Position numbers and translations under genes: made by a program
Notes under the pieces: model-generated
Seen by the model: only the letters and a program-made list of their open reading frames with translations
Told to the model about the DNA's origin: nothing
Databases searched by the model: none
Virus record (IMG/VR): IMGVR_UViG_3300037225_000932
Span: 109,352-173,351 of that record
From: a virus
Length of the DNA: 64,000 nucleotides
Reading direction: 5' to 3' (one strand)
Part shown: piece after piece, positions 1 to 64,000 of the stretch
Position numbering within the stretch: the stretch's first letter is position 1
Layout: every line of letters starts with the position of its first letter

Positions 1-1016
1 TCTGTTATTTCTTTTGCTATATCTGGTGGTAATTGCTTTGTGCAATTAAATATTTTATTAAATATAAAGAAGGTTGGAATATTGGTTACAATATTGAAAA
101 AGGCTTTAATAATAGCGGCTTTTGTAATTTCTTTATTGTAATTTAGTAACTTATTTATTTCTTTTTTTCCTATAAGATCAGCAATGTATGTGATATCAAC
201 TGTTAAGTTCTCTATTGCTAATATTTTGGCTTCTAATAATATGTCTTTTATCTTTTTCTCGTTTTTTCTTTTTTCTAATACTTCTGGATCTTTATAGGCA
301 AGATTTTTTAGTATTGTTATATTATTAGTATCAGCAACTGTTTTAATATCGTTCCAAGTTTCAAAGTGTTGTTCTTCTTCTGGATATTTTCCTTCTGGTA
401 ATGGTAAACTTATAACTTCTCTAATATATTTTGCATTTAATAATAAATATGTTGTGTATTCATCATTTTGTGCAGAATTGTTTATAAAAGATATGATTTT
501 GTCTATTTTTTCCAAATCACTAATATTTTTATTATCAATTAGGTTAGAAATTGTATTTGTTAAGTGAAATTCATTGTATGTGCCTTTTACTCCAAGCAAT
601 ACGTCTTTAACTTCTGTTAACATATATAGAGGAATTTGTAAAACTAAAATGATAGGTAATGATTTTAATTGACTAGCACTTCGATTAGCATAGTAGTTGG
701 CATATGAAGAACTTGTGGTATAAAAAATTTGGTCTAAACCTTGACTTCTTTCTTCTCTTATACCACTATCCATTCTTGGATGCCCTTTTGTTCCAGTAGC
801 ACTAATTATATATCCATTTGATAGAATTTTATCATAAAGAGATTGACAGGTGCCATGAAATAAAGTCATTTTAACATCAAGGCTTTTTATGTAATTGTAA
901 AATCTTATACCTGATTTTTTACGTTCTACATTAGTATATTTTCCCTGACCAGGATTTTTTATGTATCTTTGGGGTTTCGCTATAGGAAAATCAGCTATTT
1001 TAGTATACCAATTCAT
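1..1016 (-). CDS. ADP-ribosyltransferase-like protein (partial, runs off the window)
   Basis: An open frame starts at ATG 1016, directly after the stop of the PAS gene, and stays open to base 1 (about 338 residues, C-terminus missing). Residues 53-56 read FHGT and residues 99-110 read YTTSSSYANYYA after a 'SLYDKILSNGYI' helix. This HGT plus Y-T-x-x-x-x-A-x-x-Y arrangement is typical of the PARP/KptA-like ADP-ribosyltransferase fold, where the His and Tyr bind NAD. The catalytic third motif is not certain. It could instead be an inactive relative. The context, with a NADAR protein at 49983-50420, fits NAD-based modification. Confidence 0.5.
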   Translation of the reverse strand, partial: MNWYTKIADFPIAKPQRYIKNPGQGKYTNVERKKSGIRFYNYIKSLDVKMTLFHGTCQSLYDKILSNGYIISATGTKGHPRMDSGIREERSQGLDQIFYTTSSSYANYYANRSASQLKSLPIILVLQIPLYMLTEVKDVLLGVKGTYNEFHLTNTISNLIDNKNISDLEKIDKIISFINNSAQNDEYTTYLLLNAKYIREVISLPLPEGKYPEEEQHFETWNDIKTVADTNNITILKNLAYKDPEVLEKRKNEKKIKDILLEAKILAIENLTVDITYIADLIGKKEINKLLNYNKEITKAAIIKAFFNIVTNIPTFFIFNKIFNCTKQLPPDIAKEIT

Positions 1017-1457
1017 TTACATGTATATTCCAAAAATACTAGCTAAATTTCCATTAAGATAGAATATCGGACTAGCAACAAATTTTGCACTATACACACT
1101 TCCGTCTTTTTTGTAATTTTCAACTATGCCTATATATAACTTTCCTTTTCCTATTGTTTCTTTTAACTTTTTTGAATTGTTGATATCGTTATTTTTATGT
1201 CCTAATATTCTTACCTCCTGTCCAAGTAATTCTTCAGATGAATATCCTGACATATCACATAATGCTTTATTTGCGAAAATTATTTTGGGATCATCTAAAT
1301 CTGCTGATGTTATTACTATAGCATTTTCTGATTTCTCCATTTCTTGCTTGAGAAATTTTAAATAACTTGAAAATGCTTGAAAATTCAAAAATAAATTATT
1401 ACTATATTCTTTATTATTTTCTTTTGAAAATAATTTCTTTAGTGTGTCCAATATCAT
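1017..1457 (-). CDS. PAS domain protein
   Basis: 146 residues from ATG 1457, which has GGAGAA upstream. An earlier in-frame ATG at 1505 would overlap the preceding gene. The second half is a PAS domain: 'NKALCDMSGYSSEELLGQ' followed by 'ENYKKDGSVYSAKF'. It resembles the LOV/PAS_9 group, but the flavin-binding Cys motif is replaced by GQEVRILG, so photochemistry is unlikely. The N-terminal 40 residues are basic. There is no output domain, so it may sense a ligand and act by protein contact. The next gene (ART-like) starts right at its stop, so the two are probably co-translated. Confidence 0.7.
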   Translation of the reverse strand: MILDTLKKLFSKENNKEYSNNLFLNFQAFSSYLKFLKQEMEKSENAIVITSADLDDPKIIFANKALCDMSGYSSEELLGQEVRILGHKNNDINNSKKLKETIGKGKLYIGIVENYKKDGSVYSAKFVASPIFYLNGNLASIFGIYM

Positions 1458-1476
1458 AATACTTTTTCTCCATTTT

Positions 1477-1713
1477 TTAATAAAGCGATTTGCCAAAATG
1501 TTCATCTAAAATTTTTTCTAAAACTGATAAGATTAGTTGCTTGCTTGCTTTTTGAGATAATAACTTTTTTTTACCATTTACTTCTATATCTGCTGGAACA
1601 CTTAAATCTTCTCCTGGCTTCTGAAATGTCCCTAATAATCTTATTTTTATATCCGTCACACTTGTTGGTCCCGCTTTTTTAATTAATGACTTTAATGAGA
1701 AAATTTCTTTCAT
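1477..1713 (-). CDS. Small hypothetical protein
   Basis: 78 residues, ATG preceded by GGAGTAAAAGGTA. Reads MKEIFSLKSLIKKAG at the start and contains 'PADIEVNGKKKLLSQKASKQLIL'. No family recognised. It is the first gene of the PAS/ART-like trio on the minus strand. Confidence 0.55.
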   Translation of the reverse strand: MKEIFSLKSLIKKAGPTSVTDIKIRLLGTFQKPGEDLSVPADIEVNGKKKLLSQKASKQLILSVLEKILDEHFGKSLY

Positions 1714-1820
1714 TACCTTTTACTCCAGTTATATCCTTTTATTATTTAACTATTTTGATGTTAATCCTTCTGCTTAGAATAAATATATTCCTATATTTTT
1801 TGTAATGGAAAAGCTTATAA

Positions 1821-1875
1821 GGTACCTCTTTTTAAGAAAAAATTTTATTATGATAGAAAAAGTTTATAAGGTATC
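1821..1875 (+). repeat. 48-bp-spaced GGTACC repeats, copies 1-2
   Basis: GGTACC at 1821 and GGTATC at 1870, with TCTTTTTAAGAAAAAATTT and TATTAT between them. The same unit recurs upstream of and behind the next plus-strand gene. GGTACC, a spacer of about 19 and TATTAT look like -35/-10 boxes of a plus-strand promoter. Function is inferred. Confidence 0.55.
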
Positions 1876-1890
1876 CCTTTTCTGTCGATA

Positions 1891-2448
1891 ATGTCTGATA
1901 TGAGCTTAATAACTGATTTTTATATAAATAACGGAGAAGATAATAAAGGACGGACTTTGAAGTCTATACTTGAAAAAAGTGATATTTATTTAGAAACATC
2001 ACACGATATAATTCAATGGTTATTTCCTTTACACGAAAAATCATACCATTCTATAAATAGCCCAGTTTTAACTAAAGAAGATGTGGAAATCCTTCAATCT
2101 TCTTTAATAGCAAAAGAAAATATGATATTATCACTTAGAAGATTTTGTAAATTTCTTGGTTTACTTCCTTATGACCAAAATAAAATAAGAGTATGGTGTA
2201 ATAATGGAAATCATAATCTTCTTCGTATTACTCGTATAATTAGAAGTTTGAGGTTATTTGGAATAAATGATAAAACTATAATCTTTTACGAAGCTATTTC
2301 TAAATTGGCCAAAGAAAAAGGTATCTCAAATAATACTTTAGAATATTGGGAAAAAGCATATTTCGATGATGTTTGGAATTCAATGACAGACAAATTCCTT
2401 GAAGAAAAAGAAATAAAAATATTTTCTGTAGAATATTTTCAAAAATAA
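1891..2448 (+). CDS. OGFr-like conserved-domain protein
   Basis: 185 residues on the plus strand. Residues 29-55 contain 'YLETSHDIIQWLFPLHEKS', and later 'LLRITRIIRSLRLFG'. Both match the signature of the opioid growth factor receptor conserved region (HDYIQWLFP, then hLRITRILrSLrlfG), which also occurs in bacterial and phage proteins of unknown role. It lies just after two GGTACC repeats. The biochemical function is unknown. Confidence 0.6.
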   Translation: MSDMSLITDFYINNGEDNKGRTLKSILEKSDIYLETSHDIIQWLFPLHEKSYHSINSPVLTKEDVEILQSSLIAKENMILSLRRFCKFLGLLPYDQNKIRVWCNNGNHNLLRITRIIRSLRLFGINDKTIIFYEAISKLAKEKGISNNTLEYWEKAYFDDVWNSMTDKFLEEKEIKIFSVEYFQK

Positions 2449-2454
2449 CTAAAA

Positions 2455-2556
2455 GATATCTCTTTTTGCGAAAAATTTTATTATGGAGCAAGAAGCCTTT
2501 AGGGTACCCTCTTTTTAAGAAAAAATATATTATAGGGAGAAATGTCTTAGGGTACC
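2455..2556 (+). repeat. 48-bp-spaced GGTACC repeats, copies 3-5
   Basis: GATATC at 2455, GGTACC at 2503 and GGTACC at 2551, exactly 48 bp apart. Each of the first two is followed by TCTTTTT-NNN-AAAAA and TATTAT. Located just upstream of the Dam-like methylase gene. Confidence 0.6.
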
Positions 2557-2595
2557 TCTTATAAAAGTGATTGTTAAAAATGGTAAAATATAAAA

Positions 2596-3138
2596 ATGAC
2601 TGCTGGAAGAAACATAAAAAGTTTAAGTTCAGATTGGGGAACACCTTTAGAATATATCAATATTGTAAAAAATATATTTAATGGGAAAATATTTTTAGAT
2701 CCCTGTTCAAATAAGTATTCTATCGTAAATGCTAAAGTGAGTTATTCTTTACCATTAAATGATGGATTAAAAGAAAATTGGAATTATCCAACTATCTATG
2801 TAAATCCTCCTTATGGTAGAGATTATGAAAGAAAAACTACTATTAAGGATTGGTTAAATAAATGCACGAAAACACATCTTGAGTATAAATCAGAAATTAT
2901 TGCTTTAATACCGGTTGCCACTAATACTAAACATTGGCAAAATAATATATTTCTGTTTGCTATAAGTATATGCTTTTTAAAAGTGTCTAGATTAAAATTT
3001 CTACAAAATGGTAATCCTAACAATCAAGGTGCCCCAATGTCATGTGCTTTAATATATTGGGGAACTAGTCCTGAAAAATTTGAAGAAAATACTAAAAATG
3101 TTGGTAAGGTTTTTCATATAAATAAAAATATATTATAG
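2596..3138 (+). CDS. Phage Dam-type DNA N6-adenine methyltransferase
   Basis: 180 residues. It starts with the family's 'SDWGTPLEY' segment (residues 12-20), then FLDPCS (33-38) and the catalytic NPPY (70-73) of the DPPY/NPPY class. This is the phage Dam family (PF05869 type) that methylates adenine in DNA, probably to protect phage DNA from restriction or to time events. Full length for the family. It lies on the plus strand with the OGFr-like gene and the GGTACC repeats. Confidence 0.85.
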   Translation: MTAGRNIKSLSSDWGTPLEYINIVKNIFNGKIFLDPCSNKYSIVNAKVSYSLPLNDGLKENWNYPTIYVNPPYGRDYERKTTIKDWLNKCTKTHLEYKSEIIALIPVATNTKHWQNNIFLFAISICFLKVSRLKFLQNGNPNNQGAPMSCALIYWGTSPEKFEENTKNVGKVFHINKNIL

Positions 3139-3160
3139 GGGAAAATCTCTTTAGGGTACC
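3124..3160 (+). repeat. GGTACC repeat, copy 6
   Basis: TATTATAGGG at 3130-3139 and GGTACC at 3155, overlapping the methylase stop. Same unit as at 1821 and 2503. A TATAAT lies 17 bp after GGTACC. Confidence 0.5.
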
Positions 3161-3542
3161 CCCTTAAACTATAAATCTATAATTAAATTGATATAAAAAG
3201 AGAGGTTGGAGATTAAAAAGGTCTAGGCTACCAGTATAAAGAGCGTTTTTGTATAGATAAGCATGGTAGGCGTATGGGGTGGCACATTACCCTGATTTTT
3301 TTAATAAATATGTAGCGCATATACCCTAGTCGAAATAAAGTGCCCCCATCTCTCTCTTGATAGTGGGAGGTGGAGGACTTATGTATCTTGACTATTTCTT
3401 TTTAATTAAAGAGTAAGTGTTAGGAAGTTACATCCCAACCAAGCCTATATCGAGAAGCTCTTACTCACCCCCGGAAGCCCGCGTCCCCCGATCTCAGCGT
3501 ATGTTTCTTCTCATTCTCGGAAGCCCGCGTTTCTCATACTCT
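3160..3542 (-). ncRNA. Gene-free structured segment at the left end of the minus-strand block
   Basis: No credible gene in about 380 bp. A strict promoter at 3543-3569 points into it. The 13-base string ACGCGGGCTTCCG occurs twice (on the minus strand), about 40 bases apart. GAGTAAG/CTTACTC and GGGGCAC/GTGCC pairings are possible, and the segment ends in AACCTCTCTTTTT, which can pair with AAGAGAG upstream. It may be a large untranslated RNA. Convergent with the methylase gene. Confidence 0.35.
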
Positions 3543-3569
3543 TTTAGAACTTTATGCTCATTTTCGGGG
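3543..3569 (-). promoter_or_regulatory. Phage promoter (CCCCGA/TTCTAAA)
   Basis: Strict TTCTAAA with CCCCGA upstream box. Drives the gene-free segment 3160-3542. Confidence 0.6.
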
Positions 3570-3570
3570 A

Positions 3571-3676
3571 AAAACTCGACTATCAAACCTAAGCGTTTGA
3601 TTTTAACCTCTCCGCATCGCTTTGACCGATTATCTCAGTCGCTTCCTTTGAGGAGTTGAGTTTTCTTTTACTCTCA
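3571..3676 (-). ncRNA. Candidate three-way-junction RNA
   Basis: No gene. Outer pairing AAAACTC/GAGTTTT encloses one arm (CTCC/GGAG with an inner GAC/GTC hairpin) and a second hairpin CAAAC-GCTTAG-GTTTG. The transcript ends in T5. It has its own promoter at 3677-3703. Confidence 0.4.
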
Positions 3677-3703
3677 TTTAGAACTTATTTGTTCTTTTCA
3701 GGG
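3677..3703 (-). promoter_or_regulatory. Phage promoter (CCCTGA/TTCTAAA)
   Basis: Strict copy. Drives the candidate RNA 3571-3676. Confidence 0.65.
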
Positions 3704-3709
3704 AAAGTA

Positions 3710-3898
3710 TTACTTGCCTGCCGCCAAGACATTCTTGTCATGAATAGCGCCATAAAGCTCATCCCAAGCTTCATGAAGCGAATTTGCTTCGCCGCAGAAG
3801 ATACCTCCATCGCCATATACATATTTGCTACCTTGTTTGTCGATCCAGAAATTGTTCTCTCTGGCGTAGGATTGAACTTGAGTAAAAGTAAGACGCAT
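3710..3898 (-). CDS. Small hypothetical protein
   Basis: 62 residues, start supported by GGAGAAT ahead of the ATG. Contains 'SKYVYGDGGIFCGEANSLHEAWDEL'. No family recognised. Followed directly by the promoter of the next unit. Confidence 0.6.
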   Translation of the reverse strand: MRLTFTQVQSYARENNFWIDKQGSKYVYGDGGIFCGEANSLHEAWDELYGAIHDKNVLAAGK

Positions 3899-3921
3899 TT
3901 TTTTATTCTCCTTGGTATTAT

Positions 3922-3948
3922 ACCAGAACTTTATGACACTTTTCGGGG
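3922..3948 (-). promoter_or_regulatory. Phage promoter, degenerate -10
   Basis: CCCCGA box kept; the -10 reads GTTCTGG instead of GTTCTAA. Upstream of the 3710-3898 gene. Confidence 0.5.
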
Positions 3949-3985
3949 GAATTACTTTTGCGCAAAAAAATCCCCTTTTGGGGGA

Positions 3986-4336
3986 TTATACTGCGATGGC
4001 CAAACCCGCGGCCTGGAGGCGTTCTAAGCGGGGGGGCAGGTGGCAGGGGGCCGCATGGCGGATTGTATCCAAGGATGCCCCAGGATGCTTAGCAATGGTC
4101 GCTAGAATGGCGTTCTTGGTTTTCTGGCTGATGCCGTTCTTGCGGCCGGTAGGAACCTTGATATTGAAATGGCATTCATGCCTGGTGAAAACGGTTTCCA
4201 GGCATTTTGCCACCATCATCTGTCCCATCCTATCGTATTTTCCCCCATTCAGTTTGAGCCTGGTCCAGACCTTTCGGGCATCGAGAAGTTCATCAAGGCA
4301 GGTGTTGATCATCCTGATATCTTTGCTCGTAAGCAT
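3986..4336 (-). CDS. Hypothetical protein with winged-helix-like C-terminus
   Basis: 116 residues. The C-terminal third, 'ISQKTKNAILATIAKHPGA' and 'DTIRHAA', has the pattern of a winged helix (helix, turn, helix, then a basic end). AAAGGG lies upstream of the ATG. DNA binding is a guess from pattern alone. Codon use is richer in G+C than in most neighbours. Confidence 0.55.
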   Translation of the reverse strand: MLTSKDIRMINTCLDELLDARKVWTRLKLNGGKYDRMGQMMVAKCLETVFTRHECHFNIKVPTGRKNGISQKTKNAILATIAKHPGASLDTIRHAAPCHLPPRLERLQAAGLAIAV

Positions 4337-4363
4337 CGTTATGCCCTTTTATTGGAGTAATCT

Positions 4364-4390
4364 TTTAGAACTTATTCTTTTTTATCAGGG
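4364..4390 (-). promoter_or_regulatory. Phage promoter (CCCTGA/TTCTAAA)
   Basis: Strict copy upstream of the 3986-4336 gene. Confidence 0.65.
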
Positions 4391-4404
4391 CAAAAATAAA
4401 TAGA

Positions 4405-4483
4405 TAAAAAAAAGGAGGCCGACTGAGTTAGTTTAAGGCTAAGGAGTTAGCTAAGCTCGTTGGCGGTTACTACTAGTCGGCCT
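4405..4483 (-). terminator. Rho-independent terminator
   Basis: AGGCCGACT pairs with AGTCGGCCT and is followed by a T8 run on the minus strand. The loop is long (about 50 bases). Confidence 0.6.
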
Positions 4484-4570
4484 GCTCGTCCGCTATATCT
4501 CGGCAGAAGTTTTAGGATACGCTACTCAGCGGAGGGTTTCGCGTAAACTTTTACTTCTGTTGCACATTCA
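4405..4570 (-). ncRNA. Candidate pseudoknotted RNA with terminator
   Basis: No gene. On the minus strand the order CAGAAGT, TCCGCT, ACTTCTG, AGCGGA gives two interleaved helices (7 and 6 bp), an H-type pseudoknot. CGCT can alternatively pair with a nearby AGCG, so a switch is possible. The loop holds CGCGA, as in the element at 7684-7861. Own promoter (4571-4597) and own terminator. Confidence 0.45.
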
Positions 4571-4597
4571 TTTAGAACTTTATTGAGATTTTCGGGG
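4571..4597 (-). promoter_or_regulatory. Phage promoter (CCCCGA/TTCTAAA)
   Basis: Strict copy. Drives the pseudoknotted RNA 4405-4570. Confidence 0.65.
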
Positions 4598-4612
4598 CAT
4601 TTATTTTTGCGC

Positions 4613-4706
4613 AAAAAAAACCCTTGAAGTTGGCATACGTTTTGTGCCATTTCAAGGGGTGAACAATGCTTCCAAGTCTGGAAGCGACAGAAAGCCGCAA
4701 CATTTA
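4613..4706 (-). ncRNA. Short gene-free transcript with strong terminator
   Basis: Between promoter 4707-4733 and a CCCCTTGAA/TTCAAGGG terminator with T8 (4613-4659). Contains the hairpin GCTTCC-AGACT-GGAAGC. No open frame. Either a small RNA or a decayed gene unit. Confidence 0.35.
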
Positions 4707-4733
4707 TTTAGAACTTATTTGTTTTTTTCGGGG
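4707..4733 (-). promoter_or_regulatory. Phage promoter (CCCCGA/TTCTAAA)
   Basis: Strict copy. Drives the 4613-4706 unit. Confidence 0.6.
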
Positions 4734-4764
4734 CATTTATTTTTGCGCAAAAGAAAGAGGGGAT

Positions 4765-4965
4765 TTAACCCTCATCCATATCAGCTTCCCAATTGTCTAG
4801 GGAATGATCGTCATCATCCCCGTCGTCGATAGTATCTTCAATAAAATCCTCTAAAATTTCGTAATCTTCGTAATCCTCATCTTCGAGATTTGGCCCATCG
4901 TAGAGCGGGGCGACATTATCGCAACCTTGGCAGTCGGGATTTTCGCAATGATCGCAGGGGTGCAT
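4765..4965 (-). CDS. Small Cys-rich/acidic protein
   Basis: 66 residues. The first 15 hold four Cys and one His (MHPCDHCENPDCQGC), a possible zinc knot. The rest is strongly acidic (EDEDYEDYEILEDFIEDT, then DDGDDDD). SD AAAGGA. A DNA-mimic or metal-binding role is conceivable but unproven. Confidence 0.6.
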   Translation of the reverse strand: MHPCDHCENPDCQGCDNVAPLYDGPNLEDEDYEDYEILEDFIEDTIDDGDDDDHSLDNWEADMDEG

Positions 4966-4992
4966 TTTGCGGTCCTTTTCTTTGACTGAGGA

Positions 4993-5019
4993 TTTAGAAC
5001 TTTATTGAATTTATCAGGG
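4993..5019 (-). promoter_or_regulatory. Phage promoter (CCCTGA/TTCTAAA)
   Basis: Strict copy upstream of the 4765-4965 gene. A TTTTTGCGCAAAAA palindrome lies just upstream of the -35. Confidence 0.65.
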
Positions 5020-5034
5020 CATTTGTTTTTGCGC

Positions 5035-5090
5035 AAAAAAAAAAGAGAATTGCCAGGAAACGGATTATCAGTCCGGTCCTAGGTTCTCTT
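5035..5090 (-). terminator. Rho-independent terminator
   Basis: AGAGAACC...GGCAATTCTCT with inner CGGA-CTGATAA-TCCG hairpin, then T10. Follows the 5111-5305 gene. Confidence 0.75.
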
Positions 5091-5110
5091 TAATTTATGT
5101 CGTTTTTTTT

Positions 5111-5305
5111 TCAGGCTTCCACTTCAGCGGGCATTCCAACCAGTTCTAAGATCTCATGGTAAAGGCACTGTAAGTCATCGCAGAGACAAAGCTCGGTTCC
5201 CTCTTCTGAGAGCAAAACGTAACTGGACCCTTCCCGTAAAATGCTCATGTCATTGTTGGCGGCCAGGTGTTTCAGGTAGGAAAGGGTAATCAGCATGGCA
5301 TTCAT
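5111..5305 (-). CDS. Small hypothetical protein
   Basis: 64 residues, AAGG just before the first ATG (a second ATG is three codons in). Contains 'SYVLLSEEGTELCLCDDL'. No family recognised. Monocistronic between a promoter and a terminator. Confidence 0.55.
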   Translation of the reverse strand: MNAMLITLSYLKHLAANNDMSILREGSSYVLLSEEGTELCLCDDLQCLYHEILELVGMPAEVEA

Positions 5306-5324
5306 CCTTGTTTGTTGACAAGGG

Positions 5325-5351
5325 TTTAGAACTTTATAGATTTAATCAGGG
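5325..5351 (-). promoter_or_regulatory. Phage promoter (CCCTGA/TTCTAAA)
   Basis: Strict copy upstream of the 5111-5305 gene. Confidence 0.65.
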
Positions 5352-5599
5352 AAAAGATAGCCATGTCGCCGGTCGATATTCCCAGCCTCATGAGCGGCCA
5401 TCAAAAGAGCAGCATCGACATCTTCAGGTTGAGAAATTAACGCTTTTATCCAAACTAACTGAGAAACTTTTGTTCGGGGCCAGGGTTGCTCTAAAGAACT
5501 TCGGGTAACATAACAGCTAGTAAATAACTTGCCTTTGTCATTAACAAACTGAATCTCAATGCGAAAAGCGTTATTTTCATGAACTTGACGGGTAATCAT
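5342..5599 (-). CDS. Hypothetical protein
   Basis: 85 residues with SD GAGAGGAA eight bases before the ATG. Contains 'FRIEIQFVNDKGKLFTSCY' and ends 'RRHGYLFPD'. Its last codons overlap the upstream part of the next promoter. No family recognised. Confidence 0.6.
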   Translation of the reverse strand: MITRQVHENNAFRIEIQFVNDKGKLFTSCYVTRSSLEQPWPRTKVSQLVWIKALISQPEDVDAALLMAAHEAGNIDRRHGYLFPD

Positions 5600-5621
5600 G
5601 ATATTTCCTCTCTTCTGAGGA

Positions 5622-5648
5622 TTTAGAACTTTATAGATTTAATCGGGG
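5622..5648 (-). promoter_or_regulatory. Phage promoter (CCCCGA/TTCTAAA)
   Basis: Strict copy. The predicted transcript has a leader of about 20 bases with an SD before the 5342-5599 gene. Confidence 0.65.
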
Positions 5649-5696
5649 AAAAATATACCTGATATTTCTATTTAATATGTAAATTGTTTTTTGCGC

Positions 5697-5736
5697 AAAA
5701 AAGAGACTTTAGGGAACAAGTCCCTAAAAGTCTCTG
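5697..5736 (-). terminator. Rho-independent terminator
   Basis: AGAGACTTTAGGGA-ish stem (AGAGACTTTTAGGGAC / GTTCCCTAAAGTCTCT) with T6, then GCGCAAAAAA. Confidence 0.8.
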
Positions 5737-5857
5737 TATTCAAGTTTGATTAAACTTTCCTACTTCAACGCGATTACACTCCATAGGATCGTTTACTTGA
5801 ATACTGGCGAGCATAGTCAGACGCAGTTCGTCACCAGTCCGTCCATGTTTACTTTCT
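5697..5857 (-). ncRNA. Candidate structured RNA
   Basis: No gene. A perfect 10-bp helix GTATTCAAGT/ACTTGAATAC encloses TCCTA/TAGGA; upstream is ACTGG...CCAGT around GACG-AACTG-CGTC. Ends in a perfect terminator. Own promoter at 5858-5885. Confidence 0.45.
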
Positions 5858-5885
5858 TTTAGAACTTTATTCTCTTTTTTCAGGG
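5858..5885 (-). promoter_or_regulatory. Phage promoter (CCCTGA/TTCTAAA)
   Basis: Strict copy. Drives the candidate RNA 5697-5857. Confidence 0.65.
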
Positions 5886-5891
5886 CGAAAA

Positions 5892-6053
5892 TTATTCATC
5901 GCCCATATTTCGCAGTTCTTTCTTATTTTGTTTTCGATCCTTACGGGCATCGGGCTTGCCTCCCCAAGTTGTTGACCGAACGAACTGCCCTTCTTTTCGG
6001 GCTTCAATGACCGCGAGCATGACAGGGCTTCGATATTTCTGGTTGCGTTTCAT
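5892..6053 (-). CDS. Small basic protein (53 aa)
   Basis: Begins MKRNQKYRSPVMLAVIEARK and ends DRKQNKKELRNMGDE, with 'STTWGGKPDARK' in between. Rich in Arg/Lys. Start ATG 6053 lies six bases after the promoter's TTCTAAA, so the mRNA should be leaderless. Resembles short basic phage proteins of unknown role. Confidence 0.6.
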   Translation of the reverse strand: MKRNQKYRSPVMLAVIEARKEGQFVRSTTWGGKPDARKDRKQNKKELRNMGDE

Positions 6054-6058
6054 GATGA

Positions 6059-6086
6059 TTTAGAACTTATTAGGAGAAATTCAGGG
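6059..6086 (-). promoter_or_regulatory. Phage promoter, leaderless context
   Basis: Strict copy immediately upstream of ATG 6053. Confidence 0.65.
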
Positions 6087-6099
6087 AATTCCTCTATTT

Positions 6100-6309
6100 T
6101 TAGGATAAAGCCTTTTCGATGGCTTTCCTTCCCTTCTCAGTCACAATGTATCCATGTTGATTGATGAGAAAATTCTCAGAAAGATTAAGAAAGCCATTAG
6201 CGAGCATGTCTTGGAAGAGTTGAGACCCTAATCGGTAAGAAGGATCGGCGATAAAAGCACTCAATTCTTCTGCTTCATATTCCGTTATGTCGTTTCTGGT
6301 GTTCTTCAT
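6100..6309 (-). CDS. Small winged-helix-like protein
   Basis: 69 residues; 'LSAFIADPSYRLGSQLFQDM' then 'NQHGYIVTEKGRKAIEKAL' suggest helix plus wing, ending in a MarR/PadR-like 'T-x-x-G-x-x-x-I'. A diverged paralog lies at 7424-7636. No SD; ATG is five bases after TTCTAAA (leaderless). Confidence 0.6.
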   Translation of the reverse strand: MKNTRNDITEYEAEELSAFIADPSYRLGSQLFQDMLANGFLNLSENFLINQHGYIVTEKGRKAIEKALS

Positions 6310-6314
6310 GATGA

Positions 6315-6341
6315 TTTAGAACTTATTAGATTATTTCAGGG
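6315..6341 (-). promoter_or_regulatory. Phage promoter, leaderless context
   Basis: Strict copy next to ATG 6309. It contains the stop codon of the 6331-6951 gene. Confidence 0.7.
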
Positions 6342-6951
6342 TAATTTCGACCGTTACGAAACCGACATTATCTCCAAGACTACCATCGCTATCATTCCCT
6401 CTTAGTTCTAAAAGACCATCCTTTTCGACTGTCAAAAGATATTCCTTGCCGATTACAAAATGTTCTCCACCGGCAACCCTTCCAATTAAAGGAAAACCAT
6501 CTGGCCCAGTCATTTTATCAGGACCGGCTGAAGACCATCTCCCAGTAGCTGAAAAATGAAGTTTTTGCCCTTTTCGTACCAGTCCGACCTTTTGCCATGC
6601 CTTATTCGCCTCTACTCTAAAAGTTATATGTCTGTTTGGCCCGTCATCCAAAAGAGAGATTTCTATCTCAAGTTGCTGTTTAAGAGTTGAGAGTTTTGTT
6701 ATCTCAGTTGTATCTGCCGTTTTGGCAGCTTCAGTAATACCAGCATCTATAGCAATCAAGAGTTGTCGTTTAGCAGCGAGACAACTTTGCCGGTAGGCTT
6801 TCTCTGCCGCGTCGATGGCTTTCTGGGCCGTTTGGAGAGAAGCCTTGATTCTGGAGGACTTCGGGGCGTCCGATGCGTCTGGGGTAATCGTAGAGGCACT
6901 GGAGACAACTGCGAAAACGAGCAAAATTGCGAGTAAAATGGAAGTGCGCAT
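6331..6951 (-). CDS. Secreted protein with LecA-like C-terminal domain
   Basis: 206 residues. Residues 1-19 are a signal peptide (MRTSILLAILLVFAVVSSAS). Residues 35-105 form a coiled coil. Residues 110-206 contain 'AWQKVGLVRKGQKLHFSATG', 'GPDG' and 'GLLELRGNDSDG', the pattern of the PA-IL/LecA-like sugar-binding beta-sandwich common in planctomycete secreted proteins. SD AAGGAG. Its ITLK-stop lies inside the next promoter. Probably host-surface or envelope related; sugar binding is inferred. Confidence 0.7.
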   Translation of the reverse strand: MRTSILLAILLVFAVVSSASTITPDASDAPKSSRIKASLQTAQKAIDAAEKAYRQSCLAAKRQLLIAIDAGITEAAKTADTTEITKLSTLKQQLEIEISLLDDGPNRHITFRVEANKAWQKVGLVRKGQKLHFSATGRWSSAGPDKMTGPDGFPLIGRVAGGEHFVIGKEYLLTVEKDGLLELRGNDSDGSLGDNVGFVTVEITLK

Positions 6952-6979
6952 AGATAAACTCCTTAGTATAAGACAGGAG

Positions 6980-7007
6980 TTTAGAACTTTATAGTCAAAA
7001 ATCAGGG
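6980..7007 (-). promoter_or_regulatory. Phage promoter (CCCTGA/TTCTAAA)
   Basis: Strict copy, leader about 25 bases with AAGGAG before the 6331-6951 gene. Confidence 0.65.
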
Positions 7008-7009
7008 CA

Positions 7010-7049
7010 AAAAAAAGAAAAAAGGGGATAACCGACTATAAGCCGGTTG
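7010..7049 (-). terminator. Rho-independent terminator
   Basis: AACCGG-CTTATAG-TCGGTT stem, then CCCCTTTTTTC and further T run. Follows the 7054-7344 gene. Confidence 0.6.
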
Positions 7050-7053
7050 GAAA

Positions 7054-7344
7054 TCACTCACAGGGAACAGAGACCTTACCCTCTGTTGAATGATACCAAC
7101 GGGCCGCAAAGATACGCATAGCGAGCATTAAAGATCCTTCCCCATATTTCTCTTCAATTTCCTTCTGAATTGCCTTATAGTCGCCATTACTGGCGGCGAA
7201 ATGACGCCCAATGAGATTATTGATATCCCACGCTTCTCGATAGGTAATCATTGAACGACGAGCAGAGCCAGGAAAACGTTGCCGGGGATTTTCTCCCGTA
7301 TCCGAGCCGGCGGGGTCCGTAATTTTTCTTGTATCTATAAACAT
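7054..7344 (-). CDS. Hypothetical protein
   Basis: 96 residues from ATG 7344, chosen because GAAAGGA lies ahead of it; an upstream TTG (7362) is less likely. Contains 'DINNLIGRHFAASNGDYKAI' and 'MLAMRIFAARWYHS', mostly helical. No family recognised. Confidence 0.6.
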   Translation of the reverse strand: MFIDTRKITDPAGSDTGENPRQRFPGSARRSMITYREAWDINNLIGRHFAASNGDYKAIQKEIEEKYGEGSLMLAMRIFAARWYHSTEGKVSVPCE

Positions 7345-7365
7345 AGCTCGTTTTCCTTTCAAGAA

Positions 7366-7392
7366 ATTAGAACTTTATTTGATTTATCAGGG
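7366..7392 (-). promoter_or_regulatory. Phage promoter (CCCTGA/TTCTAAT)
   Basis: Near-strict copy upstream of the 7054-7344 gene. Confidence 0.65.
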
Positions 7393-7423
7393 TATTTATT
7401 TTTTGCGCAAAAAAAATCGCTTT

Positions 7424-7636
7424 TTAAGCGATTGCGATAGCCATAGCGATTTTTCCAAGTTCTGTGACGAATGGGACTTGGAATGGAACTTGACCATTAA
7501 AGCCAATGTAGTCCCTCGCCGCGAAGAAGTTAGTCATCGAACTACTCAAAATATACTTAGGATTTTTCAGAAGCTCCTTTAGTTCGCTGGCCTCACAACT
7601 CGTTAAATCTTCGCGGCTGTTTTGATTTTCTGTCAT
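7424..7636 (-). CDS. Small protein, paralog of 6100-6309
   Basis: 70 residues. Shares the layout 'L(T)..EA.EL..(L/F)...P.Y.L.S...(N/D)' and a C-terminal 'VTELGKIAMAIA' with the 6100-6309 protein, so probably a second winged-helix-like copy. Leaderless context: TTCTAAA then AAAGT then ATG. Confidence 0.6.
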   Translation of the reverse strand: MTENQNSREDLTSCEASELKELLKNPKYILSSSMTNFFAARDYIGFNGQVPFQVPFVTELGKIAMAIAIA

Positions 7637-7641
7637 ACTTT

Positions 7642-7668
7642 TTTAGAACTTTATTCGATTTATCAGGG
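7642..7668 (-). promoter_or_regulatory. Phage promoter, leaderless context
   Basis: Strict copy directly before ATG 7636. Confidence 0.65.
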
Positions 7669-7683
7669 AGTTTATTTTTGCAC

Positions 7684-7725
7684 AAAAAAAACCCGCCGTC
7701 AGGTTCGCATCCTGAGCCAGGCGGG
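7684..7725 (-). terminator. Rho-independent terminator
   Basis: CCCGCC...GGCGGG with inner TCAGG-ATGCGAA-CCTGA, then T8. Confidence 0.8.
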
Positions 7726-7861
7726 ACACCGGACTCTCAATAGTTTCGGAAGGGCGTGTTGCCGGTAAACAACCGTTCCTACTGCCTTGACATTCTTGGC
7801 GGAAGACCCTTACGATAAAAGGCAGACTCTCGCGGGTTGGCCTCTTCCGTGCTTTCAATCC
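7684..7861 (-). ncRNA. Candidate pseudoknotted RNA with terminator
   Basis: On the minus strand CGGAAGA, CTGCCTT, TCTTCCG, AAGGCAG occur in that order: two interleaved perfect 7-bp helices. Loop lengths and a shared CGCGA in loop 1 resemble the element at 4405-4570. Own promoter at 7862-7888. A weak open frame here reads through the terminator and promoter and is not a gene. Confidence 0.5.
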
Positions 7862-7888
7862 TTTAGAACTTTTTTGTAGATTTCGGGG
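7862..7888 (-). promoter_or_regulatory. Phage promoter (CCCCGA/TTCTAAA)
   Basis: Strict copy. Drives the RNA at 7684-7861. Confidence 0.65.
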
Positions 7889-7904
7889 AGATTATTTTTT
7901 GCGC

Positions 7905-7930
7905 AAAAAAAACCCCGCAAAACAGCGGGG
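7905..7930 (-). terminator. Rho-independent terminator
   Basis: CCCCGC-TGTTTT-GCGGGG followed by T8, then GCGCAAAAAA. Confidence 0.85.
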
Positions 7931-8136
7931 CCTTTTCATAATTTCCCAATGAATCAGAATATTAAACCCGGAATGTATTTTTGTTTGGGGGGGGAACTAC
8001 GGCCAATCCATGCCTTGCTCCTTTTATATTCATTCTACAGTTAGCCTTTTCTTTTCAATTAGCTTTCTTCTGAAATGGGGGGTTTTAGTTCTTAATAGGG
8101 CACCTCACTTTCATTACATTATCTATATTACTCTTG
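7931..8136 (-). other. Gene-free transcribed segment with G8 run
   Basis: Between promoter 8137-8163 and the 7905-7930 terminator I find no frame longer than about 15 codons. An SD-like AAAAGGAGC precedes ATG-GAT-TGG-CCG-TAG and a C8 tract (minus strand). Either an untranslated RNA or a gene broken at the homopolymer. Confidence 0.35.
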
Positions 8137-8163
8137 TTTAGAACTTATTGAGTTTTTTCAGGG
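8137..8163 (-). promoter_or_regulatory. Phage promoter (CCCTGA/TTCTAAA)
   Basis: Strict copy. Also encodes the last codons (LPEKTQ-stop) of the 8145-8345 gene. Confidence 0.65.
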
Positions 8164-8345
8164 AGATTTCGCTTCTTTTCTTCCGACTCCAGAAATGCGA
8201 CAACGAAAGCCTCATTTGCTAGATTATGACGGAAACCATTTGGCATAACAACTACAATTACGCCATTAGCTTCCGGAAAACAAGGCACTGGCTTACCCGT
8301 TTTGCGGGCAATCTTAAAGGCGTGATCTTCATTTGTGAATTCCAT
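8145..8345 (-). CDS. Small hypothetical protein
   Basis: 66 residues; 'FPEANGVIVVVMPNGFRHNL' is the core. Leaderless start (TTCTAAA-ATATC-ATG). The final LPEKTQ is encoded by the next promoter. No family recognised. Confidence 0.6.
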   Translation of the reverse strand: MEFTNEDHAFKIARKTGKPVPCFPEANGVIVVVMPNGFRHNLANEAFVVAFLESEEKKRNLPEKTQ

Positions 8346-8350
8346 GATAT

Positions 8351-8377
8351 TTTAGAACTTTATTAAAATTATCAGGG
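8351..8377 (-). promoter_or_regulatory. Phage promoter, leaderless context
   Basis: Strict copy five bases from ATG 8345. Confidence 0.65.
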
Positions 8378-8387
8378 ACGAATTTAA

Positions 8388-8627
8388 TTACAATCTAGAT
8401 GCCTCTTCTTTAGTAATCCCCATATCCGCCGTGATCCTGCGAAACAAATTACAAACAGTAACAAGGAAAGAAGTATTATCACCAGCCACCAAACGAACCT
8501 CGACCGTGCCCTTATGATGAACGGACAAAACCTCAACTAATACCCACAACACTCCAAGGTTATATCCAACCTCCAAGAAGTAATGTCCACCAGGGATAAC
8601 CCTAGTTTGATGAATGTAATTGACCAT
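8388..8627 (-). CDS. Hypothetical protein
   Basis: 79 residues, SD AAAAAGGA. Contains 'HYFLEVGYNLGVLWVLVEVL' and 'TVEVRLVAGDNTSFLV', a beta-rich pattern. No family recognised. Confidence 0.55.
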   Translation of the reverse strand: MVNYIHQTRVIPGGHYFLEVGYNLGVLWVLVEVLSVHHKGTVEVRLVAGDNTSFLVTVCNLFRRITADMGITKEEASRL

Positions 8628-8650
8628 TTTTGTTCCTTTTTCGTTATTCG

Positions 8651-8677
8651 TTTAGAACTTTATTAAAATTATCAGGG
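8651..8677 (-). promoter_or_regulatory. Phage promoter (CCCTGA/TTCTAAA)
   Basis: Strict copy upstream of the 8388-8627 gene. Its CCCTGA supplies the TGA stop of the 8672-8767 gene. Confidence 0.65.
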
Positions 8678-8767
8678 GAAACGAAATCCCCAATAATATG
8701 CCAATAAAGCCATAAGAGAAAAAACGAGAGCAAGAAGAATGAATTGACGAGAAATGTAAGTCCTCAT
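8672..8767 (-). CDS. Tiny membrane protein (31 aa)
   Basis: MRTYISRQFILLALVFSLMA then LLAYYWGFRFP: one transmembrane helix. Start ATG is seven bases from the promoter -10 box (leaderless). The stop TGA is part of the next promoter's CCCTGA. Confidence 0.6.
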   Translation of the reverse strand: MRTYISRQFILLALVFSLMALLAYYWGFRFP

Positions 8768-8773
8768 AGAGAG

Positions 8774-8800
8774 TGTAGAACTTTATGAAAAAAATCAGGG
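8774..8800 (-). promoter_or_regulatory. Phage promoter (CCCTGA/TTCTACA)
   Basis: One mismatch in the -10. Leaderless context for the 31-aa membrane protein. Confidence 0.6.
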
Positions 8801-8815
8801 AGATTATTTTTGCGC

Positions 8816-8853
8816 AAAAAAAATAAAGAAGAGACATCAACTGTCTCTTCTTT
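8816..8853 (-). terminator. Rho-independent terminator
   Basis: AAAGAAGAGACA-GTTGA-TGTCTCTTCTTT, then ATTTTTTTTG. Confidence 0.85.
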
Positions 8854-8965
8854 ATAAGAAAAAGACTTTTTATCTAAATACCGGGCAAACGATAAATGAT
8901 AAAAGTTTTGCCCAGTCAGGAGGCTGGAATACTTCCAGGTCTGACTGCCTTTTTCTTTACAATCG
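8816..8965 (-). ncRNA. Candidate three-way-junction RNA with terminator
   Basis: P1 AAGAAAAAG/CTTTTTCTT (9 bp) encloses P2 CAGTCAG/CTGACTG with inner CTGGAA/TTCCAG, and P3 GGGCAAAAC/GTTTGCCC. A perfect terminator follows. Own promoter at 8966-8992. An open frame crossing both promoters and the terminator was rejected. Confidence 0.55.
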
Positions 8966-8992
8966 TTTAGAACTTTATTTATTTTATCAGGG
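8966..8992 (-). promoter_or_regulatory. Phage promoter (CCCTGA/TTCTAAA)
   Basis: Strict copy. Drives the RNA at 8816-8965. Confidence 0.65.
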
Positions 8993-9007
8993 AGAATAAT
9001 TTTGGCC

Positions 9008-9043
9008 AATAAAATACTCTCCCTTGCTATCAGGAGAGTATCT
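9008..9043 (-). terminator. Rho-independent terminator
   Basis: ATACTCTCC-TGATAGCAA-GGGAGAGTAT then TTTATT, behind the 9077-9574 gene. Confidence 0.75.
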
Positions 9044-9076
9044 TCTCTTTTCTTTAGTTTTCCTCAGTTTTGCTTC

Positions 9077-9574
9077 TTAGTCAGCGTTGAAAATCTCTTC
9101 GCCCTGGGCCAGCGTGCCGGCCAGGTCGGCTTCCGTAGCATCAGAGACGCCCGCGTCCGCTTCCGTCATCGCCGGGCTCGGAGCCGGAGCGATAGTCGGG
9201 GCCAAAGGCTCGACCGTTCCGACATTCGCAGTCGCCGGAGCAGTCGCCGGAGTCTCCGTCTTGGGCTTGGGGATAGGCTTGGCGTTCAGCATCGAAGCTA
9301 AGGCGGTGAGCTCTTCAGTGCTGAGAGCGAGGGTGGCCAGCTTAGCCTTGACGTTCGCCTGGGTCTCGGCAGCCTTGAACTGGGGCAGATCGGCCGTGCC
9401 GTTCAGAATGCCGACTTCGCGGCAAATCCAGGTAACGCCGGCTTCTGCCATCTTCGCCATATCGGCGATGATGCCGCCGGCCTTATCCTTATCATCGACG
9501 ATACCCTGGAAAGTCTCGATATCCCGATGCCCGCGACCAACCGAAATCTTGCTCTGCGTAAAAATCCCAAACAT
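9077..9574 (-). CDS. Hypothetical protein with Ala/Pro-rich tail
   Basis: 165 residues. The N-terminal 100 residues are globular ('GRGHRDIETFQGIVDDKDKA', 'LPQFKAAETQANVKAKL'); the rest is an Ala/Pro/Thr tail. It belongs with 15727-16125, 33746-34183 and 46876-47202, which share 'G(R)GS...V', 'LP(A/Q)(Y/F)K.E' and a similar tail. Markedly more G+C-rich than most neighbours. SD AAAGGATACGAAA before ATG, a leader shared with 10737-10904 and 13057-13242. Confidence 0.7.
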   Translation of the reverse strand: MFGIFTQSKISVGRGHRDIETFQGIVDDKDKAGGIIADMAKMAEAGVTWICREVGILNGTADLPQFKAAETQANVKAKLATLALSTEELTALASMLNAKPIPKPKTETPATAPATANVGTVEPLAPTIAPAPSPAMTEADAGVSDATEADLAGTLAQGEEIFNAD

Positions 9575-9614
9575 TTTCGTATCCTTTCCTAAAAGTGGTT
9601 TATCGTTACAGTAG

Positions 9615-9641
9615 TTTAGAACTTTATGGCTGATTTTCGGG
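9615..9641 (-). promoter_or_regulatory. Phage promoter (CCCCGA/TTCTAAA)
   Basis: Strict copy upstream of the 9077-9574 gene. Confidence 0.65.
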
Positions 9642-9649
9642 GAGAATTA

Positions 9650-9874
9650 CTATCTGTCTTTTTTCAAGATACTAGCAGCGTATGACCTTGGAATATTATG
9701 TAATTCCATGCCAAAATCACAAAAAGACAAACGAGAATGAGTAAAAACAGAAATCCTATCGCCTATCGAGGTTCGATATTCCTTAAACAAAAGAATACCG
9801 TTTCGATAGATTTTCGTTACATTCTGTCCTTTTACGGAAGAAAAACCCATCGGCATTTCTACAGTTCTGTTCAT
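9650..9874 (-). CDS. Hypothetical protein
   Basis: 74 residues: 'VKGQNVTKIYRNGILLFKEY' and 'RLSFCDFGMELHNIP'. Leaderless (TTCTAAA-TCATT-ATG). No family recognised. Confidence 0.55.
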   Translation of the reverse strand: MNRTVEMPMGFSSVKGQNVTKIYRNGILLFKEYRTSIGDRISVFTHSRLSFCDFGMELHNIPRSYAASILKKDR

Positions 9875-9879
9875 AATGA

Positions 9880-9906
9880 TTTAGAACTTTATTAGATTTA
9901 TCAGGG
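9880..9906 (-). promoter_or_regulatory. Phage promoter, leaderless context
   Basis: Strict copy five bases from ATG 9874. Confidence 0.65.
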
Positions 9907-9959
9907 AAGAAAAATTGCCCTGATATTTCCATTTAATATGTAAAGCAGTATTTACCCAA

Positions 9960-10169
9960 TTAACTTGGATAAAATCCAGTTGCCTTGTTAAAACAAAATC
10001 CATCAGCAACACATTTTGTAAACTTATAAACAATAATCTCTTGGCCTGTTGGAGAAAAATAACCAATTTGATATCCATTTCTCCAATCTGAATAGATTTT
10101 GCCCTTCATTCCCAAAATCTTATCCAGATATGCTTTTGCCTCTTCTAATGTATCAAAGTCCTCTTTCAT
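9960..10169 (-). CDS. Hypothetical protein
   Basis: 69 residues: 'DTLEEAKAYLDKILGMKG' helix then 'GYQIGYFSPTGQEIIVYKF' strands. Leaderless start. No family recognised. Confidence 0.6.
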   Translation of the reverse strand: MKEDFDTLEEAKAYLDKILGMKGKIYSDWRNGYQIGYFSPTGQEIIVYKFTKCVADGFCFNKATGFYPS

Positions 10170-10174
10170 ATAAT

Positions 10175-10201
10175 ATCAGAACTTTATTAGATTTATCAGG
10201 G
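10175..10201 (-). promoter_or_regulatory. Phage promoter, TTCTGAT variant
   Basis: CCCTGA kept, -10 TTCTGAT, directly before ATG 10169. Confidence 0.6.
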
Positions 10202-10212
10202 AAATAATTTTT

Positions 10213-10376
10213 TCGCAAAAAAAAGAGAGCCCCTTACTCGTTTCCTGAAGCAACAGGAAACTTTTAGAGGCTTGCTTCATCCCTAAAAATCGCAGCACAT
10301 TCGCCAGCTTAATCAGGGAAGTCTCTTTATAGTCCTAGAGTATCTAAACTGTTCGGACTATCATTTGTCTGAAATA
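10213..10376 (-). ncRNA. Candidate multibranch RNA with terminator
   Basis: No gene. Helices ATAGTCC/GGACTAT, TTTTAGGG/CCTCTAAAA and GTTTCCTG-TTGCTT-CAGGAAAC, with AGAG...CCCT / AGGGGCTCTCT closing the block before a T8 run. Own promoter at 10377-10403. Confidence 0.45.
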
Positions 10377-10403
10377 TTTAGAACTTATTGGAAAAATTCA
10401 GGG
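10377..10403 (-). promoter_or_regulatory. Phage promoter (CCCTGA/TTCTAAA)
   Basis: Strict copy. Drives the RNA at 10213-10376. Confidence 0.65.
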
Positions 10404-10408
10404 AGAAC

Positions 10409-10609
10409 TTAGTGGCTTTCTCCCCTATACTTGCGGATTTTCTTTGGCCGATTGATCATCTTTGGGCGAGTGTGCGAACCTGTCCGGTCCTTTGACATTC
10501 GCTTACCTAAAAGCCTCAAATCGTAAGCTTCCTGGGCTTTTGGAGAAATAAGACCAGAAAAAGGAGAAAGAATTGACAAATAGCCAGAAGTCTTATCGAG
10601 TGTTTTCAT
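10409..10609 (-). CDS. Small hypothetical protein
   Basis: 66 residues, basic C-terminus ('SHTRPKMINRPKKIRKYRG'). N-terminus 'KTSGYLSILSPFSGLISPKA'. Leaderless start. Possibly nucleic-acid binding by charge only. Confidence 0.5.
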   Translation of the reverse strand: MKTLDKTSGYLSILSPFSGLISPKAQEAYDLRLLGKRMSKDRTGSHTRPKMINRPKKIRKYRGESH

Positions 10610-10614
10610 ATTGG

Positions 10615-10641
10615 TTTAGAACTTATTAGAGATTTTCAGGG
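10615..10641 (-). promoter_or_regulatory. Phage promoter, leaderless context
   Basis: Strict copy five bases from ATG 10609. Confidence 0.65.
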
Positions 10642-10656
10642 AGAAAAATTATGAAC

Positions 10657-10688
10657 AAAAAAAATCTCACAAACCGTCGTTTGTGAGA
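10657..10688 (-). terminator. Rho-independent terminator
   Basis: TCTCACAAACG-AC-GGTTTGTGAGA then T8, behind the 10737-10904 gene. Confidence 0.85.
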
Positions 10689-10736
10689 GAGGACATCTTA
10701 TAGTCCTCAGTAGTATATTTAGTTTTTTTGAGGATT

Positions 10737-10904
10737 TTAATCCTCATTCGTCACAATTTGTTCCTTCTTAACGATACGAAGGCTAGTGCCGTCCGACTTC
10801 TCGACAGCCACTTCCTTGCCCTTCGGGTCTCGCCAACCGCAAACCCGCATCGGAGCCGACAACGTTCCGTTACCCTCATTCACTCGAACCAAAGTCTCAG
10901 CCAT
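10737..10904 (-). CDS. Small hypothetical protein (55 aa)
   Basis: Starts MAETLVRVNEGNGTLSAPMR and continues 'GWRDPKGKEVAVEKSDG'. Leader AAAGGATACGAAAATG. Clean promoter-gene-terminator unit. No family recognised. Confidence 0.6.
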   Translation of the reverse strand: MAETLVRVNEGNGTLSAPMRVCGWRDPKGKEVAVEKSDGTSLRIVKKEQIVTNED

Positions 10905-10935
10905 TTTCGTATCCTTTCCTTGTTGGTGTTGCTGT

Positions 10936-10962
10936 TTTAGAACTTTTTAGTTTTCTTCAGGG
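10936..10962 (-). promoter_or_regulatory. Phage promoter (CCCTGA/TTCTAAA)
   Basis: Strict copy upstream of the 10737-10904 gene. Confidence 0.65.
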
Positions 10963-11190
10963 AAAAGTAAATAGGTGTGCTATTACGCCAAAGGGAGGGG
11001 TTAAACCAGCAATTTCACCCTACGGGTCTTGCCCGCCTTGTCATCTTCCAAGCACCCTTTGCGAATTGTCGGCAACTACTGGTGAGTTTATGCCCATATT
11101 CGCATTGCTACAAAGGCTTGGAGACTACCCACTCATTAAAGATGGCTGCTTCTAAGCCTACTTCCTATTTTTCATTTTCCTTAACATTCT
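10963..11190 (-). ncRNA. Candidate long-hairpin RNA
   Basis: No minus-strand gene; the plus-strand frame here looks spurious. TCCAAGC/GCTTGGA and TGCGAA/TTCGCA nest into one long arm, and CGGG-CAAGA-CCCG follows. Own promoter at 11191-11217. No clear terminator. Confidence 0.4.
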
Positions 11191-11217
11191 TTTAGAACTT
11201 CTTAGTTTTCTTCAGGG
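11191..11217 (-). promoter_or_regulatory. Phage promoter (CCCTGA/TTCTAAA)
   Basis: Strict copy. Overlaps the C-terminus (PPEEN-stop) of the 11202-11444 gene. Confidence 0.65.
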
Positions 11218-11444
11218 GGATAACAAGATGTATTTGCGTTTTCCTTCCATTCTTGCGCATTATTGGCAATAATGATGGGGACTTGCCTAGACGCCCAAAT
11301 ATGTCCATCAACTCCAATTCCAAACCACCGACGACCAATCCCAAAACCTTGATACTTAGTATAAATACCAATTTTGCTTTTTTCGTTCAAACAGACGCAA
11401 CCAACCGGAATCTTATTTTCTTCATCACAATTAAAGGCTGACAT
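11202..11444 (-). CDS. Hypothetical protein
   Basis: 80 residues: 'IGIYTKYQGFGIGRRWFGIG' then 'GHIWASRQVPIIIANNAQEW'. SD GGAAAAC. Its last codons lie in the next promoter. No family recognised. Confidence 0.55.
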   Translation of the reverse strand: MSAFNCDEENKIPVGCVCLNEKSKIGIYTKYQGFGIGRRWFGIGVDGHIWASRQVPIIIANNAQEWKENANTSCYPPEEN

Positions 11445-11467
11445 TTTTAGTTTTCCTTTGTTGCTGT

Positions 11468-11494
11468 TTTAGAACTTTTTAGTTTTCTTCAGGG
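11468..11494 (-). promoter_or_regulatory. Phage promoter (CCCTGA/TTCTAAA)
   Basis: Strict copy upstream of the 11202-11444 gene. Confidence 0.65.
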
Positions 11495-11515
11495 GGAAAG
11501 ATTTACTTATCAAAG

Positions 11516-11731
11516 TCAAAATAACTTGACTATCACTTTATCCCCAACCTTGAGATCTTTCCACCCGTTTTCTGACATGCTAAGATAAAGATAATATTCC
11601 TCAATTTCATCGTCAAGCTGGAGACAAACCGAATCAGGATCACCAAGTCCATCTCCGTGAATACCAACTTTAATTACCCTTGCGGTCATTTCTTTTACTG
11701 CGGGAGCCTGAAATGGATGATAACGTTTCAT
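11516..11731 (-). CDS. Small SH3-like barrel protein
   Basis: 71 residues ending 'GWKDLKVGDKVIVKLF', a typical KOW/TRAM-like strand-turn-strand. N-terminal 'MTARVIKVGIHGDGLGDPDS'. SD AAAGGATAA. Probable small beta-barrel; function unknown. Confidence 0.55.
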   Translation of the reverse strand: MKRYHPFQAPAVKEMTARVIKVGIHGDGLGDPDSVCLQLDDEIEEYYLYLSMSENGWKDLKVGDKVIVKLF

Positions 11732-11749
11732 TGTTTTATCCTTTATTAC

Positions 11750-11777
11750 TTTAGAACTTTATCTCTTTTTTCAGGGA
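11750..11777 (-). promoter_or_regulatory. Phage promoter (CCCTGA/TTCTAAA)
   Basis: Strict copy upstream of the 11516-11731 gene. Confidence 0.65.
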
Positions 11778-11790
11778 AATATTTTTTATA

Positions 11791-11850
11791 ATAAAAACAC
11801 TCTCTTTAACCCTACGACTCTCAAATATGGAGAGGAGGATCAAAGAGAAG
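11791..11850 (-). terminator. Complex terminator
   Basis: CTCTTTGATCC pairs with GGGTTAAAGAG (wobbles), enclosing CTCTC-CATATTT-GAGAG, then GTTTTTATT. Upstream is another hairpin GAGTCTG/CAGACTC (11855-11900). Lies behind the 11930-12151 gene. Confidence 0.6.
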
Positions 11851-11929
11851 TTTATCTAATAAGGGAGTCTGTTATACTTGTCGCTCATTATATCAGACTC
11901 AGCCCTTTATTTTTGTTATGACCTATTTT

Positions 11930-12151
11930 TTACAAATTCGGTGAGATATTATTTTTAATCCAAGCATTCATCCCCTCAAGAACGGTATCCCGATTACCCG
12001 TAAACCCAAATTCTCGCTTAGCAATCGAATAAACTGACTCACCCTTGCGCCGCAAACCCCGTATTTCAAGCTTCAGTGCGGCCCGGAGAATAAGAATACG
12101 TGCATTCTTAACCTGTCGTTCGCCGCTGATTACGATCGCTTTACTTTCCAT
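11930..12151 (-). CDS. Hypothetical helical protein
   Basis: 73 residues: 'LILRAALKLEIRGLRRKGES' then 'AKREFGFTGNRDTVLEGMNAW'. All-helical, Arg-rich; could be a small DNA/RNA-binding protein, but no family recognised. SD GGGAAAG. Confidence 0.6.
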   Translation of the reverse strand: MESKAIVISGERQVKNARILILRAALKLEIRGLRRKGESVYSIAKREFGFTGNRDTVLEGMNAWIKNNISPNL

Positions 12152-12177
12152 TTTCTTTCCCTTTCAAGGATTATTGA

Positions 12178-12204
12178 TTTAGAACTTTATAAAAAATTTC
12201 AGGG
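12178..12204 (-). promoter_or_regulatory. Phage promoter (CCCTGA/TTCTAAA)
   Basis: Strict copy upstream of 11930-12151. Its CCCTGA supplies the stop of the 12199-12384 gene. Confidence 0.65.
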
Positions 12205-12384
12205 ATTTTTATCTTCCCACTCAAATTTGTCCTTACCTTCATAAAGAAAATCACCAATGTCACAAACAGATTGAATTTGTTCTTTCAATTGGTGAAATTC
12301 ATTACGTAGTTTATACGTTCCTTCGCTTCCCCAGCAATAGTTATACAACATTTCAACAATTCGACGTGCAGCTTGTTTTTCCAT
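12199..12384 (-). CDS. Small helical protein
   Basis: 61 residues: 'MEKQAARRIVEMLYNYCWGS', 'FHQLKEQIQSVCDIGDFLYE', ends EWEDKNP. Stop TGA is inside CCCTGA of the next promoter. SD GGGAAAG. No family recognised. Confidence 0.6.
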   Translation of the reverse strand: MEKQAARRIVEMLYNYCWGSEGTYKLRNEFHQLKEQIQSVCDIGDFLYEGKDKFEWEDKNP

Positions 12385-12404
12385 TTTTCTTTCCCTTTCA
12401 GTGA

Positions 12405-12431
12405 TTTAGAACTTTGTTTAATTTTTCAGGG
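12405..12431 (-). promoter_or_regulatory. Phage promoter (CCCTGA/TTCTAAA)
   Basis: Strict copy upstream of the 12199-12384 gene. Confidence 0.65.
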
Positions 12432-12445
12432 TAAACATATCTATA

Positions 12446-12653
12446 AACAGAGACACCCTCATATATTTTCTTCTAATCTCTTTCCCAAGAAAAAAAGAAG
12501 AAAATGAGGGTGATGGGAAATAGAGACTTTTTAATTGACCGTAGGAGACTCGAACTCCTATATCCACCTTAATATTCGGTGGCGTCTTACCAAGTTTAAA
12601 CGAACGATCTGGTCTCTACTCTCTGTGCCTTACGGCATTCATTAGTATACTGC
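12446..12653 (-). ncRNA. Three-way-junction RNA carrying a tRNA-like domain
   Basis: Outer helix ACAGAG/CTCTGT. Arm 1: AGAGAC/GTCTCT enclosing a tRNA-like fold (12535-12610). Arm 2: CACCCTCAT/ATGAGGGTG then TTTTCTTCT/AGAAGAAAA. The 3' motif TCTCTGTTTATAG is shared with 25046-25229, and a near variant occurs at 35498-35612. Own promoter at 12654-12680. Confidence 0.6.
12535..12610 (-). tRNA. Atypical tRNA-like domain with 9-base anticodon-type loop
   Basis: Acceptor GATCGT/ACGGTC (6 bp with one wobble), D-stem GTTT/AGAC with GG in its loop, anticodon-type stem CCACC/GGTGG, variable ATAT, perfect T-arm AGGAG-TTCGAGT-CTCCT. The anticodon-type loop GAATATTAA has 9 bases instead of 7, so no anticodon can be assigned with confidence (AUU or UAU possible). 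It may not decode. Confidence 0.5.
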
Positions 12654-12680
12654 TTTAGAACTTTCTTTTAAATTTCAGGG
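12654..12680 (-). promoter_or_regulatory. Phage promoter (CCCTGA/TTCTAAA)
   Basis: Strict copy. Drives the tRNA-like RNA 12446-12653. Confidence 0.65.
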
Positions 12681-12934
12681 AGAAATTGTTGATCTCTATT
12701 ATATCGAATATTTAACCACTCTATAAGATGAAAAGCCTCAAAAAGAGTAAACCAATGAAGAGGAAAAGAGTGCGTCCAAGCATTATCTGAAGATAAAGTT
12801 TGATCAGTAGCTTTTGCCCTGATGATTATAACCATACCATCAGTATTATCTTCATAAAATCCTGGACCACAAATGTATACTCTTTCTCCGCAAAGAGTAT
12901 ATTTATACACAAGACCGACTGTAGTAGTTTTCAT
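12668..12934 (-). CDS. Hypothetical protein
   Basis: 88 residues: 'GLVYKYTLCGERVYICGPGF', 'GMVIIIRAKATDQTL', 'LHWFTLFEAFHLIEWLNIRY'. The beta-then-helix layout resembles many other short proteins here. SD GGATAAAAG. Unknown function. Confidence 0.55.
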   Translation of the reverse strand: MKTTTVGLVYKYTLCGERVYICGPGFYEDNTDGMVIIIRAKATDQTLSSDNAWTHSFPLHWFTLFEAFHLIEWLNIRYNRDQQFLPEI

Positions 12935-12955
12935 CTTTTATCCTACTTTCAAGAT

Positions 12956-12982
12956 TTTAGAACTTTATCTATTTTATCAGGG
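12956..12982 (-). promoter_or_regulatory. Phage promoter (CCCTGA/TTCTAAA)
   Basis: Strict copy upstream of the 12668-12934 gene. Confidence 0.65.
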
Positions 12983-12994
12983 TATTTTTTGCGC

Positions 12995-13036
12995 AAAAAA
13001 ATATCCTCAAGGTGGTGGCACCATCCTCAAGGATAT
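12995..13036 (-). terminator. Rho-independent terminator
   Basis: ATATCCTTGAGG-TGGT..ACCA-CCTTGAGGATAT then T7. Behind the 13057-13242 gene. Confidence 0.8.
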
Positions 13037-13056
13037 ATTTTGTTTTTCTCGGGGCC

Positions 13057-13242
13057 TTACTTTAGGCTCTCGGGGTTAAGTAGGACACCCTGAGCAGCCA
13101 TGTCAGCCCTGAATGCCTCCCGATTGACCGGCGGATTAAGGTGCTGAGCCAGCTTCTTCGGCTTCTCAGGGATGATATACCCAACTCCGCTCGTAAGAAC
13201 CCGAACACCCTTACCCTGCCGATGGCCAAATTCTGTCATCAT
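13057..13242 (-). CDS. Small hypothetical protein
   Basis: 61 residues (first of two adjacent ATGs, after AAGGGATACGAAA). 'GVRVLTSGVGYIIPEKPKKL' then 'NREAFRADMAAQGVLLNPES'. Single-gene unit between promoter and terminator. No family recognised. Confidence 0.6.
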   Translation of the reverse strand: MMTEFGHRQGKGVRVLTSGVGYIIPEKPKKLAQHLNPPVNREAFRADMAAQGVLLNPESLK

Positions 13243-13273
13243 TTTCGTATCCCTTTTCTGTTAGTGGTGCTAT

Positions 13274-13301
13274 TTTAGAACTTTTAGTTGTTTTTTCAGG
13301 G
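13274..13301 (-). promoter_or_regulatory. Phage promoter (CCCTGA/TTCTAAA)
   Basis: Strict copy upstream of 13057-13242. Its CCCTGA supplies the stop of 13296-13493. Confidence 0.65.
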
Positions 13302-13493
13302 AGAAATCGGTTGAACCATATTAAAAGTTAAATATTGGTTCAAAGCAGGATTGTCTTTATCATTAACGGGATCACCGTTTTCATCTTCATAATCAACTTG
13401 ATCGCCAGCCACAAACTCCTGATTAACCCAATTTCCAACTTCAGAGTTAAATGTCTGAACAACGAAACCAGTTGTGATTTTCCTGATCTTCAT
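13296..13493 (-). CDS. Small protein, paralog of 51233-51415
   Basis: 65 residues: 'MKIRKITTGFVVQTFNSEVG', 'QEFVAGDQVDYEDENGDPV', 'NMVQPISP'. The copy 38 kb away keeps the same order (GFVIQDFDTEIG, QDFIAG, YEDEMGE, DMVQP). Conserved twice, so a real gene; function unknown. Confidence 0.7.
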   Translation of the reverse strand: MKIRKITTGFVVQTFNSEVGNWVNQEFVAGDQVDYEDENGDPVNDKDNPALNQYLTFNMVQPISP

Positions 13494-13517
13494 ATTAGTA
13501 TCCTCTTTCGGTGCTGT

Positions 13518-13544
13518 TTTAGAACTTTATGAAGCTTTTCAGGG
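13518..13544 (-). promoter_or_regulatory. Phage promoter (CCCTGA/TTCTAAA)
   Basis: Strict copy upstream of the 13296-13493 gene. Confidence 0.65.
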
Positions 13545-13550
13545 AGCAAC

Positions 13551-14033
13551 TTACCATTTCGCTCCCATCTCTTTAGCCTCATCAAAAGCATTCCAGAACT
13601 TAAACTCTTTATTAGTAAGAATGCTAATGGCTTTCTCAGCATCCCTCTCAGTAAATCCAACATCCTTATTAGTTTGGACAAAATGCCTTAAAACTAAATC
13701 TTTCTTAATAGTATCATCCTTGGGATTAAAATCATCTAAAGGCCAATCATCAAGAACAACCCAGTTCTCAGGTTTATTTTGCTCAACCCAAAACAAAATC
13801 TCATCTAACCGATTACCGTTATCAGAAGTTATTCCAACAAAAGGAATATCAAAAACCTTAAAAACATCTTTTACCTGTTGAAGTGCGTTTGGCAGTGTTC
13901 GCCAAGTTGAAGAAAGAACTACAGAAGCATTCCCCTTTGAACAAACATTTTTAAGTAATCCTAAACGAATAGGATCAAGAGTTTGCCCATCTAGGCATAA
14001 TACTCCATCAATGTCACAAAATATAACATTCAT
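13551..14033 (-). CDS. HAD-superfamily protein (Swiss-army-knife RNA-repair type)
   Basis: 160 residues. DxD motif 'FCDIDGVL' (D7, D9), 'SSTWR' as motif II and 'VVLDDWPL' as the acidic motif, without a large cap. This matches the HAD domain seen in Swiss-army-knife RNA-repair proteins, which dephosphorylates RNA ends or nucleotides. I chose the second of two close ATGs; both lie within a few bases of the -10 box (leaderless). Fits with the RNA ligase (62373) and the nucleotidyltransferase (30970). Confidence 0.7.
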   Translation of the reverse strand: MNVIFCDIDGVLCLDGQTLDPIRLGLLKNVCSKGNASVVLSSTWRTLPNALQQVKDVFKVFDIPFVGITSDNGNRLDEILFWVEQNKPENWVVLDDWPLDDFNPKDDTIKKDLVLRHFVQTNKDVGFTERDAEKAISILTNKEFKFWNAFDEAKEMGAKW

Positions 14034-14038
14034 ATTCA

Positions 14039-14064
14039 TTTAGAACTGTATTTAATTTTTCAGG
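14039..14064 (-). promoter_or_regulatory. Phage promoter, leaderless context
   Basis: CCCTGA with TTCTAAA reading straight into ATGAATATG of the HAD gene. Confidence 0.6.
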
Positions 14065-14074
14065 GTAAATGAAT

Positions 14075-14326
14075 TTAAGTTTGTGGTAAAACAACATTAG
14101 GCCAAAACAAAATGATAAAATAAGTATCATCTTTAGTATCAGCATAATGCCATTTCCCATCAGAAATAGTTTCTAAATATTTTTCTTTTATCACTTCTTT
14201 TCCATCAATTGTTAAAAACTTAAAATCAGAAAGATAGGAAGAAAGATAAGAACCAGAAAAAATACCAACCGGAATATGATCTTCGTGATTTGTTCCTTCT
14301 TTGGTGATAAGAAACATTTTATTCAC
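14075..14326 (-). CDS. Small protein, paralog of 18288-18518
   Basis: 83 residues: 'MFLITKEGTN', 'PVGIFSGSYLS', 'FLTIDGKE', 'ISDGKWHY'. The copy at 18288 keeps MFLVT, PIGVY, ASIDGRD and ILDGKWH. Start overlaps the stop of the 14319-14585 gene, so translation is probably coupled. Function unknown. Confidence 0.65.
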   Translation of the reverse strand: MNKMFLITKEGTNHEDHIPVGIFSGSYLSSYLSDFKFLTIDGKEVIKEKYLETISDGKWHYADTKDDTYFIILFWPNVVLPQT

Positions 14327-14585
14327 CTTTCAAATCAGGCAAAAGATATCTCTCAATAATCTTAGCATCTTGCTCTTTACGGGAATAAATACCAAGAATA
14401 GCACTTTCACCAAAACAAGTAATAGAAGGAGATTTAGTGGGATTAGTTTTATCCCAACAAACATCAACCTTTCCAGCCCCAAGAACCATCTTTCCGTAAG
14501 ACAGGTTGGCAATATCTTTATGATTTAGATCGCCAGGAAAAATGATAGGGATATCACCTTCAAGAATAATGTATTTTGGAAACAT
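14319..14585 (-). CDS. Hypothetical protein
   Basis: 88 residues, 'YIILEGDIPIIFPGDLNHKD' and 'SPSITCFGESAILGIYSRKE'. GGACAATAATTATG start right after the 14588-14782 gene; three-gene operon. No family recognised. Confidence 0.6.
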   Translation of the reverse strand: MFPKYIILEGDIPIIFPGDLNHKDIANLSYGKMVLGAGKVDVCWDKTNPTKSPSITCFGESAILGIYSRKEQDAKIIERYLLPDLKGE

Positions 14586-14587
14586 AA

Positions 14588-14782
14588 TTATTGTCCACGA
14601 AGAGTTTTTACATAATCAACAATTTCTTGTTTTTCTTTTTCGTATTTTTCTCTTGGTGTTCCCAAAAAGGCCCAGCCTTTTTGTATCCAACTTGCTATTC
14701 TTTCTGGAGACCATTTACCTTTATACAAACCGCCTTTGTTTGTCACAATGTCTTTTATGAATTGTCGAGTGTTATCGTTCAT
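14588..14782 (-). CDS. Small hypothetical protein
   Basis: 64 residues: 'QFIKDIVTNKGGLYKGKWSP' then 'SWIQKGWAFLGTPREKYEKE'. Leaderless start (TTCTAAA-TCAGT-ATG). First gene of the 14.1-14.8 kb operon. Confidence 0.6.
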   Translation of the reverse strand: MNDNTRQFIKDIVTNKGGLYKGKWSPERIASWIQKGWAFLGTPREKYEKEKQEIVDYVKTLRGQ

Positions 14783-14787
14783 ACTGA

Positions 14788-14814
14788 TTTAGAACTTTAT
14801 TTAGATTTTCAGGG
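14788..14814 (-). promoter_or_regulatory. Phage promoter, leaderless context
   Basis: Strict copy next to ATG 14782; serves three genes. Confidence 0.65.
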
Positions 14815-14821
14815 CAAAAAA

Positions 14822-15172
14822 CTATTTTCTAAGCAAATAAAAACAAGGAGATTCAGGTGTTCCTCCTGCTGGAATCCATTCCTGCCATCCTAGCCTGCGA
14901 AAGAAATTCGCAAATCTTGGGGTTTGAACGTTTTCCACAAACAGGTTTCCCGGATAAACATCTTGAACAAATGACAAAAAACGAGTAAATCGTCCTTTAC
15001 CTTGTTTCTTCACAGATATAGTGGCGATATCTAAAATGTCAATCATCTTAGGAGGATATCCTAAATATCGCCTACTCTTACGAATGTAGACATCAACATC
15101 TTTATCGTGTAACCAAGAATTACGCTTTTGAATATTTAGAAAATCAACCAATTGTTCTTCTACTAATTTCAT
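14822..15172 (-). CDS. GNAT-like acetyltransferase
   Basis: 116 residues. 'DILDIATISVKKQGKGRFTR' fits the GNAT beta4/motif A segment (Q/R-x-x-G-x-G/A), and 'VENVQTPRFANFFRRLGW' fits motif B (N-x-x-F/L-x-x-F-x-x-x-G-F). Short for a GNAT, as in other phage examples. Leaderless start. The substrate is unknown. Confidence 0.55.
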   Translation of the reverse strand: MKLVEEQLVDFLNIQKRNSWLHDKDVDVYIRKSRRYLGYPPKMIDILDIATISVKKQGKGRFTRFLSFVQDVYPGNLFVENVQTPRFANFFRRLGWQEWIPAGGTPESPCFYLLRK

Positions 15173-15176
15173 GATC

Positions 15177-15203
15177 TTTTAGAACTTTCTATTAAAAATC
15201 AGT
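15177..15203 (-). promoter_or_regulatory. Phage promoter, CACTGA variant
   Basis: -10 TTCTAAA strict; -35 reads CACTGA. Leaderless context for the GNAT-like gene. Confidence 0.6.
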
Positions 15204-15213
15204 GATTTTCTTA

Positions 15214-15411
15214 TTATTTCTTGCTTATTTCAATAATGGTATCAGTTATCTCTTTATCAAGAGATTGAAACGTAACAAGATCACTTTCAACATCAGAGAT
15301 CCTATCCCTAATTCGATTAAGAAATAAAATAACCGAACTTACAGGAACCGCATCAATAGGACCACCAGTTGACCAATAAGTGTGTTTTTCTAAAATATCT
15401 TTAGTAAGCAT
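15214..15411 (-). CDS. Small helical protein
   Basis: 65 residues: 'DAVPVSSVILFLNRIRDRIS' and 'FQSLDKEITDTIIEISKK', probably two helices. SD AAAAGGAAAA. No family recognised. Confidence 0.6.
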   Translation of the reverse strand: MLTKDILEKHTYWSTGGPIDAVPVSSVILFLNRIRDRISDVESDLVTFQSLDKEITDTIIEISKK

Positions 15412-15434
15412 CTTGTTTTCCTTTTCAGTGATAG

Positions 15435-15461
15435 ATTAGAACTTTATTTCTTTTTTCAGGG
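15435..15461 (-). promoter_or_regulatory. Phage promoter (CCCTGA/TTCTAAT)
   Basis: Near-strict copy upstream of the 15214-15411 gene. Confidence 0.65.
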
Positions 15462-15476
15462 CTTTTATTTTTGCGC

Positions 15477-15624
15477 AAAAAATAGTATCCGCCAGATATC
15501 GTGACGGATACTCTCAAGATTAGCAGTGTTTACTGGCGGAAGCTTAGTCTCACGGTTAGTCCCATTTCAGGATTCCCAGTAACTTAACTGCTTTATTTAG
15601 GAGCCAATAATTTGCTCCAATTCC
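15477..15624 (-). ncRNA. Candidate structured RNA with terminator
   Basis: Hairpin GGAGC-AAATTATTG-GCTCC, then arm GCAG..TTACTGG / CCAGTAA..CTGC, then terminator GTATCCG-TCACGATATCTG-CGGATAC with T6. No gene. Own degenerate promoter at 15625-15650. Confidence 0.45.
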
Positions 15625-15650
15625 TTAGAATTTTCTATTAAAAATCAGGG
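15625..15650 (-). promoter_or_regulatory. Phage promoter, degenerate -10 (ATTCTAAG)
   Basis: CCCTGA intact; drives the RNA at 15477-15624. Confidence 0.5.
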
Positions 15651-15665
15651 CATTTATTTTTGCGC

Positions 15666-15700
15666 AAAAAAGAAATCACCCCCAATTGAGGGTGATTTCT
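15666..15700 (-). terminator. Rho-independent terminator
   Basis: GAAATCACCCTC-AATT-GGGGGTGATTTC then T6, behind the 15727-16125 gene. Confidence 0.85.
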
Positions 15701-15726
15701 TTTACTTTTGAACGATTTAATCGCTT

Positions 15727-16125
15727 TTAGGCGACAACCGTTTCATTCGTCGCCTCGACGGCGGGGGGAACTGCGGGAGTCTCAGCCGTCTTATTCTTCT
15801 CCTTCAACATCTTCGCAAGAACTGCCAACTGGTCAGGAGTCAAATTGAGATCATCCAACTTCTTCTGAAGAGCCAACTTGTCCTGCTCAGCCTTATAAGC
15901 CGGCAAATCGGTGACTTCAGCAAAAACCGGCAACGGCTCAACAACATAAACCCGACCATCAACCGGCTTTGAATTGAGATGATTCACCATTTCAATTCCA
16001 ACCTCCTTACTCTCGACCATCCCAAGAACCGTGCGAACCACCTTCATATTGCTACCCCGACCAGGTGCCTTAGTCGTGTGCTTCTCGAAAACCGCCAAAA
16101 CCGTCTTGCTCGACGCCGTGTCCAT
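15727..16125 (-). CDS. Family protein with Ala/Pro tail (paralog of 33746-34183)
   Basis: 132 residues from ATG 16125 (the longer frame crosses the promoter and terminator). 'VVRTVLGMVESKEVG', 'VNHLNSKPVDGR', 'VVEPLPVFAEVTDLPAYKAE', then helix and an Ala/Pro/Thr tail. The 33746 copy matches block by block. G+C-rich. Leader AAAGGATACGACG before ATG. Function unknown; the flexible acidic tail suggests a binding or structural protein. Confidence 0.7.
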   Translation of the reverse strand: MDTASSKTVLAVFEKHTTKAPGRGSNMKVVRTVLGMVESKEVGIEMVNHLNSKPVDGRVYVVEPLPVFAEVTDLPAYKAEQDKLALQKKLDDLNLTPDQLAVLAKMLKEKNKTAETPAVPPAVEATNETVVA

Positions 16126-16165
16126 CGTCGTATCCTTTCCTAAAAGGGGTTTATCGTTACACCCT

Positions 16166-16193
16166 TTTAGAACTTTAGCCCCACTTTTCAGGG
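16166..16193 (-). promoter_or_regulatory. Phage promoter (CCCTGA/TTCTAAA)
   Basis: Strict copy upstream of the 15727-16125 gene. Confidence 0.65.
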
Positions 16194-16209
16194 AGATTTT
16201 TTTTCGCGC

Positions 16210-16260
16210 AAAAAAAAATACCCTCAAAGACAACAGTGGTGGTGTCGTCCTCAAGAGTAT
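16210..16260 (-). terminator. Rho-independent terminator
   Basis: ATACTCTTGAGGACGACACC...GGGTAT-type stem (TACTCTTGAGG / CTTTGAGGGTA) then T9. Isolated between the 16166 promoter and an AT-rich spacer. Confidence 0.7.
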
Positions 16261-16364
16261 TATTGTTTTTTTAATATAATAAATTGCTAACGCAATTTAT
16301 TATATTAAACTTTTTATGTTTTGTCAATATACTTTGTTCTATTTTGTTAAAAATAGTTTAAGTT

Positions 16365-16772
16365 TTACCAATTGCTACTATTTTCAACAAACTCTTTCGC
16401 TTCAATTAAACTAAGATTTGTCCAATAACGAAGAACCTTAATGGCCTCAACTTGAACTTGTCGATTTTGGTTTCGTAAACTACAAATTGACTGAAAAGCC
16501 TTCAAGGGAATATTATACCAAGTATTTTGAGAAATAACCGTAACAACCGGAACCCCATCCTTTATACTCACATTATGACCATGAAAAACAGTAGGAACTT
16601 CATTCCGTTTCTTCTCTTCAGCAAGCTTCTCCTGTAAATCATTACTTAAAGCCTTAATCTCTTCCTGATAAGCCTCTTCAAGAATTCTTAAAGCAGTTTT
16701 CTTATACTTATTCTCAAGAACACTTGAAACAATAACAACACGACACATTTCTTTCTTGTTCTCAATATCCAT
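16365..16772 (-). CDS. Protein with ribosomal L7/L12-like C-terminal motif
   Basis: 135 residues. The end 'EAIKVLRYWTNLSLIEAKEF' copies the L7/L12 C-terminal helix pattern (IKVVREITGLGLKEAKDLV). The middle 'HNVSIKDGVPVVTVISQNTW' is beta-rich. Paralog at 20003-20413 ends the same way (AIDLLKIWTKL..., NW). Might contact translation factors the way L7/L12 does; this is inference. Confidence 0.65.
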   Translation of the reverse strand: MDIENKKEMCRVVIVSSVLENKYKKTALRILEEAYQEEIKALSNDLQEKLAEEKKRNEVPTVFHGHNVSIKDGVPVVTVISQNTWYNIPLKAFQSICSLRNQNRQVQVEAIKVLRYWTNLSLIEAKEFVENSSNW

Positions 16773-16798
16773 CTTGCCTTTTCCTTTATGTTATACTC

Positions 16799-16825
16799 TT
16801 AGAACTTTAGTTCCCACTTTTCAGG
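16799..16825 (-). promoter_or_regulatory. Phage promoter (CCCTGA/TTCTAAG)
   Basis: Near-strict copy upstream of the 16365-16772 gene. Confidence 0.65.
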
Positions 16826-16855
16826 GAGATTTTTTTTCGCGCAAAAAAAAATAGT

Positions 16856-17026
16856 TCACAAATAACTTTTATTCAACTCTATATCATAAGGTTCATCATA
16901 ATATAGATAAGGATTATCCTTAATATGCGAATTTACTTCTTCTAAAGAAGTAAAAATGCCAATAATACAATGATCAGTAGAACGTGTTGCCCCTAAAACC
17001 CAAACTTTAGTGATAACTTTATCCAT
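16856..17026 (-). CDS. Small protein, paralog of 19071-19532 C-terminal half
   Basis: 56 residues from ATG 17026 (an upstream TTG is possible). 'KVWVLGATRSTDHCIIGIFT', 'SLEEVNSHIKDNPYLYY'. The 19071 protein has KVYVLTVGQYDDYDILGVFT, SLEKLQQYVKNHP, YY. No strong SD. Function unknown. Confidence 0.6.
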   Translation of the reverse strand: MDKVITKVWVLGATRSTDHCIIGIFTSLEEVNSHIKDNPYLYYDEPYDIELNKSYL

Positions 17027-17170
17027 CTTTTTTACTCTAAAAAAGTTTTTGCTCACTTTCAAAACTCATTTTTTCTACATTTTTATCTAAGTCCCTTGTT
17101 TCTCAACCACTTATGTTATTTTTTCGCAAGAAATAAAAAACTTTTCCACACGGGTAAAAAAAAGTTTTAT

Positions 17171-17401
17171 CTACTTCTCTTTAGGACCAATCTTATACTC
17201 AGAAGGAACAAATTTATGCCATAGATTACCAGCCTGCTTAAAGATAGTAACCCTCTTTGGAGACTTAATAATAAATAAAGTCTCATCTTCATTCGCTTTT
17301 ACATCAAAATCAGCAATTTGCGCAACAGAATATCCAGCATTCTGATACATCGTGATAATTACACACGGAATACCTGCCGGATCAACTCGATGATTTTTCA
17401 T
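17171..17401 (-). CDS. Hypothetical protein
   Basis: 76 residues: 'CVIITMYQNAGYSVAQIADF' and 'LFIIKSPKRVTIFKQAG'. Weak SD. No family recognised. Confidence 0.55.
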   Translation of the reverse strand: MKNHRVDPAGIPCVIITMYQNAGYSVAQIADFDVKANEDETLFIIKSPKRVTIFKQAGNLWHKFVPSEYKIGPKEK

Positions 17402-17490
17402 GTTTTTTACCTAACCTCTTGGAAAATAAACCACTTAGGTAATTTTTTTCGCAAGATTAAAAAACTTTCTCCCGACGTAAAAAGATATCT

Positions 17491-17700
17491 TTAGAAACCA
17501 ACAATGTCAGCCAAACTAACAGCAAAAAGCTCCTTAGCGGTCCACCCCTCTATAGCAAAATCACTATTATTGACTGTAATATCGCTTAAAACAACGATAT
17601 CATGGTCCGGACCACCCATAAACTCGAAAATACCTTCCCTGCCAGACCAAAACGGATGACCACTCTTAACCTTATACTTCTCACCTTTAACCAGCTTCAT
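17491..17700 (-). CDS. Small SH3-like protein
   Basis: 69 residues: 'MKLVKGEKYKVKSGHPFWSG' then 'GIFEFMGGPDHDIVVLSDI', the start of a KOW-like barrel. SD AAGGAGA. Function unknown. Confidence 0.6.
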   Translation of the reverse strand: MKLVKGEKYKVKSGHPFWSGREGIFEFMGGPDHDIVVLSDITVNNSDFAIEGWTAKELFAVSLADIVGF

Positions 17701-17790
17701 GATAATCTCCTTAAATTCTTTATTTTATAGGAACTTAGATTAAAAAATCAGGGAAAGAATAAAAACTTTTCCACACGGGTAAAAAAAGTT

Positions 17791-17997
17791 TTATGCTGCT
17801 ACAGAAATACCAGTTTCAACCGTTTGGTGGATAACAATGGTGCCACCCTTATACCGATAAGGCACATTCGCCTTCAAAGTCTCAGCTAAACCAACCAAAC
17901 CATACTTCCCAAGCCACCAATTAACATATTCGGCAGCTTCAGTAAGGTCCAAACAAACCGGACTCACCACTTCACCATTCTCGTAAACCTTAAACAT
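17791..17997 (-). CDS. Hypothetical protein
   Basis: 68 residues: 'LTEAAEYVNWWLGKYGLVGL' helix, 'ANVPYRYKGGTIVIHQTVE' strands. SD GGAAGGAAA. No family recognised. Confidence 0.6.
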   Translation of the reverse strand: MFKVYENGEVVSPVCLDLTEAAEYVNWWLGKYGLVGLAETLKANVPYRYKGGTIVIHQTVETGISVAA

Positions 17998-18033
17998 CTT
18001 AATTTCCTTCCTTTTCTTTGTTAGTGTTACTTC

Positions 18034-18060
18034 TTTAGAACTTTATTTCCCCTTTCAGGG
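18034..18060 (-). promoter_or_regulatory. Phage promoter (CCCTGA/TTCTAAA)
   Basis: Strict copy upstream of the 17791-17997 gene. Confidence 0.65.
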
Positions 18061-18099
18061 AAAACTTCAAAGAAGTTTTACCTTCAGTTAGGGAAAACT

Positions 18100-18186
18100 T
18101 TAATCTTCTTGACTAATAATGTAATAAATAAATAATGAAACTAAGAACATAACAACTAAAAAAACTTGAGGCTCTTGAGTTTCCAT
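18100..18186 (-). CDS. Tiny membrane protein (28 aa)
   Basis: METQEPQVFLVVMFLVSLFI then YYIISQED: one transmembrane helix. SD AAAAAGG. Too short for a family call. Confidence 0.45.
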   Translation of the reverse strand: METQEPQVFLVVMFLVSLFIYYIISQED

Positions 18187-18287
18187 AACCTTTTTCTCTA
18201 TTTTTATCTAACTCCAGTAATTTCAGTGGCTTACGTTAATTTTTTCGCAAGAATAAAAAAACTTTCTCTCGACGAGAAAAGACATCT

Positions 18288-18518
18288 TTAACCCTTACGA
18301 ATTTCTAAATTTAAGTTGATCCTAATAACCCAATACTCCACTCCCTCTTTCATTACATAAATACCATGCCACTTACCATCTAAAATCAATTCTTTTGACT
18401 GTTGAGACCGAGATCCCCAATCACGCCCATCTATACTAGCAAATGGATACTTTTCACATAAAACTTCATAATCGTAAACCCCAATAGGCATATTATTCTC
18501 AAACGTTACTAAAAACAT
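18288..18518 (-). CDS. Small protein, paralog of 14075-14326
   Basis: 76 residues from ATG 18518 (SD AAAAGGA). 'MFLVTFENNMPIGVYDYEVL', 'FASIDGRDWG', 'LILDGKWHGIYVM'. Shared block order with 14075-14326 supports both genes. Function unknown. Confidence 0.65.
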   Translation of the reverse strand: MFLVTFENNMPIGVYDYEVLCEKYPFASIDGRDWGSRSQQSKELILDGKWHGIYVMKEGVEYWVIRINLNLEIRKG

Positions 18519-18639
18519 GATAGTCTTGTCCTTTTCTTCGTTAAGTGCTTTATTTCTCAAGAACTTAGATAAGATTTTCAGGGAGAGAATAAAAACTTTT
18601 CCACACGGGCAAAAAAAGTTTTATCTCTTCAGTAAGTTA

Positions 18640-19070
18640 GATAATTAAAATAGATATCAGGGAGAAATTAAACCAATAATGAAAAAACTAAGTTTGAAAC
18701 GAAACGGCGAGAAAAAAAATGGTGGGAGGGGGAAAAATGAGGAAGAGGACAGAGATTAGAGAAAAATGGAGAGGAGAATAAAGATGAGAGGACACCTGAG
18801 CTTTTTTAGGGACACAGTGGGTAAAATACCTACACCTAAGCTTTTTTACTAACACAATGGGTAAAATGAGGACGTAATAGGCTTTTATTTAAGCTTTTTT
18901 ATGGACATTCAGTGTCATTTATACCCAGGTTAGGACATCTTAGGACATTTATTCTCATCTTTAGACATCTTAAATAACATTTTATTTCAATTATTATTAA
19001 AATATAGAAAAGTGGGGCAGAGTGGGGAAAAATGTATTTACAGGGATTTAGAGCATTTACAAAGACGGAT
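18640..19070. other. Gene-free, purine-rich, repeat-rich segment (possible origin)
   Basis: 430 bp without a credible gene. 18664-18790 is almost all purine on the plus strand. Then an imperfect direct repeat: CACCTGAGCTTTTTTAG...GACACAGTGGGTAAAAT (18793-18826) and CACCTAAGCTTTTTTAC...AACACAATGGGTAAAAT (18832-18866), with a partial third (18891). Next come TTAGGACAT(C)TTA repeats (18933-18972). Such layout is common at origins or regulator-binding arrays. No promoter of the usual class inside. Confidence 0.4.
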
Positions 19071-19532
19071 TTAGTGGATATTCTTGAGGGGAATTATAGG
19101 AACAATTATTTCTTTATCTTGTAATTCATCCCAATCTTTCCAATGAAGAATGACATCTAATGGATATACTTTAGGTTTATTATAGTATCCATTTTGAGGT
19201 CCAGGTGGATGATTTTTAACATATTGTTGTAGTTTTTCTAAAGAAGTAAATACTCCAAGGATATCATAGTCATCATATTGACCAACGGTTAAGACATAAA
19301 CTTTTTGAATTTCTTTTTCTTCTTTAATTACGACATAACAACCAAAAGTAGGATAATAGACAAAAGGAACATTTAACATCCAAACATAATCAAGTGGAAC
19401 GACATGACCCAACCATTTCTTAGCATATTTAATTGCTTTCTTAAAAGTATTAAACTTATGGGTTTTCCAACGACTATCAATACTAGCTGGTTTGATAGCA
19501 ACAACATCGCTTCCGGTATAAACACAGAACAT
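19071..19532 (-). CDS. Hypothetical two-part protein
   Basis: 153 residues. N-terminal part 'KTHKFNTFKKAIKYAKKWLG' with strands; C-terminal part 'KVYVLTVGQYDDYDILGVFT' 'SLEKLQQYVKNHPPGPQ' is shared with 16856-17026. SD AAGGAATAA. Function unknown. Confidence 0.65.
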   Translation of the reverse strand: MFCVYTGSDVVAIKPASIDSRWKTHKFNTFKKAIKYAKKWLGHVVPLDYVWMLNVPFVYYPTFGCYVVIKEEKEIQKVYVLTVGQYDDYDILGVFTSLEKLQQYVKNHPPGPQNGYYNKPKVYPLDVILHWKDWDELQDKEIIVPIIPLKNIH

Positions 19533-19546
19533 TGTTTTATTCCTTA

Positions 19547-19666
19547 TTATTTATATTTATCAGTCATATTTCTAGTGAAAGCACCACAAAAAACAAATAC
19601 GACAATTCCTACAGAAAGGACTAAACAAAATACATTTATGATATTCCAGATTATTTCATCTGACAT
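19547..19666 (-). CDS. Tiny membrane protein (39 aa)
   Basis: MSDEIIWNIINVFCLVLSVG then IVVFVFCGAF: one transmembrane helix and a charged tail. SD AAGGAATAAC. No family recognised. Confidence 0.55.
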   Translation of the reverse strand: MSDEIIWNIINVFCLVLSVGIVVFVFCGAFTRNMTDKYK

Positions 19667-19681
19667 TGTTGTTATTCCTTA

Positions 19682-19960
19682 TTAAGTGGAAGATTTTTTA
19701 TTTGCGAAAAAAAAAATTAGTTTAACGGCCATAAACATTTGTTGTGTATTACAATCAATATACAATCTTCGGTGGGCTGGATAATTATAATTTCCAACTG
19801 GTCCTGTATAGTGTAAAATATGTTCTTGATTTTCTCCAACTGCTTTATACATTGCTTTATCATAACTAGAAGCAGAGACATCTTTAGAGAAAATAGACCA
19901 TTGTATTTCTTTATTTAGATCAAATCTCCAAGCACTAAAAATATTATATGTATTATTCAT
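19682..19960 (-). CDS. Hypothetical protein
   Basis: 92 residues: 'SAWRFDLNKEIQWSIFSKDV', 'SSYDKAMYKAVGENQEHIL', 'YPAHRRLYIDC'. Leaderless start (TTCTATA-TTATT-ATG). The last residues read FFFANKKSST over the TTTGCGAAA element. Function unknown. Confidence 0.55.
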   Translation of the reverse strand: MNNTYNIFSAWRFDLNKEIQWSIFSKDVSASSYDKAMYKAVGENQEHILHYTGPVGNYNYPAHRRLYIDCNTQQMFMAVKLIFFFANKKSST

Positions 19961-19963
19961 AAT

Positions 19964-19990
19964 AATATAGAACTTTATTTAAGAGATCAG
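19964..19990 (-). promoter_or_regulatory. Phage promoter (CCCTGA/TTCTATA)
   Basis: Next to ATG 19960 (leaderless context). Confidence 0.6.
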
Positions 19991-20002
19991 GGGAGAGAAA
20001 GA

Positions 20003-20413
20003 TTATACTTGCCAATTACCTCTATCTTCAAGGCATTTTTCAATATCAACATTAGGAAGTTTAGTCCAAATCTTCAAAAGATCAATAGCAGAATAAATCT
20101 GTTTAGAAGCCAGCTTATCATGAACAAGATTATAGACTACAACTGGAATTTCGGGATAGAAAGTATTCCACTCATCATGTTTAGCTTTTAACTGAACGCA
20201 CCAAACTCCATCCTTCTTAAATGGAGCCTTATAAGAATTACGAGATTGAGGAACTTCTTCTATAATACTCTTCTTTGCTTTTTCAATTTCTTCTTTCAGG
20301 TGTTGTGAATAAATTAGTTCAAGGTTTTCAAGTGCTGCCAAACGATCATTAGCAGTTGCAGCACTATTCAAAACAATAAGGCGAGCAATACGTTGAGCTT
20401 GTTCGAGTGTCAT
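20003..20413 (-). CDS. Paralog of 16365-16772 (L7/L12-like end)
   Basis: 136 residues: helical N-terminus ('AATANDRLAALENLELIYSQ'), middle 'FKKDGVWCVQLKAKHDEWNT', end 'AIDLLKIWTKLPNVDIEK'...NW. The final helix is a diverged L7/L12-type motif. SD AAAGAGAT. Confidence 0.65.
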   Translation of the reverse strand: MTLEQAQRIARLIVLNSAATANDRLAALENLELIYSQHLKEEIEKAKKSIIEEVPQSRNSYKAPFKKDGVWCVQLKAKHDEWNTFYPEIPVVVYNLVHDKLASKQIYSAIDLLKIWTKLPNVDIEKCLEDRGNWQV

Positions 20414-20461
20414 TTTTATATCTCTTTATTTGTAATAGAGTTATATTTTTCGGGCAAAAAA

Positions 20462-20959
20462 TTATTTAGCAATTAGTGGGACAGTTGTGATTTTGTATTT
20501 AGAAAACTCAAAGGAATTATAGAATGGACTAATGTTAAAATCTTTATAGATAAAACCATATTTATTAATTTGTGCAGCATAATGAGAATTAAAGTGGCAA
20601 ATGAGGAAACTTTCAAAAGCATTATACCATTTTCTGCCTGTTTCTTCATTTTCTTCATTTATTTGTTTACAAGACAATTTCCAAGGATCAATATTTTCTT
20701 TAATATGATCTGGATGAGATTGTCCGGGCTTCATTTTTGGTTTTAGTGGTAATTCTTTACAGGGATCAGGATTATTTTGCTTCCATCTTTTTGCTTCTTC
20801 TTTTAGACCATTAAAAATTAGACTTACTACTTTATCTTTTTCTAAAAGAAAAGCAAGATGATCATTTGCTTCTTGTTCGGTGAGACAAGCAGCAATAGGG
20901 TCTGAAGTAATATAATAATCTTCATCACTGAGCCGACAAACTAAATAAACATTAGACAT
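20462..20959 (-). CDS. Hypothetical protein
   Basis: 165 residues: 'YLVCRLSDEDYYITSDPIAA', 'LTEQEANDHLAFLLEKDKVV', then a Pro/Lys linker and 'GRKWYNAFESFLICHFNSHY'. SD AAAAGGA. No family recognised. Confidence 0.65.
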   Translation of the reverse strand: MSNVYLVCRLSDEDYYITSDPIAACLTEQEANDHLAFLLEKDKVVSLIFNGLKEEAKRWKQNNPDPCKELPLKPKMKPGQSHPDHIKENIDPWKLSCKQINEENEETGRKWYNAFESFLICHFNSHYAAQINKYGFIYKDFNISPFYNSFEFSKYKITTVPLIAK

Positions 20960-20974
20960 AGTTAATAAATCCTT

Positions 20975-21202
20975 TTAAGCCGCTTCAATATCAATTGAAT
21001 TAGCGGCATTAGGGCGAACAACAATTCTATTATTAGCAGAGATAGAGATTGTATTATCTTTCTTAAAAGTCAAAGAAATATCAAGGTATTTTCCGTTGGG
21101 GAAAAGGATCTCAATATGGCCGGAGAAAACATTAAGTTCTTTGCCTTGACCGGGATAGTGAGAATTATCAAAAACCTTAATTTGTCCTGATTTATCTTCC
21201 AT
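20975..21202 (-). CDS. Hypothetical beta-rich protein
   Basis: 75 residues: 'NVFSGHIEILFPNGKYLDIS' and 'NTISISANNRIVVRPNAAN'. Strand pattern throughout. SD AAAGGATAA. No family recognised. Confidence 0.6.
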   Translation of the reverse strand: MEDKSGQIKVFDNSHYPGQGKELNVFSGHIEILFPNGKYLDISLTFKKDNTISISANNRIVVRPNAANSIDIEAA

Positions 21203-21224
21203 TTCAATTATCCTTTCTATTACA

Positions 21225-21250
21225 TTAGAACTTTAATTTAAATCTCAGGG
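21225..21250 (-). promoter_or_regulatory. Phage promoter (CCCTGA/TTCTAAT)
   Basis: Near-strict copy upstream of 20975-21202. Confidence 0.6.
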
Positions 21251-21511
21251 AAGTGAGCATTCAGAGATATTTTCGATACAAAACTTATTAGGGCAAACAT
21301 TAGAAGAAAGTAAAGAACCGCAAGACGGGCATTCATTGTCGAAAGAAACTCCGCAAGGAAAATCCAAGAAAGTAGTAAAGAAATCTTTCAATGAATTTCT
21401 TATATCTTTTCTATCTTGTTCATCTGAAGGTTCAGGAAGTCCGTCAATAGTAATAGTTTGAGAGCGGATTCCAGCAGCAAGTTCGGCAGGAGTTGTAATA
21501 AAGGCTTTCAT
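21245..21511 (-). CDS. Hypothetical protein with zinc-ribbon end
   Basis: 88 residues. The C-terminus 'CPSCGSLLSSNVCPNKFCIE' offers four Cys for zinc. N-terminus 'TPAELAAGIRSQTITIDGLP'. Nearly leaderless start (10 bases after TTCTAAG). Function unknown. Confidence 0.6.
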   Translation of the reverse strand: MKAFITTPAELAAGIRSQTITIDGLPEPSDEQDRKDIRNSLKDFFTTFLDFPCGVSFDNECPSCGSLLSSNVCPNKFCIENISECSLP

Positions 21512-21519
21512 AATATAGA

Positions 21520-21546
21520 CTTAGAACTTTATTTAATTTTTCTGGG
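21520..21546 (-). promoter_or_regulatory. Phage promoter (CCCAGA/TTCTAAG)
   Basis: Variant -35 CCCAGA. Upstream of 21245-21511. Confidence 0.6.
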
Positions 21547-21550
21547 CAAA

Positions 21551-21756
21551 TAAAAATACCTTCAAAGGCGATCACTTAGTTCGTCCTCAAGGGTATGATC
21601 GGAGCCGCTCTATTTGCTCTATCTTTTTATTAAAATTAGAAGTCAGCGAAACCTTTATGGTTCATCTGTTGCCCACCTAGGTTTGGCAGAGCAGGGTGCC
21701 CATAACTATTTCAGGTTTTAGGTTATGCTCGGTTGCCCAGCACTTGACTCCGATGC
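21551..21756 (-). ncRNA. Candidate multibranch RNA with terminator
   Basis: P1 ATCGGAG/CTCCGAT encloses GAGC-CATAAC/GTTATG-GCTC and AACC-ATAAA-GGTT arms. Then the terminator ATACCCTTGAGG/CCTTTGAAGGTAT with TTTTTATT. No gene. Own promoter at 21757-21783. Confidence 0.5.
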
Positions 21757-21783
21757 TTTAGAACTTTATTTTAGATTTCAGGG
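21757..21783 (-). promoter_or_regulatory. Phage promoter (CCCTGA/TTCTAAA)
   Basis: Strict copy. Contains the stop codon of the 21771-22112 gene. Confidence 0.65.
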
Positions 21784-22112
21784 GGCTTATTGGGATGTTC
21801 TAATAATTCAATTCGGTGACCGAGATAAGGAAAAAGTGTAAAGGTTAAAATAATACCAAGTAATAGTTGTAATAAATATGGTAGCATATTAACAACAAAA
21901 AATACCAATACAATAATTAAATAGCCACCTAATATCCATATTGGCACTACTATTGTCAAACCTAAGAGATTTTGTAGCCATTTTCTTTTTACTTTATCAA
22001 TACAATTAACCATACATTTTGGCAAGAAAAAAGGCCAAAGATAAAAACAAATACAAGGAAAAAGCCAAGTTATTTGTATGAGTGGGTCGCTGATATCTAT
22101 GTTTTTATACAT
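21771..22112 (-). CDS. Integral membrane protein
   Basis: 113 residues, three or four transmembrane segments ('ITWLFPCICFYLWPFFLP', 'LLGLTIVVPIWILGGYLIIV', 'LLQLLLGIILTFTLFPYLG'). SD AAAAGGAGAAA. Ends PNKPPEI inside the next promoter. Function unknown. Confidence 0.65.
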   Translation of the reverse strand: MYKNIDISDPLIQITWLFPCICFYLWPFFLPKCMVNCIDKVKRKWLQNLLGLTIVVPIWILGGYLIIVLVFFVVNMLPYLLQLLLGIILTFTLFPYLGHRIELLEHPNKPPEI

Positions 22113-22137
22113 AATTTCTCCTTTTTATTTTTGCGCA

Positions 22138-22172
22138 AAAAAAGTCCCACCCGTTCTGGTCTCAGGTGGGAC
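22138..22172 (-). terminator. Rho-independent terminator
   Basis: GTCCCACCTGAGACC-AGAA-CGGGTGGGAC-type stem then T7. Preceded by GGCGA-CTTGTTGA-TCGCC. Behind the 22209-22370 gene. Confidence 0.8.
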
Positions 22173-22208
22173 ACTTCAGGAGGCGATCAACAAGTCGCCG
22201 TTGCGTAA

Positions 22209-22370
22209 TTAACCCTGTATCTCGTAATTCTTTACTCCAAGTTCTCTAAGGTGTTGTCGCAAAATGGCTTCTGTAAGAAAGTCTAATTTACCAAAATAAA
22301 ACAATTGATCTAAAGTGTCTTCTATTTGTCTTATTTCAGTTTTTAATTGGTTTTCTTGTTTCACGTTCAT
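22209..22370 (-). CDS. Small helical protein (53 aa)
   Basis: MNVKQENQLKTEIRQIEDTL then 'FLTEAILRQHLRELGV'. Two helices, possibly a coiled coil. ATG lies about 11 bases after the -10 box; no SD. Confidence 0.55.
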   Translation of the reverse strand: MNVKQENQLKTEIRQIEDTLDQLFYFGKLDFLTEAILRQHLRELGVKNYEIQG

Positions 22371-22379
22371 AATATTCTA

Positions 22380-22406
22380 TTAGAACTTTATTATTTTTAT
22401 CAGGGC
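22380..22406 (-). promoter_or_regulatory. Phage promoter (CCCTGA/TTCTAAT)
   Basis: Near-strict copy upstream of 22209-22370. Confidence 0.6.
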
Positions 22407-22420
22407 TTTTATTTTTACGC

Positions 22421-22459
22421 AAAAAAAATCCCCCTACTCGTCTGGCGAATAGGGGGACG
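22421..22459 (-). terminator. Rho-independent terminator
   Basis: GTCCCCCTATTCG-CCAGA-CGAGTAGGGGGA then T8, behind 22491-23090. Confidence 0.85.
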
Positions 22460-22490
22460 AAAGGAGGTTCGCTAAGGAGCCTCATGAACA

Positions 22491-23090
22491 TCAATCAATA
22501 ATCTGGAAAGTTTCGCCATTCATCGTAATTTGCTGAATACTTTCCAAACCATAAGTCAAGAAGATAATTGGATCATCAGTGCCCTGATTAGCATAATCCG
22601 ACTTCTCAGGAATAAACTTCTCAATATCCTTAAAGTCAATCGGAGTGCCATCATTCTGCCGATATTCGCTTTCAATTGCGCCCTTCAACATAAAGCGAAG
22701 ATAAAACTTACCATTCGTCTTATGCTTACAGAAAGGCGTCAACTTATTATCAACCATTACCGGCTCATGCCAAGAACTTCCTTGCTTAAACTCATCAGCC
22801 GATTTCCCTTCTTTCTCCAAACGCTTCAAAACCGCCTTGTCATAATGAAAGTTCAAAATGCCGTTCACCTTTGCCCACTTCCAAACATTTCCAACAAAAG
22901 GATTGCCAGTCTTTCGCATCTTTGGCTCGGTCTTAGCAACAAAAGTAATAATCGTTGCACCCTTCAAAACCGACAACATATCAAACAAACGCTCCCGGGT
23001 AATTGACTGAACAACCCGAGTATCCAACGGAACCGTAACGAAAGTCGGAAGCCTGGTGACGGGAGTAGTAGAAATAATCGCAGTAGCCAT
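22491..23090 (-). CDS. Conserved-looking phage protein, function unknown
   Basis: 199 residues; one of the longer and more G+C-rich genes here. 'KGATIITFVAKTEPKMRKTG', 'NVWKWAKVNGILNFHYDKAV', 'FIPEKSDYANQG', 'LTYGLESIQQITMNGE'. Looks like a well-folded alpha/beta protein. I do not recognise the family. SD AAAGGAAA. Single-gene unit with promoter and terminator. Confidence 0.7.
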   Translation of the reverse strand: MATAIISTTPVTRLPTFVTVPLDTRVVQSITRERLFDMLSVLKGATIITFVAKTEPKMRKTGNPFVGNVWKWAKVNGILNFHYDKAVLKRLEKEGKSADEFKQGSSWHEPVMVDNKLTPFCKHKTNGKFYLRFMLKGAIESEYRQNDGTPIDFKDIEKFIPEKSDYANQGTDDPIIFLTYGLESIQQITMNGETFQIID

Positions 23091-23119
23091 CTTCGTTTTT
23101 CCTTTATTAGTGTTAAACG

Positions 23120-23146
23120 ATTAGAACTTTTTATTATTTTTCAGGG
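23120..23146 (-). promoter_or_regulatory. Phage promoter (CCCTGA/TTCTAAT)
   Basis: Near-strict copy upstream of 22491-23090; duplicated at 23773-23799. Confidence 0.6.
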
Positions 23147-23523
23147 CAAAGTAATTGATCTTCATAAACTACAGGGCCATAAAGACCATGCCCCTTCGCC
23201 TCAGTATCAACTAATACAGAAGTTCCATCAGTAAAATGAAAAATCCAACAATTCGCAGAAGAAGTATCAATTGACTTAACAGTCTTACCAACAAAAGCCA
23301 GATTAACGATCTTCTTTTTTTGAGCAGTCATTTTCGTTTTCCTTTTAGTTAGTTTTTCTTTTCTTAACTCAAACATACAAGCTTTATTTACACCATAAAC
23401 AATGCCGCAATTAAAACATTTTCGATCATTACGAATTTCTTCAGGATCGCCATCCCTAGACTTTATTTGTCTAGTCGGTTTATTACAATGACGACAGAGA
23501 AGATGATTAGGTTGTCTTGCCAT
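23134..23523 (-). CDS. In-frame fusion: zinc-ribbon part plus small beta-protein
   Basis: 129 residues. Residues 1-60: 'HLLCRHCNKPTRQIKSRDGD' and 'CFNCGIVYG', a four-Cys zinc ribbon. Residues 65-129: 'MTAQKKKIVNLAFVGKTVKS', 'FTDGTSVLVDTEAKGHGLYG'. In the second copy (23843-24210) these are two separate genes. The internal AAAAGGAAAACGAAAATG is kept, so the second half is probably also made alone. Confidence 0.7.
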   Translation of the reverse strand: MARQPNHLLCRHCNKPTRQIKSRDGDPEEIRNDRKCFNCGIVYGVNKACMFELRKEKLTKRKTKMTAQKKKIVNLAFVGKTVKSIDTSSANCWIFHFTDGTSVLVDTEAKGHGLYGPVVYEDQLLCPEK

Positions 23524-23620
23524 TTAAGCGTTTATCTCTCTAATTCGCCGTAATTCTCGAACCTTTAGTGAAAGTTTGCCGGCTCGTTCCATCATAGGAT
23601 TAACCTGATGAGTAGACCAT
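23134..23620 (-). repeat. Tandem duplication, copy A (offset about 686 bp)
   Basis: Matches copy B at 23820-24307 over genes and spacer; for example, the 23524-23620 stretch is nearly identical to 24211-24307. The promoter before each copy is also duplicated. Confidence 0.8.
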
Positions 23621-23628
23621 TCCAACAT
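23524..23628 (-). pseudogene. Truncated copy of the 24211-24405 gene
   Basis: The last 34 codons (MLEWSTHQVNPMMERAGKLS...) of the 24211-24405 gene are kept; the first 30 codons are missing at the duplication junction near 23622. Confidence 0.65.
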
Positions 23629-23743
23629 ATTTCAGATTATCACCAAACTCTTTATTGTATAGAAATTCTATTTCCTTATTATCCATCTTCATAATAATCC
23701 TAAACATACGTTCATTCATTTCTTCACGCGTCTGAGTAGCCAT
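23600..23743 (-). CDS. Chimeric small ORF at the duplication junction (47 aa)
   Basis: MATQTREEMNERMFRIIMKM, then 'DNKEIEFLYNKEFGDNLKYV'. The last residues (GMVYSSG) come from the duplicated sequence read in another frame. SD AAAGGAAAAA. A gene whose true end was replaced by the duplication. Confidence 0.55.
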   Translation of the reverse strand: MATQTREEMNERMFRIIMKMDNKEIEFLYNKEFGDNLKYVGMVYSSG

Positions 23744-23772
23744 CTTAATTTTTCCTTTATAAATGTTAAACG

Positions 23773-23799
23773 ATTAGAACTTTAATCTAAGTCTCAGGG
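23773..23799 (-). promoter_or_regulatory. Phage promoter (CCCTGA/TTCTAAT)
   Basis: Upstream of the chimeric ORF 23600-23743. Confidence 0.6.
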
Positions 23800-23842
23800 A
23801 AGAGATTATTTTTGCGCGAAAAATAAAATATTTACTTTTAAA

Positions 23843-24019
23843 CTATAGATAAACTACAGGGCCATAAAAACCATAACCTTTTGCTTCAACATCAAGAATT
23901 ACAGAAGTTTCATCCGTAAAATGAAATGTCCAACAATTCACATAAGAAGTGTCAATTGACTTAATAGTCTTACCAACAAAAGCCAGATTAACAACCTTCT
24001 TTTTTTCTTGAGCAGTCAT
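23843..24019 (-). CDS. Small beta-protein (copy B)
   Basis: 58 residues from MTAQEKKKVVNLAFVGKTIK, with 'CWTFHFTDETSVILDVEAKG'. Paralog of the C-terminal half of 23134-23523. Start chosen at the second ATG, eight bases after AAAGGA. Function unknown. Confidence 0.65.
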   Translation of the reverse strand: MTAQEKKKVVNLAFVGKTIKSIDTSYVNCWTFHFTDETSVILDVEAKGYGFYGPVVYL

Positions 24020-24021
24020 TT

Positions 24022-24210
24022 TCATTTTCCTTTCGATTTAGTGTATTTTCTTAGTTTAAACATATCAGATTTAGACATTCCATAAACAATATGACATTTT
24101 GGACAATGACGATCATTACGGATATCTTCAGGATCGCCATCGTGACTACTTAAAGAATAAGTGGGTCCATTACAATGTTGACAGCGAAGATGATCAGGTT
24201 GTCTTGCCAT
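24022..24210 (-). CDS. Zinc-ribbon protein (copy B)
   Basis: 62 residues: 'HLRCQHCNGPTYSLSSHDGD', 'HCPKCHIVYGMSKSDM'. Two CxxC pairs bind zinc by pattern. Start overlaps the end of 24211-24405; stop overlaps the SD of the next gene, so translation is coupled. Confidence 0.7.
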   Translation of the reverse strand: MARQPDHLRCQHCNGPTYSLSSHDGDPEDIRNDRHCPKCHIVYGMSKSDMFKLRKYTKSKGK

Positions 24211-24405
24211 TTAAGCGTTTATCTCCCTAATTCGCCGTAATTCTCGAACCTTTAGTGAAAGTTTGCCGGCTCGTTCCATCATAGGATTAACCTGATGAGT
24301 AGACCATCCCCCAGTTTTACTCTCTTCAACCCAAGAATAAAGTTGCTGGATCTCATCCTCAAGAGCACGAATAGCCTCACCAAGAGCATCATAAATACTT
24401 TTCAT
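24211..24405 (-). CDS. Small helical protein
   Basis: 64 residues: 'IYDALGEAIRALEDEIQQLY', 'GKLSLKVRELRRIREI'. Coiled-coil-like. SD AAGGAGTAAT. A truncated copy lies at 23524-23628. Confidence 0.65.
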   Translation of the reverse strand: MKSIYDALGEAIRALEDEIQQLYSWVEESKTGGWSTHQVNPMMERAGKLSLKVRELRRIREINA

Positions 24406-24468
24406 TTTTATTACTCCTTCTTTGTTAAAATCTTTTATCTTTATTTAATTTTTCTGGGCGAAAAAATA

Positions 24469-24984
24469 TTACTTCTTTTCCGTCTGATACAAGACTTCTT
24501 GAGCGAAAGCAAGTGCAGCGGAAGCAGAAGTGGAATAACCACAAAGAAAATGTTGAGGAGCAGAAGATTTTGCCCCAGTAGTAGGCATCCCTGTCTTTTC
24601 ATCAACATAACAAACATAATAGTTGGTCAAACCACTTTCGAGAATACGGAGAATACAACCAGACATAAATCGCTGTTCTAAACAAACTCGATAATTACAA
24701 ACTGGTGTATTATTCTTTTTTTCTTTTGCCTCATTTAAACTATCAATCGTTGAATAACCATATAAAGCAGTCAATGCTTCATCTAAAGTTTTAAACCAAT
24801 GAGCCCAAGATCTCCATTTGTTTTCGGGATGAAAATAAGAAAACACATCGAAATTACTTTTCTTCATAATATAATACTGAAAATTCACGCAATCATTAAG
24901 ATTGTATGCCTTCTTCGGCCCGGAAATAGTGACGTTTTCTCCACCAAATTTAAATTCCATCTTAAATCCAACAGAGCTGTTCAT
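24469..24984 (-). CDS. Hypothetical protein, paralog of 30200-30904
   Basis: 171 residues: 'SSVGFKMEFKFGGENVTISG', 'HWFKTLDEALTALYGY', 'CNYRVCLEQRFMSGCILRIL', 'NYYVCYVDEKTG'. The longer 30200 copy shares all blocks. 'F.TLDEAL.ALYGY' also resembles the repeated module of the 42.9-49.2 kb cluster. Function unknown. Confidence 0.65.
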   Translation of the reverse strand: MNSSVGFKMEFKFGGENVTISGPKKAYNLNDCVNFQYYIMKKSNFDVFSYFHPENKWRSWAHWFKTLDEALTALYGYSTIDSLNEAKEKKNNTPVCNYRVCLEQRFMSGCILRILESGLTNYYVCYVDEKTGMPTTGAKSSAPQHFLCGYSTSASAALAFAQEVLYQTEKK

Positions 24985-25045
24985 TGTAAATTTCCTTTGT
25001 GAATTATAGATTTACATTTTTATTTAAGTTTTCAGGGTAAATATA

Positions 25046-25229
25046 TCTATAAACAGAGACACCCTTAAATATTTCATCTTCCTACCAGAAGATTACTTAT
25101 TAAGGGTGTGGTAGTAGAAAATCCTTTTTCGAGCATCATGGGGGACTCGAACCTACCCATTACCCGGTTTAAACCCGGGTCTCCGACCATTAGAGGAACG
25201 ATACCAAAAAGATTTTCTATCTCTGTGCC
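25046..25229 (-). ncRNA. Three-way-junction RNA carrying a tRNA-like domain
   Basis: Outer ACAGAG/CTCTGT. Arm 1: perfect 8-bp AGAAAATC/GATTTTCT enclosing the tRNA-like fold (25132-25204). Arm 2: ACACCCTTAA/TTAAGGGTGT then ATCTTC/GAAGAT. Both flanks (GGCACAGAGA and TCTCTGTTTATAG) match 12446-12653. Transcribed from the promoter at 25313-25339. Confidence 0.6.
25132..25204 (-). tRNA. Atypical tRNA-like domain, UUA-type loop
   Basis: Acceptor GTATCGT/ATGATGC (7 bp, two wobbles), D-stem CTCT/GGAG, anticodon stem CCCGG/CCGGG with loop GTTTAAA, T-loop TTCGAGT. Read canonically the anticodon is UUA, which would pair with the UAA stop codon. The T-stem GTAGG/CCCCC has two mismatches, so activity is doubtful. 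Confidence 0.5.
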
Positions 25230-25312
25230 TAAGATTACTTTGTTGTCCCATCATATTTTCGGGATCATAAACATTTCATCATCGGCTATTCTAATACTAG
25301 TTTAACAATCTC

Positions 25313-25339
25313 TTAGAACTTTTAACTATTTTTCGGGGC
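25313..25339 (-). promoter_or_regulatory. Phage promoter (CCCCGA/TTCTAAG)
   Basis: Drives the tRNA-like RNA; contains the end of the 25322-25636 gene. Confidence 0.6.
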
Positions 25340-25636
25340 AGATTTTTCCATTTCCCTAATTTTATCGTAAAGACACTGAAAAAAATTCATAACACTAACG
25401 TGGGTTTCACCTTCCTTTATATGTCTTTCAATCCTAATCATACCAAAGCTAGAAGCATAATCGACAAACTCTAAAAAGAAAAGATCATCTTCCTTTCTTA
25501 GATAAAGAGTATATCCATAAAGATCATGGTTATCATCTGTGTCTCTAAAGTTCTTAAAATATACTCCATCAAATCTCTGATCAAAGCCATCCCCCTTAGC
25601 AGTTTCAAGAGAAAATGAAACAAAATCAGCGATCAT
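25322..25636 (-). CDS. Hypothetical protein
   Basis: 104 residues: 'FVSFSLETAKGDGFDQRFDG', 'LYLRKEDDLFFLEFVDYASS', 'MNFFQCLYDKIREMEKSAP'. Ends inside the next promoter. SD AAAAAGGACA. No family recognised. Confidence 0.6.
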   Translation of the reverse strand: MIADFVSFSLETAKGDGFDQRFDGVYFKNFRDTDDNHDLYGYTLYLRKEDDLFFLEFVDYASSFGMIRIERHIKEGETHVSVMNFFQCLYDKIREMEKSAPKNS

Positions 25637-25651
25637 TTTAATTGTCCTTTT

Positions 25652-26029
25652 TTAGTGCTCGCTTGGCAGAAGCAAAACATACCGATCGCCCGACCCCTCA
25701 ACATACAACTTGATACTATTCAAAGGAAAATCAGAATATTCAATTTCCTGCGAAACAACAGGAGTTTCACCAGTATCAGCCCGACAAGTCAATAACCAAG
25801 TATTATTAGGCTGCTTGGTCAACTCCCAAAGTTGAAACCAATCTAACTTCTTTTGAGCGGTCTTTTGGTGACTGGCAATCGCGTCAATTAGCCAATATGC
25901 CCCAGCATTTTCGGCTAAAACCTTAATGCCATCAGTGTAAACAAAATTACGACAAAAAGAATGACGATAATAATGTTCAGTGCAATTACAGTAGGCTAAA
26001 AGATTTTGAAGTTCAGTAGCAGAAATCAT
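25652..26029 (-). CDS. Hypothetical protein
   Basis: 125 residues: 'LQNLLAYCNCTEHYYRHSFC', 'TDGIKVLAENAGAYWLIDAI', 'LDWFQLWELTKQPNNTWLL'. Resembles small DUF-type proteins on plasmids/phages that read 'Y.DGV..LA...GAYWLID.I'. Function unknown. SD AAAAGGACA. Confidence 0.65.
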   Translation of the reverse strand: MISATELQNLLAYCNCTEHYYRHSFCRNFVYTDGIKVLAENAGAYWLIDAIASHQKTAQKKLDWFQLWELTKQPNNTWLLTCRADTGETPVVSQEIEYSDFPLNSIKLYVEGSGDRYVLLLPSEH

Positions 26030-26054
26030 TTGAGTGTCCTTTTAGTAATGCTCT

Positions 26055-26081
26055 TTTAGAAATTTAATTTATCTATCAGGG
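26055..26081 (-). promoter_or_regulatory. Phage promoter (CCCTGA/TTCTAAA)
   Basis: -10 box ATTTCTAAA with altered AATAAAG context. Supplies the TGA stop of 26076-26324. Confidence 0.55.
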
Positions 26082-26324
26082 AGAAATGTGGAATAAACGA
26101 TTTTCAATTTTCTTATCTAAAAACAACCAAAGTATTCCACCAGGCTCGCCATCAGAATTAGGCTCAAATTGAGCCTTGACAATTCTACTATCATAGGTAT
26201 TAACATCTTGAATACAAACAGCCGTTATAATGTCAGTATTAGGAACAACAGAGTTAATATCATTAATAGTTAATCCGCGTTTCTTACTAATAGTGAACTT
26301 GTTTTTCTTAATAATAGATCTCAT
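26076..26324 (-). CDS. Hypothetical protein
   Basis: 82 residues from MRSIIKKNKFTISKKRGL (the longer frame runs into the tRNA). 'DIITAVCIQDVNTYDSRIVK', 'GGILWLFLDKKIENR'. Stop TGA belongs to the promoter CCCTGA. Weak SD. Confidence 0.55.
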   Translation of the reverse strand: MRSIIKKNKFTISKKRGLTINDINSVVPNTDIITAVCIQDVNTYDSRIVKAQFEPNSDGEPGGILWLFLDKKIENRLFHISP

Positions 26325-26350
26325 TTTTTTACTTTCAAGAAAAAAATAAA

Positions 26351-26424
26351 TTGGCCCGGCTGGATTCAAACCAGCGACCCGACCGCTATAAACGATCCGC
26401 TCTGATCAACTGAGCTACGGGCCA
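26351..26424 (-). tRNA. tRNA-Ile(UAU)
   Basis: Acceptor TGGCCCG/CGGGCCA, D-stem GCTC/GAGC, anticodon stem GATCG/CGGTC with loop TTTATAG, T-arm GCTGG-TTTGAAT-CCAGC, discriminator A. Anticodon UAU reads AUA, a codon frequent in AT-rich phage genes. CCA is not encoded. Confidence 0.85.
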
Positions 26425-26489
26425 GTAAACATTATTATATTACAACTTTCTATTACTTTTCAGGGCAAAAATATCCGATATACTACAAC

Positions 26490-27017
26490 ATGAAAATTAT
26501 TAAATGTTTACAATGTTCAAAAGAGTTTAATGTGGAAAATTATTGTAATCGTAAGTTCTGCTCAATGTCGTGTGCTGGACAATATAATAATTTAGGACGT
26601 AATAAAAAAACAATTAAATGTAAAAATTGTGACACTTTAATTATTTCAGGAAGAACTTATTGTCCAAATTGTATTAAACAATATAAACATATTACAAATC
26701 GTATAGATAGTGATAGAACTCTTGCTGAGATGTGTAGCTATAAAAAAATGGACGCTAATAGATTTAATTCTATCAGAGAACACGCATCAAGAATTCTTAA
26801 AAGTAAAGGAAAACCATGTGAAAGATGCGGATATTCCATACACGTTCAAGTTTGTCATATAAAACCTATAAGTCAATTTCCAAAAACCGCATTATTATCA
26901 GAAATAAACGCCTTATCTAATTTAATTTTATTATGCCCTAATTGCCATTGGGAATTTGATCATGGTATTATTACTTTAGAACAAATTAGAAAATCATTAA
27001 CAGACGATCTTCTTTAA
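26490..27017 (+). CDS. HNH endonuclease
   Basis: 175 residues on the plus strand, against its neighbours. N-terminus has CxxC pairs ('CLQCSKEF', 'CSMSCAG', 'CKNC'); the C-terminal HNH core is C110-x2-C113, 'CHIKP' with H123, N144, 'LCPNCHWEFDHG' with H153 and H158. Probably a free-standing homing endonuclease inserted beside the tRNA-Ile gene. No clear SD. Confidence 0.85.
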   Translation: MKIIKCLQCSKEFNVENYCNRKFCSMSCAGQYNNLGRNKKTIKCKNCDTLIISGRTYCPNCIKQYKHITNRIDSDRTLAEMCSYKKMDANRFNSIREHASRILKSKGKPCERCGYSIHVQVCHIKPISQFPKTALLSEINALSNLILLCPNCHWEFDHGIITLEQIRKSLTDDLL

Positions 27018-27021
27018 CCCT

Positions 27022-27282
27022 TTAATGAGAGGGAATAAACGGGGCTTCAACGCCACAAAGCCTCAAAATCCAACAAACTAGAGCGCAGGGAATTGCGAAT
27101 TGACCCAGAAATAGACCGCAAATAGCATCAGCATACCAAGGGATTTCTTTACCTAAAATTGAGAATAAACTATAAGCGAAACAAAGACCGCCAATAGTCA
27201 CATTCAAAATCAAAATCATAACGAAACAACCGCAATAACCAAAACAAGCACTGGCCGCTTCTGAACCATTTAATTTACTCAT
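27022..27282 (-). CDS. Small membrane protein
   Basis: 86 residues, two transmembrane helices ('CFVMILILNVTIGGLCFAYS', 'ICGLFLGQFAIPCALVCWIL'). Six Cys. SD AAAGGACGA. Convergent with the HNH gene. Function unknown. Confidence 0.65.
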   Translation of the reverse strand: MSKLNGSEAASACFGYCGCFVMILILNVTIGGLCFAYSLFSILGKEIPWYADAICGLFLGQFAIPCALVCWILRLCGVEAPFIPSH

Positions 27283-27345
27283 TTTTATTTCGTCCTTTAT
27301 ATTATTAAGTGTTTAGATTAGTAAATTATTTTTTTAGGAGAGAAG

Positions 27346-27553
27346 TTAGTAATTGGTATTATATTTCTTATTTACTTTATCTACTATATTTTTGTCTTTT
27401 TTTCTTGCTATTTCATTTTCTACTTCGCCATAACAATTCATACATAAAAGATCACATTTTGCCCACTCTTTTTCTATTTCTTCTAAACTTCTTGACCATA
27501 ATTGGTCTAAAGATAAACCGAATAATTTTTTATCTTTTTCTCTAAGATAAAAA
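27346..27553 (-). pseudogene. 5'-truncated HNH endonuclease remnant
   Basis: An open frame without a start reads 'REKDKKLFGLSLDQLWSRSL', 'EEIEKEWAKCDLLCMNCYGE', VENEIARKK. 'L..EL.KC.LLC.NC..E.E' is the end of many HNH enzymes. The frame is closed by a stop at the edge of the tRNA-Lys gene, so the first part is lost. The plus-strand frame over it is a shadow. Confidence 0.55.
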
Positions 27554-27559
27554 CTTTAA

Positions 27560-27632
27560 TGGGACCGGAGGGAGTCGAACCCTCGACCAATAGCTTAAAA
27601 GGCTACTGCTCTACCTACTGAGCTACAGTCCC
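27560..27632 (-). tRNA. tRNA-Lys(UUU)
   Basis: Acceptor GGGACTG/CGGTCCC (one wobble), D-stem GCTC/GAGC, anticodon stem GTAGC/GCTAT with loop CTTTTAA, T-arm GAGGG-TTCGACT-CCCTC, discriminator A. All standard; 73 bases. Confidence 0.93.
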
Positions 27633-27752
27633 AAAGCGCTTACCTGTAAGATGATTTTACGCTCAACTATTGCAAATCATTGAGGATATTGTAGATTGCT
27701 ATTTCTACACTTTTCGTCAAATCATTTAGGCTCTCCTTGGGTAAGCTATTCT
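27633..27752 (-). ncRNA. Structured leader of the tRNA-Lys transcript
   Basis: GCTTACC/GGTAAGC closes a block holding TGTAGA-AATAGCAA-TCTACA, with AATGATTTG twice. No gene. Lies between promoter 27753-27779 and the tRNA. Confidence 0.35.
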
Positions 27753-27779
27753 CTTAGAACTTTATTTACTTTTTCAGGG
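27753..27779 (-). promoter_or_regulatory. Phage promoter (CCCTGA/TTCTAAG)
   Basis: Drives the tRNA-Lys unit; encodes PLKK-stop of the 27766-27909 gene. Confidence 0.6.
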
Positions 27780-27909
27780 GTTTAACTACATCAATCTTAG
27801 ACCAATTCATTTTCTCTTTCATTTTTACCACTTTATAGAAGTCAAGAGGTGAAAGTTTCTCAGTGATAAATAACTTTTCATTTTCCGTTTTCATTTTAAC
27901 GTTTTCCAT
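27766..27909 (-). CDS. Small basic protein (47 aa)
   Basis: MENVKMKTENEKLFITEKLS, then 'DFYKVVKMKEKMNWSKIDVV'. The last four residues (PLKK) and stop are the promoter sequence of the tRNA-Lys unit. SD AAGGAAAA. Confidence 0.55.
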   Translation of the reverse strand: MENVKMKTENEKLFITEKLSPLDFYKVVKMKEKMNWSKIDVVKPLKK

Positions 27910-27932
27910 TTTTGTTATTTTCCTTACATTCT

Positions 27933-27959
27933 CTTAGAACTTTATTTACTTTTTCAGGG
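27933..27959 (-). promoter_or_regulatory. Phage promoter (CCCTGA/TTCTAAG)
   Basis: Upstream of 27766-27909. Confidence 0.6.
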
Positions 27960-27972
27960 AAAAGTTGTTTTC

Positions 27973-28148
27973 TTATTGATCTGGAGCTTTCTTAAAATCA
28001 TCAGGCAAACCGGCATCTCTTAATTCTTGACGAATTAATTGGTCAATATCTATAGTTATCGCTTTTTCTTCCCAATGGCTTATATCACACAAGCCTAAAA
28101 CATTCTTTACTATTTTTTAGTCAATTTCTCAACAAAATCTTCTTCCAT
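27973..28148 (-). pseudogene. Frameshifted paralog of 28233-28427
   Basis: ATG 28148 (SD AAAAAGGTGA) reads MEEDFVEKLTKK-stop. One base back at the A6 run the frame continues as 'NVLGLCDISHWEEKAITIDI', 'DQLIRQELRDAGLPDDFKK'. The intact neighbour ends 'IREELKNAGLPEHFKK'. Either a -1 slip at A6, a decayed copy or a sequencing indel. Confidence 0.6.
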
Positions 28149-28232
28149 AAATCACCTTTTTGCGAAAAAAAAGAAAAAGTCTAGCAGATTGGGTTCCTAT
28201 CGAGCCGATAAACGGCACCAGACTATTTCTTA

Positions 28233-28427
28233 TTAACTTAGAACTTTCTTAAAATGTTCAGGGAGGCCAGCATTTTTTAATTCTTCTCGTATTGTTCGAG
28301 CCATATCTTCTCGCATTTGACAATATCCTCTCCAACTAAAATCAAGACCATGATCCTGAAGTTTATGTCTAACTACATTATCGCAAAGACATTCAGATAA
28401 AGCCTCAGCGAAATCTTTATCTTCCAT
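28233..28427 (-). CDS. Small helical protein
   Basis: 64 residues from MEDKDFAEALSECLCDNVVR (SD GAGGATAA), with 'MREDMARTIREELKNAGLPE'. A frameshifted paralog follows at 27973-28148. The C-terminus HFKKVLS is also promoter sequence. Function unknown. Confidence 0.6.
   Translation of the reverse strand: MEDKDFAEALSECLCDNVVRHKLQDHGLDFSWRGYCQMREDMARTIREELKNAGLPEHFKKVLS
28237..28263 (-). promoter_or_regulatory. Phage promoter (CCCTGA/TTCTAAG) inside a coding end
   Basis: Lies within the last codons of 28233-28427; upstream of a spacer hairpin (28160-28225) and the 27973-28148 gene. Confidence 0.5.
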
Positions 28428-28428
28428 T

Positions 28429-28692
28429 TTATTTATCCTCTTTCTCAAGGTTTTCTTTCAGTTTCATATTATCAGCTTTATTTTTTAGATTATACAAGCA
28501 ATTTTTAGTGCCATTAACAAATCGGCCCTTTTTGCCTCCATGTAATTTAGAAGGTCTATTTCTATCTCTTTCTTGGTGTTTAAGGCTTTTTACTTTTTGT
28601 TTTTCAGGTCTACTCTCATTCCACTTATCAAAGGTTGGATTACCGAGTGTCCAACCCTTTTCTTTATCAACGTGTCTACGGGTATCACTCAT
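28429..28692 (-). CDS. Basic hypothetical protein
   Basis: 87 residues from MSDTRRHVDKEKGWTLGNPT. Very Lys/Arg/Asn-rich ('LKHQERDRNRPSKLHGGKKG', 'KNKADNMKLKENLEKEDK'). Possibly RNA- or DNA-binding by charge. A shorter basic protein at 5892-6053 has a similar flavour. Confidence 0.6.
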   Translation of the reverse strand: MSDTRRHVDKEKGWTLGNPTFDKWNESRPEKQKVKSLKHQERDRNRPSKLHGGKKGRFVNGTKNCLYNLKNKADNMKLKENLEKEDK

Positions 28693-28709
28693 GTTTTTTA
28701 TTATCCAAT

Positions 28710-28925
28710 TTAATAGCAAAAAATACCTTTTTCTATTTCTCTTAGAGCTTTATCCATTCCGTCTCTAAGATAAGTAAGAGTGTCACACAGGGCGTCACGA
28801 TCATCGCCTGGAATATTATCATGATAATTATTAAAAAATGATAAGTTTACTTTAGCTAATTCTATTTGTTTTTCAACAGCAGAAATAGCATTACGACAAT
28901 GTTTTTCAACCTCCGACGATAACAT
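28710..28925 (-). CDS. Small helical protein
   Basis: 71 residues: 'VEKHCRNAISAVEKQIELAK', 'YLRDGMDKALREIEKG'. Layout resembles 32859-33077 (RHTLFEARKLINLARFNLANY). SD AAAGGATAGG. Function unknown. Confidence 0.6.
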   Translation of the reverse strand: MLSSEVEKHCRNAISAVEKQIELAKVNLSFFNNYHDNIPGDDRDALCDTLTYLRDGMDKALREIEKGIFCY

Positions 28926-28930
28926 TTTAC

Positions 28931-29110
28931 CTATCCTTTATTTGTTGCTTCAATTTCTTTTTGTTGTTTTTCAGTAGGAATACGATAATCAGTGACAACA
29001 GAATTAACTAATCCGCACTTATTACATCGCCTATGTTGAACCTTATCGCAAAAGGCGAAAGGTTCAGGAGTTGACCATTTTGACCAATTATGGAAAAACC
29101 AACATTTCAT
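28931..29110 (-). CDS. Small zinc-type protein (59 aa)
   Basis: MKCWFFHNWSKWSTPEPFAF, then 'QHRRCNKCGLVNSVVTDY'. This 'C.FH.W..W....Q.R.C..CG' layout is common among small phage proteins; Cys/His probably bind zinc. SD AAGGAATAAT. Confidence 0.65.
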   Translation of the reverse strand: MKCWFFHNWSKWSTPEPFAFCDKVQHRRCNKCGLVNSVVTDYRIPTEKQQKEIEATNKG

Positions 29111-29121
29111 TTTATTATTCC

Positions 29122-29484
29122 TTAAAGGGAAACAGGAACCTTTCCCAGCAAATCGACCAGCATATTGATAAAATCAATTTCGTAAGTTTCCTTGCTATAC
29201 ATATCCCAGAGGCCAGATTGATATCTACGATAAGACAAGATGCCTCCCTTGACGCACCAATAGCCAATACCTGTCTTGCCTCCTGGGGGTCCACCTTCAT
29301 CGGCGGGAGCGGGGATAAACTTATGGGGAGGATGAGCATCTAATTTAGCACTAAATTCTTCTTGCTTCTTATGACGATCATCGGCCATCTTATTAATTAC
29401 ATCGCACCAACCCATATAATCGCTCATAGTCTTATCAGGATCAGGATACTTGTCTGGAACGTCCTTTTCAATCTTCTTAGCCAT
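29122..29484 (-). CDS. Hypothetical protein
   Basis: 120 residues: 'YPDPDKTMSDYMGWCDVINK', 'KFIPAPADEGGPPGGKTGIG', 'YEIDFINMLVDLLGKVPVSL'. Pro/Gly-rich centre. SD AAAAGGAACA. No family recognised. Confidence 0.6.
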   Translation of the reverse strand: MAKKIEKDVPDKYPDPDKTMSDYMGWCDVINKMADDRHKKQEEFSAKLDAHPPHKFIPAPADEGGPPGGKTGIGYWCVKGGILSYRRYQSGLWDMYSKETYEIDFINMLVDLLGKVPVSL

Positions 29485-29508
29485 TTTTTTTGTTCCTTTT
29501 GTTGCTAT

Positions 29509-29535
29509 TTTAGAACTTTATTATATTTATCAGGG
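29509..29535 (-). promoter_or_regulatory. Phage promoter (CCCTGA/TTCTAAA)
   Basis: Strict copy upstream of 29122-29484; its TGA is the stop of 29530-29757. Confidence 0.65.
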
Positions 29536-29757
29536 CAAAATAATTTCAATTTCATCTACAGCAACGAAAATATGACCAGCTAAATGGGCGGCATCAAGAT
29601 TAATTCTAATAGGAGTATGATATCCTTCTGAACAAACATCATCAATCTTGCCAGTTTCGCCGATAAATTCTTGTCCTAAATCGGTTAGATGACCTCTCTT
29701 TATCCTAATCCTATCTCCGATTTCAAGTAAAACTCCTTTTCCATCAATAATCTTCAT
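29530..29757 (-). CDS. Small SH3/KOW-like barrel protein
   Basis: 75 residues: 'GVLLEIGDRIRIKRGHLTDL', 'GETGKIDDVCS', 'HIFVAVDEIEIILP'. The GD-R-I..G-x-x-G layout is KOW/SH3-like. Stop TGA is part of the next promoter. Function unknown. Confidence 0.65.
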   Translation of the reverse strand: MKIIDGKGVLLEIGDRIRIKRGHLTDLGQEFIGETGKIDDVCSEGYHTPIRINLDAAHLAGHIFVAVDEIEIILP

Positions 29758-29806
29758 ATATTTATTCCTTTTGTTTTATTGTTTTGAGATATCCAATTGG
29801 TTCTAA

Positions 29807-29941
29807 TTATTCACCATTAGCAGCATCAATCCAACCATCGTTCCATTGCCTCCACTCTTCAGTTTCCTTTTGATAAGGATTTTGAGTTCGTCGCTTATCC
29901 TCACCAAAAGCATTATAGCCTTGTTCATACGCATTGTCCAT
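29807..29941 (-). CDS. RMF/CrpP-like small protein (44 aa)
   Basis: MDNAYEQGYNAFGEDKRRTQ, then 'NPYQKETEEWRQWNDGW'. The order A-x-x-x-G-x-x-A, NPY and W-x-x-G-W is the signature of the ribosome modulation factor/CrpP-like family. RMF itself dimerises ribosomes; phage copies have unknown roles. SD GGAGTAAG. Confidence 0.65.
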   Translation of the reverse strand: MDNAYEQGYNAFGEDKRRTQNPYQKETEEWRQWNDGWIDAANGE

Positions 29942-29987
29942 TACTACTTACTCCAAAAAAATGTTAAAAATCTCTTTTCTTACTATC

Positions 29988-30015
29988 TTTAGAACTTTAT
30001 ATTTTCTTCGCAGGG
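29988..30015 (-). promoter_or_regulatory. Phage promoter (CCCTGC/TTCTAAA)
   Basis: -35 variant CCCTGC. Upstream of 29807-29941. Confidence 0.55.
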
Positions 30016-30060
30016 AGGAAATTACTTATATTTCTCGTTTAGGTTTTTCTCCAACCTTAA

Positions 30061-30144
30061 TCATAATAACACTCCAAAGAAGCCAAATATACCAGGGAGA
30101 CCCAAACCAATAATAATCGCCAACACAACAAGAGAAATAATCAT
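30061..30144 (-). CDS. Tiny membrane protein (27 aa)
   Basis: MIISLVVLAIIIGLGLPGIF then GFFGVLL: one hydrophobic helix. SD AAAGGAAAAA. A 12-codon frame (MIKVGEKPKREI) overlaps its stop by ATGA. Confidence 0.5.
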   Translation of the reverse strand: MIISLVVLAIIIGLGLPGIFGFFGVLL

Positions 30145-30199
30145 TTTATTTTTCCTTTATGTTAGATTTTTTTTCGCAAAAAAAATTAAAGTCCTTTTC

Positions 30200-30904
30200 T
30201 TACCGTTCTAATGCTATTTTAATGAAAGCAGCACAGGCAATTAAGAAACTATCGTGAAAATTGCTTTCATTAGAAGTAAGAGGATATCCATCTGCTCCAT
30301 CTACATATCCAGCATAATACTTTGTTGGACTTACTTCTAATATTCGAAGAATAGTGGAAGCCGTTTGATGCTCCCCACAAATCCGATAATTACAAGCATA
30401 CTTAATTGGCTTCTTTGCCTTTTGGATTTTTTCATTTTCCTTATTAATAACTTCTCTTGCCTGCTCAAAACTATCAAAGTAATAAATGTCTTTCGTCCAC
30501 TTTCCATCCTTATTCATAAACTCCATCTTATAAGGATCTCGATAAACGTGAACCTGATAGTTAAGGAAAGTATTTTCTCTTCCATGAAACCTTCCCACCG
30601 AACCAGAGAGAAAAACAAGCTTTCCGTCTAATGCAACATTATATTCTTTTTGAACGGTCTCATTATGACCAAAAAGAGCCCTACAAACTTCATTTACAGA
30701 ATTAAACCAGTGAGCCCCGGCTGGCTGCCATTTTCCGTTAAAAGTAAGATAGTAAATATAGCCATCTATTTTCTTCCAACCATAATACTTGTAATTATTC
30801 TCTTCAGAAGCATATTCAAAGGGAGTGTCAATACCGGCAATATGAACCGTTTGACCATCAAATTCAAAAGACACATCAAATCCGACAGAGCTTTCACGTG
30901 TCAT
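30200..30904 (-). CDS. Hypothetical protein, paralog of 24469-24984
   Basis: 234 residues: 'SSVGFDVSFEFDGQTVHIAG', 'AGAHWFNSVNEVCRALFGHN', an extra middle block 'NYQVHVYRDPYKMEFMNKDG' with 'IYYFDSFEQAREVIN', then 'CNYRICGEHQTASTILRILE'. It looks like an internally duplicated form of the 24469 protein. Function unknown. Confidence 0.65.
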   Translation of the reverse strand: MTRESSVGFDVSFEFDGQTVHIAGIDTPFEYASEENNYKYYGWKKIDGYIYYLTFNGKWQPAGAHWFNSVNEVCRALFGHNETVQKEYNVALDGKLVFLSGSVGRFHGRENTFLNYQVHVYRDPYKMEFMNKDGKWTKDIYYFDSFEQAREVINKENEKIQKAKKPIKYACNYRICGEHQTASTILRILEVSPTKYYAGYVDGADGYPLTSNESNFHDSFLIACAAFIKIALER

Positions 30905-30928
30905 TTTAGTATTCCTTATGTTTAATAT

Positions 30929-30955
30929 CTTAGAACTTTTATGCTTTTCTCAGGG
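30929..30955 (-). promoter_or_regulatory. Phage promoter (CCCTGA/TTCTAAG)
   Basis: Upstream of 30200-30904. Confidence 0.6.
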
Positions 30956-30969
30956 GAAAATTATTAGTT

Positions 30970-31740
30970 TTATTTCCATATCATATCAAATACTTTTACT
31001 AATAAATCAGTTGCTTCTTTATCATCAACTCTATCCGGCAAAACAGAAGTGTCTAAAACTTCTTTAAGTCTTTCTAATCCTTTACCAATATCATCTACGC
31101 ACTTTTGTGTATCATTCTTATCATAAGTAATACCATTTCTAATATTCAAAAGATTTTGAATATCTGGCCGTGGAAAAGTAATTTTGCCAGTTTTTAACAA
31201 TTCTAAACCTTGAGCCGCAATTCTAAAGGCGTGCATTGCGAACTTCGTATCAAAACCCTTTTCTTCAGTAATGTATCGTCGTCCAGTTTTATTACTCTGT
31301 TTAATTAAAAGTTTATTCATTTGAGAATGTGAAAATCCGTCAAAAGAAAAATAAACTTTACGACTTAAAAGTTTTAATCCTCTTTCTCTTAACAAATTCC
31401 ACAAAACATTTTGAAAAACAATACAATTATCTGGAACAAAAAGAGTTTCAATGACATTAGGATTACAGCCATAAATGAGTTTAACCCATTTTCTAACATC
31501 ATAGAAATTGACTTCTGAATTAAATTGTTCAAATCGTTTTTGCCAACAATCAGGAATCTCACCAGTTATCCATTTGGAGCGTGGTGAATAATAAATTAAA
31601 ACATAATCATGATCACTTGTCGGAAGTGAAGTTCCATACATTTGAGAACCAGAAGTATGAAAAAGAAGAATATTATTTAATATCCATTCTTGTCCATCAG
31701 AAATTAGTCTATCAGTTAGACTTTTAATAGTTAGAGGCAT
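30970..31740 (-). CDS. RlaP-like nucleotidyltransferase
   Basis: 256 residues. Residues 28-46 'HTSGSQMYGTSLPTSDHDY' give the polymerase-beta-type G-S motif and the D-x-D pair (D43, D45). This matches the DNA polymerase beta superfamily nucleotidyltransferases (PF10127, RlaP/YcgL type) that often sit with RNA-repair genes. Probably adds nucleotides to an RNA or small-molecule end. Full length for the family. Confidence 0.8.
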   Translation of the reverse strand: MPLTIKSLTDRLISDGQEWILNNILLFHTSGSQMYGTSLPTSDHDYVLIYYSPRSKWITGEIPDCWQKRFEQFNSEVNFYDVRKWVKLIYGCNPNVIETLFVPDNCIVFQNVLWNLLRERGLKLLSRKVYFSFDGFSHSQMNKLLIKQSNKTGRRYITEEKGFDTKFAMHAFRIAAQGLELLKTGKITFPRPDIQNLLNIRNGITYDKNDTQKCVDDIGKGLERLKEVLDTSVLPDRVDDKEATDLLVKVFDMIWK

Positions 31741-31794
31741 TTTTACATTTCACTTTTAATGCGAAATATTTTTTTCGCAAAATAAAAATCTAAT

Positions 31795-32052
31795 TTACGC
31801 TGCATAAAATGGAAGCTTTTTATCGCTTTTTGAAAATCGACAAGGTTTCCAGCTTTGATCGGCTCCCTCAATGAAAAAGCGATTACTACTATCTCTTCCG
31901 GTAATAAGTAGTGCCTTATTCTTTCTGCCGTTAGGATCTCTAATGACAACAATATAACAATTGGCATAAGACTGTAATGGAAGCGGGCTATAAACACCAG
32001 GAAGTTCCATTATTTTTTTCCAAGTAAGAGTTGTTTGTTCAGAAGGTGTCAT
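31795..32052 (-). CDS. Hypothetical protein (PG-x-Y family)
   Basis: 85 residues: 'TWKKIMELPGVYSPLPLQSY', 'CYIVVIRDPNGRKNKALLIT', 'DQSWKPCRFSKSDKK'. Related in layout to 58677-58967 and 59555-59827 (helix, PG(I/V)Y, R(I/V)VVF..., W..FKF). Function unknown. Confidence 0.6.
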   Translation of the reverse strand: MTPSEQTTLTWKKIMELPGVYSPLPLQSYANCYIVVIRDPNGRKNKALLITGRDSSNRFFIEGADQSWKPCRFSKSDKKLPFYAA

Positions 32053-32067
32053 AATTTACTCTAAAAG

Positions 32068-32139
32068 TATCCCGTAGGAGGCTCGAACTCCTGTTTTCGG
32101 CGTGAAGGGCCAATATCCTAGCCACTAGATGAACGGGAC
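32068..32139 (-). tRNA. tRNA-Glu(UUC)
   Basis: Acceptor GTCCCGT/ACGGGAT (G1-U72 wobble), anticodon stem TTGGC/GCCGA with loop CCTTCAC, T-arm with TTCGAGC, discriminator A. Anticodon UUC. Position 33 is C instead of U, unusual. Otherwise close to bacterial tRNA-Glu. Confidence 0.8.
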
Positions 32140-32196
32140 TTTTCTATTGTCTTTATATCTTTAAGTAAAAATTCGGGGCAAAAATAAAAACTCTTT

Positions 32197-32535
32197 TTAC
32201 ACATTCGATCCAACGCAAAACATTGGACTATCAGCAAATTCGTTATTTTCATAACTCTTTAGTGCTTCTAATCGAACAGAATGAGGAATACAAGCCCAAC
32301 GAATAAGCTTGCCATCTGGATTGATTTTAACTGAACCTACTTTACGGGCAGAATTAGTGCCGACCATAAGCATAATAGTTCCGGTAATTGAACAGTCTCT
32401 TTGTTCTTGGCCTACTTCAAAGAAATATTCATTACCCTTATATTTCCAAGCATTAGATGATCCATTAGGATCGGTGATAGCTTTTAAGATTTTATCTTGA
32501 CAACGAGAAGCAGCACAAGTGCATGAGTAACCCAT
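32197..32535 (-). CDS. Hypothetical protein
   Basis: 112 residues: 'GYSCTCAASRCQDKILKAIT', 'YFFEVGQEQRDCSITGTIML', 'GSVKINPDGKLIRWACIPHS'. Beta-rich. SD AAAGGATAATAAA. No family recognised. Confidence 0.65.
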   Translation of the reverse strand: MGYSCTCAASRCQDKILKAITDPNGSSNAWKYKGNEYFFEVGQEQRDCSITGTIMLMVGTNSARKVGSVKINPDGKLIRWACIPHSVRLEALKSYENNEFADSPMFCVGSNV

Positions 32536-32601
32536 TTTATTATCCTTTATATTTTTTAGATTTAATTAAAGACCAACTATCTATTCCAATCTCTCTTTTA
32601 T

Positions 32602-32844
32602 TCAACCATAAAAAAGAACATAACAAATATCATTCAAGGTTTTAGTTAGTCCGTTTTTCCAAATGCCTAGAAATGCTTTGCCCATCATAATACAAATCAA
32701 AAAACATAGAACTAAACTCAGAAACAAAAGTAAAAAAATAGCAAAATAATAAAAGAGCCATCCAACAGAAACGAGTAGTGCAAGAGAAAATATTCCCACA
32801 AGAAACTCTTTTGACGTATTAGTGAAATTTTTCGCAATATTCAT
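32602..32844 (-). CDS. Membrane protein
   Basis: 80 residues from MNIAKNFTNTSKEFLVGIFS (SD AAAGGATAATAAA). Two strongly hydrophobic helices ('LALLVSVGWLFYYFAIFLLL', 'FLSLVLCFLICIMMGKAFLG'). Start overlaps the upstream gene's stop. Function unknown. Confidence 0.6.
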   Translation of the reverse strand: MNIAKNFTNTSKEFLVGIFSLALLVSVGWLFYYFAIFLLLFLSLVLCFLICIMMGKAFLGIWKNGLTKTLNDICYVLFYG

Positions 32845-32858
32845 TTTATTATCCTTTA

Positions 32859-33077
32859 TCATTCAGAAGGTAATTCAAAAGGTAATTCTTTTTCAATAAG
32901 AAAACATTGTGTTTTAAGATCTTCAATTCGCCGAAGGAAATCTTTCATTTCAGGATTATCGGATAGTCCCTCATAATTAGCAAGATTAAATCTGGCAAGG
33001 TTAATAAGTTTTCTTGCCTCAAAAAGAGTATGTCTGGTTGAAATTTTAAGGTCTTTAAGGTATTCAAGGTCTTTCAT
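32859..33077 (-). CDS. Small helical protein
   Basis: 72 residues: 'HTLFEARKLINLARFNLANY', 'DFLRRIEDLKTQCFLIEKEL'. Two long helices, similar to 28710-28925. Coupled to the membrane gene downstream. Function unknown. Confidence 0.6.
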   Translation of the reverse strand: MKDLEYLKDLKISTRHTLFEARKLINLARFNLANYEGLSDNPEMKDFLRRIEDLKTQCFLIEKELPFELPSE

Positions 33078-33140
33078 TTTACTTACTCTTTTTAGTAATA
33101 TAGATTTATATCTTTATTATTACTTTTCAGGGCGAAAAAA

Positions 33141-33638
33141 TTATAGAAGTTCAAGTTCATCAGGGCTAAAATGAATATGCCAACGAGTAGAAGTAAGTTC
33201 TATCTCAATCGTTTTAGTTTTATTAAAACCATTATTGAGACTAACTACTTTGCCAGTCTTATTGTTCCAATAATCATTAGTGTGAGCTTTAACTTTATCT
33301 CCAACTTTAAAATCTCCAACTTTAAAAGTCTTACTAACAATCTCAGAATTATCATTATTTAAGATGCCTGCTTCTAAAAGAGCATAATAGCAGGACTTAG
33401 GGATTTCTAGTGTCTTATATTGAAAGTCAAGAGAAGTAATTTCTATTTCGCTAAAATAAAAATAATGTCCATTAATATCAACTTTAAAACTATAAGACTT
33501 ATTAGGATCAATTTTGATAACCGTCCCAAAAGTCCCCCATTTCTTATCATTATCAGGAAAAGTCCATTTTGCTTGAACTTTAGTTCCCACAATAATCTTT
33601 GAGGTTTTAACGCTTTTGACTTTAATGACGAGTTTCAT
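33141..33638 (-). CDS. Two-barrel SH3-like protein, paralog of 35677-36174
   Basis: 165 residues from the second ATG (eight bases after AAGGG). Two repeats of 'VG(T/D)KV.A', e.g. 'IIVGTKVQAKWTFPDNDKKW' and 'FKVGDKVKAHTNDYWNNKTG'; centre 'YYALLEAGILNNDNSEIVSK'. The 35677 copy has the same order. Function unknown. Confidence 0.65.
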   Translation of the reverse strand: MKLVIKVKSVKTSKIIVGTKVQAKWTFPDNDKKWGTFGTVIKIDPNKSYSFKVDINGHYFYFSEIEITSLDFQYKTLEIPKSCYYALLEAGILNNDNSEIVSKTFKVGDFKVGDKVKAHTNDYWNNKTGKVVSLNNGFNKTKTIEIELTSTRWHIHFSPDELELL

Positions 33639-33688
33639 AGTCATGTCCCTTATGTTTTATTTTACATCTTTATGATTATTTTCTGGCA

Positions 33689-33720
33689 ATAAGAAATCGT
33701 CCCGTTAAGGGCGATTTCTT
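33689..33720 (-). terminator. Rho-independent terminator
   Basis: AAGAAATCGCCC-TTAA-CGGGACGATTTCTT, behind 33746-34183. Confidence 0.7.
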
Positions 33721-33745
33721 TAACTTTTGAAGGTTTTAACCGCAA

Positions 33746-34183
33746 TTAGGCGGTAAAAGCTTCCTCAGTAGCGGGGGCAGTAGTTGCCTCTGGAGCCGGA
33801 TTAGTTGCCGGAGTTTCAGTCGCGGGAGTGGAAGTTTCGGCCTTGGCTTCCTTCTTTTCCGCAGCCTTCTTTTCCTTCAGAAGATTGGCCAAAGCAGCCA
33901 ATTCCTCAGCAGTAAAGTTAGCAATCTTCTCCGCCACGGCCGCTTTAGTCTGCTCATCCTTATAAGCAGGCAGGTCGGTAATTTCCTCGAAAATAGACAG
34001 AGGTTCAACCGCATAAGTCTGTCCCTCTGTCGCCTTAGAATTAAGATGTGCAACCAGCTTAGTTCCGGTTTCATCATCCTTGACCATCCCGATTACAGTT
34101 CGAATGGTCTCACTTCCTCGCCCGACCTTACGAGTTCGCCGTGCCGCAATCACCTTAACCGTCTTCTCAGTCTGCGTGTCCAT
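33746..34183 (-). CDS. Family protein with Ala/Pro tail (paralog of 15727-16125)
   Basis: 145 residues: 'GRGSETIRTVIGMVKDDETG', 'VAHLNSKATEGQTYAVEPLS', 'FEEITDLPAYKDEQTK', then helices and an Ala/Thr/Pro tail of about 45 residues. G+C-rich in an AT-rich neighbourhood, like 9077 and 15727. SD AAAGGAAAA. Function unknown. Confidence 0.7.
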   Translation of the reverse strand: MDTQTEKTVKVIAARRTRKVGRGSETIRTVIGMVKDDETGTKLVAHLNSKATEGQTYAVEPLSIFEEITDLPAYKDEQTKAAVAEKIANFTAEELAALANLLKEKKAAEKKEAKAETSTPATETPATNPAPEATTAPATEEAFTA

Positions 34184-34224
34184 TTCTCATTTTCCTTTAT
34201 GTTAGAGGTTTTGGACGACGCTTT

Positions 34225-34251
34225 CTTAGAACTTTATGGTCAAATTTCGGG
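34225..34251 (-). promoter_or_regulatory. Phage promoter (CCCCGA/TTCTAAG)
   Basis: Upstream of 33746-34183. Confidence 0.6.
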
Positions 34252-34281
34252 GAAGAGAGGTCTCTTCTCTACCGTCTAACA

Positions 34282-34788
34282 CTATGCGGCTGTTAAGACA
34301 GGTAGGTTATAGGCATATTCCCGACTAACTGCTTGAATTTTATTGTTATCAAATTTCAAAAACTCATTTCTATCTTTTGCCCACCAAGGCTCAACTGCTT
34401 CTTTTATAACTTCAATTTCAGAACCAGGGTATCTATTAGACAATCCTATAACTGTAGCAGCAACACATTGATCAAGAAACATTCCACAAACAATAAAGTT
34501 TTGAGGTAAATCTAAGGATATAATAATTTTTTGAATTTCAGGACTTCCGTCTCTAATTGATTTTGTAGCGGAATATAGATAGGGATAGTTTCTGAAAGTT
34601 TTTCTTAAAAGAAGATGAGTAGGACCATAATTTTCATATTCCAAAACAATAATAGGAATACTATTTATGATCGCATAAGAAGCTAATTTTGCACATTCTA
34701 TAATACATCTGGTAAAACGTTTTTTAATTTTAGAAGGAAAAAACTTAGACTGAACATCTATTATAATAAGAGTTTTATCAGGGCTCAT
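34282..34788 (-). CDS. Isochorismatase-like hydrolase
   Basis: 168 residues. 'LIIIDVQSKFF' has catalytic D11, 'ATKSIRDGS' the Lys (K76), and 'IVCGMFLDQCVAATVIG' the nucleophile C108. This is the cysteine-hydrolase family that includes nicotinamidases and isochorismatases. Could act in NAD metabolism or degrade a signalling molecule; substrate not readable. Slightly short but complete. Confidence 0.75.
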   Translation of the reverse strand: MSPDKTLIIIDVQSKFFPSKIKKRFTRCIIECAKLASYAIINSIPIIVLEYENYGPTHLLLRKTFRNYPYLYSATKSIRDGSPEIQKIIISLDLPQNFIVCGMFLDQCVAATVIGLSNRYPGSEIEVIKEAVEPWWAKDRNEFLKFDNNKIQAVSREYAYNLPVLTAA

Positions 34789-34815
34789 ATCTCGTCTCTT
34801 TATTAAATAAAAAAT

Positions 34816-34905
34816 CCAGGGAGAATAAAGAAAGATATAGAAACTCTGGCGAGTTTACACGGTGATCCGGTGACCGATTTTTGTCTTTCTGCTTATTCTA
34901 CCTGG
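34816..34905 (-). ncRNA. Three-way-junction element
   Basis: Long stem CCAGG, AGAATAA, AGAAAGA / TCTTTC, TTATTCT, CCTGG encloses a CGGT/ACCG arm and AAACTC-GCCA-GAGTTT. Lies between 34912-35154 and the hydrolase; no strict promoter of its own. Could be a 5' leader of the hydrolase mRNA. Confidence 0.45.
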
Positions 34906-34911
34906 AAATTA

Positions 34912-35154
34912 TTAGAGTTCAACGATTAACTTACCGAAATCTTCTTTAACAACAACATTCCTAAATCCACCAGAGCCAAACAATTCACGATTATAGCAAG
35001 TTGTGATACTCCTTATAGGGCTAGACGCTTTAATACAAACAAGATATCCATACGCTCGATACCAAATATCTCCCATAGTATCAGAAAAAACATTACCAAT
35101 CTCAATCTGTTCTGCTGTCTCAGGTTTCTTACTGTTCTTCAGAAAAAGCTTCAT
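34912..35154 (-). CDS. Small protein, paralog of 35187-35426
   Basis: 80 residues: 'EQIEIGNVFSDTMGDIWYRA', end 'NVVVKEDFGKLIVEL'. The neighbour has 'SLDVGDVFETPDGNVFIRGD' and 'GKLVVEE'. Tandem duplicates. SD AAAGGAACA. Confidence 0.65.
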   Translation of the reverse strand: MKLFLKNSKKPETAEQIEIGNVFSDTMGDIWYRAYGYLVCIKASSPIRSITTCYNRELFGSGGFRNVVVKEDFGKLIVEL

Positions 35155-35186
35155 TTTATTGTTCCTTTATTTAGTGCGAAAAAAAA

Positions 35187-35426
35187 TTATTCTTCAACAA
35201 CAAGCTTACCTAAAACCCTAGAAGCAATAATAGAATAAAAAAGACTACTATTGTCCCCTAAAATGGGTTGTAATAGGTTAATGCCATTATCACCATCTTT
35301 AAGAGGAATAAGACAATAATCTCCTCTAATAAAAACATTTCCATCTGGAGTTTCAAAAACATCTCCAACATCTAAACTAGAAGCGTAAATGATACTTTCT
35401 GGGTCTTGTTGAATTTTAATATTCAT
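35187..35426 (-). CDS. Small protein, paralog of 34912-35154
   Basis: 79 residues. Shared blocks: (I/V)G(N/D)VF, G(D/N)(I/V)(W/F), GKL(I/V)VE. Starts MNIKIQQDPESIIYASSLDV. SD AAAGGAAA. Function unknown. Confidence 0.65.
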   Translation of the reverse strand: MNIKIQQDPESIIYASSLDVGDVFETPDGNVFIRGDYCLIPLKDGDNGINLLQPILGDNSSLFYSIIASRVLGKLVVEE

Positions 35427-35497
35427 TTTATCGTTTCCTTTCTTATCTAGTGTTAGATTTTGTTTATATTTTTCAGGGAAAAATATTCTGTTTCTAT

Positions 35498-35612
35498 AAA
35501 CAGAAGAACCACCGATTTATCTTTTCCAGGATCAGTGGAAAAGCCGGTGGTCGATCCTTGTTAGAGAGTTACTATCTTCATTATTTAGCAAATCTCTAAA
35601 CTCTTCTGTCCC
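35498..35612 (-). ncRNA. Three-way-junction RNA, same class but without tRNA-like insert
   Basis: P1 ACAGAAGA/TCTTCTGT (8 bp), arm 1 GTTTAGAGA/TCTCTAAC with a short loop, arm 2 ACCACCG/CGGTGGT plus CTTTTCC/GGAAAAG. The 3' flank TTCTGTTTATAG matches the elements at 12446 and 25046. An upstream hairpin CCCAG...CTGGG (35612-35643) may belong to it. Confidence 0.55.
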
Positions 35613-35676
35613 AGCTTTGCGACCATTTCTGGTATCTGGGATACGTTCTATGGATTTCTTTTATAGTAATAAAATC

Positions 35677-36174
35677 TTATTTAATAAATTCAAGTTCTTG
35701 TTCGAGGAAAGGAAAATCTCTAAATCTATCACTAGATACATAAATAAAACTACCACACTTACTAAATCTGGTTATCTTTCCAGAACTTCCGTAAAAATTA
35801 CCAAAACTGGTTGTTTTAACACGAACTAGATCACTAATTTCAGGCTTAGAAGTCACAATCTTACAATCTTCTTTATTTAGAATGCCAAGGCTCATTAAAT
35901 TATCATAAAAATCAAGAGACATAACCTTGATTTCATAACGATACCCAACAACTTGAGGAACAGCAGAGATCTGCTTCCGATTAAAATAAGAACAAAATTT
36001 GCCTCTTTTGCCTCTAATGTTTACATAAAAAAGACCTTCGCTATTGTATATTGAAATAATAATTCCTTTTTGAAGATCATTTTTAGACATTTTATCATCT
36101 ACAAAAACTTTAGTTCCAATAGTAATTTCTGGAGTTTCAATAATTGGAATACGAAATTCAACGGTAAGTTTCAT
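35677..36174 (-). CDS. Two-barrel SH3-like protein, paralog of 33141-33638
   Basis: 165 residues: 'EITIGTKVFVDDKMSKNDLQ', 'FYDNLMSLGILNKEDCKIVT', 'ISDLVRVKTTSFGNFYGSSG'. Same order as the 33141 protein. SD AAGGATTAAA. Confidence 0.65.
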   Translation of the reverse strand: MKLTVEFRIPIIETPEITIGTKVFVDDKMSKNDLQKGIIISIYNSEGLFYVNIRGKRGKFCSYFNRKQISAVPQVVGYRYEIKVMSLDFYDNLMSLGILNKEDCKIVTSKPEISDLVRVKTTSFGNFYGSSGKITRFSKCGSFIYVSSDRFRDFPFLEQELEFIK

Positions 36175-36199
36175 AGTGTTTAATCCTTATTCTAATCCC

Positions 36200-36226
36200 T
36201 TAGAACTTTATATTATTTTTCAGGGC
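36200..36226 (-). promoter_or_regulatory. Phage promoter (CCCTGA/TTCTAAG)
   Basis: Upstream of 35677-36174; supplies the stop of 36220-36633. Confidence 0.6.
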
Positions 36227-36633
36227 ACATTATTTATTGGTTTAGGTGGGGCAGTAACTGCTAATACGATTGAAAAACTAAATCTCTTCATTACTGAAGG
36301 AAAATATTCTTTAGCTAATTTTAACATTTCTTCAAAACTAAAATATCCAGGAGCTAAAAAACAACTATTACTTTTATGACGATGATCCACAGAACGATCC
36401 CAAAAAGCCAAAGCGGTCCAGCCATCTTTGTAATGTAGCATTGCCAAGCCTTCAATCTCGTATTGACCAGACATATCCGGTGGACACAAATTGCCATCTA
36501 CTTTATATCTCCAAGGAATAATTGTATCTAATAAACTATAATCCTTCCAACCATTAGAAGAATATAAATAATGTCCTGCTTCTCTAATACACCCAAAATA
36601 GTAAATCGGGTCTAAAGGCTTATCATTTTTCAT
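36220..36633 (-). CDS. Hypothetical protein
   Basis: 137 residues from MKNDKPLDPIYYFGCIREAG (SD AAAGGATAATAAA). 'GWTALAFWDRSVDHRHKSNS' and 'FSFEEMLKLAKEYFPSVMKR' form its core, a layout I have seen in other phage proteins but cannot name. Stop TGA lies in the next promoter. Confidence 0.65.
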   Translation of the reverse strand: MKNDKPLDPIYYFGCIREAGHYLYSSNGWKDYSLLDTIIPWRYKVDGNLCPPDMSGQYEIEGLAMLHYKDGWTALAFWDRSVDHRHKSNSCFLAPGYFSFEEMLKLAKEYFPSVMKRFSFSIVLAVTAPPKPINNVP

Positions 36634-36637
36634 TTTA

Positions 36638-37114
36638 TTATCCTTTACTCTGTAAAATGCTATTAAATCTTGTATCTTTCCATTCCAATTTACCATTTAG
36701 CTTGCCACACTTTTTACAATACCAATTATTAAGTCTTTTAGGCTTTCGGTGTAAACTATATTCTTTATGGCAAGACGGACAAATAGATTTCCAATGTCCA
36801 TCTACGATAGTGGCAGTATGATTTAACCTATCAGGAATTGCACCAATTTCTAAGCATTTCATTTTCCAAACATAATCGTGTTTATGACTTGTTCCAACTA
36901 AAGCATGAGCAATTTCGTGAAAAATAGTATTTCTTATCTCATCTTCATTGTTCAATTTAACAAACATCCAAGATAAAAAAATAATCTTAATTGATCCTTT
37001 ACAGGTGCCAAGAAAAGTTTTACTCCGGCTAAATCGAAAAGTCCAACCATTAATAATTAGACCGTGTTTAGTCATTAACTCATTGACTAATTTTTGACAA
37101 ACAACAAGGTCCAT
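36638..37114 (-). CDS. SprT-like zinc metalloprotease
   Basis: 158 residues. 'IFHEIAHALVG' is the HExxH site (H66, E67, H70) with H77/H79 as likely third ligand; then a zinc ribbon C112-x2-C115...C133-x2-C136. SprT/Spartan-like family; eukaryotic relatives cleave DNA-protein crosslinks. Here perhaps removes proteins from phage DNA. Confidence 0.8.
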   Translation of the reverse strand: MDLVVCQKLVNELMTKHGLIINGWTFRFSRSKTFLGTCKGSIKIIFLSWMFVKLNNEDEIRNTIFHEIAHALVGTSHKHDYVWKMKCLEIGAIPDRLNHTATIVDGHWKSICPSCHKEYSLHRKPKRLNNWYCKKCGKLNGKLEWKDTRFNSILQSKG

Positions 37115-37174
37115 CGGTGATATCCTATTTTAGATATGTTTTTAGAAAATTATATTATTTTTTCAGGGCAAATA

Positions 37175-37321
37175 TCAATCATCATCTTCACTTTCATCGT
37201 GGTATTTTTCATCTTCCCAAAAATTATCTTCAGTATAATCATCTTCATCGTGATATCCAAAAACATCATCATCTTCTTCATCAAACGGGTAATCGTCTTC
37301 AAAATAAATATCTATTTCCAT
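37175..37321 (-). CDS. Very acidic small protein (48 aa)
   Basis: Starts MEIDIYFEDDYPFDEEDDDV and stays about half Asp/Glu to the end (DESEDDD). SD GGAGAGAT. Such proteins can mimic DNA; that is a guess. Overlaps the end of 37312-37533 by ten bases. Confidence 0.55.
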   Translation of the reverse strand: MEIDIYFEDDYPFDEEDDDVFGYHDEDDYTEDNFWEDEKYHDESEDDD

Positions 37322-37533
37322 TTCATATCTCTCCAATTTTCAAAAACAACTTCAACAATAAAAGGCCAACCAAAAAGAAAGAGAATAAAGATAATAAACT
37401 GAAGAGCTAACATTCCAAAAAAAGCTAATAAACTATCTGCGTGAAAACTCTCATCCTTAAACTCAACAATAAAAAGCATTAAACCCATACCACAATACAA
37501 ACCAACTAAACCAATAACGAGTAAAAGCAACAT
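37312..37533 (-). CDS. Small membrane protein
   Basis: 73 residues, two helices ('LLLLVIGLVGLYCGMGLMLF', 'LLAFFGMLALQFIIFILFLF'). SD AAAGGAATAAT. Function unknown. Confidence 0.6.
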   Translation of the reverse strand: MLLLLVIGLVGLYCGMGLMLFIVEFKDESFHADSLLAFFGMLALQFIIFILFLFGWPFIVEVVFENWRDMKWK

Positions 37534-37547
37534 ATTATTCCTTTCTT

Positions 37548-37847
37548 TTAAGCGATTTCTGTTTTCCCTGTAGTTTCTTTTGAAACTTTCTTTGGAGTTT
37601 CAGGAAAAATGACTGGTTCTGCTATTTCTACAATTTTATCTTCTTTAGAAACCTCTCCGCTTCCTAATATTTCAAATTCAAAACAATCACAAGGAACTCC
37701 TAATTTGTCATTTTCAGATAAATAAGTGCAAGAAATACACCAAGTTCGCACGTGATTACAGATATAAATAGTTTCACCAACTGTAACTTTTTTCAAAATC
37801 TTATGTAATTCAGGAATCCAAAATTTTGGGATACGTAAAGTTGTCAT
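37548..37847 (-). CDS. Hypothetical protein with Cys cluster
   Basis: 99 residues: 'GETIYICNHVRTWCISCTYL', 'GVPCDCFEFEIL'. Five Cys and one His may hold metal. Acidic/Lys tail. Start overlaps the end of 37844-38188 (coupled). Confidence 0.6.
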   Translation of the reverse strand: MTTLRIPKFWIPELHKILKKVTVGETIYICNHVRTWCISCTYLSENDKLGVPCDCFEFEILGSGEVSKEDKIVEIAEPVIFPETPKKVSKETTGKTEIA

Positions 37848-38188
37848 AGGTTTTTCCAGTCTTCAGTAGGATCATTATCGTCAGGGTCAGGATAATATTC
37901 GTCTTTAACTTTTTCTTTAATCTCTTCTTCGACTTCAACGTTAATGATATCCAAATACCAAGCACAAACTTTCTTTATGAAAATCTCAGTATCAGCCAAA
38001 CTTAAAAATTTTATCTTACGATTACCGATAATAGGAGCAAGAAGGGCTGTTCTCGTAAGAATAATTCTTTGCCTTTGTTCTTGAGTGAAAGACATATCGT
38101 TAAATCCAAGTTTGTGACAAATAAGTGCAAAAGTTGTTTCATCAACATTAGCGCAAGAAAGATTTTGTTTCTGAGTATTATCCATCAC
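37844..38188 (-). CDS. Hypothetical protein
   Basis: 114 residues: 'CHKLGFNDMSFTQEQRQRII', 'LSLADTEIFIKKVCAWYLDI', acidic end DPDDNDPTEDW. Mostly helical. SD AAGGAGAATGA. Function unknown. Confidence 0.6.
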   Translation of the reverse strand: MMDNTQKQNLSCANVDETTFALICHKLGFNDMSFTQEQRQRIILTRTALLAPIIGNRKIKFLSLADTEIFIKKVCAWYLDIINVEVEEEIKEKVKDEYYPDPDDNDPTEDWKNL

Positions 38189-38314
38189 TCATTCTCCTTA
38201 GTGTTAAACTTTTACATTTTTATTATTTTTTTTCAGGGAGAATTATTTTTCTCTCAAAAAAGAAAACTCTCCAACCATCTGGAGAATTTCTGCTTATTCC
38301 CTAAGATAATTTTA

Positions 38315-38752
38315 TCAAAGATTTACGATCTTGTCATAATTTGGATCGTTGAAATTCGTACTGACAATTACATTAGTTCGGAAATATCGCATACACCTAT
38401 CTTTGAAATTGGTATGTTTTAGAGCTCGAATAATAGTTTCCGGGATATTAAGATTACCATATCCATCAGCCAAAGTATTAATCTGAAGGTTAGCATAATA
38501 AAATGCACTATTTTTGGTAAACTTATCTCCCTTCTTACAGAGAGACCAACCAACATAAACAGTGCCATTAAGTTTCTTTGCCATCAAAAGACCCCGCAAC
38601 TGTCCAAGATGAAAACGATATCCACCCTTATGAAGATACTGAAGAAGAGTATCATTCAAAACCTTCTTCTTAGTTTGCTTCTGAACTGACTTTCGAGCAA
38701 CCTTCTTTACAAATCGACCATTCTTCGGATTGCGAGCAACATTAGTCATCAT
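38315..38752 (-). CDS. Hypothetical basic protein
   Basis: 145 residues. Basic N-terminal 35 residues ('NGRFVKKVARKSVQKQTKKK'), then 'YLHKGGYRFHLGQLRGLLMA', 'VYVGWSLCKKGDKFTKNSAF'. Looks nucleic-acid or ribosome related by charge, but no family recognised. SD AAAGGAAAAAG. Confidence 0.65.
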   Translation of the reverse strand: MMTNVARNPKNGRFVKKVARKSVQKQTKKKVLNDTLLQYLHKGGYRFHLGQLRGLLMAKKLNGTVYVGWSLCKKGDKFTKNSAFYYANLQINTLADGYGNLNIPETIIRALKHTNFKDRCMRYFRTNVIVSTNFNDPNYDKIVNL

Positions 38753-38783
38753 TTTCTTTTTCCTTTAACAAAAGTGTTATATG

Positions 38784-38810
38784 TTTAGAACTTTATACTT
38801 TATTTCGGGG
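38784..38810 (-). promoter_or_regulatory. Phage promoter (CCCCGA/TTCTAAA)
   Basis: Strict copy upstream of 38315-38752; contains the end of 38800-38943. Confidence 0.65.
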
Positions 38811-38943
38811 CAAACGGTGGCAAATTACAGAACCAAAGAATAAATAAAACTGCACAAAACAGACAAAATAAGGACCACATAACATCAGAAAACTGTTCAG
38901 CCCAATCTTTCTTGTCTTCTGAATCCTGCTTGTTATCATCCAT
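38800..38943 (-). CDS. Small membrane protein (47 aa)
   Basis: MDDNKQDSEDKKDWAEQFSD then 'SLFCLFCAVLFILWFCNLPP': acidic N-terminus and one transmembrane helix. SD AAAGGGAAAT. Ends (FAPK) in the next promoter. Confidence 0.55.
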   Translation of the reverse strand: MDDNKQDSEDKKDWAEQFSDVMWSLFCLFCAVLFILWFCNLPPFAPK

Positions 38944-39217
38944 TTTTATTTCCCTTTCCTCCAATTTCTTTAGGAGCACAATTTTTTCTTTCTTCCATAG
39001 TCCAATAATAATGATTGTTGGCACTATTGTCTTTGAGATCTCTATATTTTTCTTGTAGCTTTTTCCACCCCTTTTTGTCTTGTTTAGGTGGAACTTTATC
39101 ACTAATAATTTTCATTTTTTCATGACAATCTGAACAAATAGGCTTAGGAATAAGCCAGCTATTTCTTGTGACAGATTTTTTACAATCAAAACAAACATAA
39201 CAATAAGTGCGTGGCAT
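38936..39217 (-). CDS. Zinc-ribbon protein
   Basis: 93 residues: 'YCYVCFDCKKSVTRNSWLIP', 'KPICSDCHEK' give two CxxC pairs, then a basic helical tail. Overlaps the start of 38800-38943 by eight bases. Probably binds zinc; partner unknown. Confidence 0.65.
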   Translation of the reverse strand: MPRTYCYVCFDCKKSVTRNSWLIPKPICSDCHEKMKIISDKVPPKQDKKGWKKLQEKYRDLKDNSANNHYYWTMEERKNCAPKEIGGKGNKNG

Positions 39218-39219
39218 GA

Positions 39220-39423
39220 TTAAGTTTTCTTTGCTTTTCTGTCTCTATAAAGTAATCCGTCAATTTCTTTAATCGCGTCAAAAGAAGAGTGTAAACTTAC
39301 CGGCTTCCTTTTTTTTGCTCTTGTTACAAGTCCTTTAAGATGAGCAATCCTTAATAGATTAAGGGCATCAATATCTCTTTGACTAAAGTTGCCAACTTTT
39401 TTTTGACATTCTGGAAATAGCAT
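39220..39423 (-). CDS. Small protein, paralog of 54841-55098
   Basis: 67 residues: 'VGNFSQRDIDALNLLRIAHL', 'VSLHSSFDAIKEIDGLLYRD'. The distant copy reads 'VGKFSQKDIDDLNILKAVHL', 'VTLHSSWKTIETIDNLLL'. Strong conservation shows a real gene; function unknown. Confidence 0.7.
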   Translation of the reverse strand: MLFPECQKKVGNFSQRDIDALNLLRIAHLKGLVTRAKKRKPVSLHSSFDAIKEIDGLLYRDRKAKKT

Positions 39424-39463
39424 TTATAGTTGTCCTTTTCGAGTGTTATGCCTTTAGATTTTT

Positions 39464-39652
39464 TTATTTCTTTTCGGGGGAAAAGTTTTTCTGCCATTCT
39501 TGAATAACATTCATATATTTCAAATAAATGAATCCAGTGGCACAATAAAAGATAGGATTATTATCTTCATGAAATTGAAGTGATCCTAAAAAGACTTTAT
39601 CATCAAAAACATTAAAACATTTATCGTCTGTTGTTTTTCTAAATTCAATCAT
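39464..39652 (-). CDS. Small hypothetical protein
   Basis: 62 residues: 'FRKTTDDKCFNVFDDKVFLG', 'NNPIFYCATGFIYLKYM'. Ends 'NFSPEKK' inside the next promoter-like CCCCGA box. No family recognised. Confidence 0.55.
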   Translation of the reverse strand: MIEFRKTTDDKCFNVFDDKVFLGSLQFHEDNNPIFYCATGFIYLKYMNVIQEWQKNFSPEKK

Positions 39653-39691
39653 TAAATGTCCTCAGAAATACCGGTGAAAGACAAAGCTTTT

Positions 39692-39895
39692 CTAATTGCT
39701 TACTAAAAAGCCTAATCGTTCAGTTAAATTGGGACAATCTTCAAGAAAATAAAGCATTTTATCTACTTCCGTTCCTTTTGGAAACATTATTTCAGCAGTA
39801 GCTTTATCATATAATTTTTCATCATTATCACCGGTCATAAATACTTCCATTGCTACTTGTCTAATCTTTTCAATTTGTGCTGGTGTAAATCTCAT
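39692..39895 (-). CDS. Small helical protein
   Basis: 67 residues: 'TPAQIEKIRQVAMEVFMTGD', 'DKMLYFLEDCPNLTERLGF'. SD not strong; starts two codons after the PEP-CTERM gene's stop. Function unknown. Confidence 0.55.
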   Translation of the reverse strand: MRFTPAQIEKIRQVAMEVFMTGDNDEKLYDKATAEIMFPKGTEVDKMLYFLEDCPNLTERLGFLVSN

Positions 39896-39899
39896 AATT

Positions 39900-40973
39900 T
39901 TACTTCTTTCTTCGTAGTAATAGTATTATTATGCCAATTCCCATTAAGCAACTATTAGGTTCAGGTGTTTCTGTGTCAGAGACATAAGAAGTAGTGCCAT
40001 CTCCATAAATATTTCCACACCACACATTGGCACCAGAACTAATTTCTAAATTACCATCACAATAAATATCAACTAAATTAGTATGCGTAATATTACTAAA
40101 TGGATTATATGGGCCTGTAACTAATACGGTCGCACACGCCTCAATCCAAAGTTGAACATTTTTTCCAATATAATATGGATTGCCAGTTAAATTAAAAGTC
40201 ACCTGTCCTTGAACTACATCAAAAATTGAGTTATCATTGAGATCTAAATCTGAAATTATTAAAGTTCCAGAACCAGTTTTAGAACCTTCGTCTATAATTG
40301 TTTGTCTGGCCTCTTGAAAAGTAGGAGCGGTAATCTCAATTTGTCCCCAATGACTTAATTGAGTATCCTTAACATTATATCCAGTATTAGATTTTATATT
40401 AATAATACCATCATTAGCTACAACGGTATGAACATTTAATATACCATTATGTATGTATTGACCGGATACTTGAAAACTACTAGTTGTAATTGTTCCATTC
40501 GTATTGTTTAATAAAGAATTAGAACCTATAGTAGTTTGGCTGTCAGTTAAAGTCCCACCTGTCAATGTATAAGACCCATTTCCGGCAAAAGGAGGATAAG
40601 AAGGATACGACGGAAAACCAATTTCTAATATATTAAAATTAGCTTTTGATCCTGTTTGTTGAGTTATATATCCTCCATATCCATTCAAATCAGGAATACC
40701 GCTAATACGCAAATCATAAGCAGTAGCATCTGAAACTGAAGAAATAATAGGCCAAATAGTCGTTTTTAATCCGGTAAAAGGACTAGTAGTTGAAATATAA
40801 GCAATATCAGTAGATTGAGGAACAGAATGATAACCAGAGCCATTTACCCAATTTGTAGGAGACCCCCATAATGTATTATATGATCCCGTCCATCCTTGTC
40901 CGGTACCATTCATAATAGAAGCTTTTGAAGAAGACGCAATAATAAAACACAATATAAAAAATAATTTTCTCAT
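39900..40973 (-). CDS. PEP-CTERM secreted protein
   Basis: 357 residues from MRKLFFILCFIIASSSKA, a signal peptide (an upstream ATG would add 24 residues). Middle: Asn/Gly/Thr-rich repeats ('NGSYTLTGGTLTDSQTTIGS') typical of beta-helix passengers. C-terminus 'TPEPNSCLMGIGIIILLLRR' KK is a PEP-CTERM sorting signal: PEP, hydrophobic helix, basic end. In hosts this is cut and sorted by exosortase. Rare in phages; suggests a host with exosortase. Confidence 0.8.
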   Translation of the reverse strand: MRKLFFILCFIIASSSKASIMNGTGQGWTGSYNTLWGSPTNWVNGSGYHSVPQSTDIAYISTTSPFTGLKTTIWPIISSVSDATAYDLRISGIPDLNGYGGYITQQTGSKANFNILEIGFPSYPSYPPFAGNGSYTLTGGTLTDSQTTIGSNSLLNNTNGTITTSSFQVSGQYIHNGILNVHTVVANDGIINIKSNTGYNVKDTQLSHWGQIEITAPTFQEARQTIIDEGSKTGSGTLIISDLDLNDNSIFDVVQGQVTFNLTGNPYYIGKNVQLWIEACATVLVTGPYNPFSNITHTNLVDIYCDGNLEISSGANVWCGNIYGDGTTSYVSDTETPEPNSCLMGIGIIILLLRRKK

Positions 40974-40974
40974 A

Positions 40975-41109
40975 TTATTCTTTTTCGGCAAAATTGATAA
41001 TATTTCTAGCAGTATCAATACGAAAACGAGCAAGTTGAGTAGCATTCATATCTGAAGCACTTGGACTTTTTGTTACTTCAGTAGCAATAGCAATTAAATC
41101 ACCACTTAC
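40975..41109 (-). CDS. Hypothetical reading frame, start unclear
   Basis: The clear part is 'GDLIAIATEVTKSPSASDMN' then 'ATQLARFRIDTARNIINFAE'. No good ATG/SD; the frame extends upstream under the 41099-41251 gene. May be the second half of that gene after a frameshift. Confidence 0.4.
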   Translation of the reverse strand, partial: VSGDLIAIATEVTKSPSASDMNATQLARFRIDTARNIINFAEKE

Positions 41110-41251
41110 TATATCTAAATCCCAAAAATATAAAACTACCTTTAGAAGATTTAATTTTCCACAACCAAGACCAAGGCAACCAGAAAAAAGAAACTTGCCA
41201 ATTATTTGCTGTAATATAAGTTCCGCCTTTATGCCAAAGTTCAATTTTCAT
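41099..41251 (-). CDS. Small Trp-rich protein (50 aa)
   Basis: MKIELWHKGGTYITANNWQV, then 'SFFWLPWSWLWKIKSSKGSF'. Six Trp. Possibly truncated: the other frame continues directly into the 40975 segment. Function unknown. Confidence 0.5.
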   Translation of the reverse strand: MKIELWHKGGTYITANNWQVSFFWLPWSWLWKIKSSKGSFIFLGFRYSKW

Positions 41252-41275
41252 ATTAAAATATTTCTACCTGTTTTC

Positions 41276-41491
41276 TTACGCTTCAAATCCAACTTTTCGT
41301 TCCCTCAATAAACAATTATTATGAGAACTTCCAACCTTGGTGGCACGATATGAATGTTTGCTTCCTGAAATTCGCTTTCCCATTACACTTGGTAACGCAT
41401 CCCGAATTACTCTCCTTGCTACTCCTTCATTCTCAGCTTCTTGATCAAATTTGTCCCAACAATAATTCGGAGCCTTTTCTTTCGTTGCCAT
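41276..41491 (-). CDS. Small basic hypothetical protein
   Basis: 71 residues: 'EGVARRVIRDALPSVMGKRI', 'HNNCLLRERKVGFEA'. SD AAGGAGATAAA. No family recognised. Confidence 0.6.
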   Translation of the reverse strand: MATKEKAPNYCWDKFDQEAENEGVARRVIRDALPSVMGKRISGSKHSYRATKVGSSHNNCLLRERKVGFEA

Positions 41492-41519
41492 TTGTCTTTA
41501 TCTCCTTGTTTATGCTGTA

Positions 41520-41546
41520 ATTAGAACTTTATTTACTTTTTCAGGG
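41520..41546 (-). promoter_or_regulatory. Phage promoter (CCCTGA/TTCTAAT)
   Basis: Near-strict copy upstream of 41276-41491. Confidence 0.6.
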
Positions 41547-41718
41547 AAGAATTATTATTGTAAAAACAAAGAAACATATAAGCAAATAAACATAAAGTAA
41601 TGTTCATTACAACATTAAAAGCAGTAAATGGCTTTTCTTTATAAGATATATCTATTAAAGTATAAACACAAAAAAAGAAAACACAATAAACAACTTGAAA
41701 CGATTTGTTTTGAAACAT
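41533..41718 (-). CDS. Small membrane protein
   Basis: 61 residues, two helices ('FQVVYCVFFFCVYTLIDISY', 'VMNITLCLFAYMFLCFY'), ends NNNSSLKK. Same topology as the next gene; likely distant duplicates. SD AAAGGAAAAT. Confidence 0.55.
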   Translation of the reverse strand: MFQNKSFQVVYCVFFFCVYTLIDISYKEKPFTAFNVVMNITLCLFAYMFLCFYNNNSSLKK

Positions 41719-41729
41719 AATATTTTCCT

Positions 41730-41921
41730 TTACTTTTTAGAGATCGGATAAGCAGAATACCAATCTATAGAAACAATAATTAAAAATGATAAACATCCAC
41801 AAGCTAAAGCAACAATCCAATGAAATAGTTCTATGTTTCCACTATTATACCATAATAAAGATGCCAAACTAACAAGAAAAATAAAAATACTATAAGCAAT
41901 TTGAAATAAGATTTTAGGCAT
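41730..41921 (-). CDS. Small membrane protein
   Basis: 63 residues, two helices ('FQIAYSIFIFLVSLASLLWY', 'WIVALACGCLSFLIIVSIDW'). Shares FQ(V/I)(V/A)Y start with 41533-41718. Function unknown. Confidence 0.55.
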   Translation of the reverse strand: MPKILFQIAYSIFIFLVSLASLLWYNSGNIELFHWIVALACGCLSFLIIVSIDWYSAYPISKK

Positions 41922-41926
41922 AATAT

Positions 41927-42199
41927 TTATCTCAACATTAAACGGGTTATTTCGTCATTGGATTGAATTACTTCGTCAAAAGATTTTTCTAAAGCAGTAA
42001 ATGATAAATTCACTTTAGAAAAAACATCACTATCTTTAATTTTAAGAATAGCATGGCCTACTTTAGCCCTTTTATTCTCTAAATCATTCATTTTGTGAAA
42101 ACGTAAATGAAGTGCCATAACTACATCAGGATAACCTAATATTTTAATCATAGGACTTAAATCCATACCACATTCTGAACATATATTATTATTTGCCAT
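41927..42199 (-). CDS. Zinc-finger-like helical protein
   Basis: 90 residues: 'NNNICSECGMDLSPMIKILG', 'VVMALHLRFHKM' offer C-x2-C and H-x3-H ligands; the rest is coiled-coil-like. SD AAAGGCAAAG. Function unknown. Confidence 0.6.
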   Translation of the reverse strand: MANNNICSECGMDLSPMIKILGYPDVVMALHLRFHKMNDLENKRAKVGHAILKIKDSDVFSKVNLSFTALEKSFDEVIQSNDEITRLMLR

Positions 42200-42283
42200 T
42201 TCTTTGCCTTTCCATAAATTATAGGACCATTTTAGGCTAAATAGGTGGCTTAGGACGCTTTTTTCTACAAGTCAAAAATTAAA

Positions 42284-42622
42284 CTAAAACTCTTCTTTAT
42301 CACCACGACCGTATTTAGTGTCATCTGGATATTCTTCTTACGGATAATCAACATCATCTTGTTCTAAACCTACTTCATCAGCATTATCGAAACAAAGATC
42401 ATAAATCTTATCATATTCTTCATCTGTCAATTTAAAAAGTTTTCCATCACAAGTGACAAGAGTAATTTCTATTTCAGGAGGATCGCCGGGATAGCCGGGG
42501 TCTCCATTAGGAAGATACCAGACATCTGGAGTCCCTGGAGAATAAGAATACTCGATATAAAGTTCTATTTCTTCGTTGTTTCGTTCAATAGTAGTATAGA
42601 AATTAGATGAAAGATTTTTCAT
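42284..42622 (-). CDS. Acidic protein with in-frame UAA (stop at 42338)
   Basis: 94 residues to the UAA at 42338: 'EIELYIEYSYSPGTPDVWYL', 'GDPPEIEITLVTCDGKLFKL', 'DQDDVDYP'-like end. After the UAA the same frame continues 17 residues (EEYPDDTKYGRGDKEEF) to a UAG at 42284. The extension has the same acidic character. Readthrough, point mutation or true stop cannot be told apart here. Confidence 0.6.
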
Positions 42623-42625
42623 ATT

Positions 42626-42853
42626 TTATTTCTCGATTTTAACTTCTGCGGGAATAAACTTTTTAGTTTTTTGGTTTTTAATGTGCATACTACCAAACAA
42701 GACTTGAGTTGTTGGATTTCTTAGAGAAATTGGAGGTTCACATTTAATCTGTTGAGCATAAACAGAGAATAGTTCTCTTAAACTTTCAGTAGTAAGATTA
42801 GCTAAATCTAAATCTTTGATTGTAAGAGTAAGTTTCATAATAGCTTTAGACAT
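42626..42853 (-). CDS. Hypothetical protein
   Basis: 75 residues: 'MKLTLTIKDLDLANLTTESL', 'STQVLF'-like middle, 'KFIPAEVKIEK' end. SD not clear; a CCCTGA box with TATA-type -10 lies upstream. Function unknown. Confidence 0.55.
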   Translation of the reverse strand: MSKAIMKLTLTIKDLDLANLTTESLRELFSVYAQQIKCEPPISLRNPTTQVLFGSMHIKNQKTKKFIPAEVKIEK

Positions 42854-42893
42854 TTATATTATTTATCAGGGAAGAATTATTTTTGCGCGAAAA

Positions 42894-43523
42894 TTAAATA
42901 GCATCCATTAGATTAGCCGCATCTTTAGCGGTCGGAATAATACCTTCGCACTCAACAAAAGATAGATAATCTTCATACAATTTAACTTTAATTTCGTTAA
43001 TAAGATTATCAGGAACTTTACCTCCAAAAAGATGCTTAGCTTTTTCAAGTTCAGCAATCTTCTGCTTTGCCTTAAAAATAAGTCCTGTCAACTTGTCTTC
43101 TTTATAGGTGGTTCGAGTGTTAATCTTAATTTTATAATAGGCAGACATAGCCTCTAAAACTTTATTAATATCAAGGAACCAATAAGGCCCGGTCGCCCAA
43201 GGCTTACCGTGAGGCATAAGATACTGATGCGTTCCACAGTTATCATCACAAACACAAAAACAATTAAGAGATTTGTCTTTAGCAACAATTTCAACATCTG
43301 CCTCTCCGGCAATAGCATTCGCTAGTGCTAATTTTGCGTCTTCAATAATGTCAAGATAATGAATAAAAAACTTGTCTTTATTTTCTCTTATAAAGTTAAA
43401 TTTTCCAGCTTTACTGAGAACATAAATGGTTTTGGAAAAACCTGGATCGTTTTTTTCTACGTGAAAAGTTTTCTTTCCAGTATCTTTAGCGTTTTCACAA
43501 ACAATAGTATAAGTCGTTGTCAT
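42894..43523 (-). CDS. Cluster paralog (LxALxxxYxF family), member 1
   Basis: 209 residues from MTTTYTIVCENAKDTGKKTF (SD AAAGAGGAT). 'INKVLEAMSAYYKIKINTRT' is the family hallmark, then 'LIFKAKQKIAELEKAKHL' and a helical end 'YEDYLSFVECEGIIPTAKDA'. Homologous in layout to 43558, 44294, 45430, 47414 and 48116. Function unknown. Confidence 0.65.
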   Translation of the reverse strand: MTTTYTIVCENAKDTGKKTFHVEKNDPGFSKTIYVLSKAGKFNFIRENKDKFFIHYLDIIEDAKLALANAIAGEADVEIVAKDKSLNCFCVCDDNCGTHQYLMPHGKPWATGPYWFLDINKVLEAMSAYYKIKINTRTTYKEDKLTGLIFKAKQKIAELEKAKHLFGGKVPDNLINEIKVKLYEDYLSFVECEGIIPTAKDAANLMDAI

Positions 43524-43557
43524 ATTATATCCTCTTTTTGATTTAAAAGATAATTTC

Positions 43558-44223
43558 TTATTCAAAATCAACTAACGATAAAACTTTTTTGGCATCATCT
43601 TGTGTTGCCTGTCCAGTAGAAATAAGAACAAGAACTTCCATTTGCGCATCTTTAAGTATCTGATTACGAGCAGCCAACTTCGCTGTTTTGCTAATTTTCG
43701 TAAGACTAACTTCGTAAAGGTCTTCTTTGGCCTTAAATATAAGTCCGTCAACCTGAGAAACTTCTGTCTTACCAAGATTAATCTTATTACAGCCTCGCTT
43801 AAGGAACCAAGATCCCTTCTGATTAAAAGCCTCTAAAAGCGAAACATAAGTATCAAAGCAGAAACGATCAAAATATAAGTTAGATTGGCCGTCGTCCTGC
43901 TTAGTAAAATTTCCCGTTAATTTGTTAAAATAAACAATATCATTATTTGGCTCTTGAAAAAGAAAATTTGGCTCTTGAAAAAGAAAAAACCTTTTATCAG
44001 AAAAATTATATCCAATATTAAATCCGAAATAAAATCCAAAATACTCTATGAGTGCTTTTGCGGCATCTTCTTGTGAATAAAACTTAAAAATAGGCTTATT
44101 GCTACTGAAAATCCAACCCTTACCGTCATGAGCGAGATGAGAAAGATAACCATCACTAAGGGTTGCCGTTAAAACAAAAGAACCATCGCATTCAGAAAGC
44201 TTAATAGAAAAAGTCGTTATCAT
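43558..44223 (-). CDS. Cluster paralog, member 2 (with an internal repeat)
   Basis: 221 residues. 'AKALIEYFGFYFGFNIGYNF', 'TYVSLLEAFNQKGSW', 'DGLIFKAKEDLYEVSL', 'DAKKVLSLVDFE'. Contains FLFQEPN twice in a row (a 24-base imperfect duplication at about 43952-43996). Function unknown. Confidence 0.65.
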   Translation of the reverse strand: MITTFSIKLSECDGSFVLTATLSDGYLSHLAHDGKGWIFSSNKPIFKFYSQEDAAKALIEYFGFYFGFNIGYNFSDKRFFLFQEPNFLFQEPNNDIVYFNKLTGNFTKQDDGQSNLYFDRFCFDTYVSLLEAFNQKGSWFLKRGCNKINLGKTEVSQVDGLIFKAKEDLYEVSLTKISKTAKLAARNQILKDAQMEVLVLISTGQATQDDAKKVLSLVDFE

Positions 44224-44293
44224 AGCATTTTGTCCTTTATTTTTCAGGTCTCAATATTTTCTTAGTTTTTTATTATTTTTTTTCGGGGGAGAA

Positions 44294-44893
44294 TTAAAGA
44301 ACATTTAACTTTAGCATTTTCTTGGTATCTTCTTTTTTAACAATACCATTATCTAAAAGATGAAGATAATCTTGAAATGCTTGAAGTTTAATTCCCATAA
44401 TGATATTGTCTTTATCTTTATAGAAATCGTGTTTCCTATGCCTAATTTTTACGCTTCTAATATTTTCAATATCAGACTTTGCCTGGTTAAAAAGTTTTTC
44501 AACAGGATTTTCTTTTTCGGTAAACTTAACTTCAAGCTTAAAGCCATAAAGTAAAGATAGTGCCTCAAGGATTTGAAGGTAGGTATAAAAATAACCACGG
44601 AGGTCATCATTTACACTGGCTATTTTTTCCCATTTTCCATATTTAAAAAGATGATTTCTATCACAAGTATCTTTAGCAACAACATACATCACTTTCTTGT
44701 CGCCCGGAATAAACCATACCCCATTAGGACCGTAAACACAAAAATTATATTCACGTTTTAGAATATCAAGTAAGGCTTTCGCAGCCTCTTCTTGAGTGCT
44801 ATAACTTTCTTTCGCACCCATAATAGGAGTGCAATTATTACAACTTAAAATAAAAGTTTTACCAGTATGACAGCTAATAGCGAAAGTATTCAT
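44294..44893 (-). CDS. Cluster paralog, member 3
   Basis: 199 residues: 'EEAAKALLDILKREYNFCVY', 'TYLQILEALSLLYGFKLEVK', 'LFNQAKSDIENIRSVKI', 'YLHLLDNGIVKKEDTKKMLK'. Same block order as members 1 and 2. SD AAAGGATAAAAA. Confidence 0.65.
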   Translation of the reverse strand: MNTFAISCHTGKTFILSCNNCTPIMGAKESYSTQEEAAKALLDILKREYNFCVYGPNGVWFIPGDKKVMYVVAKDTCDRNHLFKYGKWEKIASVNDDLRGYFYTYLQILEALSLLYGFKLEVKFTEKENPVEKLFNQAKSDIENIRSVKIRHRKHDFYKDKDNIIMGIKLQAFQDYLHLLDNGIVKKEDTKKMLKLNVL

Positions 44894-44918
44894 TTTTTAT
44901 CCTTTATTTTAAGGGGTT

Positions 44919-45025
44919 TTAAAAAATAGCTCGTAAAATCAAAAATAATTGACTAAGAACAATCAAAGCAATAAGAGAAGTAAACAAAAAGCAAAAATAC
45001 CTGAAATGTAATATTTAACTTTCAT
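44919..45025 (-). pseudogene. Small membrane protein broken at a T5 run
   Basis: MKVKYYISGIF in frame 1 reaches a stop soon after; with one extra T in the T5 run it continues 'CFLFTSLIALIVLSQLFLIL' RAIF, a clean transmembrane helix. Decay or sequencing indel. Confidence 0.45.
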
Positions 45026-45068
45026 GGTATTTAATTTATATTTTTATATTTTTTCTCAGGGCGAAATT

Positions 45069-45347
45069 TCACCAATGGTAAACAATATAAATCATATAAA
45101 TATTGTTTGACAAAACAAAACTTAAAGCGTCAATATGAGCATATTCGTGTTCCTGTTTCCATGCTTCAAGATTTTGATTAGGTATCCATTCAATGAACTG
45201 TCCACTTTTCATTGAATAGTGATTGTCATACTTAGCAATTTCTTGAGCCTGAAGGTCTCTCTTTTTGTCTTCAAGAGAAATAAGCATTAAAAAAACAAAA
45301 ATAATACACACACAATAAAGCAAAAACATTCCAAAAGACTTGTTCAT
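45069..45347 (-). CDS. Membrane-anchored protein
   Basis: 92 residues from MNKSFGMFLLYCVCIIFVFL (SD AAGGAAAATAAA): N-terminal helix, then 'DNHYSMKSGQFIEWIPNQNL' and a hydrophobic end 'LSNNIYMIYIVYHW'. Function unknown. Confidence 0.55.
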   Translation of the reverse strand: MNKSFGMFLLYCVCIIFVFLMLISLEDKKRDLQAQEIAKYDNHYSMKSGQFIEWIPNQNLEAWKQEHEYAHIDALSFVLSNNIYMIYIVYHW

Positions 45348-45348
45348 T

Positions 45349-45426
45349 TTATTTTCCTTGAATGTAAAAAGAAACAACATAAAAACCATCTTTACTCACG
45401 GACTTCTCAATAGTATAAGTTTTCAT
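45349..45426 (-). pseudogene. N-terminal stub of a cluster paralog (25 aa)
   Basis: MKTYTIEKSVSKDGFYVVSF YIQGK matches the first residues of 48116-49165 (METYTIKQDTK..) and 47414-48073 (MKTYKI..). The rest of the gene is absent. Confidence 0.5.
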
Positions 45427-45429
45427 TTT

Positions 45430-46302
45430 TTAGTTATATTTTTCCATTTTCTTCAAAACGTTAGCAGCAATCTTATTACCATCTTCAGCTAGAACGGAAA
45501 GAGTTTTTTCATATACATTAAGCATTAAAGCATCTTTTTCAACCTGTCGCCCTGTTGAAGTAAGAAGAACATTATCTAATGCTTCAAACTCTCTAACTTC
45601 TTTATCTACAATTTCATCTACCTTATCCTGTAAAAAAACCTTCTTCTCAACAAGAACCAATTCATCTTCATATACAACATATTGGCTTTTGCTTTTGCTA
45701 TCCTCAACAGAACTAACATAATAATTATATTCACCATCTCTTATTTGTGTGACAATAAAAATACCAGATAAACTATTTGCACTACTCAAATAATAAGAGT
45801 TTCTAATGTTAACTATCCTCACGATATCTCCAACCTTAAACTTCTTGTTCTTTGTCTTTTTTACTTCCGCTTTTTCTTCTTCTTTAATTTCAGGGTAAGT
45901 AATAGTAAAATTATAGTATTTTGCTAAAGCAGCAAGGATCTCTTTATTGTCCTTAAAGAAACTACTAACAGAATTATCATGGTGTCCAAAATGATCATTC
46001 GTTTTGCCATCTTGCCACAAAAGAGTTAATTGGCATGAATTTGTAAACCGAACAGTCTTTCGCCCACTCCAACTATTCACTCCAATAGAAAGATTATAAT
46101 CTTTAGTGAGTTGTTTAACGAGGGCCTCTTCTAATTCTGTAATGCTGCTGAAATTATATTGAGACCAATCGGGTCCGTCATTGCTCCAAAGACCCTTTTT
46201 TGAAAGACTAGTTACACTAAATTCAGTTATTATGTTTAGATAATAACTAACAACTCCGGTTGCGAAATTTTTCCGTGTGCCAATGTAATACTCGGTAGAC
46301 AT
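45430..46302 (-). CDS. Cluster paralog, member 4 (with SH3-like insert)
   Basis: 290 residues: 'TLLWQDGKTNDHFGHHDNSV', 'KDNKEILAALAKYYNFTITY', then 'KKFKVGDIVRIVNIRNSYYL' (an SH3/KOW-like insert absent from its paralogs), then the helical tail 'YEKTLSVLAEDGNKIAANVL'. SD GGAGAATAAAA. Function unknown. Confidence 0.65.
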   Translation of the reverse strand: MSTEYYIGTRKNFATGVVSYYLNIITEFSVTSLSKKGLWSNDGPDWSQYNFSSITELEEALVKQLTKDYNLSIGVNSWSGRKTVRFTNSCQLTLLWQDGKTNDHFGHHDNSVSSFFKDNKEILAALAKYYNFTITYPEIKEEEKAEVKKTKNKKFKVGDIVRIVNIRNSYYLSSANSLSGIFIVTQIRDGEYNYYVSSVEDSKSKSQYVVYEDELVLVEKKVFLQDKVDEIVDKEVREFEALDNVLLTSTGRQVEKDALMLNVYEKTLSVLAEDGNKIAANVLKKMEKYN

Positions 46303-46320
46303 TTTTTATTCTCCTTTTTA

Positions 46321-46816
46321 TTAAATCGCATTAATTTCGTCAAGAGCTTCTTTAGCCAAATTGTTTCCATTATCAGCTAAAATACGAATAATTTCCCTAT
46401 ATGCTTTTGCTGATAAATAGTCTTTTTCAACATAACGAGCAACAGAATTGATCTTTACTTCTTCCAGAACTTTCATTTTACTAGCGAGATTTTTCACAAT
46501 TTCTTCGATTTTAACTTTAATTGGGTCTTTGGGAACAATAACTTCTCTATCACAATCAAAGCCAAAATTAAAATATTTTGCTAAAGCCAAAAAAATTAAC
46601 TATTACTTTTTCTTTTTCTTTTTGTTTTATTACAGGAACATAACCGGTAAAAATTCTCCACGCTTCTTCTAAGGAAGTTGTATAAAAAAGACCATTATGC
46701 TCAATCATCTTGTCTCTGTTTTTATTTTCAGAAATAATTTCTTGTGCTTCTTCTTCACTATTTACTTCTTTAACTAATTGAGGAATACTATTTCTTTCAG
46801 CACGATATACTTTCAT
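46321..46816 (-). pseudogene. Cluster paralog, member 5, split by a +1 shift at T7
   Basis: Upstream part (46568-46816) reads 'MKVYRAERNSIPQLVKEVNS'...'KEKEKVIVNFF'. Downstream part (46321-46590, only a TTG start) reads 'ALAKYFNFGFDCDREVIVPK' and 'YREIIRILADNGNNLAKEAL'. Dropping one T from the T7 run near 46583 joins them as NFLALAKYFNF, matching the paralogs. Frameshift signal, decay or sequencing error. Confidence 0.6.
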
Positions 46817-46833
46817 TTATATTATCCTTCTAA

Positions 46834-46864
46834 ATAAACAATCTCCCGTCAAGGGAGACTGTTT
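46834..46864 (-). terminator. Rho-independent terminator
   Basis: AACAGTCTCCC-TTGAC-GGGAGATTGTT then TATTT, behind 46876-47202. Confidence 0.65.
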
Positions 46865-46875
46865 AATCTTAAAAG

Positions 46876-47202
46876 TTAAGCAACTTCTTCTATTTCACTA
46901 GCATCTTCTTCAATCTTAGCCTTAACATCATCCAAGCTGAGCCCTGCCGCTTTAATCTTTTCTAAAACAGAAGCCAGAGCATTTTGCTTTACCTGATTAG
47001 CTTGCTGCTGAGCCTTCCATTCACCATAGGTTAAAATGGTAGGAGCAATATGCTCTCTAACAATAACCTCAACTCCACCTTTAACTTCCTTACTTAAATC
47101 TTCCTTGACCTTTTCAGCATCTTCTTTAGTAGCAATTACTACCTGGATGATACCTGGCCCCGCGTGACCCTTGCGAGCGCAGACTTCAAACGAGTTTGCC
47201 AT
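46876..47202 (-). CDS. Family protein related to 15727/33746 (second half of a fused frame)
   Basis: 108 residues from MANSFEVCARKGHAGPGIIQ, with AAAGGGAATTAAA before its ATG. 'GVEVIVREHIAPTILTYGEW', then helices and an acidic tail EIEEVA. The frame is open upstream to 47337, so it may also be made as a 153-aa fusion. Confidence 0.6.
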   Translation of the reverse strand: MANSFEVCARKGHAGPGIIQVVIATKEDAEKVKEDLSKEVKGGVEVIVREHIAPTILTYGEWKAQQQANQVKQNALASVLEKIKAAGLSLDDVKAKIEEDASEIEEVA

Positions 47203-47337
47203 TTTAATTCCCTTTCCTACTTCTTTCTCAAGAGTAATTTCCTGAGAGGATTTTGCTTCAACAGGCACAAAAAAGACAAGACTTCCGTTCTCAGGTCCAT
47301 CACCAAACATATTAGCAGTAAACACTTCAGCGTTCAT
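47203..47337 (-). CDS. Upstream 45 codons fused in frame to 46876-47202
   Basis: MNAEVFTANMFGDGPENGSL, 'VFFVPVEAKSSQEITLEKEV'. No stop before the next SD-ATG. Looks like a separate small gene whose stop was lost. Confidence 0.5.
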
Positions 47338-47379
47338 AACCCTTTCCTTATAGTGAACTTCTTATTGTTAGTCCACTAC

Positions 47380-47406
47380 TTTAGAACTTTATACTATTTT
47401 TCAGGG
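47380..47406 (-). promoter_or_regulatory. Phage promoter (CCCTGA/TTCTAAA)
   Basis: Strict copy upstream of the 46876-47337 frame. Confidence 0.65.
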
Positions 47407-47413
47407 CAGAAAA

Positions 47414-48073
47414 TTATAAGTCTTTTATCAACTTCTTAACTTCGTCAATAACCCTAGTAGCTTTTTTATTACCCTTGTTTGACAAATTCTGTAAGACCCG
47501 TTCAAAAGCTGAAGAGATTAAGAGTGCGCGATCTATGTGTCTTTCATAATTGGTAATTAGTTTCGACTTTTTGATCTCTTCCCATTTCATTTTTAGGTCT
47601 TTAATAATAACGTCAATCTCTTCTTTCTTGTCTTGAATTGTGATTGTCTTTTCGGCAATCTTTTCAATTTTAATGATTAGCTTAAAATCAAAAAAATCAG
47701 CAAGAGCAACTAACATTTCTCTGTTATTATTAAAATGACCCTCATTTTGAGCCTTTTTGTTTACATCAAATACGGTCTTGTTTAGTGTCCCATTCTTCCA
47801 TAAATATCGTTCATTAGGAACCTGAGAGCAAGAAATATATTTTTTACTAAAAATACTACCAATTCTAAAATGGCCTAATTCTATAAAACAGTTTAATAAA
47901 GCATTTTCGGCTTCTTTATATGTGTCAAAATAATAATGATCAATAATACTAGTAGTATGTGAAAAATATCCTGAACTTTTATTTAAGAATAGAGTATAAA
48001 AGTCGTTTTTAATATTAAGTGAAACAGAGTATTGTTTTCTCCAATTATCAAAAGCAATTTTATATGTTTTCAT
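47414..48073 (-). CDS. Cluster paralog, member 6
   Basis: 219 residues: 'YLWKNGTLNKTVFDVNKKAQ', 'NNREMLVALADFFDFKLIIK', 'IDVIIKDLKMKWEEIKKSKL', 'FERVLQNLSNKGNKKATRVI'. Matches 48116-49165 in all blocks. SD AAAGGAGAATAT. Confidence 0.65.
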   Translation of the reverse strand: MKTYKIAFDNWRKQYSVSLNIKNDFYTLFLNKSSGYFSHTTSIIDHYYFDTYKEAENALLNCFIELGHFRIGSIFSKKYISCSQVPNERYLWKNGTLNKTVFDVNKKAQNEGHFNNNREMLVALADFFDFKLIIKIEKIAEKTITIQDKKEEIDVIIKDLKMKWEEIKKSKLITNYERHIDRALLISSAFERVLQNLSNKGNKKATRVIDEVKKLIKDL

Positions 48074-48115
48074 CTTATATTCTCCTTTTTTAGTGTTATA
48101 TTTTCAGGGTAAAAA

Positions 48116-49165
48116 TTACCTTATTAGTTTCACCATTTCTTCAATAACTTTAGCAGCCTTTTTATTTCCTTCATCTGCTAAAAGTTGTAAAACTTGTGCA
48201 TAAGTGTTTGCTAGAATATAATTTTTGTTGCCCCAAGAAAAACATGAGCCATTATTATTTGCTGTAAAAGCATTTTTCCATTCCACTTTGGCCTGTTCAA
48301 TAATCCTATCTATTTTATCAGTTTCTTTGGTTGAATTATCACAACCTTCAAACTTAATCTCAAACTTACCATATTTCGCAAGAGCAAAAAGGATCTCAGT
48401 CTTACTCTTAAACCATCCATCTTTTTTATCATAAAAAGTCTGACCGTGAAGTTCTCCATTTTTCCACAGAAAAATATTTCTCGTATTAGGCCGAATATCA
48501 TAAACATAATATCCTTTTACGGAAGAAACATTAACGAAGCTAACTTTTAAATCCTTACAGAGAGTTTCTAACAAACACTTTTCTGCTTCTTCGTAAGTTC
48601 CAAAATACCCACCAAGTCCCCAATCTCCATTGAAATATAAATAATCCCAGTCTTGACCTTGTTTCCTCTTTTCAACCTCCCACTTTTTGTAGTTGACAGA
48701 AACCGAACGCTGGTTTTGACGAAAAACATAACAAATTGTGTTTTCAGTTTCTTTCTTTGGTTCTGAAACGGGAACTACATTAAGAGTAAACGAATGTCTT
48801 TTAGATAAAGCTTCAAGAACTTCCAAATCATCATTAAAAAGTCCATTACGACTGACACCAAAAACCAATTCAACACTATTTTGACGAGACCCGTCTTTCC
48901 ATAAATATTGCTTAAGACTTTCATAATGAATATAACGTTCATTTCCCCAGCCCGAATAACCTACCTTAAAACGATCGGTAATAGAGAAGTTTTTCACTAA
49001 AGAATTAGCTGCACTTTCGGCAGTCTCAAAATAAGAATTAGGGTAATCATACCAGGTGCTTCCACTAACTGTCAAATAAAAAACAGAATGTCCATTAGTC
49101 CCTTCTATATACCATTTTCCATAATTCGGCAGTTTAGTGTCTTGTTTAATAGTATAAGTTTCCAT
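48116..49165 (-). CDS. Cluster paralog, member 7 (duplicated N-terminal module)
   Basis: 349 residues. Two copies of the N-terminal module: 'YLWKDGSRQNSVELVFGVSR' with 'DDLEVLEALSKRHSFTLNVV', then 'FLWKNGELHGQTFYDKKDGW' with 'TEILFALAKYGKFEIKFEG', then one helical tail 'YAQVLQLLADEGNKKAAKVI'. Shows the module boundaries of the family. Function unknown. Confidence 0.7.
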   Translation of the reverse strand: METYTIKQDTKLPNYGKWYIEGTNGHSVFYLTVSGSTWYDYPNSYFETAESAANSLVKNFSITDRFKVGYSGWGNERYIHYESLKQYLWKDGSRQNSVELVFGVSRNGLFNDDLEVLEALSKRHSFTLNVVPVSEPKKETENTICYVFRQNQRSVSVNYKKWEVEKRKQGQDWDYLYFNGDWGLGGYFGTYEEAEKCLLETLCKDLKVSFVNVSSVKGYYVYDIRPNTRNIFLWKNGELHGQTFYDKKDGWFKSKTEILFALAKYGKFEIKFEGCDNSTKETDKIDRIIEQAKVEWKNAFTANNNGSCFSWGNKNYILANTYAQVLQLLADEGNKKAAKVIEEMVKLIR

Positions 49166-49212
49166 ATCTTCATATCCTTTCTTTATTTTTATTAGAAAAT
49201 TAAATTATTTTT

Positions 49213-49566
49213 TCAGGGCAAAAAATTAGCACATGGGCCGTAAACCGAGATTAGTATATCACAAAACTCTTTATCTTGATAGTCAAGCTGATTATACCAC
49301 TTTATAGCAGTCGTTATTTTATCTTGTCTTTTTTGTTCTTCTTTTTCTTGTTCTGAATATATAATTTTAGCATCAGAAAAAAGAGACATAACAAGAACAA
49401 AATGATACGCTTCTTGATCTTCATAAACTAATATAGTGGGATATTTATTGCTAATAATACTATCTATGAATGCTGCCGCTTTTAATAGTGACATATTTAA
49501 CTTATTTTTCGCAGCAGAAATAGCTTGTTTGCGATTATTTATTGACGAAATAAGAATACTTCTCAT
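49213..49566 (-). CDS. Hypothetical protein
   Basis: 117 residues: 'NRKQAISAAKNKLNMSLLKA', 'QEAYHFVLVMSLFSDAKIIY', 'TTAIKWYNQLDYQDKEFCDI'. Stop TGA lies inside a CCCTGA box. Start overlaps the end of 49563-49766. Confidence 0.6.
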   Translation of the reverse strand: MRSILISSINNRKQAISAAKNKLNMSLLKAAAFIDSIISNKYPTILVYEDQEAYHFVLVMSLFSDAKIIYSEQEKEEQKRQDKITTAIKWYNQLDYQDKEFCDILISVYGPCANFLP

Positions 49567-49766
49567 TCTATATCCCTTTTAGTAGGTTTTTCACCAAAGA
49601 AATAAGAACATAAAACAAAAATACCACTACAAATAAAACACAAAACAAACTCATTAAACTTATTTCCACCAGCAAAATCTTCACCAGCCTTAAAAACTCC
49701 CCAAACACCAAAAAGACAAGCAACAAAAGCGTATAAGACACTTAAAATTGAATGTGCTGATTTCAT
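49563..49766 (-). CDS. Small membrane protein
   Basis: 67 residues, two helices ('SILSVLYAFVACLFGVWGVF', 'FVLCFICSGIFVLCSYFFGE'). SD GAGGAATAAG. Coupled to 49213-49566. Confidence 0.6.
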   Translation of the reverse strand: MKSAHSILSVLYAFVACLFGVWGVFKAGEDFAGGNKFNEFVLCFICSGIFVLCSYFFGEKPTKRDIE

Positions 49767-49769
49767 TTC

Positions 49770-49889
49770 TTATTCCTCATTTTTTTCTTTTTCTTTTTCT
49801 TTAGTGTCACAATAATCGACAAGCATGAGGGCTAAACCATAAATACCAATTCCAAGACAGATAGCGACTGCTTCCATAGCATTATACAT
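49770..49889 (-). CDS. Tiny membrane protein (39 aa)
   Basis: MYNAMEAVAICLGIGIYGLA, then 'LMLVDYCDTKEKEKEKNEE': one helix and a charged tail. No strong SD. Confidence 0.5.
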   Translation of the reverse strand: MYNAMEAVAICLGIGIYGLALMLVDYCDTKEKEKEKNEE

Positions 49890-49911
49890 GCTTTTTTCTG
49901 GACTTTCAAAA

Positions 49912-49986
49912 TTAGGCAGCAAGAGCTACGAAAGCAATAAAAACCAGATAAACAATAGATAAAACAACAATAGTCCAAAGTTTCAT
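49912..49986 (-). CDS. Tiny membrane protein (24 aa)
   Basis: MKLWTIVVLSIVYLVFIAFV ALAA: one helix. Start overlaps the stop of the NADAR gene. Confidence 0.45.
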   Translation of the reverse strand: MKLWTIVVLSIVYLVFIAFVALAA

Positions 49987-50420
49987 TTTAATTCTTCTCT
50001 AATTTTCATAAGTAATTTGCCAAGCAAATTTTTGCCTTTAGGATTACCTGTCGGACAACATCCCCAAGTATTATCATCCCAATCATTTCCTTCTTCCAAA
50101 TACGCATCTCTGGTATCTAAGAGTTTTTTCTTTAATACTGGATCTTTAAACTTTTCTCTTAAAAGAACTTCCATTACAATTTCTTTAATTAGTTCCCAGT
50201 CAGGTCGGCATTGTCCTAAAATCTTTCCATAAAACTTTGCTTTTCCGCAAGTTTTAGCAGTTCTAATCTTTTCTTTTAGTGTTGGATCATCGAATTTCGC
50301 TGACTGATAAGCATGTTCAGTGGAAGGATATTCAAGTCCATCATAAATAACAGAGTGCATATAGAAATTAGAAAGAAATCTATATGGTCCGTTAAAAGAG
50401 TTAATTGGGCTACCTTTCAT
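49983..50420 (-). CDS. NADAR-domain protein (ADP-ribose glycosidase type)
   Basis: 145 residues with the NADAR/YbiA signature: 'GPYRFLSNFYMHSVIYDGLE', 'YPSTEHAYQSAKFDD', 'WGCCPTGNPKGKNLLGKLLM'. Family members remove ADP-ribose from guanine in nucleic acids or act on riboflavin intermediates. In a phage this could undo DNA ADP-ribosylation by DarT-type defence. Full length. Overlaps 50410-50649. Confidence 0.85.
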   Translation of the reverse strand: MKGSPINSFNGPYRFLSNFYMHSVIYDGLEYPSTEHAYQSAKFDDPTLKEKIRTAKTCGKAKFYGKILGQCRPDWELIKEIVMEVLLREKFKDPVLKKKLLDTRDAYLEEGNDWDDNTWGCCPTGNPKGKNLLGKLLMKIREELK

Positions 50421-50649
50421 TGCTTTTTTCTTTCATATCTAAAAGAATAGCAAGACAATTAATGTCTTGATATTCTTCTGTGTCTTTAATTTCTGCTAAT
50501 TTTTTACAAAAAAGTACTACAGCAGGAAGACCCCACATTCTTAATTGAGCAGCAACCTTAATACGATTACCATTTAACCAACTTTCAATAAGAACATCAA
50601 GCTTTTTATCGAAAACTTCTTTAGTCGCTTTGGTAAAATTGTAATCCAT
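50410..50649 (-). CDS. Hypothetical helical protein
   Basis: 79 residues: 'DKKLDVLIESWLNGNRIKVA', 'WGLPAVVLFCKKLAEIKD'. Coupled to the NADAR gene (overlap of 11 bases), so possibly a partner. No family recognised. SD AAAGGATAATAAA. Confidence 0.6.
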   Translation of the reverse strand: MDYNFTKATKEVFDKKLDVLIESWLNGNRIKVAAQLRMWGLPAVVLFCKKLAEIKDTEEYQDINCLAILLDMKEKSNER

Positions 50650-50669
50650 TTTATTATCCTTTGAGGAAA

Positions 50670-50696
50670 TTAGAACTTAAAATAAAAAATCAGGGT
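50670..50696 (-). promoter_or_regulatory. Phage promoter (CCCTGA/TTCTAAT), altered spacer
   Basis: Spacer reads TTTTTTATTTTAAG instead of the usual AATAAAG. Upstream of 50410-50649 and NADAR. Confidence 0.55.
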
Positions 50697-50700
50697 AATA

Positions 50701-50922
50701 TTACTCGTCTATTTCAAAAATATTCTTTCCTTTAGGAGTTTCGCTTGCCTTATCTACCCTTTTTAATCGCCAAATAATTTCTTCACTATTAGCATAGTTC
50801 AATAATTCCCAGCTAATAATTAAAACTAAAAATCCTGTAGTCACGTTTCCCTGAAAAATAGAAATAATTCCTATAACAAGCGTAATTAGTCCCAGAAGTC
50901 TATCAAAAACAACATAACACAT
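50701..50922 (-). CDS. Small membrane protein
   Basis: 73 residues from MCYVVFDRLLGLITLVIGII (SD AAGGAGATTAAA). Two helices then 'SEEIIWRLKRVDKASETPKG'. Resembles 51472-51630 (GF(I/L).(L/A).(Q)G.V..G(F/L)L.L). Function unknown. Confidence 0.6.
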   Translation of the reverse strand: MCYVVFDRLLGLITLVIGIISIFQGNVTTGFLVLIISWELLNYANSEEIIWRLKRVDKASETPKGKNIFEIDE

Positions 50923-50932
50923 TTTAATCTCC

Positions 50933-51178
50933 TTAGTAATAAAAAACCCAATATTCTCCATCTTGCTCAGGACCCCAACCATATCTTAATAGAAGGTCTT
51001 TATCAGAACTTCTTACTTCAAACCCTGATCTCTCAGATATATGAACTTCTAAATAACATCGTGAAGGATGATCTGGTGTTCCATTGGGAAAAGAATTAGG
51101 AACATAGTCAATAGAAAGTTCATCTTCGTATTTAGAGAGAATAGTTAGACCAAAATAAACTTTAGTAAAAGTATCCAT
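50933..51178 (-). CDS. Hypothetical protein
   Basis: 81 residues: 'DTFTKVYFGLTILSKYEDEL', 'HPSRCYLEVHISERSGFEVR', 'YGWGPEQDGEYWVFYY'. SD AAGGACGAAT. No family recognised. Confidence 0.6.
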   Translation of the reverse strand: MDTFTKVYFGLTILSKYEDELSIDYVPNSFPNGTPDHPSRCYLEVHISERSGFEVRSSDKDLLLRYGWGPEQDGEYWVFYY

Positions 51179-51232
51179 AATTATTCGTCCTTATCAAAAA
51201 GATCTATTAACTGGATCGTGTTCAATAGATTT

Positions 51233-51415
51233 TTATGGTTGAACCATATCTAAACTAAGAAACTTATGATCGGCACCTTGAGGTTTTACTTCTTCTCCCA
51301 TTTCATCTTCATAGCTGATAGTATTTCCGGCAATAAAATCCTGTCGAACAAATTTGCCAATTTCAGTATCAAAATCTTGAATAACAAAGCCAAGAATAAT
51401 CTTCTTAACGATCAT
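51233..51415 (-). CDS. Small protein, paralog of 13296-13493
   Basis: 60 residues: 'MIVKKIILGFVIQDFDTEIG', 'RQDFIAGNTISYEDEMGEEV', 'LSLDMVQP'. See 13296-13493. Confidence 0.7.
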   Translation of the reverse strand: MIVKKIILGFVIQDFDTEIGKFVRQDFIAGNTISYEDEMGEEVKPQGADHKFLSLDMVQP

Positions 51416-51471
51416 TAGATATCTCCAGTTATTTCTATTATAACTTAAAAGAAAAAATCAGGGAAAAAGAA

Positions 51472-51630
51472 TTACTTTTTATTCATTTTTTTTGCAATAT
51501 CTTCAATTTCAGCGAGACACATTAAAACGCTGCCAAGAATAAGAAAAAGCAATCCATTAGAAACTTGTCCTTTAAGGGCGAGAATAAATCCAAAAACATT
51601 AGAACATAAACCTAAAATCATTGTTGGCAT
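51472..51630 (-). CDS. Small membrane protein (52 aa)
   Basis: MPTMILGLCSNVFGFILALK, 'GQVSNGLLFLILGSVLMCLA', ends KKMNKK. Two helices. SD AAAGGAAAAAT. Confidence 0.55.
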   Translation of the reverse strand: MPTMILGLCSNVFGFILALKGQVSNGLLFLILGSVLMCLAEIEDIAKKMNKK

Positions 51631-51727
51631 TTTATTTTTCCTTTTATTTTTGCGCTAAAAATTAAAGTAATGACATTTCTTCAAATTCGCCTACCGTATT
51701 CATGAGCTACCAATAAAATAAATCTTA

Positions 51728-52975
51728 TTAGATTACTGACTCAACGAGATTACTTGCTCTCACACCATTGATCCTTTTTAAGAGATCAATAATGTGAGTA
51801 GTAGAGGTATTTCTCTCCTCAGTCTTTAATTCCCTGCGTTCCACAGGTATTTTCTTACTATTTAATCCTTCTAATTCTATATTTTTAGCAGCGTGAATAT
51901 CACGATCTTCTTTATATCCACACTTACACTCATAAACTCTATCTTTTAGTTCTAATTTGTTTTTAATACCACACTTAGGACACAATTGAGTAGAAGGAAA
52001 AAATTTGTTTACTTCGATTGGTGTATGAGATTTATTTTTAAGATTTCTGATAATTCCACCAAGACTTGTGTTTTGAATTTTCTTTCCGTGATTTACTTTC
52101 CAAGCATTCAAGCTTTCATCTTGAAAACAAATATACTTAAAGTTATTAGTTAAAACATTTACTATTTTGTTTCTTATGTCTTTCTTTTTATTATTTAGTT
52201 TTAAGTATTCTTTTTCTCTTTTTAGTTTATCTTTGAATTTATTATTAGATTTCTTTCGATTTTTCTTCATTATTTTTCTATCTAATCGTTTTAATTTTTT
52301 AGAAACAGGTATTTGGTATTCTATTTTTATACCATTAGAAAGAGTAAGTTGAGTAGAACAACCAAAATCTATACCAATAGATTTATCAGGAATTGTCTTT
52401 TCTATTTTATCTCTAAATGTAGTGATATAAAGATAAAAGTCACCACACTTTTTAACTAAAGTAGCATTTGCTAATTCTATATTTTTAGGTATTTGAGATA
52501 ATCCTGATACTTTTAATTTTTGTAAGATACCTTGTATTTTTACTCTTGAGGTATTAAAATCAATCTTATAAGTTATATTTGCCTGTTTTAGAGGAATAGA
52601 ATGTAGAAAACTCTTAAACTTTAGTTTACCTGTTTTTTTCCCTTTTTTCTTTAGTGAACTTAAGACTTTTATGCTTAAAAATACTTTAGCTTTAAGAGAT
52701 TGTTTCATTTGAGAAGAAAGAGCGTTTAACGTTCTATTTTCAAACTTATCAAGAACTTTGACTGGAACTGTTTTTACTTTTGTATCAAGCGTGCTAAGGT
52801 CGTCTGAAGATAAACAAAAATTATAGAAATATCTTGCTTCTTTGAATAATGTATTTAATTTATTTAATGATGTTTTAGAAAGTTTAGATTTAATAATTTT
52901 AAGTTCATAAGACTTACATTTTTGAGTAGAATGTCGTAGTTGCGTTTCGCGTTTTGTGAGTAGTCTATCATTCAT
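51728..52975 (-). CDS. tnpB: TnpB (IS605 OrfB-type RNA-guided nuclease)
   Basis: 415 residues, full length. RuvC parts: 'SIGIDFGCSTQL' (D203), 'CFQDESLNAW' (E287) and 'EDRDIHAAKNI' (D359). Zinc finger C332-x2-C335...C350-x-C352. All three catalytic acids are present, so it may be active. No TnpA is nearby. The guide (omega) RNA of TnpB normally overlaps the 3' end of the gene, here about 51640-51740. A solo TnpB can be a homing-type element or domesticated. Confidence 0.9.
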   Translation of the reverse strand: MNDRLLTKRETQLRHSTQKCKSYELKIIKSKLSKTSLNKLNTLFKEARYFYNFCLSSDDLSTLDTKVKTVPVKVLDKFENRTLNALSSQMKQSLKAKVFLSIKVLSSLKKKGKKTGKLKFKSFLHSIPLKQANITYKIDFNTSRVKIQGILQKLKVSGLSQIPKNIELANATLVKKCGDFYLYITTFRDKIEKTIPDKSIGIDFGCSTQLTLSNGIKIEYQIPVSKKLKRLDRKIMKKNRKKSNNKFKDKLKREKEYLKLNNKKKDIRNKIVNVLTNNFKYICFQDESLNAWKVNHGKKIQNTSLGGIIRNLKNKSHTPIEVNKFFPSTQLCPKCGIKNKLELKDRVYECKCGYKEDRDIHAAKNIELEGLNSKKIPVERRELKTEERNTSTTHIIDLLKRINGVRASNLVESVI

Positions 52976-53041
52976 TCTAATATATTTACTAAGTAAAAAG
53001 AAGATATCCTTTATTATTTTAAGAAAAATATAATAAAATAA

Positions 53042-53437
53042 TTAAAACAATAACATTTCCTGGAAACATGAGACCGTATTCGTAAACCATACCTCTCTAA
53101 TACCTATGCTTCGCAACCATTTTTGACACAGAATACACGGCATAGATATTCTAATCTCTCCAAAACGATTTAACCGGACATTCACTAAAAAACAATCCTT
53201 AAAACTAATATTTCTATCTTTACAGCGATAAATAGCAGACAACTCAGAATGAATACTATCAAAACGATATCCATTTCTCTTAGCTTGAGGATGAGTTTTG
53301 TGATATTCGTTCCAGCCAACACTAATAATTCTATTTTTCATCATCAAAAAAGAAAAATGAATATTACGAGCATCAGGAACACCAATCAGTTCTTGGCTAA
53401 TATTCAAAACCTTATTTTGAAGTTTAAGAGATATCAT
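53042..53437 (-). CDS. Cytidine/deoxycytidylate deaminase-like protein
   Basis: 131 residues from MISLKLQNKVLNISQELIGV. Zinc site H63-S-E65 ('SIHSELSAIY') and P100-C101-x2-C104 ('MPCILCQKWL'): the CDA/dCMP-deaminase fold. Substrate could be dCMP, a nucleoside or a base in tRNA. Shorter than typical dCMP deaminase. Confidence 0.75.
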   Translation of the reverse strand: MISLKLQNKVLNISQELIGVPDARNIHFSFLMMKNRIISVGWNEYHKTHPQAKRNGYRFDSIHSELSAIYRCKDRNISFKDCFLVNVRLNRFGEIRISMPCILCQKWLRSIGIREVWFTNTVSCFQEMLLF

Positions 53438-53442
53438 TTTAA

Positions 53443-53757
53443 TTACCAACAAATATCAATTAAAATCTCATCAACACCGGTAATGTCAAATTTCTGTTCT
53501 ATAAACCAAACATCGAACTCAAGACCATAATCTTTAATAAACTTTTCCAGGGTGCCTTTATAGTTATTTGTTTTTACTTGGTCTTTCCAATAATCTTTTA
53601 TTGCTTTCATTCCTTCTTTGTAGGCAGAAACAGTAAACTCAGTTGAAACTTTAAGCAAACAATCATTATGAAAACCGCACCATTCACTTATTACATTCAT
53701 AATACTTTTAGGAAGTTTTATGTATTCAAGAATAAGACAATTTGCTTTTCTAAACAT
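53443..53757 (-). CDS. Hypothetical protein
   Basis: 104 residues: 'LIKLP'-type N-terminus ('EYIKLPKSIMNVISEWCGFH'), 'SAYKEGMKAIKDYWKDQV', 'TGVDEILIDICW'. Overlaps 53750-54055 by eight bases. No family recognised. Confidence 0.6.
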   Translation of the reverse strand: MFRKANCLILEYIKLPKSIMNVISEWCGFHNDCLLKVSTEFTVSAYKEGMKAIKDYWKDQVKTNNYKGTLEKFIKDYGLEFDVWFIEQKFDITGVDEILIDICW

Positions 53758-54055
53758 TTTGTTCCTCTTTTGTTTCTTCGTCTTCTCTTTTATCTAATTC
53801 TTTAATGTTTTTATCTAACTTCTTTAATAAACTAATAACTCCCTTATAATCACCAGGTTTCCAGTCGATAAGATCAATTTTAATATCACTATTCATTCCG
53901 TTTGCACTATTTTGAGTAATTCTTAAACCATAATGAAAATTAGCAACAGGAGTTTTTTCATCCCAATCATATTCTGTCGCCTTATGTGTCCAAGCAACAA
54001 TACTAAAACTTAATTGCCCACCTTCAACGGTCTCTAATATAATTTCTTTTGACAT
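53750..54055 (-). CDS. Hypothetical protein
   Basis: 101 residues from MSKEIILETVEGGQLSFSIV (SD GGAGAACAATA). 'TPVANFHYGLRITQNSANGM', end 'LDKREDEETKEEQNV'. Beta-rich then a charged helix. Function unknown. Confidence 0.6.
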   Translation of the reverse strand: MSKEIILETVEGGQLSFSIVAWTHKATEYDWDEKTPVANFHYGLRITQNSANGMNSDIKIDLIDWKPGDYKGVISLLKKLDKNIKELDKREDEETKEEQNV

Positions 54056-54109
54056 TATTGTTCTCCAATAATACTTTATATCTTTAATATATTTTTTCAG
54101 GGCGAAAAT

Positions 54110-54142
54110 AAAAAACCGCCTATTTATTTCTAAATAAGCGGT
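54110..54142 (-). terminator. Rho-independent terminator
   Basis: ACCGCTTATTTA-GAAA-TAAATAGGCGGT then T5-ATTTT, behind the lysozyme-like gene. Confidence 0.8.
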
Positions 54143-54169
54143 CCTCACGACCAACCTAACTCTCTCTTA

Positions 54170-54628
54170 TTATAGATATTTTTTGACCTTTTCCCAGTAT
54201 TTTTGTGCATTTTTTGTTGCTTGCTCAGATTGCGTTCCCATTTTTGGACCAGCATTGTGGATACGACTAACAGCTTCCCAATTCTTTTCTTTAATGTATT
54301 TACTCGCATATCTGTTCATATATGCTTTAACTACTTTTAACGAATACTCATAATTATTACAATCAGAATACTTTCCTCCAATACTCCGATCATATTCTAA
54401 AGCATCTTTCCAATATTCTTTGTGAATTTGAAACGGCCCAATAGCAAGTGAACTATCTCCGGGTTTTACGCCAGAAGTTTTTCCACCGGACTCAACCAGG
54501 TGAATAGCGTGAAGACAATCATCATAGGTTTTTGTTTCACTACTAAATGCCGGTTTGACAACATAAAACAAAATTACAAAAAAGACAAAGAGAATAACAA
54601 CCTGCTTTAATGCCGTCTTCATCTTCAT
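54170..54628 (-). CDS. Secreted lysozyme-like protein (probable endolysin/transglycosylase)
   Basis: 152 residues. Residues 8-29 are a signal peptide or anchor ('VVILFVFFVILFYVVKPAFS'). Then 'CLHAIHLVESGGKTSG', 'LAIGPFQIHKEYWKDA' and 'RIHNAGPKMG', a lysozyme-like fold with E in HLVESGG as likely catalytic acid. Probably cleaves peptidoglycan for lysis or entry. SD AAAGGAAAATGA. Confidence 0.75.
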   Translation of the reverse strand: MKMKTALKQVVILFVFFVILFYVVKPAFSSETKTYDDCLHAIHLVESGGKTSGVKPGDSSLAIGPFQIHKEYWKDALEYDRSIGGKYSDCNNYEYSLKVVKAYMNRYASKYIKEKNWEAVSRIHNAGPKMGTQSEQATKNAQKYWEKVKKYL

Positions 54629-54701
54629 TTTCCTTTATTAAAGAGAGATAAAACTATAACGGCTGTGTGGTATCAGGTCCAACTTTAATTTATTTTGGGA
54701 A

Positions 54702-54833
54702 TTATTTGGCGTATCGGGACATACTAAGCCGACCACCATGCGGCACCAGATAATTTATTAGACCCATTTCAATTAGGCGTTGCCAACCAAAAATTAGCGG
54801 AAGATATTCTCGGATTTTCTTCCACAAAGCCAT
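54702..54833 (-). CDS. Small protein (43 aa)
   Basis: MALWKKIREYLPLIFGWQRL, 'IEMGLINYLVPHGGRLSMSR'. Amphipathic/hydrophobic; may touch the membrane. SD GGAGAGATAAAA. Next to the lysozyme-like gene. Confidence 0.5.
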   Translation of the reverse strand: MALWKKIREYLPLIFGWQRLIEMGLINYLVPHGGRLSMSRYAK

Positions 54834-54840
54834 TATAGTT

Positions 54841-55098
54841 TTATCTCTCCTTTTTAGTGTTAAACTCTAGTTTAGGGAGCTTAAAACCAGCATTTAAAAG
54901 ATACTTTCTACCAGTATTCATTAAAAGTAAATTGTCAATAGTTTCAATTGTTTTCCACGAACTATGTAGTGTCACGTTTTTATTCAATTTCGCTCTTTCT
55001 AAAAGTTTTGAAAGATGAACTGCTTTTAGAATATTTAGATCGTCAATATCTTTTTGGGAAAATTTGCCAACTCTACTCTGATAAAATCTCTTATCCAT
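54841..55098 (-). CDS. Small protein, paralog of 39220-39423
   Basis: 85 residues: 'VGKFSQKDIDDLNILKAVHL', 'LERAKLNKNVTLHSSWKTIE', with an extra C-terminal 'LNAGFKLPKLEFNTKKER'. Function unknown. Confidence 0.7.
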   Translation of the reverse strand: MDKRFYQSRVGKFSQKDIDDLNILKAVHLSKLLERAKLNKNVTLHSSWKTIETIDNLLLMNTGRKYLLNAGFKLPKLEFNTKKER

Positions 55099-55124
55099 AA
55101 ATCATTATCCTTTTTAGATATACA

Positions 55125-55151
55125 TTTAGAACTTTTATCTATTTCTCAGGG
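55125..55151 (-). promoter_or_regulatory. Phage promoter (CCCTGA/TTCTAAA)
   Basis: Strict copy upstream of 54841-55098. Confidence 0.65.
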
Positions 55152-55156
55152 GAGTT

Positions 55157-55783
55157 TTATGCTTTAAACTTTTCCAAAAGATAAGCAATTGGTGGAGCAG
55201 AAAACCATTGAACCCATAAATCTTGATTTCCTTGACGATTTTCCCAACCAAACATTTTCGTCCAACGAGCCAAAGTAAAATAGCCATTATTTTCGCAAAG
55301 ATAAAGACCTTCAATCATTTCATCTTTCTTTGGATCAAACTTTTGAAAATCTCCTACAGGTTTAACATCTTCTTGTTTATCAGTATTTTCAAAATAAATA
55401 TCTGGAATTAATTTCTTTTCTTCTTCTAGTTTTTTATCAAAAACTTCATTTATCAACTTCTCTGCTTCATATATGTTGTCAAAATAAATATCATCACCAT
55501 TAAACTCTTTACTTTTACAAAAATCTCCAAGACCTCTAATAAAAATATAATATTTATCAATCATACAACTTTTTTCAATGTTACGATATAACATATTTTT
55601 TAACGCTAAAAGTGCATAGTATTTTTGTGTAACATAGATACTATTTTTAAATTGCTTATCCGTAGGATAAAGAACAAAAGAGTAATTGTCAACCTCTAAA
55701 TATCCTAATCCCGCAATATAAACATAATATAATTTTATTACATCTTTAACAACATACCCAATTTGTCCTTCAAAGTTAAACAT
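55157..55783 (-). CDS. GLGY-repeat family protein (second half of a fused frame)
   Basis: 208 residues from MFNFEGQIGYVVKDVIKLYY, with AAAAAGGAGACTAAA before its ATG. Modules 'VYIAGLGYLEVDNYSFVLYP' and 'IFIRGLGDFCKSKEFNGDDI', end 'MIEGLYLCENNGYFTLARWT'. Also open in frame with 55784-56287, so a 376-aa fusion is possible. Confidence 0.65.
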   Translation of the reverse strand: MFNFEGQIGYVVKDVIKLYYVYIAGLGYLEVDNYSFVLYPTDKQFKNSIYVTQKYYALLALKNMLYRNIEKSCMIDKYYIFIRGLGDFCKSKEFNGDDIYFDNIYEAEKLINEVFDKKLEEEKKLIPDIYFENTDKQEDVKPVGDFQKFDPKKDEMIEGLYLCENNGYFTLARWTKMFGWENRQGNQDLWVQWFSAPPIAYLLEKFKA

Positions 55784-56287
55784 TTTAGTCTCCTTTTTAG
55801 TGTCTTCTACAAGTCCGCCAACACTCCATCTTAATCTTGAGTTTCCTCTTGCCTTTACATAAAAAGTATTTCCATTTTTATCAGTGTAAACTTGAACCTC
55901 TTTTCTATTATATTTAGGAAAAAAAGGCTCATCTTTTAACCCTAAAACATATTTGTCAATGTAATAAAATGCTTCCTCTTGATCTACATAATAACCTTTT
56001 CCTGTTGGATTTAAAATGTTGCTGTAAAAGTTTCCGTCTTTATGAAAATATCCAAGAGAAGGAACGTAAATATAAAACTCGCTATCACGATAAATAAGGA
56101 GAGGACGAGTATGATTTTTTAAACAATTTCTAATAGCCAATAGAGCATCAGGTTTATACTGATAATATCTGACATCATGATAATCAACACAACCATCTTC
56201 CCAAACATATCCCATTTGCTGATGATCAATATAAGCGTAATAACTATCAGGTGAATTATATTTAATTAAAGAAAGAAAATCAAACAT
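55784..56287 (-). CDS. GLGY-repeat family protein (first half of a fused frame)
   Basis: 168 codons from MFDFLSLIKYNSPDSYYAYI (SD AAGGAAACTAAA). Module 'FYIYVPSLGYFHKDGNFYSN' 'YYVDQEEAFYYIDKYVL'. No stop before the internal SD-ATG at 55783, so it reads into the next gene. Confidence 0.6.
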
Positions 56288-56301
56288 TTTAGTTTCCTTA
56301 T

Positions 56302-57114
56302 TTATAGAGTTTTCAAAAAATACACATACTTCACAGTTATTTCTACTTTTTTCCAAGTATTTTTATCAACCTTTCCTTCCCAACCAAAGACCTTGCTAAA
56401 CCGATAAATGTCAAGATCTCCTTCTTCGCAAAAATAAATACCTTCAATAAGATTATTTTTACCAATTTCAAATCTCTTTAATTTCATAACTTTATCATTT
56501 GCTAAATATCTATCAATTGCTCTTTTAGCATCATTTTTGTTTTTGTAGAACCCTGAATTGTCTGATCTAATACAAACATTACAGGTTCCATCGCTATGAA
56601 GATATCCTTCACCTTTAATATGAACGTAATATTGACCAAAAAATGTTGAATGTAAAGGACTTTTAACTTCCTGGATATCTGAATAAAAAACATGTGTTGT
56701 CATTTCTCTCTCTTTTTCTTTATTTTGTGAAAAAATACTATCAATCATTTTCAGTGCTTCTTCATTGTTGTAATAACTATTATAAAAACCATCGGCAAGA
56801 TATTTTGAAGGATAAAACTTTCTATCTTCGCCAAGATATCCAAGAAAAGGAACATAAATAAAACAATTATCATAATTTTCACTAAGTGGACTATGCTTTA
56901 TTGATTTAATAAAAAGCTTTTTAAGAACATCCAATGCTGATGCGGACGTCCAGAAATAACAAAAAATAAGCCGACCATTACTATCTGATGTTGTATTTAA
57001 TTTATTATCTTTTCTAATTTCTCCATCACTATACAAATAGCCATTATCTCCTAAAGGAATATAGCGGGATATCCTATAATTATCATATTTTATTAAAGAC
57101 ATAGGATCAAACAT
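56302..57114 (-). CDS. GLGY-repeat family protein
   Basis: 270 residues: 'MFDPMSLIKYDNYRISRYIP', 'FIYVPFLGYLGEDRKFYPSK', 'YVHIKGEGYLHSDGTCNVCI', 'LIEGIYFCEEGDLDIYRFSK'. The repeated unit is strand-GLGY-strand, FY, then a helix with A..A(I/L). Tandem with the two above. Function unknown. Confidence 0.65.
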   Translation of the reverse strand: MFDPMSLIKYDNYRISRYIPLGDNGYLYSDGEIRKDNKLNTTSDSNGRLIFCYFWTSASALDVLKKLFIKSIKHSPLSENYDNCFIYVPFLGYLGEDRKFYPSKYLADGFYNSYYNNEEALKMIDSIFSQNKEKEREMTTHVFYSDIQEVKSPLHSTFFGQYYVHIKGEGYLHSDGTCNVCIRSDNSGFYKNKNDAKRAIDRYLANDKVMKLKRFEIGKNNLIEGIYFCEEGDLDIYRFSKVFGWEGKVDKNTWKKVEITVKYVYFLKTL

Positions 57115-57141
57115 TGTTGTTTTTCCTTATTCTAAAATAGA

Positions 57142-57166
57142 GAAAAGTGGCGTTTAAGCCACTTTC
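57142..57166 (-). terminator. Terminator overlapping a stop codon
   Basis: AAAGTGGC-TTAAAC-GCCACTTTT, overlapping the stop of 57154-57384. Confidence 0.6.
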
Positions 57167-57384
57167 CCGTTCTCCGTTCCGCCCCGTATTTCATTCTTAA
57201 AACTATTCCAATACCACTTGATACCCACATAAGTTTTTCTGACAATCTTAATCAAAACCGGCAAAGCAATTACGAAACAGAGCAAAAATAACATATTAAA
57301 ATTGTCAAAACTGATCTTCATACCACCCAACTTGCCATCACCTAACCACTCAATCCGACAAAAGTTATTGAAAAACCAATCCAT
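57154..57384 (-). CDS. Small membrane protein
   Basis: 76 residues: one strong helix 'LFLLCFVIALPVLIKIVRKT' and a basic end. Near a lipoprotein and a lysozyme-like gene, so a lysis role (holin-like) is possible but unproven. Confidence 0.55.
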   Translation of the reverse strand: MDWFFNNFCRIEWLGDGKLGGMKISFDNFNMLFLLCFVIALPVLIKIVRKTYVGIKWYWNSFKNEIRGGTENGKVA

Positions 57385-57408
57385 TTGTATGTTCCTTTTT
57401 GTTTGAGG

Positions 57409-57666
57409 TTAAAAGTTTCCGCCTAAAGCATTCTTAGCAGAACCATTCGTGGTATCTTGTTCTTTTAATGTTGAGTTAATCCGCTGAACTGAAGTCGTAG
57501 GAGTTTTTTCCGAATAACCCTCTGAACTTCGCGGATCGTCGTTTGCTGAACGATACAAACGATTGTCAAACCCAACATAAAAAGAAGAAGAACAACCTGC
57601 CAAGATACCACCCAAACAAAAAACGCAAATATACATCACCGAACCCAACCAAATCATTCGCTTCAT
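57409..57666 (-). CDS. Lipoprotein (possible outer-membrane spanin)
   Basis: 85 residues: signal 'MYICVFCLGGILAGCSSSF' with lipobox LAGC, then a Ser/Asn/Thr-rich mature part. Size and lipobox fit a phage o-spanin; no i-spanin recognised next to it. Confidence 0.65.
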   Translation of the reverse strand: MKRMIWLGSVMYICVFCLGGILAGCSSSFYVGFDNRLYRSANDDPRSSEGYSEKTPTTSVQRINSTLKEQDTTNGSAKNALGGNF

Positions 57667-57769
57667 GATAGAAGCCCTTTGTTTTTCAACACATCCTTTT
57701 GTTGCCCTTTAAGGGAGGTTTTAATCGGCATCATCCGATTTTATCTCTCTCTTTCCTCTCTTAACAAGG

Positions 57770-57797
57770 CATTAGAACTTTATTGTTCTTTTTCAGG
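57770..57797 (-). promoter_or_regulatory. Phage promoter (CCCTGA/TTCTAAT)
   Basis: Upstream of the lipoprotein gene; leader about 100 bases with hairpin AATCGG-ATGATG-CCGATT. Confidence 0.6.
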
Positions 57798-58038
57798 GAA
57801 AAATAGCACTAATCAATCTGATAACATAAGTTATTTTATTCGTCTCTAAGTTTTCTTTTACGTTTTTATTTCCTAAATAACAAAGCATTTCTTCAAAAGT
57901 CCTAAAAATTAAAGGGCATCGTCCTTTAATTACATTAGTATCCTCCCAATCAGCATACAGAAAAACACACCATTTTTTTACCTGCTTAACTTCACTAAGA
58001 ACACCAAATTCGTTTGCTATTAAATTGGTAGTTTTCAT
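57793..58038 (-). CDS. Hypothetical protein
   Basis: 81 residues: 'ANEFGVLSEVKQVKKWCVFL', 'GRCPLIFRTFEEMLCYLGNK', 'ITYVIRLISAIFP'. Alpha/beta. No clear SD beyond AAGGTAGAAAT. Confidence 0.55.
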   Translation of the reverse strand: MKTTNLIANEFGVLSEVKQVKKWCVFLYADWEDTNVIKGRCPLIFRTFEEMLCYLGNKNVKENLETNKITYVIRLISAIFP

Positions 58039-58046
58039 TTATATTT

Positions 58047-58610
58047 CTACCTTGTAGGAATAAGAAACTTTTCTTTTACTTCAGCTAATTCATTGAGATA
58101 TTGTTGAGGAAGTTTTCGCCAACTTCTTAAAACAATAGAAGTTTTTCCCATAACCGATTTTGAATGAATTGACAAAAACCATCTCTTTCTTTCATCTGTG
58201 TGAGTTTTAATGTGAGAATAGTTTCTATCCATATAACTTCTAAGACTTTCGTTTAAAGAATTAAAATCTCTTTCCGAATAGCATTCAAGAGAAAGATAAA
58301 CACCAGTATCTTTATAGCAAGCATCTGTATTCTTGCCAAACAATCTATAATCATGATCTCGCATACTATTTAAGATACGTTGAATACCAATAGTCTTTGT
58401 TCTATTTCCCAAAAACTCTTGAGCCTTTTTCTTTTTTCGCGGAAAATAAAGAACAAACCCATGACAAGTATCAAGATGCTTTGTCTGTTCTTCAATTCGG
58501 TCTAAAGAACCCGTATAAACTACCGTTCCCTTATTAGTGTAAAGAAATGCCATTACAAAGGAATCGTGTGCTGATTTTTCGCAGTCAATTTTAGGAAACA
58601 TCTTACTCAT
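58047..58610 (-). CDS. Hypothetical protein
   Basis: 187 residues: 'AHDSFVMAFLYTNKGTVVYT', 'CHGFVLYFPRKKKKAQEFLG', 'RWFLSIHSKSVMGKTSIVLR', 'SWRKLPQQYLNELAEVKEKF'. Beta-rich with basic patches. I do not recognise it. Confidence 0.6.
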   Translation of the reverse strand: MSKMFPKIDCEKSAHDSFVMAFLYTNKGTVVYTGSLDRIEEQTKHLDTCHGFVLYFPRKKKKAQEFLGNRTKTIGIQRILNSMRDHDYRLFGKNTDACYKDTGVYLSLECYSERDFNSLNESLRSYMDRNYSHIKTHTDERKRWFLSIHSKSVMGKTSIVLRSWRKLPQQYLNELAEVKEKFLIPTR

Positions 58611-58635
58611 AATTCAAAGTCCTTTTGTTATTGTG

Positions 58636-58662
58636 TTGGAACTTTGTATTTATTTTTCAGGG
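58636..58662 (-). promoter_or_regulatory. Phage promoter (CCCTGA/TTCCAAC variant)
   Basis: -35 intact, -10 GTTCCAAC. Upstream of 58047-58610. Confidence 0.5.
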
Positions 58663-58676
58663 AAGAAATAATTTCT

Positions 58677-58967
58677 TTATTCTAGAACGTTTTCCACATG
58701 AATATCTAAAATATCTGTAACTTCGGTAAATTTCTCATGTTTCCATGAACTGGGGTTAACACTCTCTATTTTATTTTTTAATGATGTCTTTTCAAAAAAT
58801 AATATAGCATTTTCGTTTACATTACAGGAAGCAAGAGGAAAAACAATTATTCTACATTTTGGAAAATTTGATGGAACATAAATGCCAGGTTTATCTCTAA
58901 TCTGTTCAAAAGTAAAAATTGGCGAGAGCCCTTCATTAGACATATTGGTCGCTGTGCATGTCAACAT
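58677..58967 (-). CDS. Hypothetical protein (PG-x-Y family)
   Basis: 96 residues: 'IFTFEQIRDKPGIYVPSNFP', 'CRIIVFPLASCNVNENAILF', 'SSWKHEKFTEVTDILDI'. Layout shared with 31795-32052 and 59555-59827. SD AAGGAGAATAAAAA. Confidence 0.6.
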   Translation of the reverse strand: MLTCTATNMSNEGLSPIFTFEQIRDKPGIYVPSNFPKCRIIVFPLASCNVNENAILFFEKTSLKNKIESVNPSSWKHEKFTEVTDILDIHVENVLE

Positions 58968-58995
58968 TTTTTATTCTCCTTAAAAAGTTTTACTT

Positions 58996-59259
58996 TTAAT
59001 GCCACCCTTTTTCTTTAGTCCATAATCTATAAATACCACCCTTATCTACGTGTTCACAATAATAATCTTCTAATTCATCAAGACATGAAACTTTAACTTC
59101 TTTTCCATTTCTACGATATTCATTGCCATATAAATTAAACATAACCTCATCAAGTTTTCGTTTTTTAGCCTCACAAGCGATTTCTTCTAAAATAGCATCT
59201 TCTAATTCCCATAATGCTTTTTCGGCCTTTTCTCTAGCTTTTTCAATTTTCTTTGTCAT
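58996..59259 (-). CDS. Coiled-coil protein
   Basis: 87 residues: 'MTKKIEKAREKAEKALWELE', then 'MFNLYGNEYRRNGKEVKVSC', 'CEHVDKGGIYRLWTKEKGW'. Function unknown. Confidence 0.6.
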   Translation of the reverse strand: MTKKIEKAREKAEKALWELEDAILEEIACEAKKRKLDEVMFNLYGNEYRRNGKEVKVSCLDELEDYYCEHVDKGGIYRLWTKEKGWH

Positions 59260-59282
59260 ATATTTTCGCCACTTGTCAAAAA

Positions 59283-59543
59283 TTACTTAGTCATTTCTTT
59301 TGCTCTATTTTCAAGAGCCTCAAGTTCATCAGCAAGCTTTCTTAACATTTGAGAACTAATAGTGGCTCCAACCAAACAAAAAGAAGCACTATTACAATAC
59401 GATTGTAGTATTAGCTCTTGATTAAAATAGAAACCACCTGGATCTCCATTAGCATAAACTTTAGTTTTAAGAGAAAGTTCTTCTCCACCATTATATTTTG
59501 GATTAAAAATAAAACAATGAGTTTCTAATAATTTATCAGTCAT
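59283..59543 (-). CDS. Hypothetical protein
   Basis: 86 residues: 'TKVYANGDPGGFYFNQELIL', 'QSYCNSASFCLVGATISSQM', 'LRKLADELEALENRAKEM'. SD AAAGGAAAAA. No family recognised. Confidence 0.6.
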   Translation of the reverse strand: MTDKLLETHCFIFNPKYNGGEELSLKTKVYANGDPGGFYFNQELILQSYCNSASFCLVGATISSQMLRKLADELEALENRAKEMTK

Positions 59544-59554
59544 TTTTTCCTTTC

Positions 59555-59827
59555 TTACTCAATAGAAACACTTAGTTTTTCATTTGTCCGAACAAACTTA
59601 AAACTGTTCCAATCCTTTTTAATAAAAGGTCTAATAAGTCCAGAGCCATAAACAGCAATAGCGGAATAATTGCCAGTTAGTTGGTTTTCTTTTCCTTCTT
59701 CTTTGAAAACGACAATTCTCGTAGTAGGATATCCGTTAGTCACATAAATACCTTCACTAAGCAAGATATCTTCGAAACTTAAAGGATAACCTTGAAAAAC
59801 GTCACCGACATTTACTTTGGCATCCAT
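59555..59827 (-). CDS. Hypothetical protein (PG-x-Y family)
   Basis: 90 residues from MDAKVNVGDVFQGYPLSFED (SD AAGGACACTTCTA). 'LLSEGIYVTNGYPTTRIVVF', 'DWNSFKFVRTNEKLSV'. 'VNVGDVF' also recalls 35187-35426. Confidence 0.6.
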   Translation of the reverse strand: MDAKVNVGDVFQGYPLSFEDILLSEGIYVTNGYPTTRIVVFKEEGKENQLTGNYSAIAVYGSGLIRPFIKKDWNSFKFVRTNEKLSVSIE

Positions 59828-59853
59828 TAGAAGTGTCCTTATTTTGAGAAAAG

Positions 59854-59927
59854 CCTCAGCGGTGGGGGTCGAACCCACATAATCCAGTTACGGTACCTTG
59901 TTTAGAAGACAAGGCCGATACGCTGAG
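59854..59927 (-). tRNA. tRNA-Arg(UCU)-like gene lacking a normal D-arm
   Basis: Perfect acceptor CTCAGCG/CGCTGAG and T-arm GTGGG-TTCGACC-CCCAC. Anticodon arm CTTGT/ACAAG with loop CTTCTAA gives UCU (AGA codons). Only seven bases (TATCGGC) lie between acceptor and anticodon stem, so no D-arm; CGG may instead extend the anticodon stem (pairing with CCG). About 18 bases precede the T-arm. Confidence 0.6.
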
Positions 59928-59929
59928 TA

Positions 59930-60058
59930 TTAAAATTAGGGAATTATGGCTAATACGCATTATTAGGTGCCATTTAATTGAATTGTTTAGTCTTTCCGCT
60001 GTGGCTAATAGTTTTTATTTATGCCACTTTAGTATAAACAACTCAATCTTTCCCTAAT
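59930..60058 (-). ncRNA. Three-way-junction leader of the tRNA-Arg transcript
   Basis: P1 ATTAGGGAA/TTCCCTAAT (9 bp), arm 1 ATTGAGTTGTTTA/TAAACAATTCAAT (13 bp, one wobble) tipped by GTGGC/GCCAC, arm 2 ATGGC..GCCAT with CTAATA/TATTAG. No gene. Directly upstream of the tRNA. Confidence 0.55.
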
Positions 60059-60096
60059 ATATTTACATCTTTATTATTCTTTTTCAGGGCAAAAAA

Positions 60097-60336
60097 TTAA
60101 ACGCTTGTTTCGATAACTCGTCCAGTTGCTAATTCGATAATTCGCCATTTTTCTTTATGTCCTTCCGCAACTTTCTTCTGATTGTCAACCAGCGGATTAT
60201 TTAAGTCATTAAAACTATTTATGTAAAACCACTGTCCATTTTTAGTAAAATCAAAATCATATTGAAAATTGACAATTTCGGCAGGACGGGTGATTGTTTG
60301 TCCGTTAAAGAAATCTGTAGCAATAACTTGTTTCAT
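60097..60336 (-). CDS. Hypothetical protein
   Basis: 79 residues: 'QVIATDFFNGQTITRPAEIV', 'FDFTKNGQWFYINSFNDLNN', 'RIIELATGRVIETSV'. Coupled to 60338-60571. No family recognised. Confidence 0.6.
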   Translation of the reverse strand: MKQVIATDFFNGQTITRPAEIVNFQYDFDFTKNGQWFYINSFNDLNNPLVDNQKKVAEGHKEKWRIIELATGRVIETSV

Positions 60337-60337
60337 A

Positions 60338-60571
60338 TTATTCCTCTCTTGAAAACTTATGTTTATTTTCAGGTTTATTTATCACGGTCGGAGTAATATC
60401 AAAGTTTTTCTTTACATATTCTTCGCCAGTTCCAATTTCGGCATTGAACTGAATTGTTAGTTTATGCGGATCGAATTTAGGAAATGGCGAAGGAAAATCA
60501 AGATTAAGAGAGATTATGTCTGGTCCGTTTCTTCCTACAACTATATCAGCACTTAATATCTTAAAATCCAT
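60338..60571 (-). CDS. Hypothetical beta-rich protein
   Basis: 77 residues: 'DFKILSADIVVGRNGPDIIS', 'HKLTIQFNAEIGTGEEYVKK', 'VINKPENKHKF'. SD AAAGGAGAATACG. Function unknown. Confidence 0.6.
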   Translation of the reverse strand: MDFKILSADIVVGRNGPDIISLNLDFPSPFPKFDPHKLTIQFNAEIGTGEEYVKKNFDITPTVINKPENKHKFSREE

Positions 60572-60592
60572 TCGTATTCTCCTTTACATTCT

Positions 60593-60619
60593 ATTAGAAC
60601 TTTATAGTAAAAATCAGGG
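60593..60619 (-). promoter_or_regulatory. Phage promoter (CCCTGA/TTCTAAT)
   Basis: Upstream of 60338-60571. Confidence 0.6.
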
Positions 60620-60639
60620 AATAATTATTTTTTCGCAAA

Positions 60640-60679
60640 ATTAAAATTCACTATAAGATTTTACTCTTATAGTGAATTG
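60640..60679 (-). terminator. Rho-independent terminator
   Basis: AATTCACTATAAGA-GTAAAA-TCTTATAGTGAATT then TTAATTTT. Confidence 0.7.
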
Positions 60680-60797
60680 GTAAGGACGGCCATCGCCGTT
60701 GCGGTTTGTCCTCTATTTATTAGTATTCTTGGTTTGTTGTGAAATGTCTCATTCATCATTGTCAACCAATCATACTATTTGTTGAGGACACTTTTCT
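60640..60797 (-). ncRNA. Candidate structured RNA with terminator
   Basis: P1 TGTCCTC/GAGGACA encloses AGTAT/ATACT and TTGGTT/AACCAA; then GCAACGGCGATGGCCGT hairpin (also hinted at 22185), then terminator ATTCACTATAAGA/TCTTATAGTGAAT. No gene. Own promoter at 60798-60824. Confidence 0.5.
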
Positions 60798-60824
60798 ATA
60801 ACTTTATTTTCCTTTTCAGGGAGA
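60798..60824 (-). promoter_or_regulatory. Phage promoter, degenerate -10 (TTATAGAA)
   Basis: CCCTGA and AATAAAG intact. Drives the RNA at 60640-60797. Confidence 0.5.
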
Positions 60825-60872
60825 AATATTATTCCTTAAAAATAAGTTCACCTAAGTCTTTTTTAGGAACAA

Positions 60873-61283
60873 TTAGGCAGCCGTTGGAGTTGGATCAGTC
60901 TTAACTTCCGGGGTTGCTACAATAGTAGTGGCCGGTGTTTCTGCCTTAACTTCTACCTTTTTCTCCAATCGTTTCACCCAATTTCCAGCAAATTCGCCTT
61001 CAGTAGCCTTAACGAAACCACCAGCCACTCTACCCTTACCTTTTCTCTTTTCTTCTCTGTTTACTTCTTTGCCATTTTCATCAAGAGTAATTAAAAAAGC
61101 AGCAGTTGTAGAAGTAGTTGTTTTTACTGGCACCTGCCAATTTCCATCGGCAAGCTTAACGGCTCCCTCTGGTCTCTTGCCTCTGCCAATCTTCTTTCTG
61201 CTAACTTCCTTACCACTCGCATCTACCATAACGTAAAATCGGTCTACCTTTGTCTCTTCAGCTTTTGGTGCTACATCTGTCAT
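60873..61283 (-). CDS. Two-repeat protein with Ala/Pro/Thr tail
   Basis: 136 residues. Repeat 1 'FYVMVDASGKEVSRKKIGRG' 'KRPEGAVKLADGNWQVPV'; repeat 2 'FLITLDENGKEVNREEKRKG' 'RVAGGFVKATEGEFAGNWV'; then a tail like those of 15727 and 33746. Beta-strand repeats with basic loops; function unknown. SD AAGGAGAAAAAGG. Confidence 0.65.
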   Translation of the reverse strand: MTDVAPKAEETKVDRFYVMVDASGKEVSRKKIGRGKRPEGAVKLADGNWQVPVKTTTSTTAAFLITLDENGKEVNREEKRKGKGRVAGGFVKATEGEFAGNWVKRLEKKVEVKAETPATTIVATPEVKTDPTPTAA

Positions 61284-61359
61284 AACCTTTTTCTCCTTAT
61301 TAAAATAGGTTTTCTTTTCTGCTATATTTTATCCTATTTCTAGCGAAAAGCAAATAAAA

Positions 61360-62175
61360 TTACAAACTTTTTGTCAAAAATGTCTTAAGTTTTGTCAGAG
61401 CCTTGACTTCCAAAAGACGAATATTTTCGCGTGAATAATTCATTATTTTAGCGATATCCTGATAAGTCAGTTTTTCTCCATTCTCTTTTTGCTCTAAATA
61501 CCTGAATTTCAAAGCCTTTAACTCTTCTGTCTTTAGTGCTGCTAAGTTTTTGCTTATTGCTTCTTTCATTTTATCTAACATTTCTATCTTTTTATCTTCA
61601 TCATTTTCGTCTTTAGCAATATTTAATTCTTTATTATTATCACAATAGACGATTTGTAATTTATTTTCTTTTGACTTATCTTTAAGCATTTTAATAAAAG
61701 TCATTCTTAGAGAGTTTACAATATAAGTGGAAAACTTATTGCCAATAGAAATGTCAAATTTACGCATTGCTCTCATGACAGTCTCATTGCCATTTGAGAG
61801 CATTTCTGAAAAATCTAAGCCACTCTTTAAGAACCTCTTGGCAAAAGATATGACTAAAGCTAAATTACATCCTACAATACACTCTTCTATTTCTTTTATA
61901 TTTTTTCTTATTGTTCGTCTTTTATCTGGATTTATTTCTAAAGATAACTGATAATAATTGTAATTTAATCTTAAAAATAAACCTCTTTCTTCTTCTTGGC
62001 TTAATTCTGATCTGACCAATAAACTTTCATTTATTTTTTTACCACTTACGACCTTAAAATACCAACTATTATCTATTGGCTTTGGTTTTGGTAGTTTATT
62101 AATCTCATCTTCAGCATTCGAGCGATGAAACAACTCATTGTCGATATAAGTTATTATGCTTTCTGTTAGTTCCAT
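61360..62175 (-). CDS. Sigma-70-family RNA polymerase sigma factor
   Basis: 271 residues. Region 2 at about 100-165 ('NLALVISFAKRFLKSGLDFS', 'GNKFSTYIVNSLRMTFIKML'), region 4 at about 205-270 ('LTYQDIAKIMNYSRENIRLL' helix-turn-helix, then 'EVKALTKLKTFL'). It has the layout of a primary-like but short alternative sigma. Very strong SD (AAAGGAGG). Likely recognises the CCCTGA/TTCTAAA promoters found about 70 times in this window; this link is inferred. Confidence 0.85.
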   Translation of the reverse strand: MELTESIITYIDNELFHRSNAEDEINKLPKPKPIDNSWYFKVVSGKKINESLLVRSELSQEEERGLFLRLNYNYYQLSLEINPDKRRTIRKNIKEIEECIVGCNLALVISFAKRFLKSGLDFSEMLSNGNETVMRAMRKFDISIGNKFSTYIVNSLRMTFIKMLKDKSKENKLQIVYCDNNKELNIAKDENDEDKKIEMLDKMKEAISKNLAALKTEELKALKFRYLEQKENGEKLTYQDIAKIMNYSRENIRLLEVKALTKLKTFLTKSL

Positions 62176-62212
62176 TTAGTCCTCCTTTGAAAAAAAAATT
62201 AAAGATCATCAA

Positions 62213-62362
62213 TCAAGGCCAGGTTTCATACTTCTTTTTTCTGTTTATTATGTATTCATTATCTCTTTTGTCTGCTTCTTCTTGCTCTCTTGCCCATTTA
62301 TTTATGGCTTCTTTTTGTTTTAGTTCTTTTTCTTTTTTAACTTTTTTGATTGATCTCTTCAT
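62213..62362 (-). CDS. Small basic coiled-coil protein (49 aa)
   Basis: MKRSIKKVKKEKELKQKEAI, 'NKWAREQEEADKRDNEYIIN'. Highly charged single helix. Lies between the RNA ligase and the sigma gene, probably in one operon. Confidence 0.55.
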   Translation of the reverse strand: MKRSIKKVKKEKELKQKEAINKWAREQEEADKRDNEYIINRKKKYETWP

Positions 62363-62372
62363 TATTTGTCTC

Positions 62373-63587
62373 TTAAAGATCATCATTTTGTGAAAATCGC
62401 GTTAAAGAACTGGTGGGCTTATATCCCTCTAAAACATTATTAGTTGGACGAAAATAATTAAAGAATGATTTTCTCGTCTTGCCTGGTTTCTCTATCTCAT
62501 CTAAAAACTTATTCTTTCTACAATGAAATACGAATTTCTTACAAATAACTGGTAAAAAATTATCGGTAAACATTAAACCAACTTCTTTATCACTTAAATG
62601 TTTAGTTGCTTCAAAAAACTCTTTAACTTGTTTTAGATAAAGTTCAACTTTAGAAGTAAGAATAGAGACAATACCATCAAAATCTTTCCAAAACTCTTCT
62701 GGAAGCAATTTCTTAACAGCAACTAAATCCTGACATTCTGACATCATTTCCCAAATAGTTAAGGGCTTACAGCCAGAAATTATTCTGTGAACTGCACAAT
62801 ATTCACGGCCTTTTACTTTAACTCTATATCCATTTTCAAATCTAACAACGAAACCTTCTTGATCATATTTTAACGTTTCTGAGATTTTTAATAAATCATC
62901 AACAGATTTATATCCATAAACTTTAGGTCTACGAAGACCTGTTTTTTGAGCAATACCATCTAAATAAATTCGATCACATTCTTTTCCGTAATTCTCTCCT
63001 TCTTCACCACAATATGCTGATAAGAGAACAAGACCAGCATAATCATATTTAACTACAATACGATTTTCTGGATAAATAACTTCACAAATATAAGTGAATT
63101 TAGGATTTAAGTATTCAGTTTTTATATTTTTGCGCAAAAAATCTTCTGCCCAAATTGCTTGTTCAGAAAAGAATGAACCTCGGGTAGAAGTATGCCATTC
63201 TCCATCGACCATCCACACGAAACAGCATGACCCATCAATTTTTTCTCCAATAGTAAATCCTTCTTTTGGAAGTTCAGGAGAGATACCTTCATTTTCACTT
63301 GTTTTAATCCAAGCCTCTCCATAATTGAAGAACTTTGGCAGGCACATGGCTACAATTTTCTTATTTTTAACATCTAAAATTAAACCTCTGGCAATTAAAG
63401 TAAATTCGTTCCAATGTTTTTCAAAAGAACAATTAACACTATAGTTATATAACTCCAAGTCGCCATTGACTTGCTTATTGATATAAAGTGTTTCAACTTC
63501 TTTGTTTAAGCCGGTATAAAGTTCATCAAACGACATTTTACTGGCGGGATGAAATGAAGTATCAAAAATAAAATCCTTTAAGTCCAT
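62373..63587 (-). CDS. T4 Rnl1-like RNA ligase
   Basis: 404 residues. Nucleotidyltransferase motifs: I 'GEKIDGSCC' (adenylated K116), III-type 'TYICEVIYPENRIVVKY', IV 'EGFVVRF', V 'YRVKVKGREY'. N-terminal 'FTLIARGLILD' and 'FFNYGEAW' also fit RnlA-type ligases, which join 5'-phosphate and 3'-OH RNA ends and repair cut tRNAs. Full length. Confidence 0.85.
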   Translation of the reverse strand: MDLKDFIFDTSFHPASKMSFDELYTGLNKEVETLYINKQVNGDLELYNYSVNCSFEKHWNEFTLIARGLILDVKNKKIVAMCLPKFFNYGEAWIKTSENEGISPELPKEGFTIGEKIDGSCCFVWMVDGEWHTSTRGSFFSEQAIWAEDFLRKNIKTEYLNPKFTYICEVIYPENRIVVKYDYAGLVLLSAYCGEEGENYGKECDRIYLDGIAQKTGLRRPKVYGYKSVDDLLKISETLKYDQEGFVVRFENGYRVKVKGREYCAVHRIISGCKPLTIWEMMSECQDLVAVKKLLPEEFWKDFDGIVSILTSKVELYLKQVKEFFEATKHLSDKEVGLMFTDNFLPVICKKFVFHCRKNKFLDEIEKPGKTRKSFFNYFRPTNNVLEGYKPTSSLTRFSQNDDL

Positions 63588-63649
63588 AATATATCACATC
63601 TTTATAGTAATTCTCAGGGAGAGATCAATAGCTTTTCTCTCCTAATTCT

Positions 63650-63964
63650 TCAATTTTGCGAGTAGTCATTATCTCTTTCTAATTGTCTTACGTCGTCTTC
63701 TAAAGCCCAATAATCATTTTGTAATGTTTTATTCTTACCACGTAATTCATTTATGTCTTGTTCTAAGTTTTTAATTTTAACGTCTCTTTCACCAATTCTG
63801 TCATTTAATTGGGCGATTATTTTCGTTGAAACATCACAAGATAAAGCCAAACTTTCAAGAATGGCTATATTCTTTTCATTAACTTTTATTTGTTTAATTT
63901 GAAAAGCTTCAAGATTTAATGCGAGAATGCTTACCTTTAATGCTAAATCTTCTTTGTTGTCCAC
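63650..63964 (-). CDS. Coiled-coil protein
   Basis: 104 residues from a GTG start (SD AAGGAATAAAG). 'ILALNLEAFQIKQIKVNEKN', 'LNDRIGERDVKIKNLEQDIN', 'LQNDYWALEDDVRQLERD': heptads along the whole length. Function unknown. Confidence 0.6.
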   Translation of the reverse strand: MDNKEDLALKVSILALNLEAFQIKQIKVNEKNIAILESLALSCDVSTKIIAQLNDRIGERDVKIKNLEQDINELRGKNKTLQNDYWALEDDVRQLERDNDYSQN

Positions 63965-64000
63965 ACCTTTATTCCTTGTTAAATTAGATTTTTATATTTT

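What the first reader, a model, noticed from the sequence alone, without database searches (positions are those of the whole stretch)
35498..35643. Third member of the junction-RNA class lacks the tRNA-like insert
ACAGAAGA/TCTTCTGT, GTTTAGAGA/TCTCTAAC and ACCACCG/CGGTGGT form the same three-helix plan with the shared TTCTGTTTATAG flank. Arm 1 has only a short loop. This suggests the scaffold is the conserved part and the tRNA-like domain is cargo.
Basis: partly seen in the sequence, partly recalled or inferred. Interest (0 to 1): 0.75.

Follow-up and report, generated by a model that had tools for sequence, protein, structure and literature searches.

The report
Phage three-helix RNA without tRNA-like domain
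A large phage carries three related copies of a compact folded RNA, two of which hold a worn-down tRNA-like piece in one arm and one of which (this finding) does not; the fold is real and not in RNA catalogues, but it was found in no other genome searched and its job is unknown.

Summary
On the minus strand at 35644-35494 there is a 5' hairpin followed by a three-way-junction RNA (E3) with the same plan and same 3' flank (TCTGTTTATAGA) as two other elements, E1 (~12640-12440) and E2 (~25235-25046). A P1-plus-flank descriptor finds exactly these three sites, against 0.003 expected in shuffles. Each folds 4.5 to 4.7 SD better than shuffles. Five pairs in the three helices differ by changes on both sides and none breaks, though I set the registers by hand. 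A model built from the three copies finds no fourth in the 173-kb phage record. Rfam, IMG/VR, GTDB, the phage records and four distantly related phage genomes gave no relative. E1 and E2 carry a tRNA-like domain in arm 1; E3 has about 25 nt there instead. Both tRNA-like domains resemble the phage's own tRNA-Glu and each other, so they look like one insert present or absent, not interchangeable cargo. The genes around the three copies are not related, so the RNA is the duplicated unit. Most likely this is a small orphan family of phage noncoding RNAs. Mechanism is inference only.

The parts
35611..35641 (-). P0 hairpin of E3: CCCAG ... CTGGG with inner ACCA-GAAA-TGGT, immediately 5' of P1 (approximate ends)
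   Evidence: pair probabilities 0.96-0.99
35500..35609 (-). E3 three-way junction closed by P1 (ACAGAAGA 35609-35602 / TCTTCTGT 35507-35500)
   Evidence: fold z -4.65; descriptor count 3 vs 0.003; model hit 25.7 bits, E 3.3e-5, by construction
35562..35598 (-). arm 1 of E3 (TAGAGA/TCTCTA), about 25 nt inside with an inner helix; no tRNA-like domain
   Evidence: no tRNA match here or 34
35508..35551 (-). arm 2 of E3: lower stem ACCACCG/CGGTGGT, upper stem CTTTTCC/GGAAAAG with A/U-rich 3' bulge
   Evidence: pair probabilities 0.9-1.0
35494..35503 (-). shared tail CTGTTTATAG, about 16-25 nt before the next promoter-like motif (35478)
35480..35507 (-). alternative AT-rich hairpin TTCTGTTT-ATAG-AAACAGAA then TATTTTT; excludes P1 and looks like a weak terminator
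   Evidence: sequence; centroid structure; the simple terminator scan did not list it
35677..36174 (-). 165-aa gene upstream of E3, with its own promoter-like motif at 36225; E3 would be its 3' UTR
   Evidence: no family
12440..12640 (-). E1 paralogue: P0 TGCC-GTAA-GGCA, P1 ACAGAGA/TCTCTGT, arm 1 with tRNA-like domain, arm 2 CACCCTCA/TGAGGGTG; own promoter-like motif at 12680
12535..12610 (-). tRNA-like domain of E1, 9-nt anticodon loop
   Evidence: RF00005 31.0 bits, cut-off 29
25046..25235 (-). E2 paralogue, same plan; own promoter-like motif at 25338
25132..25204 (-). tRNA-like domain of E2, anticodon-position UUA, bulged T stem
   Evidence: RF00005 36.1 bits; ARAGORN tRNA-Stop

Best explanation
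E3 is the third member of a small family of phage noncoding RNAs about 110-200 nt long: a 5' hairpin next to a closing helix P1 that opens into a three-way junction with two arms, followed by a fixed tail UUUAUAGA. E1 and E2 have phage-type promoter motifs a few tens to about 110 nt upstream and would be stand-alone small RNA genes. E3 has no such motif and would be made as the 3' end of the mRNA of the 165-aa gene, as a 3'-UTR-derived small RNA. In E1 and E2 a degenerate copy of a tRNA-Glu-type tRNA sits in arm 1. Inferred mechanism: the closed junction gives a stable RNA with a protected 3' end that acts in trans by binding a protein, and the tRNA-like domain adds tRNA mimicry, for instance as bait for tRNA-processing or tRNA-cutting enzymes. 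Shown: predicted structure with support from comparison, paralogy, lack of the domain in E3, promoter motifs. Inferred: transcription, stability, trans action, mimicry.
For: Descriptor count 3 vs 0.003. Fold z -4.5 to -6.4. Five compensatory pairs, none broken. Model R1 finds only these three in the record. Promoter-like motifs at 12680 and 25338 upstream of E1 and E2, none directly upstream of E3. Proteins next to E1-E3 show no mutual similarity at E 1e-3, so the RNA is the duplicated unit. tRNA-like domains score 31.0 and 36.1 bits, and their closest phage tRNA is Glu. UAA is the commonest stop codon of the longer ORFs (38 of 47 minus-strand ORFs of at least 110 aa in the window), so a working ochre suppressor is unlikely and mimicry fits better than decoding. 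The phage encodes a T4 Rnl1-like RNA ligase.
Against: No expression data. No relatives to show long-term conservation. The trans role and tRNA mimicry have no direct evidence. E3 has no promoter motif of its own and lies directly between a gene and the next promoter, which also fits a cis role. Helix registers were set by hand and some invariance reflects recent duplication.
Confidence: 0.42

Rival explanations
1. A cis-acting transcript boundary: the three-way junction forms the end of the upstream transcript (3'-end protection, weak termination or RNase processing site) just before the next promoter. In E3, P1 competes with an AT-rich terminator-like hairpin.
For: All three copies sit 14-25 nt upstream of a promoter-like motif with the same tail, where many other units have a hairpin plus T-run. 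In E3 the P1 3' strand can form TTCTGTTT-ATAG-AAACAGAA + TATTTTT.
Against: E1 and E2 have no T-run and no alternative hairpin. A boundary role does not need a P0 hairpin, two long arms or a tRNA-like insert. Only 3 of about 77 promoter-like motifs have it.
Confidence: 0.3
2. tRNA-processing cassette: E1 and E2 are precursors whose leader and trailer pair so that RNases release a tRNA (stop-reading or worn-out Glu), and E3 is an empty cassette that lost its tRNA.
For: tRNA-like domain directly inside arm 1 in E1 and E2. Another tRNA of this phage, anticodon CUA, lies inside an 8-bp stem.
Against: The tRNA-likes are degenerate: 9-nt anticodon loop in E1; UUA anticodon and bulged T stem in E2. 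An ochre suppressor would read through the commonest stop codon of the phage. The other tRNAs in the window (Lys, Ile, Glu) lack this scaffold. An empty cassette would not be expected to keep P0, P1 and arm 2.
Confidence: 0.2
3. Decayed duplicates with no function: a selfish or neutral repeat whose fold is inherited.
For: Only three copies in one phage; no relatives found.
Against: Both-sided changes that keep pairs in all three helices and high fold z-scores point to selection on the fold.
Confidence: 0.05
4. Chance inverted repeats.
For: None beyond AT-rich sequence.
Against: 3 observed vs 0.003 expected for P1 plus flank alone.
Confidence: 0.01

Closest known systems
GOLLD RNA (phage/prophage giant ornate RNA)
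   Same: Phage-encoded structured RNA of unknown function; a tRNA is sometimes carried inside its linker region (PMC12286853), the nearest precedent for a tRNA held inside another RNA.
   Different: Many GOLLD RNAs exceed 800 nt and form multi-subunit cages; this element is 110-200 nt with one three-way junction, and no Rfam family matched it.
T4 RNAC and RNAD
   [quoted passage not shown]).
   Different: No sequence relation was tested directly; no blastn match for E1, E2 or E3 in 50,697 phage records apart from one chance hit of E 0.6.
phi29-type packaging RNA (pRNA)
   Same: Small phage RNA with a three-way junction (from general knowledge).
   Different: Three dispersed copies here; no Rfam match; two copies hold a tRNA-like domain.
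tRNA (RF00005)
   Same: The arm-1 inserts of E1 and E2 score just above the family cut-off.
   Different: E3 has none; those in E1/E2 depart from a working tRNA in the anticodon loop or T stem.

Membership tests
tRNA (for E3) | match to RF00005 / ARAGORN cloverleaf | tested here: not met
   no match at 35494-35644
tRNA (for E1/E2 insert) | score over the RF00005 cut-off of 29 bits | tested here: met
   31.0 and 36.1 bits
tRNA (for E1/E2 insert) | 7-nt anticodon loop with a sense anticodon and regular T stem | tested here: not met
   9-nt loop in E1; UUA and 2-nt bulge in the T stem in E2
GOLLD / ROOL | match to the Rfam covariance model | tested here: not met
   cmscan of the window gave only tRNAs at gathering threshold
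Any Rfam family | gathering-score match over E3 | tested here: not met
   best was mir-973 at 21 bits vs cut-off 63, plus strand, clearly chance
Common E1-E3 family (this report) | P1 ACAGARGA-type helix, arm 1 TAGA../..TCTA, arm 2 CACC../..GGTG, tail TTTATAGA | tested here: met
Common E1-E3 family (this report) | presence in other phages | tested here: not met
phi29 pRNA | functional role in a packaging motor | not testable with these tools
   three-way-junction resemblance recalled from memory only

The most novel reading that the evidence does not exclude
A new modular class of phage noncoding RNA in which a three-way-junction scaffold is the working unit and a tRNA-derived domain has been grafted into one arm in some copies to add tRNA mimicry (for instance against tRNA-cutting defences), with E3 as the form without the graft.
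Probability: 0.25. Interest if true: 0.65.

Novelty: new variant of a known kind. Interest (0 to 1): 0.42.

Why it matters
Phages carry structured RNAs whose roles are mostly unknown. Three paralogues in one phage, with and without a tRNA-like domain, let scaffold and insert be tested apart: delete each copy, or compare what E1/E2 and E3 bind. If the tRNA-like part is a decoy, it would be an RNA-based counter-defence.

Tried and rejected
Known RNA family: Rfam at gathering and relaxed thresholds, nothing for the scaffold. Relatives by exact flank or promoter patterns: five IMG/VR scans and two GTDB scans gave nothing or single hits with no second element. L021 shares 24 nt with E2 but lies in an apparent reading frame without the P1 partner, so I took it as coincidence. 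Relatives through proteins: RNA ligase, 165-aa gene and terminase gave no close relative; the best-placed terminase match is 25% identical in an uncultured 485-kb phage, which has neither the RNA nor the promoter motif. Working suppressor tRNA in E2: unlikely because TAA is the main stop. Neighbour-gene duplication: rejected by all-against-all blastp. Coding: no credible ORF covers E3 (a 49-aa GTG frame on the plus strand is not convincing). Relaxed P1 search without the fixed flank in the window and about 60 kb of the left arm: no further copy with the tail. MAFFT could not register E3 with E1/E2 unaided, so model R1 used artificial anchor loops; its hits to E1 and E2 start inside the tRNA-like region, missing the true 5' half of P1 and arm 1, and its E-values are only a search aid.

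Full report
The window is G000:C1:109352-173351, the right-hand part of a 173,351-base virus record. Families found include a terminase large subunit in the left arm and, in the window, a T4 Rnl1-like RNA ligase and a sigma factor, so it is a tailed phage. No blastn match appears in 50,697 phage records for the stretches tried, and the best-placed terminase match is about 25% identical. TAA is the main stop codon.

Observation. Read on the minus strand, 35644-35494 shows a hairpin (CCCAG..CTGGG) directly followed by ACAGAAGA, TAGAGA..TCTCTA, CACCG..CGGTG, TCTTCTGT and the tail TTTATAG. The most stable fold is that three-way junction, at -49.0 kcal/mol and 4.65 SD below dinucleotide shuffles. 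In longer context a second state is close: the P1 3' strand pairs downstream as TTCTGTTT-ATAG-AAACAGAA and P1 opens.

Family. The same plan is found at 12640-12440 (E1) and 25235-25046 (E2). A descriptor of ACAGA with at least 6 bp plus the flank TCTGTTTATAG finds exactly these three, all on the minus strand; shuffled windows give 0.003 on average. P1, arm 1 and arm 2 hold five pairs that differ on both sides between copies and no broken pair. I set the registers by hand, so this is supporting, not proof. With the tRNA-like part removed, the scaffolds of E1 and E2 fold 5.2 and 6.4 SD below shuffles. Model R1 finds the three copies and nothing else credible in the whole record.

Insert. E1 and E2 hold a domain that passes the tRNA cut-off (31.0 and 36.1 bits) but is irregular: a 9-nt anticodon loop in E1; UUA at the anticodon and a bulged T stem in E2. 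Both align best with each other and with the phage's own tRNA-Glu (z 4.1-4.9). E3 has about 25 nt there. One insertion or one loss explains this; interchangeable cargo is not needed.

Setting. The window has a repeated promoter-like motif, CCCTGA(A/T)AA..ATAAAGTTCTAAA, almost always on the minus strand; its stricter form occurs 49 times in the record, all in the right arm. E1 and E2 have it upstream; E3 lies after a 165-aa gene whose own motif is at 36225. All three end 14-25 nt before the motif of the next gene. Their neighbouring genes are unrelated, so the RNA with its tail is the unit that was copied.

Relatives. Exact-pattern scans of IMG/VR and of GTDB genomes, blastn on phages and R1 on four distantly related phage genomes found none. 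Near relatives may have been left out of the collections, as the tool notes.

Mechanism. My favoured reading is a family of compact phage small RNAs, E3 being made from the 3' end of an mRNA, with a tRNA-like graft in two copies that mimics tRNA. The predicted structure and the paralogy are well supported; transcription, stability, partners and mimicry are inferred. A cis-acting transcript boundary is a serious rival because of the constant position before a promoter.

Known parallels. GOLLD RNAs sometimes carry tRNAs in their linker (PMC12286853), and T4 encodes RNAC and RNAD, of unknown role, in its tRNA region (PMC3014915; PMC9697503). This element matches no Rfam family, so it is filed as a new variant of the known kind 'orphan phage structured RNA'.

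Noticed in passing
window, about 77-87 minus-strand sites, e.g. 12680, 25338, 36225: Repeated promoter-like motif CCCTGA(A/T)AA-N-ATAAAGTTCTAAA before many small genes and several tRNA/ncRNA genes; none in the left 109 kb in its strict form. A phage sigma factor (regions 2 and 4) at 61360-62175 is a candidate to read it.
   Followed up: partly
window 60089-59854 (-): A different three-way-junction RNA (ATTAGGGAA/TTCCCTAAT) directly upstream of a tRNA-Arg(UCU)-like sequence that seems to lack a D arm.
   Followed up: partly
L009:1451-1596 (G000:45234-45379, +): A tRNA with anticodon CUA lies inside an 8-bp stem GCTTCTGT/ACAGAAGC, with what looks like pieces of another tRNA on both sides.
   Followed up: no
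window 27779-27560 (-): Promoter motif, then a structured leader closed by GCTTACC/GGTAAGC, directly before tRNA-Lys.
   Followed up: no
window 60821-60625 (-): Promoter motif followed by a strongly structured noncoding stretch and a terminator-like hairpin; probably another noncoding RNA gene.
   Followed up: no
window 51728-52975 (-); L022:4680-5969 (+): Two TnpB/IS605-type ORFs in the same phage.
   Followed up: no
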